Under the pieces are notes generated by a model that was not told the origin of the DNA, did not search any database, and saw nothing but the letters and a program-made list of their open reading frames with translations. A stretch of DNA of 40,909 nt from Akkermansia muciniphila. GTDB taxonomy: Bacteria; Verrucomicrobiota; Verrucomicrobiia; Limisphaerales; UBA1100. The number at the start of each line of letters is the position of its first letter. Within the stretch, counting starts at the first letter, position 1. Made by a program: the position numbers and the translations under genes. The DNA lies in assembly GCA_945903605.1 (NCBI GenBank), contig CAMDOH010000021.1, forward strand, positions 1 to 40,909. The letters are read 5' to 3'. This document shows, one piece after another, positions 1-40,909 of this stretch.

Positions 1-414
1 AAAGAACTCACCGCAAAAGGGCCAGTGCTCGTTCGCCTCACTTGCGGTTGCTTGGGTTGCGACAAGGAGCTGCCTTATTTTCAAGAAGTTCACGCCGCAT
101 ACAAAGAAAAGGGATTGATCAGTCTGGCCGTTTTCAAAGAGGCCGATGCAAAGATTGAATCCTACGTGAAAGAAAAGAAACTCAACATGCTTTACGCCGT
201 CGATCCCAAGGGCGATAGCTGGAAGATTTTTCAAACGAAAGCCATGCCGAGCAACTTCCTGATCGAAAAGGGCGGCCGCATTTCCGCCATTTCCACCGGC
301 TGCGACACGAGCGGATTGCTCGCACGCGGACTCGGTGACAAAGCGGCCAAGCTCGTCGGCACCGAGAAGGTCGACATCAAGACCGTCGTGGACCAAAAGA
401 CGAAGAAGAAGTAA
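1..414 (+). CDS. Thioredoxin/TlpA-like redoxin, 5' end cut by window edge
   Basis: The reading frame is open from the first base, so the true start lies to the left; 137 codons are visible. The segment K-G-P-V-L-V-R-L-T-C-G-C-L-G-C matches the strand and active-site turn of thioredoxin-fold proteins of the TlpA/ResA or AhpC/TSA type, with CLGC where CxxC is expected. An extra Cys two residues earlier gives a C-x-C-x-x-C cluster. Further on, A-M-P-S-N-F-L-I-E-K-G-G-R-I is the typical cis-proline loop and following strand. The C-terminus is lysine-rich. Such proteins usually reduce or exchange thiols in the periplasm, but the missing N-terminus hides any signal peptide. A terminator follows at 452. 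Fold confidence is high; the exact subfamily is open. Confidence 0.75.
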   Translation, partial: KELTAKGPVLVRLTCGCLGCDKELPYFQEVHAAYKEKGLISLAVFKEADAKIESYVKEKKLNMLYAVDPKGDSWKIFQTKAMPSNFLIEKGGRISAISTGCDTSGLLARGLGDKAAKLVGTEKVDIKTVVDQKTKKK

Positions 415-451
415 GTCGGTCGCCGTACATCCTGTCTGCCTCAAATTGAAG

Positions 452-479
452 AAGGCCCGCTGCGAAGCGGGCCTTTTTT
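452..479 (+). terminator. Rho-independent terminator of the redoxin gene
   Basis: A perfect 9-bp GC-rich stem (452-460 with 467-475) closes a 6-nt loop and runs into a T tract ending at 479. It lies 37 nt after the redoxin stop codon. The opposite strand lacks a good T tract, so it should act mainly on rightward transcription, although it also sits beyond the end of the converging dapL gene. Confidence 0.9.
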
Positions 480-503
480 ACATTGTGTCGAGGGCGACTC
501 GGG

Positions 504-1742
504 TTACCACTTCAGTTCCTGCAAACGTCGGGTGACTTCCTCGGCATTGGCGCGGCTATTGAAAGCTGAGATGCGGAAGAAGCCATCGCCTTTCGAGCCG
601 AAGCCGGAGCCGGGCGTGATGACGACATTGGCCTCGCCCAGAATCTTATCGAAGACCTGCCAGCTCGTGATGCCTTTGGGCGTGCGCACCCAGATGTACG
701 GCGCGTTCACACCACCGAAAACTTTCAGCCCGGCTCTGCGCGCTCCGGTGCGCAGCACTTTCGCGTTGCCCATGTAATGTTCGACGAGCGCGCGCACTTG
801 CGCCTTGCCGTCGTCCGAGTAAAGCGCCTCGGCGGCGCGCTGGATGATGTACGAGACACCATTGAACTTCGTGGTCATCCGGCGGTTCCAAAGCGGATGG
901 AGCGGCTTGAGTTCGCCGGACTTTGTCTGCGCGTTGAGCGACTTTGGCACCACGGTGAAGGCGCAGCGCGTGCCGGTGAACCCGCCGTTCTTGGAGAAGC
1001 TGCGGAACTCGATGGCGCACTCGCGCGCGCCGGGGATTTCGTAGATGGAATGCGGGATGCCCGGCTCGCTGATGTAGGCTTCATAAGCCGCGTCAAAAAG
1101 AATGATGGCCTTATTTGCCAGCGCGTATTTCACCCAGGACTCCAGTTGCTCGCGCGTCGCTGCGGCGCCGGTGGGGTTGTTCGGCGAGCAAAGGTAAATC
1201 ACGTCCACATGCTTCTTCGGCGGCTCGGGCACGAAGCCATTGCTCGCGCGGCAGGGCAGATAGACAATCTTGCCATAGGCACCGGCGTCATTCGCTTCGC
1301 CCGTGTGGCCGGCCATCACGTTCGTGTCCACGTACACGGGATAGACGGGGTCGCTGATGGCGATTTTGTTTTTGCCACCGAGGATGTCGAGGATGCTGCC
1401 GCAATCGCACTTGGATCCGTCGCTCACAAAAATCTCGTCATCGGCCACATCCATCCCGTGATCGCGATAATCATTCTTCGCGATCGCCGCGCGTAGCCAC
1501 TCATAGCCCTGCTCAGGGCCGTAGCCTTTGAAGGTCGAGCGCGTGCCCATATCATCAACCGCCTGGTGCAGCGCGGCGATGACAGCGGGTGGCAGCGGCT
1601 CCGTCACATCGCCGATGCCGCAGCGGATGAGCCGGGCCGCGCCCTCGGGATGGGCGTCGCAAAAGGATTTCACGCGCCGGCCAATTTCTGGAAAGAGGTA
1701 GCCGGCCTTGAGCTTGAGATAATTTTCGTTGAGCAGTGCCAT
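504..1742 (-). CDS. dapL: LL-diaminopimelate aminotransferase
   Basis: This is a PLP-dependent fold-type I aminotransferase that converts tetrahydrodipicolinate to LL-diaminopimelate in one step with glutamate as donor, feeding lysine and peptidoglycan synthesis. The 412 residues match the usual DapL length of about 410. Visible landmarks are Y-L-F-P-E-I near residue 15, F-K-G-Y-G-P near 71-76, S-P-N-N-P-T-G at 186-192, D-A-A-Y at 217-220 and the Schiff-base Lys in S-F-S-K near 251. The start was placed at 1742 (M-A-L-L-N-E-N-Y) because DapL proteins begin just before the N-Y-L-K-L region; an in-frame Met lies five codons upstream. No Shine-Dalgarno is visible. It follows the PVC cytochrome gene by 73 nt on the same strand and may share its transcript. 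Confidence 0.93.
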
Positions 1743-1815
1743 GAGAATGATCGCCATGAATGGCGGATAAGGCGCGGACGTTAACGCAAGCGCGCGGCGG
1801 TGGCAAGTGGGCGTG

Positions 1816-4800
1816 TCAGGGCACTTTGGGCGCGAGCAGGTAGGCAAAGAGGTCGCGCACCTGCTGGGGTTGCATGGCGTCGAGCAAGCCCTCGGGCATG
1901 AGCGAAGTGCTCATCGCTTGGAGCAATTTCACTTCGCTGCGGGCGAGCGTCACCTCATTGCGCGCCAGATCGCGCAGCGTGACGGAGAGCGGCGTTTGCT
2001 GGGTGATAAAACCCGTCAACGTCTGGTTGTCGAGAGTGGTGATGTTGAAGCCCGCGAATTCCTCGCGGATGCCGAGCGAGGGATCCACGATAGCCGGGAT
2101 GAGGAAATCCAGATTGTTCAATTGATACGCGCCCAAGTCCGGCCCCACATTGCCGCCTTCATTCTGAAAACGGTGACAGGCCGCGCAGGCCAATTTGAAG
2201 AGTTCGCGACCGGCAGCGGCATGGCCTTTGCCTGCGGCCAATTCCTGACGCACCTCCGCCATGCGCTGCGTTTTGGCTTCGGTGGTCTGTCGAACGCGGC
2301 CCCAATGTTTTTGCACGAGGCGATCCACCCGCTCATCCTGATGGCTCTGCATGGCGAGCACGGTGGCCGGATCGATCGTTTCGCGTGCGACGCCGTTGCC
2401 GACGGCCTGCAAGAGTTGCAACGCCCAGTTGACGCGGCTGGCCAGTACGTGCTGCGCCGCCGTGCGCTGCGTCTGCGGCATGGCGGGATATTCCTTGAGA
2501 AGGACGCGGCCAATCTCTTCGCCATCGAAGCGTTGCAGCGCAGTGAAGAGGTCATTGCGCTGTGCATCCGTTTTTTCCGTGCGGAACTGTGCGAGGAACA
2601 GCGGCACGGCGCGCGCCTCGCGGCGTTCGGATAATAGGCGGATCAATTCGCGGCGATCGTTCGTCGGCGTCTGGGCGTCGGTCACTTTATCGAGTGCCGA
2701 TTGCAGCGCTTCGGGCAGACCCAGTCGCGTGGCGAAACTGGTAAGCACGGGCGTGCGCGGGCGCGACTGCCATGCTTTGCGCGCGGCAGCGAGCAGTGAA
2801 TCGGGCACGGCGCGGACGGTGTCACCGCGCAAACCTTCCTCCATGCCGGTGATGAGCAGATCCAGTTCTGCGGCGCCGGGAGCCAAAGCCATCAGCGTGG
2901 CGGCTGCCTGCAAATTTTCCGGCGTGCGATCGGCGGTGTAGCGGCGGCCCAGTCGCGCGGTGATGTGTCTGGTGACGATGGGTTGCTGCCAGAGTTTGGC
3001 GTCCTTGAAAAGCGCGATGACTTGCGAGCGATGGCTCGTGGCCTTGGATTCGATGGCCCACCAGAGGAGGAGGGGAATGTGCTTGTCGCCCGCGTCTTCA
3101 TGACGCTCCAAAAGCGCGCGCAAAAGTGGAAGCGCAGCGTCTGCAGGCCAGCGTTTGCACGAAGCGGCGAGCTGACAACGGATTTCCAGATGAGCTTCGT
3201 TGCGAGCCAGGCTCAGGAGTTTTGACTGCAAGGCTGGCACCAACTGGCGACTGTCGCCGAGTAGTCGGACGGTCCAGTAGCGGACGAAGGGATGAGGATG
3301 GGAAAGGGTTTTGGCGGCGAAGTCGGTGTTAAAACCGCCGCTGGCGTTGACGGCCCAGAACGCTTCGAGCGCCAGTTGGCTGGTCTCGTTTTCAACGAGC
3401 TTGCGGAGCGCAGGCAAGAGCGATGCATCGCGGCGATCGGCGAGCACGCGCAGGGTTTCCTGCCGCCACCATTTATTGGGATGCGCAAGCAGCGCGATGA
3501 GTTTTTCGCCGCTCAGTTTGGCGAGGTCGAAGGGTTGGACGGGCTTGGGCGCTTCCACATTTTGGAGGCGGTAGATGCGGCCGCTCTCTTTGTGCCACGT
3601 GTCACGAGGGTCGAGATGACTCAGCCGGCTGTCGTACCAGTCGGCAAAATACACTGCGCCATCGGGCCCGGCCTTGGTGTCCACCGGGCGGAACCAGCGG
3701 TCATCGGTGAGCACGGGAGTGTCGGTGTCCTCGGTGCGAAAGGTGGAAGTGTCGGGATAAATTCGCGCGGCCTGCACGCGATTGACAAGTGACATGCCGG
3801 CGATGATCTGGCCTTCGTGATGCGGCAGCGCGCCGCCTTCATAGATGATCATCGATTGCGGGAAGCGTTGTTTGAAACCCACATGCGCCATGTGCTCGAA
3901 CCAGCCGAAGGCGTACGGGTTCATCAGCGGGCCGTGTTTGCCCCAGCCTTTGATGTAGCAGCCGCCCTGTTCATAATGCACGCCGCGGGTGTCGCCGTAG
4001 TTGGTGCCGGAAAAGAGGCGACCCTGCGAATCGAAGTCGATGCAGTAGGTGTTGCCGCCGCCCTCGGCGAAGACTTCAAATTGGCGCGTCGCTGGATGGT
4101 AACGCCAAACGGCCTGACCAAGAAATTTCACGCCCTGAATATCCGCCGTGCACGTGCTGCCGTGCGCGCCGTAAATCCAGCCGTCGGGTCCCCAACGCAG
4201 ACTGTTGGCACCGGAGTGCGTGTCTTCCAACCCAAATCCCGACAGGTGCACTTCCGGATTGGCGTCGGGAATGTCATCGCGATTCTTGTCGGGATAAAAT
4301 AGCAGATAGGGCGGCATGAGCACCCACACGCCGCCGCGTCCGCTCAACACGCTGCGCGCCATGCTCAGTCCGTCCGTGAAAACCTTGTGCTTGTCGAAAC
4401 GACCGTCGCCGTCGGTGTCCTCGTGGATGGAAATCAAGTCCGCGCCGCGGTCGTGATGCGGCGGCGCCTTGGGCACCTTGTCGTACACGGCGCGCAAATA
4501 TCGATCGTAGGAAACAATTTTCAGCCCGGCCGGAAATGGATATTGTAAATACTGCACCACCCACAGGCGGCCGCGTTCATCGAAGTTCATGTTCAACGGC
4601 TGACGCACTAGCGGTTCGTGCGCCACCACCTGCATGGCCAACCCCGTGCCGACCTTGAAATTCTTGATGGTGGCCTCGGGCGTCAACGGCCTGGAGGCAT
4701 CAGTTAGCGCTCCGCCCGGCTTGAAACTGTCCACGAAGGGCTTGAGCTTGTCATCGAATTGCGGGCCTTTTTTATCCGCAGCAGCGAGCGAGAATGTGAT

Positions 4801-4830
4801 TGAGGCGAGGATGAATGCCGCAAGTTTCAT
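1816..4830 (-). CDS. PVC-type secreted dehydrogenase-like protein with HEAT-like repeats and C-terminal CxxCH heme domain
   Basis: The protein has 1,004 residues from M-K-L-A-A-F-I-L, which begins a plausible signal peptide ending near A-A-A-D; an ORF extension upstream adds basic residues and is less likely. An N-terminal part (about 60-430) resembles the PVC 'membrane-bound dehydrogenase' beta-propeller, with motifs such as [10 protein letters not shown] and [11 protein letters not shown] helical middle region rich in L-A and R-R repeats looks HEAT-like. The C-terminus carries C-A-A-C-H at about 882-886 followed by N-V-G-P-D-L-G, the layout of the PVC heme-binding domain. Such proteins are numerous in Planctomycetes and Verrucomicrobia and are thought to oxidise sugars or polysaccharide breakdown products in the periplasm; the substrate here is unknown. 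It lies between the nucleoside transporter and dapL on the same strand. Confidence 0.88.
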
Positions 4831-4879
4831 GGTGCGTGTTGGACGAACTTTGGCACCCCGCTTCTTCACGGGCAAGTGA

Positions 4880-6142
4880 CTAAAGAAGAATGCCGGCGAT
4901 GCAAGCCGTCAGATAACAGGCGAGCAGCCCGCCCAACATCGCGCGCAGACCCAGAGAGGCGAGGTCTTTGCGGCGGTCCGGTGCCAGTGCGCCGATGCCG
5001 CCAATCTGGATGGCGATGCTCGCGAAGTTCGCAAAGCCGCACAGGGCATAGCTCGCGAGCATGACGCTGCGCAGGTCGAGATTCTGCACCTGTCCCGTGA
5101 GGGAAATGTAGGCGACGAATTCGTTGAGCACGATGCGTTCGCCCAGCAGGCTGCCGATTGCCATGCAGTCCTTTGCAGGCACGCCCATGAGCCAGGCGAT
5201 GGGCGCGTTGATCCAGCCCAGAAATGTTTGCAGCGGCGTGGCGCAGTGGACATCCAGAAAGCCCAGTCCCATCGAGAGCAGAAAATTGCACAGTGCCACC
5301 GTCGCGATAAAGGCGATGAGCATGGCCATAATGTTGAGTGAAAGAGTCATTCCATCGCTGGCACCTCGGCAGAGCGCGTCCAGCCCGTTGTGACTCTCGC
5401 TCTCGATTTTCGCCGTTGCGCCGGAGGCCGTTTCTGATTTCTCCAATTCCGGCAGCAGAATCTTCGCGATGAGCAACGAAGCCGGCGCGCTCAAGACCGA
5501 AGCCGTGATGAGGTGGCCGGCCATGCCTTTGAACCCGGCGTCCTCGCCCAGTTTCGTGTACACCGCCAGCACACCGCCGGCGATGGTGGCCATGCCGCCG
5601 ACCATCACGGCCATGAGCTCGCTGCGCGTCATCCGCAGGAGATATGGGCGGATGACCAGCGGCGCCTCGGTCTGGCCCATGAAAATATTCGCCGCCGCGC
5701 AGAGGCTTTCGCTGCCGCTCGTGCGCATCACACGCTGCATCACCCAGGCGAAGGCGCGGACGACCCGTTGTAGGATTCCGTAGTGATAGAGCAGACTTGA
5801 AAGCGCGGCGACAAAGACAATCGTGGCTGTCACCATCACAAAGAAAACCATGCCCGACTCAAGCGAGAGTCCTTTTTTGAGCGCGTCGAAATTGGCGAGC
5901 GGACCGAAGATGAAGCGCGCGCCCTCCTGACTGAAATCGATGAGGCGACTGACCGCATTGCCTGCTGCTGAAAACACCCGCTGCCCGAGCTGAGTCTTGA
6001 GGATGATGAGCGCGAGGAAAAACTGGAGGCCAACACCCGTGAGCACCGTTGGCCACGGAAAGCGTTTGCGGTCGAGTGAAAAAACCCACGCCAGCCCGAT
6101 GAAGGCGACCAGCCCCAAGAGGCTGATGAATCTCAAATCCAT
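4880..6142 (-). CDS. Concentrative nucleoside transporter (CNT/NupC family)
   Basis: This is an integral membrane ion-coupled nucleoside importer. The 420-residue protein shows the CNT signature G-Q-T-E-A-P-L-V-I-R-P-Y-L, then M-T-R-S-E-L-M-A-V-M and G-G-M-A-T-I-A-G-G-V-L, and near the C-terminus L-G-E-R-I-V-L-N-E-F-V-A-Y, all hallmarks of the substrate and cation site. Several hydrophobic segments are spread over its length. The start at 6142 (M-D-L-R-F-I-S-L-L-G) places the first membrane helix at the N-terminus; the 64-residue upstream extension has no membrane character. It lies 49 nt before the PVC cytochrome gene. The nucleoside preference cannot be read from sequence alone. Confidence 0.92.
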   Translation of the reverse strand: MDLRFISLLGLVAFIGLAWVFSLDRKRFPWPTVLTGVGLQFFLALIILKTQLGQRVFSAAGNAVSRLIDFSQEGARFIFGPLANFDALKKGLSLESGMVFFVMVTATIVFVAALSSLLYHYGILQRVVRAFAWVMQRVMRTSGSESLCAAANIFMGQTEAPLVIRPYLLRMTRSELMAVMVGGMATIAGGVLAVYTKLGEDAGFKGMAGHLITASVLSAPASLLIAKILLPELEKSETASGATAKIESESHNGLDALCRGASDGMTLSLNIMAMLIAFIATVALCNFLLSMGLGFLDVHCATPLQTFLGWINAPIAWLMGVPAKDCMAIGSLLGERIVLNEFVAYISLTGQVQNLDLRSVMLASYALCGFANFASIAIQIGGIGALAPDRRKDLASLGLRAMLGGLLACYLTACIAGILL

Positions 6143-6178
6143 CCCCGCCCTTATAGGCCAAAGGCAGCCCCCCGCACA

Positions 6179-6192
6179 AGCTCGGGCGAGCT
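6179..6192. promoter_or_regulatory. Perfect inverted repeat upstream of the nucleoside transporter
   Basis: AGCTCG and its exact complement flank a 2-bp centre, 37 bp upstream of the transporter start codon. The size and position suit a dimeric repressor site, but a 6-bp arm can arise by chance and no clear promoter for the leftward gene was found around it. Confidence 0.3.
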
Positions 6193-6257
6193 GGAATTTA
6201 CGATTCGATTGAAAAGATACGGCAGGACTAAACAGGTGAATATTGGAGTATGATTGC

Positions 6258-6288
6258 TTGTCAAACTGGGCGGTAGGACATATTGTCC
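6258..6288 (+). promoter_or_regulatory. Sigma-70-like promoter with palindrome over the -10 box
   Basis: TTGTCA at 6258-6263 and TATTGT at 6281-6286 are separated by exactly 17 bp and match the consensus in 5 of 6 and 4 of 6 positions. GGACA-TAT-TGTCC (6276-6288) is a perfect inverted repeat covering the -10 box, as expected for a repressor operator. The predicted transcription start, near 6293, leaves a leader of about 25 nt before the GTG start at 6319. Confidence 0.55.
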
Positions 6289-6318
6289 GAATCCGTCGAA
6301 TAACGAAGACAACGTTCC

Positions 6319-6573
6319 GTGAGAAACACCGCAAAAATATTACTCATCGCAGGGTTACTCCTCACGGCGAGTGTTGCGTTGGCTGAAGAAAAAACGGCTG
6401 CAAAAACGCCTGTGTTCGTCCGCGAGAATATTACGGGTCGCCCGCTGAATCTCCCTCCACCGATTGCTGCTACATCGCCGGCAAAATCTGATTTGCAAGA
6501 AGACGAAGGTGGTGGAAAGAAAAAAGGTTCGTACTCTCGTATCTCCCTGCGAAATCGGACGCGGATCAACTAG
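6319..6573 (+). CDS. Small secreted protein of unknown function
   Basis: I do not recognise this 84-residue protein. It starts at GTG and opens with a convincing signal peptide: R-N-T-A-K, a hydrophobic core I-L-L-I-A-G-L-L-L-T-A-S-V and an A-L-A cleavage motif near residue 22. The mature part of about 60 residues has a proline-rich stretch (R-P-L-N-L-P-P-P), an acidic patch and a G-G-G-K-K-K basic tail, with no cysteine. A good promoter lies directly upstream, and dedA starts 62 nt downstream on the same strand, so the two may be co-transcribed. Reality of the gene is supported by the signal peptide and promoter; function is unknown. Confidence 0.6.
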   Translation: MRNTAKILLIAGLLLTASVALAEEKTAAKTPVFVRENITGRPLNLPPPIAATSPAKSDLQEDEGGGKKKGSYSRISLRNRTRIN

Positions 6574-6635
6574 GTTCACTTCCCGCTTGCCTCGGGTTTG
6601 TTTTGTCCGGCAATCTCCGGCCCGCGTCAATCGAC

Positions 6636-7289
6636 ATGGGTACTCTCAAGCAATGGCTCGATTATTTTCTCCACCTCAACGATCACCTTTCTACGTTCGT
6701 CGGTGATCACGGCGTGTGGATTTACGGCCTCTTATTCCTCATCGTGTTTTGCGAAACGGGACTTGTATTCACTCCATTTCTACCAGGGGACTCGCTTTTG
6801 TTCGCCACGGGCGCGATTGCGGGGACTACGGGCAAGATCAATCCGGTCATCGCAGGTGCGGTTGTATTCATCGCCGCAGTCTTGGGTGACACGGTCAATT
6901 ATTGTGTTGGCCGCTTTGCCGGAATCAAACTTTCGGCGAGGTTTCCGAGATTTGTTAAGCCGGAGTATTTAGCGAAGACGCACGGGTTCTTTGATCGATA
7001 CGGCGCCAAAACTATCGTGATCGCTCGGTTTGTTCCATTCGTTCGGACGTTCGCGCCATTTGTGGCAGGGATTGGGCAAATGGCTTATCGCCGGTTTATG
7101 ATGTTCAACGTGATCGGTGCGGTGACGTGGGTGTTGTTACTGATTCCAGCGGGCTATTACTTCGGCCAGACGGAACTGGTGAAGAAACATTTCGAGCTGG
7201 TCATTCTCGGTATCATCTTCATCTCGATCTTGCCGGGTATCATCGAAGTGGCTCGCGAACGCAGGCGAATGAAACAAACTGCGCAGTGA
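6636..7289 (+). CDS. dedA: DedA family membrane protein
   Basis: The 217-residue protein closely follows the DedA pattern: a first hydrophobic block with F-C-E-T-G-L-V-F-T-P-F-L-P-G-D-S-L-L-F, the G-D-T-V-N-Y segment, and the conserved I-A-R-F-V-P-F-V-R-T-F-A-P-F-V-A-G-I-G region, ending in two more membrane helices. DedA proteins are inner-membrane proteins involved in undecaprenyl-phosphate or phospholipid recycling and proton-motive-force maintenance. The ATG at 6636 was chosen because E. coli DedA begins at the same point before the first amphipathic helix; a TTG 33 nt upstream is possible. It converges with alr, the two stop codons being 3 nt apart. Confidence 0.94.
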   Translation: MGTLKQWLDYFLHLNDHLSTFVGDHGVWIYGLLFLIVFCETGLVFTPFLPGDSLLFATGAIAGTTGKINPVIAGAVVFIAAVLGDTVNYCVGRFAGIKLSARFPRFVKPEYLAKTHGFFDRYGAKTIVIARFVPFVRTFAPFVAGIGQMAYRRFMMFNVIGAVTWVLLLIPAGYYFGQTELVKKHFELVILGIIFISILPGIIEVARERRRMKQTAQ

Positions 7290-7302
7290 CGGTCACGCTG
7301 CG
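7282..7302. terminator. Hairpin spanning both stop codons of dedA and alr
   Basis: CGCAG at 7282-7286 pairs with CTGCG at 7298-7302, and TGAC at 7287-7290 can pair with GTCA at 7292-7295 in an alternative inner stem. The structure contains both convergent stop codons. No T tract follows on either strand, so it is at best a weak bidirectional terminator or transcript end-stabiliser. Confidence 0.3.
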
Positions 7303-8429
7303 TGAGCGTTGAGGTAGAGGCGTGGAACGCGATAATTGATCGCCGTGAGAATTTCCCAAGGAACAGTTCCGCACCATTGTGCGAGTTCATTGGCGGTGAT
7401 GTTGTTTCTGCCTTGTCGCCCAATCAACACGACTTCATCGCCAGACTTCACTTTGGAAATGGAAGAAACATCGACGAGCATCTGATCCATCGTGATTCGT
7501 CCGAGCACGGGACAGCGGCGACCCTGGATCAACACTTCACAATGGCCGCTTCCCGCGCGCAGATAACCATCGCCATAACCGGCCGAGAGAGTGGCCACTC
7601 GCATCGCGTGCGGAGCGATATAGCTGCGCCCGTAACTGAGCGGTGTGCCAGCGGGGATTTGTTTCACGAGCGTGACGCGGCATTTCCAACTGAGCGCCGG
7701 CCGAAGGTTTTTTCGGAGCAGTGAATTGGCGCGCCGACGGCCAGTCGGCAACAATCCGTAAACCAGCAGTCCCGGTCGCACGAGGTTAAATGCCGACTTG
7801 GATTCATGCAGGAGCGAGGCGCTGTTGCTGGCATGAATGTGATCAAAATGAAATCCATCAGAAGCGAGTCTGGCGTTGAGTCGTTCAAAGCTGCGACGTT
7901 GCTTGTGTGTGAATGCCGAGTCGTCTTCAGCCGAGGCGAAGTGTGTGTAGATGCCTGAGAATCGAAGGTGTGAAAGTTGAGCGGAGGATTTCAGTAACTC
8001 CGGCGCGTCATCAATCGAAACGCCGAGTCGGCCCATGCCGGTATCGACTTTGAGATGTGCGTTGACGACTTTGTTAAACTTTCGGCCCAGCTCTGAGAAT
8101 CGCCGCGCTTCATCGAGTGAAGAAATTGTGGGCATGATTTCTTCGCGCACGGCTCGTTCCATTTCATCGGGCAGACAGGCGCCCAACATGAGAATCGGCC
8201 AGCCGCGACCGACGCTGCGGATGGCTCGCGCTTCTTCGAGATTGGCCACGCCAAAAATATCCGTGCCCGATTGCATGAGCAGTGCCGCGATCTGTCGGAG
8301 GCCGTGTCCGTAGGCGTCGGCTTTCACGACGGTCATGATGCGGACTTTTGGGCCGACGCGATGCCGGATCCAAGTGAGATTGCTCTGAAGCGCCGCGAGG
8401 TCGATTTCTGCCCAGCAACGATTCGTCAT
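7293..8429 (-). CDS. alr: Alanine racemase
   Basis: This PLP enzyme interconverts L- and D-alanine for peptidoglycan precursors. The 378 residues are normal length. V-V-K-A-D-A-Y-G-H-G holds the PLP-binding Lys36, and the partner catalytic tyrosine sits in L-S-A-G-Y-G-D-G-Y in the C-terminal barrel-proximal domain. V-D-T-G-M-G-R-L-G and H-A-S-N-S-A-S are the other expected barrel motifs. Its ATG overlaps the tsaB stop codon as ATGA, implying translational coupling. It is the last gene of the CPBP-thiL-tsaE-tsaB-alr operon. Together with dapL it supplies two building blocks of a DAP-type cell wall. Confidence 0.96.
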   Translation of the reverse strand: MTNRCWAEIDLAALQSNLTWIRHRVGPKVRIMTVVKADAYGHGLRQIAALLMQSGTDIFGVANLEEARAIRSVGRGWPILMLGACLPDEMERAVREEIMPTISSLDEARRFSELGRKFNKVVNAHLKVDTGMGRLGVSIDDAPELLKSSAQLSHLRFSGIYTHFASAEDDSAFTHKQRRSFERLNARLASDGFHFDHIHASNSASLLHESKSAFNLVRPGLLVYGLLPTGRRRANSLLRKNLRPALSWKCRVTLVKQIPAGTPLSYGRSYIAPHAMRVATLSAGYGDGYLRAGSGHCEVLIQGRRCPVLGRITMDQMLVDVSSISKVKSGDEVVLIGRQGRNNITANELAQWCGTVPWEILTAINYRVPRLYLNAHAA

Positions 8430-9109
8430 GTGAGATTGCAGTCGGAGGCAGGTTGGTTTGGCAAGTCCTGCGTTAGAATTGTTCTCGGCATATTCGATTT
8501 GGCGAATTGCGAAAGGCGAAGATAGATCGGCTCGATCAGTTCACCTGACACTGAATCATCGCATCCTGCGGCAATCATCGCCAGTGCGGCTGCATCGGGA
8601 AAGAGTGGCGAACAGCGCGCGTTGTGTTTCTCCAAATCGGGGCCGAAGGTCGGCACTTCAATTTCAGCTTCGAGCGTGGCACGGGTGATGATTTCCAATG
8701 GGGTTGTCTGCCGCCATAGCGACTCTGAAATCTCGTAACCGGCGCGATAGAATTCGCCGCGTTGTGCATCAATGAGGAGGCGGGCACTGCCGTTGAAGTG
8801 GTTCAACTGAAGGCGTGCGGCGAGACAATCGATGCTGGAAATGGGAATCAACCGAACCTCGCGAGCCAGTTGCCAGCCTTGCGCAATCGCGATTGCTGAG
8901 CGAATGCCTGCATACGATCCCGGTCCGATTCCCAAGGCGATGGCTTCAACGTATTCACGCCGCCACCCGGCAGCGGCAAGGACCTGCTCGATCATCGTCA
9001 ATGGGCTGGTCTCAATCGTCTCCAAGGAAACTGCAGCGAGGACAGTCGCTCCATCAGCAGCCGCAACGGATCGCCGTGATGAGGAAAGATCAATGGCCAA
9101 CGTCTTCAT
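8426..9109 (-). CDS. tsaB: tRNA t6A biosynthesis protein TsaB
   Basis: TsaB is the non-catalytic ASKHA-fold partner of TsaD in the complex that attaches threonylcarbamoyl to A37 of ANN-decoding tRNAs. The 227-residue protein begins M-K-T-L-A-I-D-L-S-S-S and has the family motif G-I-G-P-G-S-Y-A-G-I-R-S-A-I-A. The start at 9109 gives the normal N-terminus and overlaps tsaE by 20 nt; a longer in-frame extension only repeats tsaE sequence in another frame. The gene overlaps alr by 4 nt (ATGA). TsaD is not in this window. Confidence 0.95.
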   Translation of the reverse strand: MKTLAIDLSSSRRSVAAADGATVLAAVSLETIETSPLTMIEQVLAAAGWRREYVEAIALGIGPGSYAGIRSAIAIAQGWQLAREVRLIPISSIDCLAARLQLNHFNGSARLLIDAQRGEFYRAGYEISESLWRQTTPLEIITRATLEAEIEVPTFGPDLEKHNARCSPLFPDAAALAMIAAGCDDSVSGELIEPIYLRLSQFAKSNMPRTILTQDLPNQPASDCNLT

Positions 9110-9515
9110 ACGTGATCCGGCGCTCTGTTGGGCTGTGAGTGATGATGTCGATCCGATGAAATTGAGTTGGGAGTGGACCGTGCCAGCGATCGATCCACTC
9201 GATGACACTCACGCCCGTCGGCTGAAAATAGGATTCGAGTCCGGCGCGAATGATTTCATCGCTGGATTGCATCCGGTAAAAATCGAGGTGCGCGAGCGGC
9301 AGGCGTCCTTCGTTGTGTTCGATGACGAGCGCGAATGTGGGGGAGGTGATCGGCGTGGAGATGCCGAGTCCGGCGGCAATGCCTTTGACGAATTGAGTCT
9401 TGCCGCTGCCAAGATCGCCGGCCAGTCCAATCACCGTTCCGGGTGCGATGTTGGCAGCCCAGTCGCGACCGAAAGCCATCGTATCCTCGGGGCTATTTGA
9501 AATGAATGTAGCCAT
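9090..9515 (-). CDS. tsaE: tRNA t6A biosynthesis ATPase TsaE
   Basis: TsaE is a small P-loop ATPase that drives turnover of the TsaB-TsaD complex. The Walker A motif G-D-L-G-S-G-K-T lies near residues 33-40, followed by S-P-T-F and the H-L-D-F-Y-R segment, and V-I-E-W-I-D near the C-terminus, all typical. Length 141 residues is normal (about 140-155). It overlaps thiL by 23 nt and tsaB by 20 nt, so the three genes form one overlapping translational unit. No Shine-Dalgarno is visible before the ATG. Confidence 0.95.
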   Translation of the reverse strand: MATFISNSPEDTMAFGRDWAANIAPGTVIGLAGDLGSGKTQFVKGIAAGLGISTPITSPTFALVIEHNEGRLPLAHLDFYRMQSSDEIIRAGLESYFQPTGVSVIEWIDRWHGPLPTQFHRIDIITHSPTERRITYEDVGH

Positions 9516-10422
9516 GAGCGGTCAATGGACGGATTCCTTTGTGGTCGCGAAGTGTGATGCCGGGAGTTTCAACTGTCTTTCCGATGCAAGTGAGTTTTGT
9601 TTCTGGGAATTGGTTTTTCCAGGCGTCGAGCAGGGGAACGGCATCGCGGCTGGCGATGGTGAAAAGCAATTCGTAATCCTCGCCGTCGGTCAGTGCAGCC
9701 ATGAGCGCGGTCTTGGGCTGGGCACTCGATGGCGGGTTTGTTTTTGCGGCCGCACTGATGGGGATGGCGGTCGTCAAGAGCTCGGCGCCGCAGCCGCTGG
9801 CTTCCACGAGGTGGCGCAGGTCGGAGGCGAGGCCATCGCTCAGATCAATCATCGCATGCGGCAGGAAATGCCCAGCCAGCCAAGTGGCTTCCTTGAGACG
9901 CGGGGTGAAGTCGAGGTGTTTGCCGTGGATGGAACCGCCAAGTTCGCCGGTGACAAAAATGGCGTCGCCGAGTTTGCTGCCGGCTCTCAAAATACATCGG
10001 TCTTTTGCGACTGTCCCGATCATCGCCACGGAAAGCAGGAGTAGCGGATTGGTCGTGGTTTCGCCGCCGACGATGGTGATTTTGTGTGCGGAGGCGATTT
10101 CTGCTGCGCCTCGGTAAATGTCATGAATCCGCTCGGGATCAAATCCTGCGGGAAGCCCGAGTGTGATCAAGGCATGTTTGGGTTCGCCAGCCATGGCGGC
10201 GATATCGCTCAGACAACGGGCAATGGCTTTGCGCCCAATTTTCTCTGCCGGTGTGGCAGGGGTGAAGTGTGTGCCTTCGACAATGGCGTCGGTCTTGAAT
10301 AATATCCAGCGATCGGCCAGTTGGAGATCAAGTACGGCACAATCGTCACCCGGCCCAACAATTGTGTCGGTGGACGTGGGCAACAATGCGCAGAGTTTCT
10401 GAATGAGTGAAAGTTCGTCCAA
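9493..10422 (-). CDS. thiL: Thiamine-monophosphate kinase
   Basis: ThiL phosphorylates thiamine monophosphate to the active cofactor thiamine diphosphate. The 309-residue protein has the PurM/ThiL-fold landmarks G-P-G-D-D-C-A-V-L, K-T-D-A-I-V-E-G-T-H-F, the conserved A-R-C-L-S-D-I-A-A-M-A-G segment, I-D-L-S-D-G-L-A-S-D and T-D-G-E-D-Y-E-L-L-F. The only suitable initiation codon is TTG at 10422 (M-D-E-L-S-L-I), 7 nt after the CPBP stop; no ATG is available in frame before the first motif. It sits second in the leftward operon ahead of tsaE. Confidence 0.94.
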   Translation of the reverse strand: MDELSLIQKLCALLPTSTDTIVGPGDDCAVLDLQLADRWILFKTDAIVEGTHFTPATPAEKIGRKAIARCLSDIAAMAGEPKHALITLGLPAGFDPERIHDIYRGAAEIASAHKITIVGGETTTNPLLLLSVAMIGTVAKDRCILRAGSKLGDAIFVTGELGGSIHGKHLDFTPRLKEATWLAGHFLPHAMIDLSDGLASDLRHLVEASGCGAELLTTAIPISAAAKTNPPSSAQPKTALMAALTDGEDYELLFTIASRDAVPLLDAWKNQFPETKLTCIGKTVETPGITLRDHKGIRPLTAHGYIHFK

Positions 10423-10429
10423 TGAATTC

Positions 10430-11128
10430 TCAGTTCTGTGTTTTTGCGACCAGAATCATGCCAAAATTGAAGAGGTTGAAAAGGGAATGAACAGCGATGG
10501 GCGTCACGATCGTTCCGGATGTTTCGTAGAGCAGGGCAAAAAGAATGGCGAGTAGGGTGAGTGGAATGAACGTCATCAGATTGCTGTGAAAGGCGGCAAA
10601 TAGGATGGAGCTTGCCCAGAGGGCGGATCGTTTGTAGCCGGACTGTTTGATGGTTTGGTAGATTAGTCCTCTGAAGATGAGTTCTTCGACAATGGGCGCG
10701 AGTATGCAGGCCATGACGCCCATGATCGCGATGTCGTGCCAGTGTTCCGATTTCGCAAGCGCGAGCACGGGGTCTTGCAACTTTGGTTCCAATCCAAAAT
10801 GCGTGATCAGCATTTCACAAACGAAAATCACTGCGATGGAGATGGGGATTACGCAGAGAGCGGCGAAAGCGGCGGCGGCAAGAGTCTTTAGGTTGAAGCC
10901 TGTGCGAAGTCCGAAGGCTTCTTCCCAGGTGACCCCGATGCTGTGCAGCCAGTAATTCAGGATGATCAGCGCTGAAATGTGAAACGTACAGATGTTGACG
11001 AGCAGGATTGCTGTGTTGGGAATGCCGGGAAATGACTGGATGATGATTGCGCCAACAAATAAGCACGCCATCCACACGAGGATAATGCGGCTGACGTCGA
11101 TCAAGTTCCACGGCCTTTGAGGGACCAC
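10430..11128 (-). CDS. CPBP-family intramembrane glutamic endopeptidase
   Basis: The protein is a multi-helix membrane protein with the CPBP (Abi/Rce1-like) motifs: E-E-L-I-F-R-G in one helix, F-A-A-F-H-S-N in the next, and H-S-L-F-N-L-F-N-F near the C-terminus, which form the glutamate/histidine active site. Members process prenylated proteins in eukaryotes and act in bacteriocin self-immunity or unknown roles in bacteria. No ATG precedes the first membrane helix, so a GTG at 11128 (232 residues, V-V-P-Q-R-P-W-N) is my best start; upstream the frame runs antisense through rph. It is first in the operon with thiL, tsaE, tsaB and alr. The start is uncertain, the family call is firm. Confidence 0.85.
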   Translation of the reverse strand: MVPQRPWNLIDVSRIILVWMACLFVGAIIIQSFPGIPNTAILLVNICTFHISALIILNYWLHSIGVTWEEAFGLRTGFNLKTLAAAAFAALCVIPISIAVIFVCEMLITHFGLEPKLQDPVLALAKSEHWHDIAIMGVMACILAPIVEELIFRGLIYQTIKQSGYKRSALWASSILFAAFHSNLMTFIPLTLLAILFALLYETSGTIVTPIAVHSLFNLFNFGMILVAKTQN

Positions 11129-11180
11129 GTGGCTGTGATACTCGATGGTGGCGATTGAGAAAAACAAAAACGAATACTCG

Positions 11181-11210
11181 TTGATGGAGTGTGCACCTGT
11201 TTTGTATGTT
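11181..11210 (+). promoter_or_regulatory. Candidate promoter of rph, close to the start codon
   Basis: TTGATG at 11181-11186 and TATGTT at 11205-11210 (4 of 6 matches each) are spaced by 18 bp. A start 6-8 nt beyond the -10 box would fall at about 11216-11218, directly before the ATG at 11219, so the transcript would be leaderless or almost so. No other promoter-like pair was found in the short divergent gap. Confidence 0.35.
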
Positions 11211-11218
11211 CGATGCCT

Positions 11219-11959
11219 ATGAAGAATGCGACTGCTACCCGAGCCGATGGCCGGGATCTCAATCAACTCCGCGGAATCAGGTTCATCAACGATATCGCTC
11301 CGAACGCCACGGGATCGACGCTGATCGAGTGGGGGAACACGCGCGTGATCTGCGGGGTGACAATCGAGGAATCGGTGCCGCGTTGGATGAAGGATCAGAA
11401 GGTGACTGGCGGTTGGATCACGGCGGAGTATTCGATGCTGCCGTATTCGACCCACACTCGGAAGGCTCGCGATATCAACAAGGGAAAGATCGACGGCAGA
11501 TCGCAGGAGATTCAACGGTTGATTGGCCGCTCACTCCGCGCTGCAGTGGATTTGGAGATGCTCGGGTCGAGGACGATTTGGATTGATTGTGATGTGTTAC
11601 AGGCGGATGGCGGAACTCGCACGGCGTCGATCACCGGTGCGTATGTGGCGCTGCGTCGCGCGTTATTGCGATTGATAAAGGAAGGTAAATTCAAAGAGAT
11701 GCCGTTGAAGGACAGCGTCGCGGCTGTGAGCGCGGGAATTGTGGAGGGCCGGCCCATTCTGGATTTGTGTTACACGGAGGATGTGGCTGCGGAGGTGGAC
11801 ATGAACATGGTGATCACCGGCAGCGGCACCTTCGTGGAAGTGCAGGGGAGTGGCGAGGAATCCACATTTTCGCAGGGGCAAATGGACGCGATGATTCGCC
11901 TTGGAAAAGCCGGCGTTAAAGAGTTGGTGAAATTACAGGCCGCCGCTTGCGCCGAATAA
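11219..11959 (+). CDS. rph: Ribonuclease PH
   Basis: RNase PH is a phosphorolytic 3'-5' exoribonuclease that trims tRNA 3' ends. The 246-residue protein begins with the R-A-D-G-R-D motif and shows [11 protein letters not shown] and S-T-H-T-R-K-A-R, then [31 protein letters not shown] and [10 protein letters not shown], all strongly conserved. Two candidate ATGs lie 6 nt apart (11213 and 11219); the second is nearer the usual N-terminus. It is divergent from the CPBP operon and converges with the ZIP gene, whose stop codon is immediately adjacent. Confidence 0.96.
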
Positions 11960-12679
11960 TCAGTGGTGAGTGAGAAGCACGGTTCCAACTGCGAGACCGA
12001 GTCCGACAATGATGGCGGTAATTTTGCTGCGCTGATAATGGTGGCCTTCGCCGCTCTCAAAAAGAATGGTGGTGGCTACGTGCATGAAGATGCCGATGAC
12101 GAGCGCTTGGAGTTCGCGATGGTGTGACGCGAAGGATTGGATTCCTCCAGCCAGCACGCCTATCGGTGCCATGGCCGCAAATGCCAAAAGAATGAGCAGC
12201 GTCTTTGAGCGGGCGATGCCGCATTGAAGACAAAGGCTGGTGAGAACGATGCTGACGGGGATGTTGTGGACGGAGATGCCCAACAGCAGCACGGTTTGTG
12301 AGTCGGTCGCGACGGTGCCCGATTCGTTGCCGAGGGGAGTGGCCTCGAGAAATGAATGGAGAAAGAGGCCGATGAGCAGTCCTGTGGGGAGGTGTTTCTC
12401 TTCAGCGTGTGTGTGTCCGTGCTCGATGCCTTCGGATACAAATTCAAGAATGACTTGCAGGATGAATCCAGCGAGTACGAAGGCCCCAATCCGAGCGGGA
12501 TTGAATTCAGCAGGGATGTTACTGAAAACTTCAGGAAGCAGAGCCAGACACGTCAATCCAAGCAAGTAGGCACCTGCAAATGTATTGAGGTGTTTGAATC
12601 GTCGGTCGATGCGTTGTCCAAATAAAAAGACAGCGGCTGCGCCAACGAGAATCGAGGCAATCAGGACGAGAAACTTCAT
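11960..12679 (-). CDS. ZIP-family divalent metal transporter
   Basis: This is a 239-residue membrane protein with about eight hydrophobic segments. The metal-binding helices show L-F-L-H-S-F-L-E-A-T-P and V-H-N-I-P-V-S-I, matching the paired histidine motifs of ZIP transporters. A loop E-H-G-H-T-H-A-E-E-K-H is the usual histidine-rich cytoplasmic loop between helices three and four. ZIP proteins import zinc, iron or manganese. The ATG at 12679 starts directly at the first helix. The gene lies 43 nt after rpsR on the same strand and ends back-to-back with rph. The metal cannot be told from the sequence. Confidence 0.88.
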   Translation of the reverse strand: MKFLVLIASILVGAAAVFLFGQRIDRRFKHLNTFAGAYLLGLTCLALLPEVFSNIPAEFNPARIGAFVLAGFILQVILEFVSEGIEHGHTHAEEKHLPTGLLIGLFLHSFLEATPLGNESGTVATDSQTVLLLGISVHNIPVSIVLTSLCLQCGIARSKTLLILLAFAAMAPIGVLAGGIQSFASHHRELQALVIGIFMHVATTILFESGEGHHYQRSKITAIIVGLGLAVGTVLLTHH

Positions 12680-12722
12680 CGCGAGCTGGGGCGCTATGGC
12701 CCTGCTTTTGCGAAACAGCCGG

Positions 12723-12983
12723 TCACTTCATCAAAAGCATCTGCCGCGCGCGTTTGATCGATTGCGCCAGCTTGCGCTGATAGTGCGCGGGGAGACCCGT
12801 GTATTTGCGAGGAAGAATACGGCCTTGGTCAGTGACGTATTTCCGCAACAGATTCACGTTCTTCAACTCGAGAGTGTCGAAAGTGAAATCAACCGTCGGC
12901 TTTGGCCGTGGTGTGCGCCGCTCGGATGTGGAGCGGTTTGACTTGGATTTCGATTTCTTGTCGGTATTCGTCTTGCGGCCCAT
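12723..12983 (-). CDS. rpsR: 30S ribosomal protein bS18
   Basis: The conserved S18 core is clear: L-K-N-V-N-L-L-R-K-Y-V-T-D-Q-G-R-I-L-P-R-K and T-G-L-P-A-H-Y-Q-R-K-L-A-Q-S-I-K-R-A-R. It binds 16S rRNA next to bS6 in the platform of the small subunit. At 86 residues it is slightly long because of a basic, Ser/Lys-rich N-terminal tail. GGGAGA lies about 13 nt before the ATG, too far to be a standard Shine-Dalgarno. It is the third gene of the dksA-like/rpmG/rpsR unit, 3 nt after rpmG. Confidence 0.97.
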   Translation of the reverse strand: MGRKTNTDKKSKSKSNRSTSERRTPRPKPTVDFTFDTLELKNVNLLRKYVTDQGRILPRKYTGLPAHYQRKLAQSIKRARQMLLMK

Positions 12984-12986
12984 AAA

Positions 12987-13154
12987 TTATTTGATCTCCC
13001 TGTGAAGGGTGTGGCGGCGGAGATTCCGATTGTACTTCATGAGTTCAATCTTTTCCGTCTTCTGTTTTTTGTTGCGTGAAGTCTGGTAGCGGGAGGGCGG
13101 CTTGCCTTCCTTGCGAGCTTCGGTGCATTCGATGGTGACAACTTCGCGGGCCAT
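12987..13154 (-). CDS. rpmG: 50S ribosomal protein bL33
   Basis: This 55-residue gene reads [13 protein letters not shown], then [24 protein letters not shown] and L-H-R-E-I-K, an unmistakable bL33. Only one cysteine is present and the paired CxxC motifs are missing, so it is the zinc-independent type. It starts 1 nt after the dksA-like stop codon and ends 3 nt before rpsR, so the three are almost certainly one transcript. Confidence 0.96.
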
Positions 13155-13155
13155 A

Positions 13156-13791
13156 TCAATCGTTGGATTTGGTGGGTTTCAGGTCGGGTTCGGAATCGTC
13201 TGAATCGGCGGCGACAGTGTCGTCGATCGTGCCAAGACTTCCAAGTTTACGGCTGGTCACAGCGCCATTCTTTTCGAGCAACGCTTGGGCTTCAACCGTG
13301 TATCGGGTCCACGGAATCGCGTCCAACCGAGCCTTCGGGATGGGCTTTTCGGTCGATTCACAGATGCCGAAGGTGGTTTTTTCAATGCGCTTGAGTGCGT
13401 CTTCGATTTCGTAAATCGCGTCCTGATCGCTGGAGAGCAGGCTTAGGGCAAAATCGCGGTCAAAATTATCCGTGCCCGAATCGGCCATGTGCAGGCTGTA
13501 GGAACTCATTTCCTCAGCTGAGTCCTTTGCGAGTCCGCTCATCTGGGCGAGCAGTCGTGTGCGGAGATCCAGCAGGTTTCGATAGTAACCCTGCCATTGT
13601 GTTTTGATCTTCACGTTTCGACCAGGGGTGAAGCCGGCGTCTTTCTTGGGTGTGAATCCAAGAATGGAGGCGGCCGTTGCTTGCTTCACTTTTTGGGGAG
13701 CTCGATTGACGACCTTCGCGGCTTTCGGTTTGGCAGGCAGCTTGGCCGCTTTTTCCGCTGTGGCTGGCTTTGTTTTTTTGCTTTTATTCAC
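13156..13791 (-). CDS. TraR/DksA-family protein with degenerate zinc finger
   Basis: The 211-residue protein has a long Lys/Ala-rich basic N-terminus (1-65), a coiled-coil-like helical section (about 65-135) containing [12 protein letters not shown] and E-I-E-D-A-L-K-R-I, and the DksA C-terminal pattern [20 protein letters not shown]. DksA-type proteins enter the RNA polymerase secondary channel and modulate initiation with ppGpp. Here only the first of four zinc ligands (C144) remains; the others correspond to T, Y and E. The start is GTG with no Shine-Dalgarno. It heads the rpmG-rpsR operon, consistent with a link to ribosome synthesis. Family is clear; whether it is a functional DksA is not. 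Confidence 0.85.
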
Positions 13792-13859
13792 TGTGCCGTT
13801 AAATGTGAAACGCGTTTCTTATCATCGGTCTGGGTCTCTCATGGCCGAATGAGTCGCGC

Positions 13860-13886
13860 AATATAATGGAGGCGCGGAATAATTCC
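13860..13886 (-). promoter_or_regulatory. Candidate promoter of the dksA-like/rpmG/rpsR operon
   Basis: On the minus strand TATATT (plus 13860-13865) is a 4/6 match to the -10 consensus, 68 bp before the GTG start. The -35 region 17 bp further up is poor (3 of 6). It overlaps an 11-bp perfect palindrome GGAATAATTCC at 13876-13886, which could be an operator. The remaining bases of this 140-bp gap show nothing else. Confidence 0.3.
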
Positions 13887-13931
13887 ACCAAAATCTTTTG
13901 ATGGATTTATTGGGGTGTCCGAATGACAGGC

Positions 13932-14723
13932 TCAGCCCTTTTCGATGCAGGCGTAGGCGTTGTGGTTGTGGATGCTCTCGAAGTTTTCGGCCTCTACTTT
14001 GTACCAGTTGACATGGGAAATGGCGTTCAGTCGCTGGGCCACATTGCGGACGAGGTCCTCGACAAATACAGGATTCTCGTAGGCTCGTTCGGTGACGGCC
14101 TTTTCATCCGGTCGTTTGAGTAATGCGTACAGTTCGCAACTGGCGGATTTCTCCACCAATGCAATGAGGTCTTCTATCCAGAAAGTTTCCGCCGAACGGA
14201 GTTGCACGGTGACTTGGCCGCGTTGGTTATGTGCTCCTTGTTCGCTGATGGCTTTGGAACAGGGGCAAAGTGTGGTGACGTCCACTCGCACCTCGAGCAG
14301 AAAATCGATCTCCGTTCCATTCGCTGTGGCGTCAAAACGAGCCACATAATTCATGAGACTCTGGCTGCCGGTGATGGGCGCGCGCTTTTCGAGGAAGAAT
14401 GGGAACTCCATTTCCAGATGCGCGGTGTGCGACTGGAGTTTGCTTTGCATGGCCTGAAGGATCGTTGGGATTTTGTCCACGTGAATGGTGTTGCCATGCG
14501 CGTTTAGCACTTCGATGAAACGGCTCATGTGCGTCCCTTTGAATTCCTTTGGCAGGTCAACGTACATACCAATCGTGGCCACTGTGTATTGAAACTCGTG
14601 CGCCTTGTCGCGAATCTGGATTGGATGCAGCAGTCCGCGCACGCCGACCTTGTCGATCCGCAGGTCGCGGTGATCGCGCTCGTTCTGCTGGTCGAATAGA
14701 CTTGCTGGCTGCTTTTCTTTCAT
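13932..14723 (-). CDS. folE2: GTP cyclohydrolase FolE2 (type IB)
   Basis: FolE2 makes 7,8-dihydroneopterin triphosphate from GTP for folate or related pteridines, as the zinc-independent alternative to FolE. The 263 residues match the family length. Visible motifs are G-T-H-M-S-R-F near 63-69, T-L-C-P-C-S-K-A-I-S with cysteines 153 and 155, the following G-A-H-N-Q-R-G, and the C-terminal H-N-H-N-A-Y-A. The start at 14723 (M-K-E-K-Q-P-A-S) leaves 31 nt to the divergent nuclease gene; a 52-residue longer frame reads through that gene and is rejected. Confidence 0.94.
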   Translation of the reverse strand: MKEKQPASLFDQQNERDHRDLRIDKVGVRGLLHPIQIRDKAHEFQYTVATIGMYVDLPKEFKGTHMSRFIEVLNAHGNTIHVDKIPTILQAMQSKLQSHTAHLEMEFPFFLEKRAPITGSQSLMNYVARFDATANGTEIDFLLEVRVDVTTLCPCSKAISEQGAHNQRGQVTVQLRSAETFWIEDLIALVEKSASCELYALLKRPDEKAVTERAYENPVFVEDLVRNVAQRLNAISHVNWYKVEAENFESIHNHNAYACIEKG

Positions 14724-14754
14724 CGGATGTTGTCTATAGCTCAATCCTAGTTTC

Positions 14755-15681
14755 ATGCAAAAGCATTTCTGTGACGGCCAGCATCTGCGATCGATCTTCT
14801 CAATGGTCGTGGCGGCTTTCGCTTTTCTGACTCTCAATGCGTGGTCTGCCGATAAACCGTTCACCGTGGTTTCATACAACGTAAAGAATTATCTCATCGA
14901 CCCAGTGGGCACTCGGAAAATCAAATCCGAGGAATCGAGGAAGGCTTTAGTTCGCAATTTGGTCGAGTTGAATGCGGATGTGATCGCGTTCCAGGAAATG
15001 GGTGGGGCAAAGGGTCTCGCTGAATTGCGAAGTCGATTGAAAGATGGCGGAATCGATTATCCCATCGCAAAAGTTTTATACGGCCATGACAAAGCTATTC
15101 AACTCGCCATGTTGAGCCGGATTCCTGTCGTGCGGAGCGTGGCGCACACGAATGTTTCGTATCTTATCGGTACTCAACGGCTCTGGGTTTCTCGCGGTTT
15201 TGATGAGACTCAATTCAAGTCAGATTCGGGTTATGAATTCACATTGATCAACGTGCATCTGAAATCAAAACGGACAGTTCCGCACGCGGACTGTGATGTA
15301 ATGCGCCTTCATGAGGCACGATTATTGCGCAACATCATTGATCAGAGGCTGGGTAAAAATCCCGATTTGAATCTGATGATTGTTGGAGATTTGAACGATT
15401 CTCCTGACTCCCCATCTGTCAAAAGAGTGGTTACAGGAGGCAAACCGACATTGACGGATTTGAAGCCGCTGGCTTGTAACAAAGAGAATGGGAATGGGGC
15501 AGATTGGACATACTACTATGCAGCGAAAAAGTCTGAGAATCGGTATGATTACTTTCTTGTGTCCCCCGGGATGGCAAAAGACTTGATTCGGGAGAAGACG
15601 ATAGTTTTCTCAAGTGAGAAGTTCGGGTTGGCCTCCGATCACCGTCCGATTATCGCGACGATTGCCGCAAAGGATCGTTGA
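14755..15681 (+). CDS. Secreted endonuclease/exonuclease/phosphatase-fold hydrolase
   Basis: The 308-residue protein has an N-terminal hydrophobic stretch (M-V-V-A-A-F-A-F-L-T-L) ending at A-W-S-A, a probable signal peptide, so it should act outside the cytoplasm. The DNase I-like catalytic set is present: S-Y-N-V-K-N, F-Q-E-M, N-V-H-L-K-S-K, G-D-L-N-D-S-P and S-D-H-R-P-I. Substrate could be nucleic acid, a phosphoester or a phospholipid; the family is broad. Translation may begin at 14755 or at the Met at 14803, which would give a shorter signal peptide. The 3' end overlaps the convergent lptD-like gene by 32 nt. Confidence 0.88.
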   Translation: MQKHFCDGQHLRSIFSMVVAAFAFLTLNAWSADKPFTVVSYNVKNYLIDPVGTRKIKSEESRKALVRNLVELNADVIAFQEMGGAKGLAELRSRLKDGGIDYPIAKVLYGHDKAIQLAMLSRIPVVRSVAHTNVSYLIGTQRLWVSRGFDETQFKSDSGYEFTLINVHLKSKRTVPHADCDVMRLHEARLLRNIIDQRLGKNPDLNLMIVGDLNDSPDSPSVKRVVTGGKPTLTDLKPLACNKENGNGADWTYYYAAKKSENRYDYFLVSPGMAKDLIREKTIVFSSEKFGLASDHRPIIATIAAKDR

Positions 15682-17875
15682 TGGAGCTGCTGGATCTTCC
15701 TCGAGGGAATGCCTTCAAGGAATAGTTGAAAGAGATCTGGAAGTCGTCATCCCGGCCACCAGTATTTTTCAGAAAACGGACAGCGAGATAAGCCGTCCAA
15801 CTGCGCATGTCTCGAAAAAGCATGTAAGACTGATCAGCAAAATGGCCGTCTTTTGCGTCGTAATAATGACTGGCGCGGAGCGACCAGTTTTCGTTGATCT
15901 TGTAATCGATGGAACTGTAGATGCTACTCGTGCGGTCAGCTATGGCGACGCTTGGTTGAGCGAGGTAGAGATATTGGCCCACTGTGTAGCGCCAGTCGGA
16001 TTTCGGTGTGAATGAAACGGAGTTGTTCAGCAATCGCAGAATCTCGTCGTCGACATCGTACCGCAACTCCGATGAAATATTAACCCAGTTACGCGGCCTG
16101 AATTGAAGTTCTGAAAACAGGTCGGCTATATTCCCCTGTCCATCTTCAGGATTCAACCTCACATCTGTGTAAGCAACCCAGTCGAGGAAATCTTCGATAG
16201 TTCCATTTCGTTTGGTCTGTAAACGATTTCGCAACGAGAGGCGGACAACATTCTGCGTGTCAATTTGGTCGATCGCATTGTAGTCCGGATATTCGATCGG
16301 AAGCAGACGCGGTGATGTGAAAACGTAATCGAATTGGGGAAGTTCCGATGGTCGTTTATTAGGCTTGGGCACAAACGCATAATTCACGGATGGCTCGATG
16401 ATGTGACGCATTCCATCCATGTCGAAGAGGTTGTTTTTGATGTCGGGAAAAACACGCGATGTTTTTGTTGAAAACTCCGCGCCGGTATTGAAAACGAATC
16501 TGCCCGACTCCCCAGTGGTTGTGCCGGAGCCTTCGGCCTCGCCATAATACGTGGCGCGCCCGCCGATTCGAGGTGTCACATTCAGCCAGCCACCGTAGTT
16601 TTGCGGCATGAGGATCTGGTGGTACGTATCGGCTCTTGTACCCGCGAAATAAGCTTCCGAGCCGTAATCAAACTTTCTCCGATAATAACCGGCCGAGGAT
16701 TCCGATTCGTAGTACAGAGGGGTTTCACCAATTTGTCGGCGAAGGCCGGTCCATTTCAAATCCGGCAATCTCTCCACCGTGTCGTAGAAATTGTTCAGCC
16801 GAGGCTGGGCGTAGAGACTCAAGGAGGCGTTTTCCGAATATCGTGTCATCTCCAGAAAGGATCTGGACTGAAGATTGGCCTGATAATCACCCTGATAAAA
16901 ATCTCTTCGTAGATATTCGTCAGACTCGTAGTTTGCACTCGCCAGGATCAAGAAGTTAGTCGAGCTGTTGAGTCGGTGCGAAAACCGGAACAGATCCCGA
17001 TTGTCTTTGATCGTTCCGCCGAGCGAGTTTGTTCCCGGCTCATTGTCGAAGGCGTGGTACCATTCAAACTGGCCGCTGCCCAGATGCCCGAGCTGATAGG
17101 TTCCTTCCGGGCCAAAAGCAAATCCGCGCTTCGTTCGGTAATCCAGATTAAACCCAGCTTGATAATTGGTTGTTGCGGAAAAATTGTATTTGCCGAGCAG
17201 GAATTGGCCCCATGAACCACGTGAGCCCGGACGAAGTTCAATGTCCGGTAATTGAGTGCCGATATAGTGGCGGTAACCGGGCAGGTAAAGGAGTGGCAAT
17301 TTGCCAGCGTGAACCGATACATTTTTGAAATCGATGTGTTTCTCGGGCACGATGATGATCTCCCGTGCCTTGATCACGACAGTCGGGTCTGAATAGTCGT
17401 CGGCCGTGAACACAGCTGACTTAGTCGAGTAAACTAGGTTTGTGCCCCCGCTGATCAATTCGCTGGTGATTCCTTTGCCGGATATCAAAACACTTTGGGT
17501 TCGTGAACGAAAATCCGCAGACTTGATGGCGCGCGTGTTGAAGTTGTATTCGATTCGCTGGCTTTTCCAAATCTCGCCTTCACGTCGCAAGACGACGTCC
17601 CCCTCGGCCACCGTTTCGCCGGTTTTTTGATTCAATCGCGCTCGATCGGAAGTGATGTCCGATTCGATAATTCCATTTGGCGCGTAACGAATGCGAACGC
17701 CTCCAGTGCCCACGGCCACATGCGTGTTCAAATCAAATTGGATTTCGCCTTTTGGCCCTGTTGATTCGATGCGCCAAGGCGGTGCAGAGTTGGTGGCGGG
17801 CTGCGCGACGAGATTGAAAAACGTGATAAGGATGCTGCAGCCAATGAACCGGAATGCTTTCGTTACCCTCGTCAC
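15650..17875 (-). CDS. lptD: LptD-like outer-membrane LPS assembly protein
   Basis: The 741-residue protein begins with a hydrophobic segment (F-I-G-C-S-I-L-I-T-F-F-N-L-V-A), then an OstA/LptA-like N-terminal domain (about 40-200) with repeated T-S-D-R-A-R-L and A-E-G-D-V-V-L-R patterns, then L-P-L-L-Y-L-P-G-Y-R and a long barrel with alternating aromatic strands. In the LPS pathway LptD receives lipopolysaccharide from the periplasmic bridge and inserts it into the outer leaflet. No ATG precedes the signal peptide; GTG at 17875 fits best, and a TTG 24 nt upstream is an alternative. Mature sequence contains no cysteine, unlike the disulfide-linked enterobacterial protein, and a 20-residue Arg/Ser-rich tail follows the last strand. 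Confidence 0.85.
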   Translation of the reverse strand: MTRVTKAFRFIGCSILITFFNLVAQPATNSAPPWRIESTGPKGEIQFDLNTHVAVGTGGVRIRYAPNGIIESDITSDRARLNQKTGETVAEGDVVLRREGEIWKSQRIEYNFNTRAIKSADFRSRTQSVLISGKGITSELISGGTNLVYSTKSAVFTADDYSDPTVVIKAREIIIVPEKHIDFKNVSVHAGKLPLLYLPGYRHYIGTQLPDIELRPGSRGSWGQFLLGKYNFSATTNYQAGFNLDYRTKRGFAFGPEGTYQLGHLGSGQFEWYHAFDNEPGTNSLGGTIKDNRDLFRFSHRLNSSTNFLILASANYESDEYLRRDFYQGDYQANLQSRSFLEMTRYSENASLSLYAQPRLNNFYDTVERLPDLKWTGLRRQIGETPLYYESESSAGYYRRKFDYGSEAYFAGTRADTYHQILMPQNYGGWLNVTPRIGGRATYYGEAEGSGTTTGESGRFVFNTGAEFSTKTSRVFPDIKNNLFDMDGMRHIIEPSVNYAFVPKPNKRPSELPQFDYVFTSPRLLPIEYPDYNAIDQIDTQNVVRLSLRNRLQTKRNGTIEDFLDWVAYTDVRLNPEDGQGNIADLFSELQFRPRNWVNISSELRYDVDDEILRLLNNSVSFTPKSDWRYTVGQYLYLAQPSVAIADRTSSIYSSIDYKINENWSLRASHYYDAKDGHFADQSYMLFRDMRSWTAYLAVRFLKNTGGRDDDFQISFNYSLKAFPRGRSSSSINDPLRQSSR

Positions 17876-18020
17876 CGGCGACAGGGGAGCAAAACAATTC
17901 AATGAACTCAAACTCGAGTTATGCGCATCGAGATGATTGCTGTTCGGTTGCCTTTCCGCCTTGTGGTTGACACATGATTGGACCTCATTGAACATTGCAG
18001 CCCGTCACTGCCAACACTCG

Positions 18021-19301
18021 ATGAAACACGCCACAGGTCAATTGGTGATCACCAACGGAAATCTGATCGATGGTAATGGCGGCCCTTCGCTGCGCGATGC
18101 GACAGTGATTATTGGCGATGGCCGAATCCAATTTGTCGGGCCAGCCGCTGCAGCCCCCGCAGTTTCTCCAACCACAAATCGTATCGATGCCAAAGGGGGC
18201 ACCATCATGCCCGGCCTGGTGGAGGCGCACTATCACGCCACCTATTTCAACGTGGAGAAGCTGGAGGATTTGGACATCAAATATCCTGTGGAGTACGTCT
18301 CCATTCTCGCCGCGGTCAACGCCAAGCTCGCACTCGAATGTGGCTACACAGCGGCGCGTTCGGGTGGTTGCCTGTTCAATATCGATGTCTGGCTGAAGCT
18401 GGCCATTGAAAATGATTTGATTCCCGGGCCTCGCCTCGCTGCATCAGGCCGGGAAATCTGTTCAGCCGGAGGGTTGATGGATTGGAATCCCGAATACCGA
18501 AAGATCGGCATGGAAGGATTGGTCTTTACCATCAACGGGATTGAGGACGCTCGCCGCGCTGTCCGCGCCTTGGTGAAAGACGGCGTCGAATGGGTAAAAA
18601 CCTATCCGACAGGTGACGCCGCTTGGCCGGATACAAACGATCATCACACGCTCTGCATGAACTTCGATGAGATGAATGCAGTCGTGCAAACTGCACACAA
18701 TCACAAATTGAAAGTCACCGGCCATTGCCGCGCGACTGAAGGGATCAAGAATGCACTGCGCGCTGGATACGACTCCATTGAGCACGGAACTTTCATCGAC
18801 GACGAAGGACTCGAATTACTTTTGAAACGCGATGTGCCGTGTGTGCCCGCACTTTATTTTGAGAAGGCGAGCATTGATCGCGGCCCCGAATTTGGCATGT
18901 CACAAGCCGTGATTGACGGGCACAAAGAAACCCTCGAAGGCGGTGCGGCATCAGCCCTCAAAATCCTGCGCGCGGGTGGAAGGATCGGATTGGGTGGTGA
19001 CTACGGGTTCGCTTGGAACCCGCACGGCGATTATGCGCGCGAAATTTCGTTCTTCGTCCGCCATGTCGGGTTCACTCCTTTGGAAGCCATTCGATGTGCA
19101 ACCAAATCAGGTGCGGAAATTCTTGGCCGCGGCCACGAATTCGGGACGTTGGAAGCAGGTAAGCTTGCCGATATACTCGTGGTCGATGGCGACGTACTGG
19201 AGGACATTTCAATCCTGGAAGATCGCCGGCGATTTCTGGCCGTGATGCAGGGTGGCGTCATCAAGGCTGGCCAGCTTTCACAATCACAGACCACAAACTG
19301 A
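18021..19301 (+). CDS. Amidohydrolase-superfamily metal-dependent hydrolase
   Basis: The 426-residue protein has the composite beta-sandwich plus TIM-barrel layout of imidazolonepropionase/prolidase-like amidohydrolases. Metal ligands are suggested by E-A-H-Y-H (HxH) near residue 73, G-H-C-R-A and I-E-H-G-T-F in mid-barrel, and G-G-D-Y-G as the catalytic Asp site near the C-terminus. N-terminal I-D-G-N-G-G and C-terminal G-K-L-A-D-I-L-V-V-D-G-D are typical. No signal peptide is present with the chosen start (M-K-H-A-T-G-Q). The substrate is unknown; relatives cleave cyclic amides or X-Pro dipeptides. The gene is divergent from lptD and is followed after 9 nt by the ThuA fusion gene, suggesting one transcript. 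Confidence 0.88.
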   Translation: MKHATGQLVITNGNLIDGNGGPSLRDATVIIGDGRIQFVGPAAAAPAVSPTTNRIDAKGGTIMPGLVEAHYHATYFNVEKLEDLDIKYPVEYVSILAAVNAKLALECGYTAARSGGCLFNIDVWLKLAIENDLIPGPRLAASGREICSAGGLMDWNPEYRKIGMEGLVFTINGIEDARRAVRALVKDGVEWVKTYPTGDAAWPDTNDHHTLCMNFDEMNAVVQTAHNHKLKVTGHCRATEGIKNALRAGYDSIEHGTFIDDEGLELLLKRDVPCVPALYFEKASIDRGPEFGMSQAVIDGHKETLEGGAASALKILRAGGRIGLGGDYGFAWNPHGDYAREISFFVRHVGFTPLEAIRCATKSGAEILGRGHEFGTLEAGKLADILVVDGDVLEDISILEDRRRFLAVMQGGVIKAGQLSQSQTTN

Positions 19302-19310
19302 CACACTCAA

Positions 19311-22300
19311 ATGCGCTCAATCATCGTAGGATTCATTTTCTCATTGGTCGTGATTCTGCAATGCGAGGGAGCCGATGCGCCGAGAAAGGTGCTGCTCATC
19401 GCGGGCAAGAAAAGTCACGGTCCCGAAGGCAATCGCGTTCATGATTATCCGTGGTCAGTGAAACTGCTGAAAGTCGCGCTCGACAATTCCAGCATCAGCA
19501 ACCGTCTCGCTGTCGAATTTCATCGCGATGGCTGGCCTGCCGATGAGCGGGTGTTTGATGGCGCTGACACCATCGTTGTGATCTCAGACGGACGCGATGG
19601 AGATGCCTACACCGAGGCATTGCATTTGGAAAACGCTGCTCGCGTTGCCCAAGTCGACAAACTCATGAAGCGCGGTTGCGGTCTGGTGCTCATCCATTTT
19701 TCCACGTTCGCGCCAGATTCACTTTCTGAGAAGATACTGGATTGGGCCGGTGGTTACTTCGATTGGGAAGAGGATGGGAAGAAGAAATGGTATTCGGCGA
19801 TCAAGACTTTGGATGCGGAGGTGCAGTTGTCCAATCGTTCTCATCCGGTTCTAAACGGCGTCGCGCCTTTCAAGATGCGCGAGGAATTTTACTACAATCT
19901 GCGTTTTAACGAAGCAGACTCACGTTTGAAACCACTGCTGTCCGTGCCTGAACTCGGTGGCCGCGCCGCCAATGGAAACGTCGTGGGCTGGGCAGTCGAG
20001 AGAGCCGATGGTGGACGCGGATTCGGGACGACCTGTGGCCATTTCTACGACAATTGGAAGAACGATTCTTTCCGGCGCACTATTCTGAATGCGATCGCGT
20101 GGACTGCGAAGGCGGATGTCCCCGTTGCTGGTGTGCAGTCGAAATATCATGAGCGCGATTCGGTTGCTCGTGCATTGACCCACGTGGTCGGATCGCAACC
20201 GGCCAAGCTGGATGATGAGGCGATCCGCGTGCTGATGTTCGCGGGGAACGAGGCTCATCGCTGGCACAATTGGGAAAAGACCACTCCACGGATTCGCTCG
20301 GCGTTGGAACGCGATGCACGGATGCGTGTGGAAGTGAGCGGCGATATCGAGGATTTGGCTCGCAAAGATCTCAAGTCCTACCAGTTGATCCTGCAGAATT
20401 ACGCAAATTGGCATGACCCGCGTGGCTTGAGTCCACAATCGCGAAAGGCGTTCTGGGATTACGTCCAAGGCGGTGGCGGTTTGTTGCTGGTGCATTTCGC
20501 CAATGGCGCTTTTCATTTTTCGCTGCCGAATGCAGCGGCTTCAGACTGGCCGGAATACAGGCAGTTAGTCCGTCGGGTTTGGAATCATCAGCCTGCTGGA
20601 AAAATGCCCGCCAGCGGCCACGATTCATTTGGGTCTTTCACGGTGGAATTCACTTCTGAAAAGAATCCGATCAGCGCAGGGCTGGATAAATTTATTGTGG
20701 AGGACGAATTGTATTTCAACCAACACGGCGATGAACCCATTCAGCCTTTGGCCAAAGCGAGGTCGAAAGTGACCGGACGCGAAGAACCGCTGGCCTGGTC
20801 GTATTCCGTCGGCAAAGGCCGTGTTTATCAAACACTGCTCGGACACAGTGAAAAAACTTACGACGCTTTTGAAACTCGCGAAATGATACGGCGCGCGGCT
20901 GCTTGGTGCGCTGGACGATTGGTTTATCAGATGGATCGGGCTGAGGATCCCAGTCCGCCGCCCGCTTCTTTGCCAGAAAAAACATCGGCGCTAGCTGCGG
21001 GTAAATTCGGCAAAGCACTCAACGCACAAGCCGGCGGAATCTTGCTTCAGGGAAAGGCGGAATATCGTCAGGCACCGATCACGATCGAGGCATGGGTGAA
21101 GATTTCTCGAAAGGACAATTACAACATCATTGTTGCCAGTGATGCGAAATCTTCGGGGCGACACTGGGAGCTTTTTACTTTTGCGGGGAGCGGGCAACTG
21201 ACGGGGTATCTGCCGGGGATGGTGCCTGATCACGTCCGATCGGAGGCGAACGTTTGTGATGATCAATGGCATCATGTGGCGATGACTGTTGAGGCTGCTC
21301 GAATTCGGCTGTTCATGGACGGTAAGCAAGTCGCCAATCAGCCGGTGAAAACGAAAGGCACGCAAGCTGTGGACGGTGGATTGGCCATCGGCAGACTGGT
21401 CGAAGGCGGGATTGGTTTTGCAGGATTGATTGACGAGGTGATGATTCGTCGCGGGATCCATCCGCCGGTTGGAAAAGCTGAGACAGCGCCAAAAGCCGAT
21501 GCGTCCACATTGGGTTATTGGGAATTTGAATCGTTGCCTGAACAAGCGCCGTTGATCTTGCAACCCATCCACAAAAATCCAACGAATGATCCGACGTTGC
21601 AGACGGAAGGCGATTGGGTGGATGACCGCTGGGCAAAGACGGACAAAGGCCCGTTTCTCACCGGCAATATCGCAACCGCGCGCCAGCACACTTCGAAAGG
21701 AATCGCGATTCGAATCGGTGAGATCGGCGAGGGAACAGTTTGTTTCGACACGGATTTGTTGCGGATGAATTCGGGTTGGGTCGGTGGATTCTTAAAAACC
21801 GATCCCGCTCGATTCGGTCTCATCCGGCCATTAGTTCCAGTGGGGACGACAACCTTCGCAACTCGTTCGCGTCCGGGCTGGGCGAAGGGTGGCGTTTTTG
21901 AGGATCCGCGTGCTGTGAAGTTCGGGCCTTTGCCACGCGATTGGGCACGTTATTCGGGGCTTCATTTGCAAGGGAATCGCGTGACGCTGGAATACACGGT
22001 GAACGGTGTGCGTGTGCTCGATTCGCCGTGGCTTGAGAAAGCTGGGAAGCACGAAGTCATCACGCGTGAGTTGGAAGTGGCGGCCTCTGACAAAACGATG
22101 ACGATTGAATTGTGCGATGAACCGGGGAGCGAACTGATTTCTGAAACACTCGACGGTGTCGCGTTGAACAATTTCAAGTCGAAGGGGTTCATTCTCTCGG
22201 TTGCGCATGTGGGTGTGGGTAAAGTTCAAGTAATCGATTCAGCCTTGCGCTTTGTCATTGATCCACACGCGGAATCGGTTCGGCTAAAATTCTTTTTTTG

Positions 22301-23780
22301 GAAAGGACCACCTGCGAATCTGGACGGATTTGCTGCGATGGTGAAGGCATCGCCGGCACCTGCGGATTTGGTCAAACGGATCGAGCCGGGAATCCGTCGA
22401 TGGGGCGAGCCGTTGGTGACGCGCGGGACATTGGGGTCGGCTGTGAACGGTTTTGCAATTGATACGGTGACTCTTCCTGTGACGAACCAATGGAAGGCAA
22501 ACCTGTTTGTGGGCGGCCACGATTTTCTAGCAAATGGCGACGCTTTGGTGGGGACGATCCATGGAGATGTCTGGCTTGCACGGGGTGTTGACGCGCGGTT
22601 GGAGCGAATCGCCTGGCAGCGATTTGCCACGGGACTGTATCAGCCGCTCGGCTTAAAAGTTGTCGATGGCAAAGCGCATGTGTTGGGGCGTGACCAGATC
22701 ACCATTCTTCACGATCGTAATGGGGATGGCGAAGCCGATTTCTACGAGAACTTCAACAATGAGATCATGATTGCTGGCGGCGGCCATTCCTACGCGACGA
22801 GTTTGGAGACGGACGCATCGGGCAATTTCTACTTCGTCCGCTGCGCCGAAGACACGCCGCATGGTGGGGTGCTTTTGAAAGTGCCGCGAAACGGAAAAGG
22901 AATTGATGTGGTCGCCACTGGATTCAGAAACCCAAACGGAATGGGACTCGGGCCAGATGGGACGATCACAGTCGCCGATCAACAGGGCAATTGGGTTCCG
23001 GAAACGCGACTGGATCAGATTCGTTCCGGCGGATTTTACGGCTACATGCCGATGCACAAACGACCTGTCGAACCGACGGATTATGACAAACCGCTGTGCT
23101 GGATTCCGAGGACGGTGGATAATTCTGCGGGTGGCCAAGTTTGGGTTCCTCGCGACAGTTGGGGAGCCTTGGCCGGACAAATGATCCATCTTTCGTACGG
23201 TCGCTGCACGATGATGCTTGTGGTGCGCGATGAACTTTCCGGTGCACAAGGCGGAGTTGTGCAATTGCCCGGAAAATTTCTTTCGGGCGCGATGCGCGGG
23301 CGCTTTCATCCCAAAGACGGACATCTTTATGTGAGTGGGCTGAATGGCTGGCAGACTGCCGCCGTTGCCGATGGCTGTTTGCAGCGTGTGCGTTTCACTG
23401 GCGAAACAACACCCTTGCCAGTCGGACTGGCTGTCCATTCGAACGGGATCAAACTCACTTTTAGCAAACCGATTGATCGGGATACGGCAAACGATCCGGA
23501 CAATTGGTCGGCCGAGCAGTGGAATTATCGTTGGGCAAAAGAGTATGGTTCCAAGGATTGGTCCGTGAAGGATCCAGCGGTGCAAGGGCGCGATGCGGTG
23601 ACGATCAAATCCGCGAAACTGCTGGCCGATGGACGGAGCGTGTTTCTCGAGATTCCTGGAATACAGCCGGTCATGTCGATGACCCTGCGCTACAATCTCG
23701 ATACGGCCGACGGCAAAATCTTCAAGGGCGATTTTCATCTCACTGTGAACCGACTCGGGACTCCGAATAAGTTCCAGTGA
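19311..23780 (+). CDS. Giant secreted fusion: two ThuA domains, LamG, DUF6797-like and sorbosone-dehydrogenase-like propeller
   Basis: The 1,489-residue protein starts with a signal peptide (I-I-V-G-F-I-F-S-L-V-V-I-L). A first ThuA-like domain (about 25-260) is followed by a second (about 305-545) with F-A-G-N-E-A-H-R-W-H and L-L-L-V-H-F-A-N-G-A. A LamG/concanavalin-like part (about 575-730) shows I-T-I-E-A-W-V-K and W-H-H-V-A-M-T-V. The next region (about 760-880) with V-C-F-D-T-D-L-L-R-M-N-S-G-W-V-G-G-F-L resembles DUF6797. A propeller (about 1060-1330) contains H-D-R-N-G-D-G-E-A-D-F-Y, G-G-H-S-Y-A-T and F-R-N-P-N-G-M-G-L-G-P-D-G, as in PVC sorbosone-dehydrogenase-like proteins. A beta-rich C-terminus follows. 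No CxxCH heme motif is seen. A role in extracellular sugar oxidation or glycan use is inferred, not shown. Confidence 0.88.
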   Translation: MRSIIVGFIFSLVVILQCEGADAPRKVLLIAGKKSHGPEGNRVHDYPWSVKLLKVALDNSSISNRLAVEFHRDGWPADERVFDGADTIVVISDGRDGDAYTEALHLENAARVAQVDKLMKRGCGLVLIHFSTFAPDSLSEKILDWAGGYFDWEEDGKKKWYSAIKTLDAEVQLSNRSHPVLNGVAPFKMREEFYYNLRFNEADSRLKPLLSVPELGGRAANGNVVGWAVERADGGRGFGTTCGHFYDNWKNDSFRRTILNAIAWTAKADVPVAGVQSKYHERDSVARALTHVVGSQPAKLDDEAIRVLMFAGNEAHRWHNWEKTTPRIRSALERDARMRVEVSGDIEDLARKDLKSYQLILQNYANWHDPRGLSPQSRKAFWDYVQGGGGLLLVHFANGAFHFSLPNAAASDWPEYRQLVRRVWNHQPAGKMPASGHDSFGSFTVEFTSEKNPISAGLDKFIVEDELYFNQHGDEPIQPLAKARSKVTGREEPLAWSYSVGKGRVYQTLLGHSEKTYDAFETREMIRRAAAWCAGRLVYQMDRAEDPSPPPASLPEKTSALAAGKFGKALNAQAGGILLQGKAEYRQAPITIEAWVKISRKDNYNIIVASDAKSSGRHWELFTFAGSGQLTGYLPGMVPDHVRSEANVCDDQWHHVAMTVEAARIRLFMDGKQVANQPVKTKGTQAVDGGLAIGRLVEGGIGFAGLIDEVMIRRGIHPPVGKAETAPKADASTLGYWEFESLPEQAPLILQPIHKNPTNDPTLQTEGDWVDDRWAKTDKGPFLTGNIATARQHTSKGIAIRIGEIGEGTVCFDTDLLRMNSGWVGGFLKTDPARFGLIRPLVPVGTTTFATRSRPGWAKGGVFEDPRAVKFGPLPRDWARYSGLHLQGNRVTLEYTVNGVRVLDSPWLEKAGKHEVITRELEVAASDKTMTIELCDEPGSELISETLDGVALNNFKSKGFILSVAHVGVGKVQVIDSALRFVIDPHAESVRLKFFFWKGPPANLDGFAAMVKASPAPADLVKRIEPGIRRWGEPLVTRGTLGSAVNGFAIDTVTLPVTNQWKANLFVGGHDFLANGDALVGTIHGDVWLARGVDARLERIAWQRFATGLYQPLGLKVVDGKAHVLGRDQITILHDRNGDGEADFYENFNNEIMIAGGGHSYATSLETDASGNFYFVRCAEDTPHGGVLLKVPRNGKGIDVVATGFRNPNGMGLGPDGTITVADQQGNWVPETRLDQIRSGGFYGYMPMHKRPVEPTDYDKPLCWIPRTVDNSAGGQVWVPRDSWGALAGQMIHLSYGRCTMMLVVRDELSGAQGGVVQLPGKFLSGAMRGRFHPKDGHLYVSGLNGWQTAAVADGCLQRVRFTGETTPLPVGLAVHSNGIKLTFSKPIDRDTANDPDNWSAEQWNYRWAKEYGSKDWSVKDPAVQGRDAVTIKSAKLLADGRSVFLEIPGIQPVMSMTLRYNLDTADGKIFKGDFHLTVNRLGTPNKFQ

Positions 23781-23842
23781 CCCGTGGTTGCTTTGTCTAG
23801 TTCATGCGCTAACGTCCGGAGTTAGGCGTTGCCTGAAATGAT

Positions 23843-25393
23843 ATGAATCAATTTCTGACCATCCTCGCAATCGTTGCCGTCGTTCCCCTCGCGTTCGGAC
23901 AGGCATCTGTTTCTACTAACACTACGGGGATCAACACCACTCTGTTGATGACCAATGGGGATTTATTGACTGGGCGGTTTCTGGGAATTGATCCAAAGGA
24001 AGGTTATCAATTGCAGCATCCAGCGGCTCGAGTTCCGTTCTTCGTTTCGTCAGCGAGTGTCTACAAATTGACCCTGCGTGATGTGCCGTCATTGACCGCT
24101 CGTCGTCAGATGTTGCAGGTCAAACTCATCAACGGCGACGAAATCCCGATTCAATCCGCTGAGTTGGACGCCGAGAAAATCCACGTCGAGACATGGTTCG
24201 GCGGCAAACTTTCAATGCCACGAACAGCGGTGCGCGTGCTGATTCCCATATCGTCTTCCAAAATCATCTTTGAAGGGCCGGACACATTAAAGGGATGGGG
24301 CTCTGCATTGATGGGAGTTCAACTCAGTGTTGAAGGAGCAGAAATTGGCGGCGTGCAAGTCGAGCGAGTTGTCGAAGGGGGGGCCGCCGAGAAAGCCGGA
24401 TTGATGGTGGGCGATATCGTGACAGAATTTCAGGGCAAGAAATATGAGAAGCGCGATGAACTCATTGCCGCTGTGAAGCAATTTGAGCCGGGACATAAAG
24501 CCACGATCAAATTCAAGCGCGCCGATGTGATCAAGGAAGCAGAGGTCGTTTTGGATACAGTTGGATGGACGCTGCAACAAGGCGCACTCGTCGCCAACGG
24601 CAAGGGTGGAAACATTGGCCGTGATGTAAATCTGCCGGACATATCCGAGATCGAATTTGAACTGGCATGGCGCGACAACCCGAATCTGACTGTGGCTTTT
24701 TATTGCGATCGAGTGAATTCCTCCGGTCAAATGAATGGTTACACCATGCAGATCAGCCAAAATTATGTGTATCTGAACCGCTACGACCGTGACGGTGACG
24801 CGCTTCAAACATCCAATATCGGCAATGCTCAGACACAGATTGGCCTGCCTAAACTCAGCTCCCACATTTCAATCCGGTGCAATCGAAATCAAAAGTCCAT
24901 TGCGTTGCTTGCCGATGGAGTGCTCGTTCGGCAATGGCGCGATGTGCGCGAATTTCCAGGCACCGGCAAAGGGATCCAATTCACCGGCTTCACACAGCCG
25001 ATTAAAATCAGTCAGTTTCGAGTTCGCGAATGGAATGGCCGGTTGCCGACTGATGGTGAACCCGCCTCGCCAAACCCGAAGGAGGATTATATCCGGCTGG
25101 CCAATGAAGACAGCCTTTCGGGATCCATCATTTCCATCCGCGAAGGTCGCCTCAATTTCAAATCCTCACTCGGCGAGTTTCCGGTTCCATTCGAAAAAGT
25201 GGGCGTCATAAAATTTGCTGCGTCTGCCGCCACAGCATTGCCACCGTTGAAAGCGTTCATCACATTGCACGGCGGCGGTAAACTGAATCTGACGATTGAT
25301 AGTTGGGCCAATGGACAAGTGGGGGTCACCAGCACCTATTTCGGCAAAGGCGTTCTGCAAGCCGCTGCCATCAGCTCGGTCGAATTTCGATAG
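23843..25393 (+). CDS. Secreted PDZ-domain protein
   Basis: The 516-residue protein begins with a signal peptide (M-N-Q-F-L-T-I-L-A-I-V-A-V-V-P-L-A-F-G-Q). After a beta-rich N-terminal part comes a PDZ domain (about 155-240) with V-V-E-G-G-A-A-E-K-A-G-L-M-V-G-D-I-V, the family peptide-binding loop pattern. A concanavalin-like middle section (about 255-400) shows V-A-F-Y-C-D-R-V and F-T-G-F-T-Q-P-I-K-I-S-Q-F. The C-terminal stretch (about 415-470) resembles the N-terminal one (both with a D-x-L-x-G-x-I/F pattern). No protease catalytic motif is present, so it is not a HtrA-type protease. A periplasmic scaffold or ligand-binding role is only a guess. It follows the ThuA fusion by 62 nt and overlaps the convergent glycerate kinase by 23 nt. 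Confidence 0.82.
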   Translation: MNQFLTILAIVAVVPLAFGQASVSTNTTGINTTLLMTNGDLLTGRFLGIDPKEGYQLQHPAARVPFFVSSASVYKLTLRDVPSLTARRQMLQVKLINGDEIPIQSAELDAEKIHVETWFGGKLSMPRTAVRVLIPISSSKIIFEGPDTLKGWGSALMGVQLSVEGAEIGGVQVERVVEGGAAEKAGLMVGDIVTEFQGKKYEKRDELIAAVKQFEPGHKATIKFKRADVIKEAEVVLDTVGWTLQQGALVANGKGGNIGRDVNLPDISEIEFELAWRDNPNLTVAFYCDRVNSSGQMNGYTMQISQNYVYLNRYDRDGDALQTSNIGNAQTQIGLPKLSSHISIRCNRNQKSIALLADGVLVRQWRDVREFPGTGKGIQFTGFTQPIKISQFRVREWNGRLPTDGEPASPNPKEDYIRLANEDSLSGSIISIREGRLNFKSSLGEFPVPFEKVGVIKFAASAATALPPLKAFITLHGGGKLNLTIDSWANGQVGVTSTYFGKGVLQAAAISSVEFR

Positions 25394-26489
25394 CCACATT
25401 TCTCGCTGCTTGCTCAAGCCAGCGCGCGGGTTCGCGCAACGCATTCTTTTCCGTGGTGATTTCCAGCATCGAATGACAGCGCTCGAACAATGCTTTCAGT
25501 CGGCGACGGTTTTCGATCCGCCCTGCAAGTCCGATGCAGCGCAATTGAGATTTCTGACATAATTGCGCCAAAGCTCCGACGCCTTTCCCCATCAAGGTGG
25601 AATTATCCAGCGCCCCCTCGCCCGTGATGACGAGGTCGGTGTGTCGCAGTTCTTGAGAAAGATGGGAGTGCAGAGCGAACAGATTGAAGCCGGAAGTCAT
25701 CTTTGCGTTGGCAAATGCAAGCAAACCAAAACCAAGCCCGCCTGCGGCGCCCGCACCCGGGACAATGGAGTAATCCATTCCGTATTGTCGTTTCATCACG
25801 CGCGCAAGCTGGCGCAGATTCTTTTCAGCAGCAGGCATATCAGAAAACTTCAGTCCTTTTTGAGGGCCATAAATGCGCGAGCAACCCTTGGCTCCTAATA
25901 ATTGATTCTGCACGTCCACGGCGACGGTGAGATTCCGAAAGAGACGGCGTTTTTTGGGTGGCAGTACTTTTGCGAGCCGGTGAAGTTGTGTCCAACGATC
26001 GATCGGGTTTCCGTTGATGTCGCAAAACACCCAGCCTATCGCACGAGCCATTCCAAATCCGCCATCATTGGTAGCACTGCCGCCAATGCCGAGAATGCAG
26101 CGGCTCGCACCTTTTGCAGAAGCGGCGATCATGACGCGACCGAGTCCAAAAGTATCGAGGTCGAATGGGTGATGTTTGCCTGATGGCAACATTGCCAAAC
26201 CAATCACATTGGCTGATTCGATGAGCGCTGTCTTGGTTTTTGACGCCCACCACCAGCGGCTGGTGCAAGGACGATCAGCGGCGTCGACTGTCTTCGCATT
26301 TTCGCACTTAGCATTGAGGAGTCGGGCCATGGTATCGCCGAAACCATCGCCGCCATCGCAAATGGGAAATCGCGTGATGCGATCATCAGGACGCGCGGCG
26401 CGCCAACCTCTGGCGATGGCTCGTGCGGCTTCATGCGCTGAAAGGGTGCCTTTGTATTTGTCCGGTGCAACGAGGATTCGCAACGACAT
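25371..26489 (-). CDS. Glycerate kinase (GlxK/GarK family)
   Basis: Glycerate kinases of this family phosphorylate glycerate, usually at C2, feeding it into lower glycolysis. The 372 residues match the family (about 375-380). Landmarks are A-P-D-K-Y-K-G-T-L-S-A at the N-terminus, P-I-C-D-G-G-D-G-F-G-D-T, G-I-G-G-S-A-T-N-D-G-G-F-G-M, G-A-G-A-A-G-G-L-G-F-G and T-G-E-G-A-L-D-N-S-T-L-M-G-K-G. The frame continues 200 codons upstream, but that part runs antisense through the glutaredoxin and panC genes, so ATG at 26489 is the real start. It is divergent from the glutaredoxin gene and overlaps the end of the PDZ gene. No partner of glyoxylate metabolism is adjacent. Confidence 0.93.
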   Translation of the reverse strand: MSLRILVAPDKYKGTLSAHEAARAIARGWRAARPDDRITRFPICDGGDGFGDTMARLLNAKCENAKTVDAADRPCTSRWWWASKTKTALIESANVIGLAMLPSGKHHPFDLDTFGLGRVMIAASAKGASRCILGIGGSATNDGGFGMARAIGWVFCDINGNPIDRWTQLHRLAKVLPPKKRRLFRNLTVAVDVQNQLLGAKGCSRIYGPQKGLKFSDMPAAEKNLRQLARVMKRQYGMDYSIVPGAGAAGGLGFGLLAFANAKMTSGFNLFALHSHLSQELRHTDLVITGEGALDNSTLMGKGVGALAQLCQKSQLRCIGLAGRIENRRRLKALFERCHSMLEITTEKNALREPARWLEQAARNVAIEIRPS

Positions 26490-26551
26490 CGAGTGTGAGT
26501 AAAGCCGCCACGCGCAGATGAATTCAAGGCGTAAAGAAAGAGTTGTCGCCG

Positions 26552-26567
26552 GCCACGGTACTGTGGC
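26552..26567. promoter_or_regulatory. Inverted repeat upstream of the glutaredoxin gene
   Basis: GCCAC and GTGGC flank a 6-bp centre, ending 15 bp before the glutaredoxin ATG. The dyad is in the 93-bp divergent gap with glycerate kinase and could be an operator or a short transcript hairpin. No convincing -35/-10 pair was found around it. Confidence 0.25.
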
Positions 26568-26582
26568 AGCGTCTCTTCGTTT

Positions 26583-26915
26583 ATGAGCAAGCCGAAAATT
26601 ATCGCCTACATGAAGCCGCACTGTGGTTGGAGTCAGGGAGTGCGTGCCGTCCTGAATAAATACGAACTTCCATTTGAAGACCGCGACATCATCAATGATC
26701 CGGCTCAACGTCAGGAGATGATTGAGAAGACGGGCCAGATGATGCAGCCGTGTGTCGAGATTGCTGGTGTCATGCTCGCGGATGTCAGCGGCGAACAAGT
26801 GGAGGCGTATCTGCTCGAGAACAAGCTGACGGTGCCGAATTCTACTCAGCCTGATGCGCCGATCAACCAGCCTTGCGCGAATGAAATGCCACAGTGGATG
26901 CCGCTCAAGAGCTGA
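26583..26915 (+). CDS. Glutaredoxin-like protein with CGWS active site
   Basis: This 110-residue cytoplasmic thioredoxin-fold protein has M-K-P-H-C-G-W-S at residues 11-17 as the redox site, the position of CPYC or CGFS in glutaredoxins. One cysteine there means a monothiol type. Downstream M-Q-P-C-V-E-I gives the cis-proline loop (P56), and the C-terminal helix follows. A C-terminal tail of about 25 residues carries another cysteine (Q-P-C-A-N-E). Monothiol glutaredoxins handle glutathione-linked iron-sulfur clusters or deglutathionylation; whether this variant does is not known. A terminator follows, so it is probably monocistronic. Confidence 0.85.
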   Translation: MSKPKIIAYMKPHCGWSQGVRAVLNKYELPFEDRDIINDPAQRQEMIEKTGQMMQPCVEIAGVMLADVSGEQVEAYLLENKLTVPNSTQPDAPINQPCANEMPQWMPLKS

Positions 26916-26933
26916 GTGACATGAGTAAATCTG

Positions 26934-26966
26934 AACAGGCCGCGAGCGATCGCGGCTTGTTTCATT
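26934..26966 (+). terminator. Terminator hairpin after the glutaredoxin gene
   Basis: A 12-bp stem with one G-U pair (26934-26945 with 26950-26961) closes a 4-nt loop, with the GC-rich core GCCGCGA/TCGCGGC. It is followed by TCATTT, a weak T tract. It lies 18 nt after the stop codon and before panC. Confidence 0.7.
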
Positions 26967-27016
26967 TAGTACACTCTTGGCAATGAACGATCGCGGTTTT
27001 GTCTGAGGATTTTGGG

Positions 27017-27880
27017 ATGAAAAAAATCCGGCGAGTAAAAACAATGCAGTCCCTCGCGAAGTGCTGGGCGAAGGAAGGACTGCGTGTGTCATTCGTTCCG
27101 ACGATGGGCGCGCTGCATGCAGGGCATCTGAGTTTGATTGGCCGTGCGCGAAAACTCTGCGGCGCGCAGGGAATCGTAGTCGTGAGTCTTTTCGTCAATC
27201 CGACTCAATTCAACGACCTGCGGGATTTTCAGAAATATCCGAACCCCGTCAAAGACGATTTAAGAATGTGCGCAGATGCGGGCGTTGATTATGTCTTCAT
27301 TCCAACCGTTGCTGAGATGTACGGGGAGAAAGACAGTACACAGGTGACTGAAAACCGGCTCTCGCTACCGATGGAAGGGGCGTCGCGTCCGGGACATTTT
27401 TCCGCAGTTCTAACGATCGTCTCCAAACTGTTTAACCTGGTTCGTCCGGACATTGCTGTTTTCGGCGAGAAAGATTTTCAACAGGCCACTCTCATCCAGC
27501 AAATGGTCCGCGATTTGAATTACCCAATCAGGATTGTTGTGGCGCCAACGCTGCGAGAAGTGGATGGGCTTGCGATGAGTTCACGAAATACCCATTTGCA
27601 CGGTTCATTGCGAACACAAGCGCGCTCCTTGTGGCACTGCATCAAAAAGGCACGCCAAACTGTGCATCAATCCAGCGGCGGCATTCCGACGGAAGGCTTG
27701 CGCGGTTTGAAACATCGACTGAAACTGTTCCTCGAACAGCAGAAGGATGCTCGCGTGGATTACATTGAATTCTTTGATGAGGTCACATTGCTGCCAGTAC
27801 GAAAGGCTCAACGCGGGGATCGGATCGCGCTCGCGGTTTTCATCGGCAAGACGCGCCTGATTGATAATGCACGACTTTGA
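27017..27880 (+). CDS. panC: Pantothenate synthetase
   Basis: PanC joins pantoate and beta-alanine using ATP, the last step of vitamin B5 synthesis. The 287-residue protein carries P-T-M-G-A-L-H-A-G-H-L-S-L-I (the HIGH-type nucleotide motif), F-V-N-P-T-Q-F, G-E-K-D-F-Q-Q and M-S-S-R-N-T-H-L (the KMSKS-like loop). The ATG at 27017 was preferred over a TTG 18 nt upstream because homologues start near M-K-K-I; GAGG lies 8 nt before it. Its stop codon directly abuts the nadB start, so the two cofactor-precursor genes form an operon. Confidence 0.95.
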   Translation: MKKIRRVKTMQSLAKCWAKEGLRVSFVPTMGALHAGHLSLIGRARKLCGAQGIVVVSLFVNPTQFNDLRDFQKYPNPVKDDLRMCADAGVDYVFIPTVAEMYGEKDSTQVTENRLSLPMEGASRPGHFSAVLTIVSKLFNLVRPDIAVFGEKDFQQATLIQQMVRDLNYPIRIVVAPTLREVDGLAMSSRNTHLHGSLRTQARSLWHCIKKARQTVHQSSGGIPTEGLRGLKHRLKLFLEQQKDARVDYIEFFDEVTLLPVRKAQRGDRIALAVFIGKTRLIDNARL

Positions 27881-29500
27881 ATGAACCGTTTTGATTTCAT
27901 TGTCATCGGAAGCGGAATCGCTGGTTTGAGTTTCGCACTCAAAGCGGTGCAACAGGGCAGGGTGGCCATTCTTTGCAAGACGAGTCGTGATGAGACGAAC
28001 ACGATGTATGCCCAAGGCGGGATCGCTGCTGTGACAGGATCGGATGATTCTGCCGAATTGCATGTACGCGACACGCTCGCGGCTGGTGCCGGGTTATGCG
28101 ACGAAGCTGTGGTGCGGACAATTATCGGCGAAGGGCCGGCGCGTGTGGATGAATTGGTCAATCTCGGGATGAGATTTAGCGAAGAGGAAGGTGAATCAGC
28201 CGATGGTGAGCGCCACTACGATCTTGGCAGGGAGGGCGGCCATTCGCGACGTCGTGTGCTTCATGCAAAGGATGCTACAGGTCGTGAGATCCAGCGTGCA
28301 TTGCTGGCGGCGGTGGCCAGTCATCCCAATATACATTTCTTTGAAAATCATTTTGCGATCGATCTGATCACGACGCAGAAACTGGGGATCGCCGATGTCA
28401 ACAAATGCCTCGGCGTGTATGTGCTCGATAAGAACGCTGGGCAGGTCCGTACTTTCGCGGCGCCGGTGACGCTGCTGGCGACCGGTGGTTGCGGGAAAGT
28501 GTATTTGTACACGACGAATCCGGATGTGGCCACAGGCGACGGAGTGGCGATGGCTTACCGCGCAGGTGCGTCGATTGCGAACATGGAGTTCATTCAGTTC
28601 CATCCCACCTGCCTGTTTAATCGCAAGGCTAAATCGTTTCTGATCACCGAGGCGATTCGTGGCGAGGGTGGAATCCTCAAAAACGTCGAAGGCGTACCGT
28701 TCATGAAGGGTGTGCATCCGATGGAGTCGCTTGCGCCGCGCGACATTGTTGCGCGCGCGATTGACAGCGAGATGAAACGAACGGGTGCTGATAATATTTG
28801 TTTGGATGTGACGCACAAGTCGGCGGCTTTTCTGATCGAGCGATTTCCCAATGTGTATGCGACTTGTCTGCGGCTCGGGATCGACATCGCGCGCGAGCAG
28901 ATTCCCGTGGTGCCCGCAGCGCATTATCAGTGTGGTGGCGTGCTTGCGAATGTAGATGGGGTTACAGACATCGAGGGTTTATTGGCAGTGGGCGAAGTGG
29001 CCTGCACGGGTTTGCATGGAGCTAATCGGCTGGCAAGCAACTCGCTTTTGGAAGGGCTTGTTTGTGCTCATCGCGCGGCAGAATGGCTGCGCAAGAACCC
29101 GATTGAACGATCTGAAGCAGTGATTCCCGCCTGGCAGCGCGGCAGAGCGCAGGATCCCGATGAGTTGGTGGTGGTGTCGCATAACTGGGATGAGATCCGC
29201 CGTTGCATGTGGGATTATGTCGGAATTGTTAGGACGACGAAGCGACTGATGCGTGCGCGCAAGCGGATTGAAAACCTTCAAGACGAAATCCAGCAGTATT
29301 ACTGGGACTTCGTTGTGACAGGCGATTTGTTGGAGTTGCGCAACATCGTCACCGTCGCGGAGATGATCATCCACTCAGCGTTGCAACGGGAAGAAAGCCG
29401 CGGTTTGCACTTTAACTTGGATCATCCGCAAGCGAATCCGGCTTGGGCGCAAAGGAACACGATTTTGCACCGCGAACGGAAGCTAGAAACAATCTCTTGA
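27881..29500 (+). CDS. nadB: L-aspartate oxidase
   Basis: NadB is a flavoenzyme that oxidises L-aspartate to iminoaspartate, the first step of de novo NAD synthesis. The 539 residues fit the family. The FAD-binding dinucleotide motif G-S-G-I-A-G-L-S lies at 11-18, followed by S-R-D-E-T-N-T-M-Y-A-Q-G-G-I-A-A-V, then H-S-R-R-R-V-L-H, F-I-Q-F-H-P-T, G-E-G-G-I-L-K-N, P-A-A-H-Y-Q-C-G-G-V and H-G-A-N-R-L-A-S-N-S-L-L-E-G. The C-terminal helical domain is complete. It starts immediately after the panC stop. NadA and NadC are not in the window. Confidence 0.96.
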   Translation: MNRFDFIVIGSGIAGLSFALKAVQQGRVAILCKTSRDETNTMYAQGGIAAVTGSDDSAELHVRDTLAAGAGLCDEAVVRTIIGEGPARVDELVNLGMRFSEEEGESADGERHYDLGREGGHSRRRVLHAKDATGREIQRALLAAVASHPNIHFFENHFAIDLITTQKLGIADVNKCLGVYVLDKNAGQVRTFAAPVTLLATGGCGKVYLYTTNPDVATGDGVAMAYRAGASIANMEFIQFHPTCLFNRKAKSFLITEAIRGEGGILKNVEGVPFMKGVHPMESLAPRDIVARAIDSEMKRTGADNICLDVTHKSAAFLIERFPNVYATCLRLGIDIAREQIPVVPAAHYQCGGVLANVDGVTDIEGLLAVGEVACTGLHGANRLASNSLLEGLVCAHRAAEWLRKNPIERSEAVIPAWQRGRAQDPDELVVVSHNWDEIRRCMWDYVGIVRTTKRLMRARKRIENLQDEIQQYYWDFVVTGDLLELRNIVTVAEMIIHSALQREESRGLHFNLDHPQANPAWAQRNTILHRERKLETIS

Positions 29501-29538
29501 AAAGTCGGTTTGGAGGTCTAAGTTACGGCCTCCTGATT

Positions 29539-29613
29539 GCGCGCTTAGCTCAGTGGTAGAGCATATCCTTCACACGGATGGGGTCGGAGGTTCAATCCCT
29601 TCAGCGCGTACCA
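29539..29613 (+). tRNA. tRNA-Val, anticodon CAC
   Basis: A full cloverleaf folds: a 7-bp acceptor stem (29539-29545 with 29603-29609, one G-U pair at the end), D stem GCTC/GAGC, a 5-bp anticodon stem around the loop TTCACAC, a 5-bp variable region, T stem with loop TTCAATC, discriminator A and an encoded CCA at 29611-29613. Anticodon CAC reads GUG. A35 and C36 are the expected valine identity bases. The rest of the 165-bp gap between nadB and the kinase gene shows no clear terminator. Confidence 0.95.
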
Positions 29614-29665
29614 TCTTTATTCACCCTTCGCGGTTGTCACGGAACTCTCAGGATCAATTCCCTGT

Positions 29666-31060
29666 TTAGAGAAAGGGAAAGCGAAGGATGATGTGTTCCT
29701 TGAAACTGCCGAGAAAATTGTTCATGCCGCTGAACAAAGAGATGATTGATTCCAATCCCAGCCAAGCGACGACAATGGCGGCAACGAAGGCATGGTCGCG
29801 TTGATGTAGCGGGATGCTATTGGCAAGAGACTTCATCCAATCCGGTGCGATGATTTCCAAAGCCGAAACGGATGTGGGAACTCGGTTCGTGTTGATTGAT
29901 GTGGCGCTGCCGGCCTTTATCCAGTTGCGAATCTGCTTTGCAGATTGCGGGCGATCCAACGGTTTCTTCGCCAGACAGGATTGGATAATCTCTGCGATGT
30001 GCGGCGGGACGGTGTTGGGGAGATTGAATTCTGCGAGGCGATCGGCGATGGGCACCGGTGGCTCGGACTTAACTTGAGCGAAAATATCTCCGCTGTAAAA
30101 AGGCGGTTTGGAAGTGAGCAATTCGTAGAGTGAGGATCCGAGCGCGTAGATGTCGTCTGTAGGCGATGGGGTCTCGCCGCGCATTTGTTGTGGGCTCATA
30201 TAGACCATTGTGCCGCTGGCGTCGGACTCAGTAGCCGCTCGTCCCCGTGAATCGACCATGCTGGCTGCGATGCCAAAGTCGGCGAGTTTGAGTTGGCCTT
30301 CGCGCGTGAGCATCATGTTCGCCGGCTTGAGATCGCGATGAATGATGAGCTGCCGGTGTGCGTGATCAAGAGCGTCGCAAAGTTGGAGGACGATGGGAGC
30401 TAACTCCAGCCAAGTGAAAATCTGGTGGGGTCTGGAGTGTCGCATGACGCCTAAATCGGAGCCGTCGATGAATTCCATACTGATGAGCGGCTGCTCGCCG
30501 ACGGGCTGGATGAAGTCGTGGATGCGGACGACGTGTGGGTGGCTGATTTTGCGACTCTTTTGGACTTCGCGTTTGAGGTCGCTGAGGGCGATTTCATCGG
30601 CTGCCAATTCGGGAGGCAATCGTTTGATGGCAATATTTTCTTCGAGTTCCTGATCCCAAGCGAGCCAGACTACCCCGCGACCGCCGCGACCCAATTGTCG
30701 GATGAGCGTGAATCGTCCTCCGCCAAGATGCTGGTTTGCGGTCAATCCATCATTCTGTTCGCGGTGAAAATTCAGGAACAGGTTACCAATTTGGATGGGT
30801 TGGTTCGGCTGCAGAATCACGCGGCTGCTGATGGGATTGCCGTCAACGAGTGTGCCTGTTGAACTGCCCAAATCTTCGATTTCAATCGAATTAACGGTCA
30901 CCAAAAGTCGAGCGTGTTGACGGGATGAGAATTCGCTGGGCACTTGGATGGTGCACGTATCGTCACGGCCGATGATATATTCACCTTCATTGACCAGAAA
31001 TTCGCTGACGACTTCGCCGTTCTCCTTTTGGACGTAGACTCTTGTCGTGGTTGGTAGCAT
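29666..31060 (-). CDS. FHA-domain Ser/Thr protein kinase with C-terminal membrane anchor
   Basis: The 464-residue protein (start M-L-P-T-T-T-R) has an FHA domain at about 25-95 (E-Y-I-I-G-R-D, S-S-R-Q-H-A-R, L-G-S-S-T-G-T-L) and a Hanks-type kinase domain at about 115-385: glycine loop G-R-G-G-R-G at 124-129, catalytic Lys146, H-R-D-L-K-P-A-N-M with Asp242, D-F-G at 260-262 and an S-P-Q-Q in place of A-P-E. A hydrophobic helix at about 423-443 probably anchors it in the membrane. FHA domains bind phosphothreonine, so the kinase could recognise its own product or its partner. It is divergent from the FHA-FHA-GAF gene, suggesting a shared regulatory region and a common pathway. All catalytic residues are present. 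Confidence 0.92.
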   Translation of the reverse strand: MLPTTTRVYVQKENGEVVSEFLVNEGEYIIGRDDTCTIQVPSEFSSRQHARLLVTVNSIEIEDLGSSTGTLVDGNPISSRVILQPNQPIQIGNLFLNFHREQNDGLTANQHLGGGRFTLIRQLGRGGRGVVWLAWDQELEENIAIKRLPPELAADEIALSDLKREVQKSRKISHPHVVRIHDFIQPVGEQPLISMEFIDGSDLGVMRHSRPHQIFTWLELAPIVLQLCDALDHAHRQLIIHRDLKPANMMLTREGQLKLADFGIAASMVDSRGRAATESDASGTMVYMSPQQMRGETPSPTDDIYALGSSLYELLTSKPPFYSGDIFAQVKSEPPVPIADRLAEFNLPNTVPPHIAEIIQSCLAKKPLDRPQSAKQIRNWIKAGSATSINTNRVPTSVSALEIIAPDWMKSLANSIPLHQRDHAFVAAIVVAWLGLESIISLFSGMNNFLGSFKEHIILRFPFL

Positions 31061-31180
31061 CGATGGGTTCCCGAATACGATTCGCACGTTAGCGCACCTT
31101 TGTTTGAATCCTCAAGTATTTTGCCGTGACTAAATAAACGGTGCATACCAAGTGATGGCACATTATGTTTCTGTGCACGG

Positions 31181-32617
31181 ATGATACAATTCACGGTCAA
31201 TACCGGCGATGAATCAAGATCGATTCAGGTCGATGCTCTTGAGGCATTCATTGGCAGGCCAAATGACGATAGGCCAATCGATGTGGACCTTTCACCCGAT
31301 GGCAACGTTTCACGGGTTCATGCGCGCGTGTGGTTGGAGAATGGTTTTCTGAAGATTGAAGACTTGGGTAGTTCGCAAGGCACTCAGGTCAATAGCTCGC
31401 CACTGAAAAAGATCTTGGTAATCCGGCCAGCGGATCGAATTAAGATTGGCGATTCAATTTTGTTCGCGCGTCTTGGCCCACCGCGGCCAAAAGATGCGCC
31501 CAAGGTGGAACGAGCACCGGTGGCGAAACCGCCAACACCGAAAATCAATCCATCAATACCGGCTGAAACGGGTGTCGGGATACAGATTGAAGTGGAACAG
31601 AATGGTGAAACGAAGCGATTTTCCATTCCAAAAGAAGAAGCGTTCATCGGGAGAAAGAATGAGAGTCATCCAATCGATGTGGATTTGACCGGCGACTTAA
31701 ATGTGTCGCGAATTCATGCGCGTATTTGGGTTTCTCAGGGAAAATGTTGGGTTGAGGATTTGCAAAGTTCTCATGGCACGCAATTGAATGGTGAGAATAT
31801 TGGCGGCCTCAAGGTGATTAGCACGACGGATATCATCGAGATTGGCAGTTACCGCTTGAAGGTGAGTATCGGCGGCGGTCTGCAATCGAATCCAGAATTG
31901 GCCCAGACAGCGGGCGCGCAACAATCTTCAACAGCAGGCGGGAATGTGCCGTTGCTACAGTTCTATCCTGTGTACAAGGAGGTTTCTTATCGTTACTTCG
32001 CGCCGGAGAATCGTAACGCCGATCAGATGTCCAATTATTATTCCACGATCAAATCACCGATTGGCATGGTGCTTGTGGAGCGAGAGTGTTCGATGAATAT
32101 CGGAGAGTGGCCGGCATTGGCCAACCCCCATAAAGCGCAGACACTTTTGAAAGGGTTAGTCGAATTTCCATTGAAATTGGCGAGTGCAACGGACGTGGCA
32201 GGCGTTTGCACTCTGGCAGTCGAGCATTTGGTGAAAGTCATGCCGGGCATTTCGCGCGCATCGGTTTTCCTAATCGACAGTAATGATTCACGACTCATGC
32301 TCAAGGCTCACCAACCCTCGCTCAAGCCCTCGGTCAGCGAGACGCTGATGCATCGCGCGTTCGATTCGAAGAATCTGGCAATCTGGCATCAAGCCGACCC
32401 AACCGAGTGTGTGCAGCGCATGAGCATTCACACAGGGATTTACGCGCCGATAGTCGGGTGCGACAGGGAGATTGGAATGCTTTGCCTCGACAGCACGGAT
32501 CAGAAATTAGAACTGCTCGATGAAGATGCCGTGTTTGCGGCTGCGATCGCGCTGCAATTGGGCGCATTCCTACAGCAGAAATTTGCCGCGAAGGAATCTA
32601 TTTGGACAGGCTGGTGA
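31181..32617 (+). CDS. Tandem FHA domains plus GAF domain signalling protein
   Basis: The 478-residue protein carries two FHA domains (about 1-97 and 134-231), each with F-I-G-R, V-S-R-x-H-A-R and S-S-x-G-T-Q, linked by a Pro/Lys-rich spacer. The FHA units are very similar to each other, spaced 132 residues, pointing to internal duplication. A GAF domain (about 325-478) follows, with I-S-R-A-S-V-F-L-I-D and G-M-L-C-L-D-S motifs, a small-ligand or signal sensor. No output domain such as a kinase or cyclase is present, so it is probably an adaptor. It shares a 120-bp divergent gap with the FHA-kinase gene, whose product could phosphorylate a ligand for it; this is inference. No Shine-Dalgarno is visible before the ATG. 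Confidence 0.88.
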   Translation: MIQFTVNTGDESRSIQVDALEAFIGRPNDDRPIDVDLSPDGNVSRVHARVWLENGFLKIEDLGSSQGTQVNSSPLKKILVIRPADRIKIGDSILFARLGPPRPKDAPKVERAPVAKPPTPKINPSIPAETGVGIQIEVEQNGETKRFSIPKEEAFIGRKNESHPIDVDLTGDLNVSRIHARIWVSQGKCWVEDLQSSHGTQLNGENIGGLKVISTTDIIEIGSYRLKVSIGGGLQSNPELAQTAGAQQSSTAGGNVPLLQFYPVYKEVSYRYFAPENRNADQMSNYYSTIKSPIGMVLVERECSMNIGEWPALANPHKAQTLLKGLVEFPLKLASATDVAGVCTLAVEHLVKVMPGISRASVFLIDSNDSRLMLKAHQPSLKPSVSETLMHRAFDSKNLAIWHQADPTECVQRMSIHTGIYAPIVGCDREIGMLCLDSTDQKLELLDEDAVFAAAIALQLGAFLQQKFAAKESIWTGW

Positions 32618-32632
32618 CGCGTTTAGCGTCGC
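32614..32632. terminator. Hairpin spanning both stop codons of the FHA-GAF and Sel1 genes
   Basis: A 7-bp stem with one wobble (32614-32620 with 32626-32632) closes a 5-nt loop and contains the stop codons of the converging genes. There is no T tract on either side, so bidirectional termination is possible but unproven. Confidence 0.3.
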
Positions 32633-33339
32633 AAGCGATTCGATGTGGAGCCAGTGTACTTTGGAGCTGGCTCAGGCGCTTTCAGTTTGGGGCGCGGCTT
32701 GTATTTCTCTTTCAACTCAAAATCATCGATGAACGCTCGTGACATACGCTGGCCTTGCGCAATTTCTTCGCGAGTGAGGTAAAACGCCATGTTGTCGCGC
32801 GCTATTGCTGCACCTTCAAATCCATGCGATGCCGCCAACGACCACCAGCGATACGCCTCGACTTTGCTTTTTTGCGTGCCCATCCCATTGGCAAAGCAGA
32901 GTGCCAGATTGAATTGTGCATTGGGATAATTTTGCTGTGCCGACTTGTTGAACCATTTGTATGCCTCGCGAAAATCCAATGGCCTTCCAATTCCTTGGAG
33001 ATAAATGACGCCCAAATTGTGCTGATGTAGCGGGTCGCCCCTTTCTGCATTTTCGCGCGTGAGTCGGACGAAATCCTGAAATACTCGCATCGCTTCTTCA
33101 ATGTCTGCTTGAGTCAAACGCGGTACAGTAGGCGCATTGGTTCCGCCTCCTGGTGCATTGGTGTTCGCAGGCGGTGCGTTTGTATTGGCAATGGGCAGCC
33201 CTGTATTGGGATCAACTGCTGGAGCTGCTCCGCCCCCACCGGGAGGCGCTGGCGGATTCTGACTGAGAAGCAACAATGGGAAAGCACCCAGTAGAAACAA
33301 CAAGAGAATACACCGCCCGTGTTTTTTTTGCTCAAACAT
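32623..33339 (-). CDS. Secreted Sel1-repeat protein
   Basis: The 238-residue protein starts with a signal-peptide-like segment (R-C-I-L-L-L-F-L-L-G-A-F-P-L-L-L-L) and a Pro/Gly/Ala/Asn-rich linker (about 32-75) that looks disordered. Sel1-type helical repeats follow at about 100-185, with N-L-G-V-I-Y-L-Q-G-I-G, A-Y-K-W-F-N-K-S-A and A-Q-F-N-L-A-L-C-F-A-N-G-M-G then A-Y-R-W-W-S-L-A-A. Sel1 repeats bind proteins and often act in signalling or envelope assembly. The start at 33339 is one of the few in the window with an AAGGAG box. It follows the convergent FHA-FHA-GAF gene, but there is no direct evidence they work together. Confidence 0.85.
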   Translation of the reverse strand: MFEQKKHGRCILLLFLLGAFPLLLLSQNPPAPPGGGGAAPAVDPNTGLPIANTNAPPANTNAPGGGTNAPTVPRLTQADIEEAMRVFQDFVRLTRENAERGDPLHQHNLGVIYLQGIGRPLDFREAYKWFNKSAQQNYPNAQFNLALCFANGMGTQKSKVEAYRWWSLAASHGFEGAAIARDNMAFYLTREEIAQGQRMSRAFIDDFELKEKYKPRPKLKAPEPAPKYTGSTSNRLRR

Positions 33340-33346
33340 CGATTGA

Positions 33347-33352
33347 CTCCTT
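33347..33352 (-). promoter_or_regulatory. Strong Shine-Dalgarno of the Sel1 gene
   Basis: AAGGAG (minus strand) lies 7 nt before the ATG at 33339. It fixes that Met rather than one 30 nt further upstream as the start. Most other genes here have no comparable box. Confidence 0.75.
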
Positions 33353-33432
33353 AACGTCCATTCAACCAAAGCTGCCGTTTTGATTCAAGACTTATTCACA
33401 ATTTGCCTTCACCCTCTGAATATCATTTTTCC

Positions 33433-33473
33433 GGTAGGTTCCGATTTTGTCGGCAAGGGTCTGTACGGCTACC
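33433..33473. other. Possible structured element in the Sel1/symporter divergent gap
   Basis: The gap 33340-33576 (237 bp) holds no gene. GGTAG at 33433-33437 pairs with CTACC at 33469-33473, and CCGA at 33441-33444 pairs with TCGG at 33450-33453 inside it. This lies about 95 nt upstream of the Sel1 start, in its likely leader. No known riboswitch consensus was recognised, and short stems of this size occur by chance. Confidence 0.2.
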
Positions 33474-33576
33474 CTACTGCGAATACAACAATTGTGATAG
33501 TGCATTCTATTGATTGCCGGATTCTCGTTCAGCCGATTCGATGGCAAGCGGCGGGAGTTTCAGTTAAAACAATCTC

Positions 33577-34920
33577 ATGAACAGCAACGCCGGTTCAGCC
33601 TCCATTTCCACAGATCGATTGGCCACACGCATCCTTTGGGGTTTGGTGATAGGCATCGTGTTGGGTCTGTTAGCGCGCTGGTTGAGCAGTGCCGTTCCAT
33701 CTACAGATAAACAAATCCAGTGGCTTGCCGTGCAAGTGCTCGACCCCATCGGCAAGGTTTTTCTGCGTCTGTTGTTTTTCGTTGTTGTTCCGCTCGTGTT
33801 CGCTTCGTTGGCATTGGGCGTATTGCAACTCGGTCGACTCGATAAACTTGGCAAGATGGCCGCTTGGACCTTCCTCATCTTTGCCATCAACATGGCGGTC
33901 GGTGTGGTACTCGGTCTCGTATTGATGAACTTGGTTGATCCCGGCAGCCGATTGGATGAAGTCACCCAAAAACGGATGCTTGCGCAGTTCGGACAAGGTG
34001 CCATCGAAGCGAAAGAAAAAGCGGCCCAACTCACCGGCCTGAGCTTCGACTCCATCGTCGAGATGTTCTTGCCGCGCAATATTCTGCGCAGCGTGGTGGA
34101 CTTCGATCTGTTGCCAATGATTCTCTTCGCCCTGCTTTTTGGTATGGCGGGCACTACTCTGGCGACATCACGGAGACAATCCCTTTCTGAATCACTCGAG
34201 ACCCTCATCGAAGTGATGACGCGGATCGTGCATTGGGCCTTGATGCTCGCCCCCATTGCTGTGCCCGCCATGATATTTAGCGTCACTGTAAAATTCGGCC
34301 TCGAATTTCTGCAGTCGCTGGCTTGGTTTGTCGGAGTCGTGCTCGTCGCGATGGTCTTTCAACTATTCATCGTGATGTCCGCATTGCTTAAGATTGGCGC
34401 GGGCCGATCTCCCGTGATTTTCTTCCGCGCCATCCGCACCATCCTCATCACCGCATTTTCGACCAGTTCGAGCAACGCCACGCTCCCCACCACTATCCAA
34501 GTGAGCCGAGATAAGCTGGGCATTTCGCCCAGCACCGCTGGGTTCGTCCTGCCACTCGGTGCGACGATGAACATGAGCGGCACCGCGTTGTACGAAGGGT
34601 GTGTTGTCCTGTTCGTCGCCCAAATCTACGGCATCGATTTATCCATAGCGCAGCAAGCAACCCTCGTTCTCCTCGCTGTGCTGAGCGCAGTCGCCGTCGC
34701 AGGAGTCCCCGGCGCATCGTTGCCGCTCATTGTCGGATTACTTGTCAACTTTGGTCTGCCCGGCGAAGGCGTGGCGATGATCCTCGGCATCGATCGGTTG
34801 CTCGACATGGCGCGCACCGTTCTGAATGTCGCAGGCGATGTCGTAACAGCCTGTATCGTAGATAAACGCCTCGGCATGAGTTCTGCCGATCTGGCGCCAG
34901 AAGTTTCAGGTGCCGGTTGA
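33577..34920 (+). CDS. Dicarboxylate/amino acid:cation symporter (DAACS/GltP family)
   Basis: The 447-residue membrane protein carries the DAACS core: F-L-R-L-L-F-F-V-V-V-P-L-V-F, the serine-rich reentrant loop A-F-S-T-S-S-S-N-A-T-L-P, G-F-V-L-P-L-G-A-T-M-N-M-S-G-T-A-L-Y-E (the NMxGT cation motif) and D-M-A-R-T-V-L-N-V-A-G-D near the end. These transporters import glutamate, aspartate or C4-dicarboxylates with Na+ or H+. An insertion at about 125-155 lengthens the loop between early helices, as in many bacterial members. The ATG at 33577 has no Shine-Dalgarno. It converges with the PQQ-propeller gene, the stop codons being 1 nt apart. Confidence 0.94.
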   Translation: MNSNAGSASISTDRLATRILWGLVIGIVLGLLARWLSSAVPSTDKQIQWLAVQVLDPIGKVFLRLLFFVVVPLVFASLALGVLQLGRLDKLGKMAAWTFLIFAINMAVGVVLGLVLMNLVDPGSRLDEVTQKRMLAQFGQGAIEAKEKAAQLTGLSFDSIVEMFLPRNILRSVVDFDLLPMILFALLFGMAGTTLATSRRQSLSESLETLIEVMTRIVHWALMLAPIAVPAMIFSVTVKFGLEFLQSLAWFVGVVLVAMVFQLFIVMSALLKIGAGRSPVIFFRAIRTILITAFSTSSSNATLPTTIQVSRDKLGISPSTAGFVLPLGATMNMSGTALYEGCVVLFVAQIYGIDLSIAQQATLVLLAVLSAVAVAGVPGASLPLIVGLLVNFGLPGEGVAMILGIDRLLDMARTVLNVAGDVVTACIVDKRLGMSSADLAPEVSGAG

Positions 34921-34921
34921 T

Positions 34922-36193
34922 TCAATTCCCAGCCACTTTATTTGAGATGCAATAAAGGTGCTGGTCGGCGCGGATGAAAATCTGGCCGTTGCTGATGGCG
35001 GGCGAGGAGTACACGCCTTCGCCCAATTCGTTTTTCGACACGAGTTCAAATTTCGCTCCTGGTTTCACAATCGTGGTCACACCGGCGTCGCTGATGAAAT
35101 AGACAAGGCCACCCACCGCGACGGGTGAGGCGTGATGCGCCCCGAGTTTTTCCTGCCAGAGCGGTTCGCCGGTCTTGGCAAGAAAACAATTGGCGTGGCC
35201 GGTGTCGGAGACAACGAGGAAGTGATCACCTTCGCTGATGGGCGAGGGGACGTATGAAACCATGCTCGGCCGCGTGTGATGCCAGGCCACCTGCGGCAGG
35301 TCTGTTTCCTGCACGTGCATGATATTGCCGAGGTCGCCCTTGCCGTCGTGTCTCAATCCCAAGAGATGATGCTGCGGAAATCCGCCGCTCATGAAAAGCA
35401 GATCGGCCTTGGCGTTATACACCAGCGACGCGACGAATTGTTCAGTCGGGCCTTTGATGTACCAGTGCGTCTTGCCGGTGTCGGGGTCGTAGCTGGCGAT
35501 GGATTTGTCGCCGGAAAGAATCATCTGCGTGCGGCCGGAAAGTTGGCGGATGATCGGCGCGCAATAGCTGCGGGTCTTGTTTGCGCGCGGTATTTTCCAG
35601 AGCGTCTTGCCAGTGTGCTTGTCCAGCGCGACGAGGTACGAATCACCGTCGTGATCGCCATTAACGATCAGCTTGTCGCCCCAAATCGTGGGCGAACTGC
35701 AAAAGCCGTGCACGCTTTTGAATTGGCCGGGGCGAACGAGCCATTTCTGTTTTCCCGCAAAATCATAAGCCGCCACCACCATTTCCTGCACGTCGAGGAA
35801 CGAGACGTACACGAGCGCTCCATCGGTCGCCGGCGTGCTTGATGCGTGACTATTCTCGCGGTGTTTGCGCTCGAGCGGCGACTTCACCACCGTGCGCTGC
35901 CAGAGAATGTTGCCGCTTGTGCGGTCGAGGCAAATCAGGTCGCGCCCCTCGGTTTCTTTGACTGCCGCCACGGTGAAAACGCGGTTGCCCCACACGATGG
36001 GCGAGGCATGGCCGCCACCGGGCAGTGCGGTTTTCCACAACACGTTTTCTGTCGCGCTCCATTTGACGGGCGCATTTTTCTCCGTACTGGAACCGTCATT
36101 GCGCGGCCCGCGCCACGCCGGCCAGTCTTCGGCAAGTGTGTTGAAGGCGAGCAGCAGTGTCAGGAGGATCGTTGAGGATGACTTCATGGGCAT
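34922..36193 (-). CDS. Secreted PQQ-type beta-propeller protein
   Basis: The 423-residue protein has a signal peptide (S-S-S-T-I-L-L-T-L-L-L-A-F-N-T-L-A) and repeating propeller blades with L-D-x-x-T/K-G-x-x-L-W, such as L-D-R-T-S-G-N-I-L-W and L-D-K-H-T-G-K-T-L-W. It opens with W-P-A-W-R-G-P, a frequent beginning of PVC PQQ-like repeat proteins. It resembles BamB-type propellers but lacks a lipoprotein cysteine. No quinoprotein catalytic site can be identified with confidence. The start used here (M-P-M-K-S) overlaps the stop of the upstream EboF-like gene as TGATG, implying translational coupling; M-K-S at 36187 is the alternative. Its role in that cluster is unknown. Confidence 0.85.
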   Translation of the reverse strand: MPMKSSSTILLTLLLAFNTLAEDWPAWRGPRNDGSSTEKNAPVKWSATENVLWKTALPGGGHASPIVWGNRVFTVAAVKETEGRDLICLDRTSGNILWQRTVVKSPLERKHRENSHASSTPATDGALVYVSFLDVQEMVVAAYDFAGKQKWLVRPGQFKSVHGFCSSPTIWGDKLIVNGDHDGDSYLVALDKHTGKTLWKIPRANKTRSYCAPIIRQLSGRTQMILSGDKSIASYDPDTGKTHWYIKGPTEQFVASLVYNAKADLLFMSGGFPQHHLLGLRHDGKGDLGNIMHVQETDLPQVAWHHTRPSMVSYVPSPISEGDHFLVVSDTGHANCFLAKTGEPLWQEKLGAHHASPVAVGGLVYFISDAGVTTIVKPGAKFELVSKNELGEGVYSSPAISNGQIFIRADQHLYCISNKVAGN

Positions 36194-37599
36194 CACGAGA
36201 GAATCCGACGTTGGATCACGTCGCAAACTTCAGTTGAGTCGAGTTGGGGTTGGGAGAGAAATGACGGATCATCGGCGATCAGGATCGGCCAGTCGGATTG
36301 GCTTTTGGGCCGGCAACCGTGCGAGCCTTTCACGAGCGTGGCATCGAGCGGGATGACATCCATGAGCATCCGAAAGCCGAGTTTCTTTTGCAGCAGACGC
36401 CAGAGAATCCGGAGCTTCACAGCGGGAATCGCGGGGTCGAGAAATAGCTCGACTGGGTCGTAGCCGGGCTTGCGATGGATGTCCACACATCGGGCGAAGT
36501 CCGGCGCGCGCACATCGTCCATCCAGTAATAATAAGTGAACCACGCAGTTTCCTGCGCGACCGCAACGAGATCGCCCGCGCGCTGATGATCCAGCCCCGC
36601 TGCCTTTTTCTCCGCTGCGCCGAGCACTTGCGCGACGCCTGGAGTTTTTTCCAAAAGGTCGCGCACCTTGTTTTCAATGCGACGGTCGTTCACGTAAATG
36701 TGTGCGAGTTGATGATCGGCCACGGCGAATGCCCGGCTGTTGCCACAGTCAAGCAACTCCAATCCCATCTCCTCTTTCACCGTGATCCAACCCTGCTCGC
36801 GAAACAGGCGATTGAGATGCACAGGCGTGTTCACGGTCGTGATGCCGTATTCCGAGAGCAGCAGCACACGCACGCCGCGTTTTTGGAAAAAGCTGATGAG
36901 GTCGCCGACAATCGCGTCCATCTCGCCGAGGTCTTTGGCGATGCGCGGATCATTCGGACCAAGCCGTTGCAGGTTGTAATCCAGATGCGGCAGATAGACG
37001 AGGTTGAGCGTGGGCGCTTTCTTTTCCTCGATCCACTTTGCCGATGCGGCGATCCAGCGCGTGACGCAATCAGCTTTGCCCTGCGGCGAATCCACACCCG
37101 CCGCCGGTCCCCAAAAGCCGGGGAATGGAAACTCGCCCAAGTCGCGCTTCAACTCGTCGCGCACATCGAAGGGCCACGCGTAAATGTCAAAAAGTTTTCG
37201 GCCGTCGGCCGGATACATCGGGCGCGGTGTGACCGACCAATCGGCGGTGGAATACATGTTGTACCACCAAAACATTTTTGCGCAGGTGAAGTCCGGCGAC
37301 TGCGCTCGCAGTGTCTCCCAGATTTTGGGTGCGGCAACCAGATGGTTGGACTGCTTCCAAAACTGAACTTCGGCAAGCTCACGATTGTACCAGCCATTGG
37401 CGACAATGCCGTGTGCGCTGGCAGTTTTGCCCGTGAGATAGGTGGACTGCGCGGTGCAGGTGACGGCCGGAAGCGCGGGTGCGATGTGCGCCAGCGCGCC
37501 GCTTTTTCGAAAGGCGTTGATGTGCGGCGTGTGCGGCCCGAGCAGGGATTCGGTGAGGCCGACGACGTTGAGGACGGCCGTGCGCCGCAGGTCAGCCAT
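36193..37599 (-). CDS. EboF-like alkaline-phosphatase-superfamily phosphodiesterase
   Basis: The 468-residue protein belongs to the type I phosphodiesterase/nucleotide pyrophosphatase group. It begins L-N-V-V-G-L-T and has P-A-V-T-C-T-A-Q-S-T-Y-L-T-G, where a Thr is the usual nucleophile, then A-H-G-I-V-A-N-G-W-Y, a L-P-H-L-D-Y metal-site segment and a C-terminal K-G-S-H-G. At the canonical S-D-H-G site it reads S-E-Y-G. No signal peptide is apparent, so it should be cytoplasmic. Overlap of 8 nt with the sugar-phosphate-cyclase-like gene upstream, and this sequence type, match the EboF/EboD pair of ebo clusters. In Nostoc that cluster helps move scytonemin precursors to the periplasm. The substrate here is unknown. 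Confidence 0.8.
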   Translation of the reverse strand: MADLRRTAVLNVVGLTESLLGPHTPHINAFRKSGALAHIAPALPAVTCTAQSTYLTGKTASAHGIVANGWYNRELAEVQFWKQSNHLVAAPKIWETLRAQSPDFTCAKMFWWYNMYSTADWSVTPRPMYPADGRKLFDIYAWPFDVRDELKRDLGEFPFPGFWGPAAGVDSPQGKADCVTRWIAASAKWIEEKKAPTLNLVYLPHLDYNLQRLGPNDPRIAKDLGEMDAIVGDLISFFQKRGVRVLLLSEYGITTVNTPVHLNRLFREQGWITVKEEMGLELLDCGNSRAFAVADHQLAHIYVNDRRIENKVRDLLEKTPGVAQVLGAAEKKAAGLDHQRAGDLVAVAQETAWFTYYYWMDDVRAPDFARCVDIHRKPGYDPVELFLDPAIPAVKLRILWRLLQKKLGFRMLMDVIPLDATLVKGSHGCRPKSQSDWPILIADDPSFLSQPQLDSTEVCDVIQRRILS

Positions 37600-38788
37600 G
37601 TGCGGGGATTATCTTGTGGCGGCCTTCGGCACGGTGGCGCTGCTCCAGTTCGCTCAGTGCTTCAAACACGCGCGGCCGGTGCATCTCGTGCGTTTCAAAA
37701 CCGGTGCCAATTTCGCGCAGCAACGTGATGGTGAGCTGGCCGCCCAAATGTTCGCGGAATTCCTCCAGCCCTTCGAGCAACATCAACTGGCCCTCGGTAT
37801 TCTCATGTAAAAGCTCACTCGACCACAGCGTGAAACCCAGCCTTTCGAGCAGGCGCAGAATGCGGTCGGCATCGGCGGCGGGCAGATGGCCCATCATGCG
37901 CGAGTAAATCACGTCGAGCGCAATGCCGATGGCGACGGCCTCGCCGTGGCGCAGGCGATATTCGGAAAGCTGTTCGAGTTTGTGCGCGGCCCAATGTCCA
38001 AAATCCAGCGGGCGCGCGGAGCCGAATTCAAACGGGTCGCCACTGGTGGCGATGTGATTCATGTGCAGCTCGGCGCAACGAAAGATGAGCCGGTGCATGG
38101 CGCTCGGCTCAAAATCACGCAGCGCATCGGCGTCGCGCTCGATCTCTTCGAAGAACGCGCGGTCGCGAATGCAGGCGACTTTCACAGCCTCGACGTAGCC
38201 GCTGCGTTTGTCGCGCGCGCTCAGTGTGGCGAGAAACTGAAAATCGTTGATGACGGCAAAGGGTGGCGAAAAACTGCCGATGAAATTCTTTTTGCCAAAG
38301 GCGTTGATACCGTTTTTGACACCGACGCCGGAGTCATTCTGACTGAGCGTGGTGGTGGGGATGCGCACGTGACGGATGCCGCGATGAGCTGTGGAGGCGG
38401 CCAGTCCCACCATGTCGAGCAACGCGCCGCCGCCCACGCAGATCAGGTACGAGTGGCGGTCGATGTGATGCCGGTCGATCTGCGAGTGGATTTCGGAAAC
38501 GTGAAAAAAGGCGTTCTTGGCGCGCTCGCCGCCCTCGATGATGAGGGGCGGGGAGACTAGGCTGATCGTGTCGGCGTGCGTTTTGAAGTAAGCGTGAATC
38601 TGCTGCACGAGCGTGGGCTGGGCCTTGGCCAGTGCTTCATCGAGCACGAGCAACGCCTTTCGGGGCAGCCGCGCCTCGCCATTGATCATCACCTCGCGCA
38701 GGCGCGGATTCTCTGCGTCAAACACGCCGTGGGTGAAATACACCTGATGGCGCCAGGCCACCGTGATGGTGCGTTCAATGGAAGGCAT
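37592..38788 (-). CDS. EboD-like sugar phosphate cyclase (dehydroquinate-synthase superfamily)
   Basis: The 398-residue protein has the dehydroquinate-synthase fold: NAD-site G-G-G-A-L-L-D-M-V-G, the R-I-P-T-T-T-L-S-Q-N-D-S-G-V-G-V-K-N-G-I-N loop, and three metal ligands in G-Y-V-E-A-V-K, D-F-G-H-W-A-A-H and R-H-G-E-A-V-A-I-G. True AroB usually reads D-S-S-V-G-G-K-T-G-V-N in the loop, so this is a paralogous cyclase rather than AroB. The start at 38788 (M-P-S-I-E-R-T) gives the usual N-terminus. It overlaps the EboF-like gene by 8 nt. No other ebo gene (EboA, B, C or E) is visible in the window. It should make a cyclitol- or DHQ-like ring product from a sugar phosphate, but the substrate is unknown. 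Confidence 0.85.
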   Translation of the reverse strand: MPSIERTITVAWRHQVYFTHGVFDAENPRLREVMINGEARLPRKALLVLDEALAKAQPTLVQQIHAYFKTHADTISLVSPPLIIEGGERAKNAFFHVSEIHSQIDRHHIDRHSYLICVGGGALLDMVGLAASTAHRGIRHVRIPTTTLSQNDSGVGVKNGINAFGKKNFIGSFSPPFAVINDFQFLATLSARDKRSGYVEAVKVACIRDRAFFEEIERDADALRDFEPSAMHRLIFRCAELHMNHIATSGDPFEFGSARPLDFGHWAAHKLEQLSEYRLRHGEAVAIGIALDVIYSRMMGHLPAADADRILRLLERLGFTLWSSELLHENTEGQLMLLEGLEEFREHLGGQLTITLLREIGTGFETHEMHRPRVFEALSELEQRHRAEGRHKIIPAHG

Positions 38789-38842
38789 GTGCGGGAGGTT
38801 ATCAAATTTCACGTGCAAATCAAGACGTCACACCGGCGCGAT

Positions 38843-39916
38843 TTATTTAGCCGGTTCGTAGAGGAGCACGTCGTCGATGAGCAGGTCGGCCTGGCGATCG
38901 AGCAGAATATGGATCTCGTCCACGTGCGCCGGCTGGTTGCCGGGCAGGAGCGGTGAGGGGAAGGCGATGGCCACGTCGTCCCATTTTTGCGTGGCGGAAT
39001 TGGGGATGCGCGCACCGTGCTCGCGGCCGGTCTTGGAGTTGACGAGTTTGACGGTGAGCTTCGCCTCCGCAGAAAGATGGTAACGAAAGAAGAGCGTATT
39101 CTTTGCGCTCAAGGCACGCGGCCCGCGCAGTTGCAGGCGAATCCACGGCAGGCCGCCTTCGGGGTGCGGCACGGATCGGGCGGCGTCCCACGTGCGCGGT
39201 TTTTGGTGCAGCACAATGTCAAAATTCCCCGGCCATTCGGCGCCCTGCTTGCCGGTGTCAAACCATCCGGTGAAGATGATGCGGCGAGGGAATGCCTCCG
39301 GCTCTTTTTCCGGCGCGGCCTCATAGAGCACGATGTCGTCGATGAGGAGTTCCGTTTCGGGCGTGACATAAAACTGGATGTCATCAATGCGCTCATCCTC
39401 CGCCAGCGGCCCTCCACTGCCATCGGGTCGTCGCGCCTGCGTCATGTCCACCGTGGTCGACTGCCACCGGCCTTGCGGCAATCCCTCGATCACCAGATGG
39501 CGGTGATAGTTTTTACTGAGACTGTAAATCTGCACGCGCAACGTGCCGGTGCCTTTCATCCAGTATCGGAAGGACAACCGCGTGCGCGGCCCCATCGGAG
39601 GGCCGGGTACGGGATTGAAAATCACCGCGTTGTAGCGCGCGGCGGGGTCGCCCATCTTGTCGTCAAAATCTTTCGTGGGCGTGGCGCGGCAAGCACGGGT
39701 GTTTCGCAGCGAAACCGAAAGACTGGCAGGCAGATTGGTGGTGACGGGCGCACCGCGCAGCCACCAACGCTTCTCGATCTCCGTCTCATAATCCTCAAAA
39801 ACATGCACGCGCAGAGGCATTGCGCCCTGCGGAATCGGCTTGGCCAGATTCGGTGCTGGAGCCGCGGCCAACGGCGCAGCCACAAGCCAGAGTATGGAGA
39901 GCAATCGCAGCTTCAT
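38843..39916 (-). CDS. Secreted two-unit beta-sandwich protein of unknown function
   Basis: I do not recognise the family. The 357-residue protein has a signal peptide (M-K-L-R-L-L-S-I-L-W-L-V-A-A-P-L-A-A-A) and two related halves. Each ends in a near-identical strand, L-L-I-D-D-I-V-L-Y-E (about residue 191) and L-L-I-D-D-V-L-L-Y-E (about residue 345), after a D-D-I-Q-F/D-E-I-H-I-L segment. Such L-x-I-D-D-x-x-L-Y-E endings are common in carbohydrate-binding-module-like jelly rolls. It lies 54 nt upstream of the EboD-like gene and 16 nt after yhbY on the same strand, so it may be part of that transcript. No catalytic motif is visible. Confidence 0.75.
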   Translation of the reverse strand: MKLRLLSILWLVAAPLAAAPAPNLAKPIPQGAMPLRVHVFEDYETEIEKRWWLRGAPVTTNLPASLSVSLRNTRACRATPTKDFDDKMGDPAARYNAVIFNPVPGPPMGPRTRLSFRYWMKGTGTLRVQIYSLSKNYHRHLVIEGLPQGRWQSTTVDMTQARRPDGSGGPLAEDERIDDIQFYVTPETELLIDDIVLYEAAPEKEPEAFPRRIIFTGWFDTGKQGAEWPGNFDIVLHQKPRTWDAARSVPHPEGGLPWIRLQLRGPRALSAKNTLFFRYHLSAEAKLTVKLVNSKTGREHGARIPNSATQKWDDVAIAFPSPLLPGNQPAHVDEIHILLDRQADLLIDDVLLYEPAK

Positions 39917-39932
39917 CGTTGCGAGACGCTTG

Positions 39933-40211
39933 TCATTTGTTGGGCGGTTTCTTGCGGTAGATGACGGCGACGTGGCCGATGAGCCAGACGAGTTGGGAAT
40001 CTGTTTTTTGGGCGAGTTCAGCGGCCAAGGTTTTTTTCTGCTCCTTGAGATTGGAAAGTCGAACTTTCAATAGTTCGTGACTGGCAAAGGCAGTGTTGAC
40101 GGTATTGATGAATGAATCGGTGAGTCCGAGTTTGCCGATGCTCAATGTCGCATCCAGCCGTTGAGCGAGGGATTTGAGATGGCGCCGTTCTGCGTTAGTA
40201 AGTGTTGTCAT
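39933..40211 (-). CDS. yhbY: YhbY-family CRM-domain RNA-binding protein
   Basis: The 92-residue protein has the YhbY pattern: L-T-N-A-E-R-R-H-L-K-S-L-A-Q-R-L-D, then S-I-G-K-L-G-L-T-D-S-F-I near the middle, then H-E-L-L-K-V-R-L and the closing Q-L-V-W-L-I-G-H-V-A-V-I-Y-R. YhbY binds the precursor of the large ribosomal subunit. Length fits the family (about 95). The ATG at 40211 has no Shine-Dalgarno. It heads the leftward block with the beta-sandwich gene, with only 16 nt between them. Confidence 0.92.
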   Translation of the reverse strand: MTTLTNAERRHLKSLAQRLDATLSIGKLGLTDSFINTVNTAFASHELLKVRLSNLKEQKKTLAAELAQKTDSQLVWLIGHVAVIYRKKPPNK

Positions 40212-40254
40212 CGGAAAGCAAATTCATTGCGATTGTGTAGGTGAAGGAGAACCA

Positions 40255-40389
40255 ATGCTAGGGAAAACGCGGTACTCATGGCATCATCACTGCTCTGTAC
40301 TCGTAGAAAACAGGCGGAATGAGCAGAAAAATGAAACCACTCGCCGCCGAACCCGTCAAACAACGCAGGCTTTACTCTGTATTGTCTGA
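40255..40389 (+). CDS. Possible 44-residue small ORF with strong Shine-Dalgarno
   Basis: A 44-codon frame begins at ATG 40255 with AAGGAG at 40244-40249, 5 nt before it, the best Shine-Dalgarno on this strand. The product is basic (R-Y-S-W-H-H-H near the start, R-R-R-T-R-Q-T-T near the end), with no signal peptide or recognised family. It ends 18 nt before the Gly/Met-rich gene and could be a leader peptide or small protein. The candidate promoter of that gene lies inside its end. Codon usage is too short to judge, so the call rests only on the ribosome site. Confidence 0.25.
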   Translation: MLGKTRYSWHHHCSVLVENRRNEQKNETTRRRTRQTTQALLCIV

Positions 40390-40398
40390 TGATAGAAT
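40371..40398 (+). promoter_or_regulatory. Candidate promoter of the Gly/Met-rich protein gene
   Basis: TTTACT at 40371-40376 (4 of 6) and TAGAAT at 40393-40398 (5 of 6) are spaced by 16 bp. The expected start, near 40405, would leave a leader of only about 3 nt before the ATG at 40408. The rest of the 196-bp gap contains only the possible small ORF. Confidence 0.45.
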
Positions 40399-40407
40399 AA
40401 CGAAGGT

Positions 40408-40909
40408 ATGAAAAGATTGCCGATAGTCCTCATCTTGGCGGTTTATCTGTGCGGTTCCGGCACGGCGACAAACCTGTTTGCCCAATTCATGAATGGATCC
40501 GGTGGAATGGGCGGAATGGGCGGAATGGGCGGTGGCATGATGGGCGGTCAAGGCGGCTTTGGTGGAGGAATGGGACAAGGCGGATTTGGCGGTGGGATGG
40601 GTGGCATGGGGGGAATGAATGGTGGAATGGGCGGCTTTGGCGGCCAAGGAGGATTTGGCCAAGGTGGAATGGGTGGTTTTGGTGGAGGAATGGGTCAAGG
40701 CGGCTTTGGTGGAGGGATGGGTGGCATGGGGGGAATGAATGGTGGAATGGGCGGCTTTGGCGGCCAAGGTGGATTTGGCGGTGGGATGGGACAAGGCGGT
40801 ATGGGAGGCTTTGGAAACCAAATGGGTGGTGGAGGACAAAACAACAATGGTGGCGGCCGGCCCCGAGGTGGAGGCAGAAATAACGGAGGTGGAGGCAGAA
40901 ATAATAATG
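40408..40909 (+). CDS. Secreted Gly/Met-rich low-complexity repeat protein, 3' end cut by window edge
   Basis: The frame is open to the right edge, so only 167 residues are visible. It begins with a signal peptide (M-K-R-L-P-I-V-L-I-L-A-V-Y-L-C-G), then a stretch made almost only of Gly, Met, Phe, Gln and Asn in units such as G-G-M-G-G-M-G and G-G-F-G-G-Q-G. The last visible part changes to Asn/Arg-rich G-G-G-R-N-N. A 120-bp segment is duplicated in tandem. Frames on both strands that overlap it are by-products of this composition. The sequence suggests an extracellular, flexible or aggregating material; no function can be assigned. A candidate promoter lies 10 bp upstream of the start codon. 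Confidence 0.8.
   Translation, partial: MKRLPIVLILAVYLCGSGTATNLFAQFMNGSGGMGGMGGMGGGMMGGQGGFGGGMGQGGFGGGMGGMGGMNGGMGGFGGQGGFGQGGMGGFGGGMGQGGFGGGMGGMGGMNGGMGGFGGQGGFGGGMGQGGMGGFGNQMGGGGQNNNGGGRPRGGGRNNGGGGRNNN
40558..40797 (+). repeat. Tandem 120-bp duplication inside the Gly/Met-rich gene
   Basis: Bases 40558-40677 and 40678-40797 are two adjacent units of exactly 120 bp (40 codons) that are almost identical for about the first 100 bases, differing at a few third-codon positions, and then diverge. The period being a multiple of three keeps the frame. Smaller GGN-ATG-rich motifs repeat within each unit. Confidence 0.9.

Follow-up and report, generated by a model that had tools for sequence, protein, structure and literature searches.

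At the right-hand end of the window, by which we mean the whole 40,909-bp stretch of DNA analysed here (the complete contig C21 of a 2.68-Mb genome in 135 contigs), lies the start of a gene for a low-complexity, probably exported protein rich in glycine, methionine and phenylalanine. Its internal repeat with a period of 120 bp is a real duplication of the DNA, and the differences between the repeat copies show, at the level of sequence, that the frame is translated and that selection acts on the repeated unit. The adhesive or matrix material proposed in a first-pass annotation is still the best guess for its role. We infer, with a confidence of about one half, that the protein is an exported structural component of the cell surface or extracellular matrix that forms a soft, self-associating polymer.

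The repeat gene at the contig end

The reading frame occupies positions 40408..40908 on the + strand and comprises 167 codons (167 aa), open at the 3′ end, where the contig end cuts it; as the window is the whole of C21, nothing lies to the right of the repeat gene. The sequence beyond this edge, which the first-pass annotation had asked for, was sought in the same genome and no continuation was found there: a 22-base pattern modelled on the contig end matched only C21 itself (up to two mismatches allowed), and neither the central piece of the complete protein of a relative, G001, nor the motif pattern FNNxYPKG (both described below) gave a match. A promoter-like site at 40371–40398 was considered and set aside; the region holds two such sites where 0.6 are expected, and we claim no promoter.

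The protein begins with a presumed signal peptide (40408..40482, +), a hydrophobic N-terminus modelled as helix over residues 4–16 and 19–28, with the cut placed by eye between LFA and QF. Ala-Gln stands at this place in nine of the ten family copies compared by eye, the G002 copy being the one without it. The signal peptide that had been annotated, and with it export, is likely, with both the signal and its cleavage read by eye. Two clean copies of a 34-codon unit follow at 40558..40659 and 40678..40779 (+; TRF and register comparison), and the end of the frame (40834..40908, +) is the Asn/Arg/Gly-rich part of GGRNN type that the first-pass annotation had described, holding a 21-bp tandem repeat at 40865–40904 that adjoins the contig end.

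TRF reports the repeat at 40558–40779 with a period of 120, 1.9 copies, 95% matches and 0% indels. The earlier claim was of an exact-period duplication over 40558–40797 in which a 40-codon unit recurs with near-perfect identity. Period and repeat are both real; over that span, however, an in-register comparison finds only 101 of 120 bases identical, since the two copies arrange Gly, Met and Gln differently in the final six codons of the unit, and the cleanly duplicated stretch is 34 codons long, with 97 of 102 bases and 34 of 34 residues identical and five synonymous differences. When the sequence is compared with itself at a lag of 40 codons, the identity is 0.951, whereas 2,000 synonymous-codon shuffles that keep the protein average 0.846 and do not exceed 0.912; the best 30-codon match is 0.956, and codon-order shuffles (n = 300) reach at most 0.70. 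Since no synonymous shuffle attains 0.951, it is the DNA itself that has been duplicated, beyond what shared protein composition would produce.

All five differences between the clean copies are at third positions of Gly codons, giving, for this one pair of copies, a dS of about 0.24 (24.3 synonymous sites) with a dN of 0; with equal rates assumed, the probability of five random changes all being silent is ~8e-4. The same differences alter no residue in the + frame and 5, 5, 5, 5 and 2 residues in the other five frames, and it is therefore the + frame that is translated. The copies are accordingly not very young and the unit has been preserved at the protein level, so that the recent expansion previously read from their low divergence gives way to an older duplication with its protein sequence kept. 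Creation of the duplicate by assembly is unlikely because the copies differ at these five sites. Barely credible, for its part, is the notion that the + frame goes untranslated and that the antisense frame, or no frame at all, is the gene: an open antisense frame does exist and is longer (178 aa, 5′-open), but the silence of the repeat differences in the + frame and the existence in relatives of counterparts with a similar N-terminus both speak against it.

The presumed mature part visible in the window (142 residues) is composed of 84 Gly (59%), 20 Met, 12 Asn, 10 Phe, 10 Gln, 4 Arg, 1 Ser and 1 Pro, with no Lys, Asp, Glu, Cys, Tyr or Trp, and contains Gly-dominated repeats. Of the 38 steps from one non-Gly residue to the next, 22 are of three positions, the Gly-Gly-X pattern, against a mean of 5.6 and a maximum of 14 in shuffles, none of 5,000 reaching the observed count; with one repeat copy removed the spacing persists in 14 of 26 steps, again reached by none of 5,000 shuffles. 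No confident fold was predicted for the window ORF (mean pLDDT of 49, no residue at 90 or above), which, coming from a single-sequence run, is weak evidence, and scans of three of the ten copies (the window ORF and those of G001 and G019) against Pfam and NCBIfam returned no families.

A proposed family defined by position and layout

Contig C14 of G001, which belongs to a different genus of the same family, is collinear with the window over about 37 kb in strictly reversed order and matches 26 of the 31 non-overlapping window ORFs of at least 90 codons. For one of the 26 there is also a second match, out of order and at 31%; among the five unmatched ORFs, two would fall outside the compared G001 stretch and one is the antisense frame of the repeat gene. 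The block ends in G001 with the counterpart (74.5% identical over 330 residues) of the window protein at 38843..39916 (−; 357 aa, no family). About 5.7 kb past the block, and in the same relative orientation as in the window, G001 carries a complete repeat gene of the same layout (L028:4230–5408, 351 aa from the first ATG), whose product has a hydrophobic N-terminus, GMGG/FGNG repeats, Asn/Arg/Gln-rich blocks, a less repetitive centre and then more Asn, Gln and Gly.

Between the block and the repeat gene, gene content and order differ. G001 has genes there for a hydrolase-like protein (Pfam match below cut-off), a putative lipoprotein (by eye) and an HZS_alpha-domain protein. The intervening gene of the window, a divergent neighbour of the repeat gene that we give for context only, encodes a CRS1/YhbY RNA-binding domain protein (39933..40211, −; PF01985, 3e-24). 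YhbY/CRM proteins were detected at E ≤ 1e-3 in one of 20 genomes of the family, the window's own, as against nine of 20 genomes from elsewhere in the order; the family may have lost the gene, or the window genome may have gained it. Elsewhere in the window, at 36193–38818 (−), a dehydroquinate-synthase-like gene (NF004852 PRK06203, 1.8e-171) adjoins a type I phosphodiesterase gene (PF01663, 3.2e-60), a pair reminiscent of the ebo gene cluster, and a tRNA gene at 29539–29610 (+) is the only Rfam match in the window at the gathering threshold.

Eight further genomes (G002, G004, G006, G007, G009, G011, G012 and G019) carry a repeat gene no more than 3.3 kb from one ATP-grasp gene (PF07478) and on its strand. 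This ATP-grasp gene is 69–95% identical to the G011 query in the eight genomes, with only 60 of its residues on the contig in G007. With the window and G001 added, the 20 family genomes examined yield ten copies; no repeat gene of this type was found in the other ten, which carries little weight as the genomes are fragmented. The repeat genes of G007 and G011 adjoin a gamma-glutamyltranspeptidase gene and a hydrolase-like gene, the latter, with the G007 query, being 81% identical in G011 and 57% in G001. Two of the family genomes agree base for base with public records along the compared segments: G013 with CALKBX010000005.1 (uncultured Verrucomicrobiae bacterium FRAM_RAS_EGC1617_bin25; 8,000 bases) and G007 with JAPKDK010000316.1 (Verrucomicrobiota bacterium ANT-88; 3,088 bases); to judge by these isolate names, they may come from polar seas.

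Such neighbours could mean that the ATP-grasp ligase, the gamma-glutamyltranspeptidase and a Peptidase_Mx protein cross-link, extend or cut the repeat protein, which would then be their substrate or precursor. The constancy of the ATP-grasp gene at eight of ten copies, the presence between the two genes of the gamma-glutamyltranspeptidase (PF01019) or a close counterpart in G002, G004, G007, G009 and G011, and a Peptidase_Mx gene (PF15887) in G004, the one genome scanned for it, are consistent with this. We nevertheless consider it improbable: the close ATP-grasp gene was not detected in the window genome or G001 (best matches 29% and 26%), and both keep the repeat gene.

Between genera, the repeat units, composition and, where it can be seen, length of these proteins are strongly divergent. 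The units are of GMGG/FGGQ type in the window, NNQ in G001, GNNNFGGNR and then GGMN in G011, MQGG and then QQQG in G019, and GGGATRPA in G002. Across the ten copies Gly ranges over 26–51%, Met over 5–24%, Asn over 0–20% and Gln over 1–31%, rough figures, since nine of them come from N-terminal fragments and those for G006 and G019 take in some codons upstream of the start.

This variation bears on whether the methionines are the working part of the protein, as an exported oxidant sink or as thioether sites for soft metals such as copper and silver. The 20 Met in the 142 presumed mature residues would suit such a role, and the available excerpt of a study of Bacillus cereus proposes that Met residues of exported proteins act as an antioxidant store (PMC5526929). 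The complete G001 copy, however, is mainly Gly, Asn and Gln with 5% Met, against up to 24% in N-terminal fragments; the visible mature part of the window protein has no Cys, and the spacing needs none; and the annotated neighbours include no oxidant or metal gene that we noticed. Metal binding and oxidant scavenging, both floated in the first-pass annotation, are thereby weakened, and we regard a working role for the methionines as unlikely, if somewhat less so than a role as enzyme substrate.

The copies of G001 and G019, the only two long enough, have in common a centre FNNxYPKG, with an alignment score of 55 where the best of 5,000 shuffles scores 52. The corresponding DNA pattern occurs exactly in two of 98 genomes, at the G001 and G019 loci only; with one mismatch it also occurs in G046, which equals the level of a reversed-pattern control (one match, G054). 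The case for the family is thus built on position, layout and one motif, because low complexity defeats ordinary homology tests. As the window copy ends before the FNNxYPKG centre, its putative membership is drawn from synteny with G001 and from layout. A contig end cuts into nine of the ten copies, so that gene catalogues from fragmented genomes would truncate or miss such proteins, a blind spot of catalogues of this kind.

A protein search of 20 relatives gave one weak match besides the window, in G004 at 4.1e-4, with which gene order later agreed. Among 196 genomes of the order, only that of the window has the exact pattern for GMGGFGGQGGFG; 594 pattern stretches in named genomes included none confirmed by tblastn; and plasmids (protein mode) and phages (DNA, distant mode) gave no match.

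A possible exported material and its comparisons

If the protein is the matrix component that we favour, its N-terminus would act as a signal peptide for export, and the mature chain would either be unfolded or adopt polyproline-II-like Gly-Gly-X helices. Met and Phe would serve as evenly spaced hydrophobic stickers, with chains held together by Met/Phe contacts, and the Arg/Asn part would be a hydrophilic block, perhaps in contact with anionic polysaccharide. A soft, elastic or adhesive layer would arise from the association of many such chains. Selection would act on composition and spacing, and the repeats would therefore be able to grow and turn over by recombination. Several points can be set against this reading: a folded domain could lie in the unseen 3′ part of the window gene, the genes between the collinear block and the repeat gene are not those of G001, low-complexity sequences can resemble each other without common descent, and GMGG sequences are common in proteins of no relation.

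The closest texture is that of abductin, the animal protein of the elastic scallop hinge, which the excerpted text of a review (PMC13052691) presents as a Gly/Met-rich, random-coil rubber with the consensus GGFGGMGGGX. A second partial source, PMC12571646, names abductin and the snow-flea antifreeze protein as Gly-rich helix bundles, so that the two accounts differ as far as these excerpts go. In the excerpts, abductin resembles the window protein in being rich in Gly, Met and Phe, in having almost no Pro and spaced large residues, and in its presumed disorder. The exact GGFGGMGGG is absent from the window ORF, which has five near variants (GGFGG+MG), and this exact core occurs in one of 276 loci compared. 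Abductin has an N-terminal domain with conserved Cys and Tyr according to the same excerpted material, whereas the 142 visible mature residues of the window protein contain neither, and abductin is Phe rich where most other copies of the window family have little or no Phe. Judged by sequence, the resemblance is one of texture rather than descent, and the window protein is not a member of the abductins.

The Gly/Met-rich tails of GroEL and mHsp60, which adopt polyproline-II helices according to the excerpt of PMC12571646, are similar in their Gly/Met repeats and Gly-Gly-X spacing. Unlike the chaperonins, the window ORF has no chaperonin domain (no Pfam match), begins with a hydrophobic N-terminus and has a far longer repeat part, and on this domain content it is not a GroEL/Hsp60 protein with a GGM tail. 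NU-5, an insoluble Met-rich shell protein of the pearl oyster, has Met-rich low-complexity parts that the excerpt of PMC7591529 ties to aggregation and scaffolds; compared by description only, it differs in being an animal protein with acidic parts and a calcium response.

The general kind to which the window protein belongs, a Gly-rich low-complexity protein, is ordinary; what is unusual is the Met/Phe texture and the turnover of the repeats at a kept place. A bolder and doubtful extension is that the family is a bacterial counterpart of abductin by convergence: an exported Gly/Met/Phe elastomer or adhesive that would coat verrucomicrobial cells, encoded at one genomic place with a rewritten repeat alphabet (Met/Phe, Asn, Gln, or Ala/Arg/Pro blocks) and overlooked as assemblies break inside it. 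If the matrix reading is right, the family would offer a natural bacterial series of Gly-Gly-X materials, constant in place and layout and varying in chemistry, from which to learn which features of such polymers are selected. Among the papers listed in searches of the open-licence literature, none described the window protein or abductin-like bacterial proteins, nor the other Gly/Met proteins treated below.

GMGG sequences in other proteins

A scan of named genomes with a GMGG pattern returned at least 119 stretches, including chaperonin tails, secretins and many planctomycete proteins. The pattern GGGMGGMGG was found in nine of 20 genomes of the family and four of 38 others of the order, with one match for a reversed-pattern control, and is thus concentrated in the bacterial family of the window; part of these matches are secretin-like proteins or proteins referred to here as class A, and are not copies of the window gene.

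Long GMGG insertions occur in L067 (G008), L068 (G020) and L069 (G053), which by eye we presume to be secretin-like. They lend some colour to the alternative that the repeat protein is a partner of a type II/IV secretin or of another envelope machine. We hold this to be very improbable, since a reading of the stretches around the ten copies brought no adjacent secretin gene to notice, and GMGG sequences are found in chaperonin tails as well.

Class A proteins resemble the window protein in their hydrophobic N-terminus, often ending in ...AQF, and in their GMGG repeats. They differ in a conserved non-repetitive stretch, Y-x-GVN ... QLQYTAQMAA, which is 38–44% identical to the window-genome row in a four-row alignment and which, by eye, occurs neither in the 167 visible residues of the window protein nor in its complete G001 counterpart. 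A C-terminal LR motif common to class A and the window family was tried and is not claimed: its score is reached by 3 to 1,297 of 2,000 shuffles over ten pairs, and the counts for the four pairs that involve the G001 copy are 26, 38, 60 and 447 of 2,000.

The class A gene of the window genome (G000) is in two pieces, a 5′ part at the left end of C15 (C15:1–1066) and a 3′ part at the right end of C5 (L002, L003), which are probably one gene split by assembly. Besides these, class A genes are, on a simple listing, often at contig ends (C44 and C87 of G001, C44 of G004, C115 of G005, C80 of G011, C26 of G016, C96 of G010 and C100 of G003); that of G013 is an exception, lying on a 483-kb contig. 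In this G013 gene (C5; L038, L062) two reading frames alternate inside the Gly/Met repeats, reflecting either repeat frameshifts or sequencing errors. At the end of G003 C100, L238 begins like a class A gene but then continues into a hydrophobic stretch and a basic tail that runs to the contig end, and is either a real variant or an assembly join.
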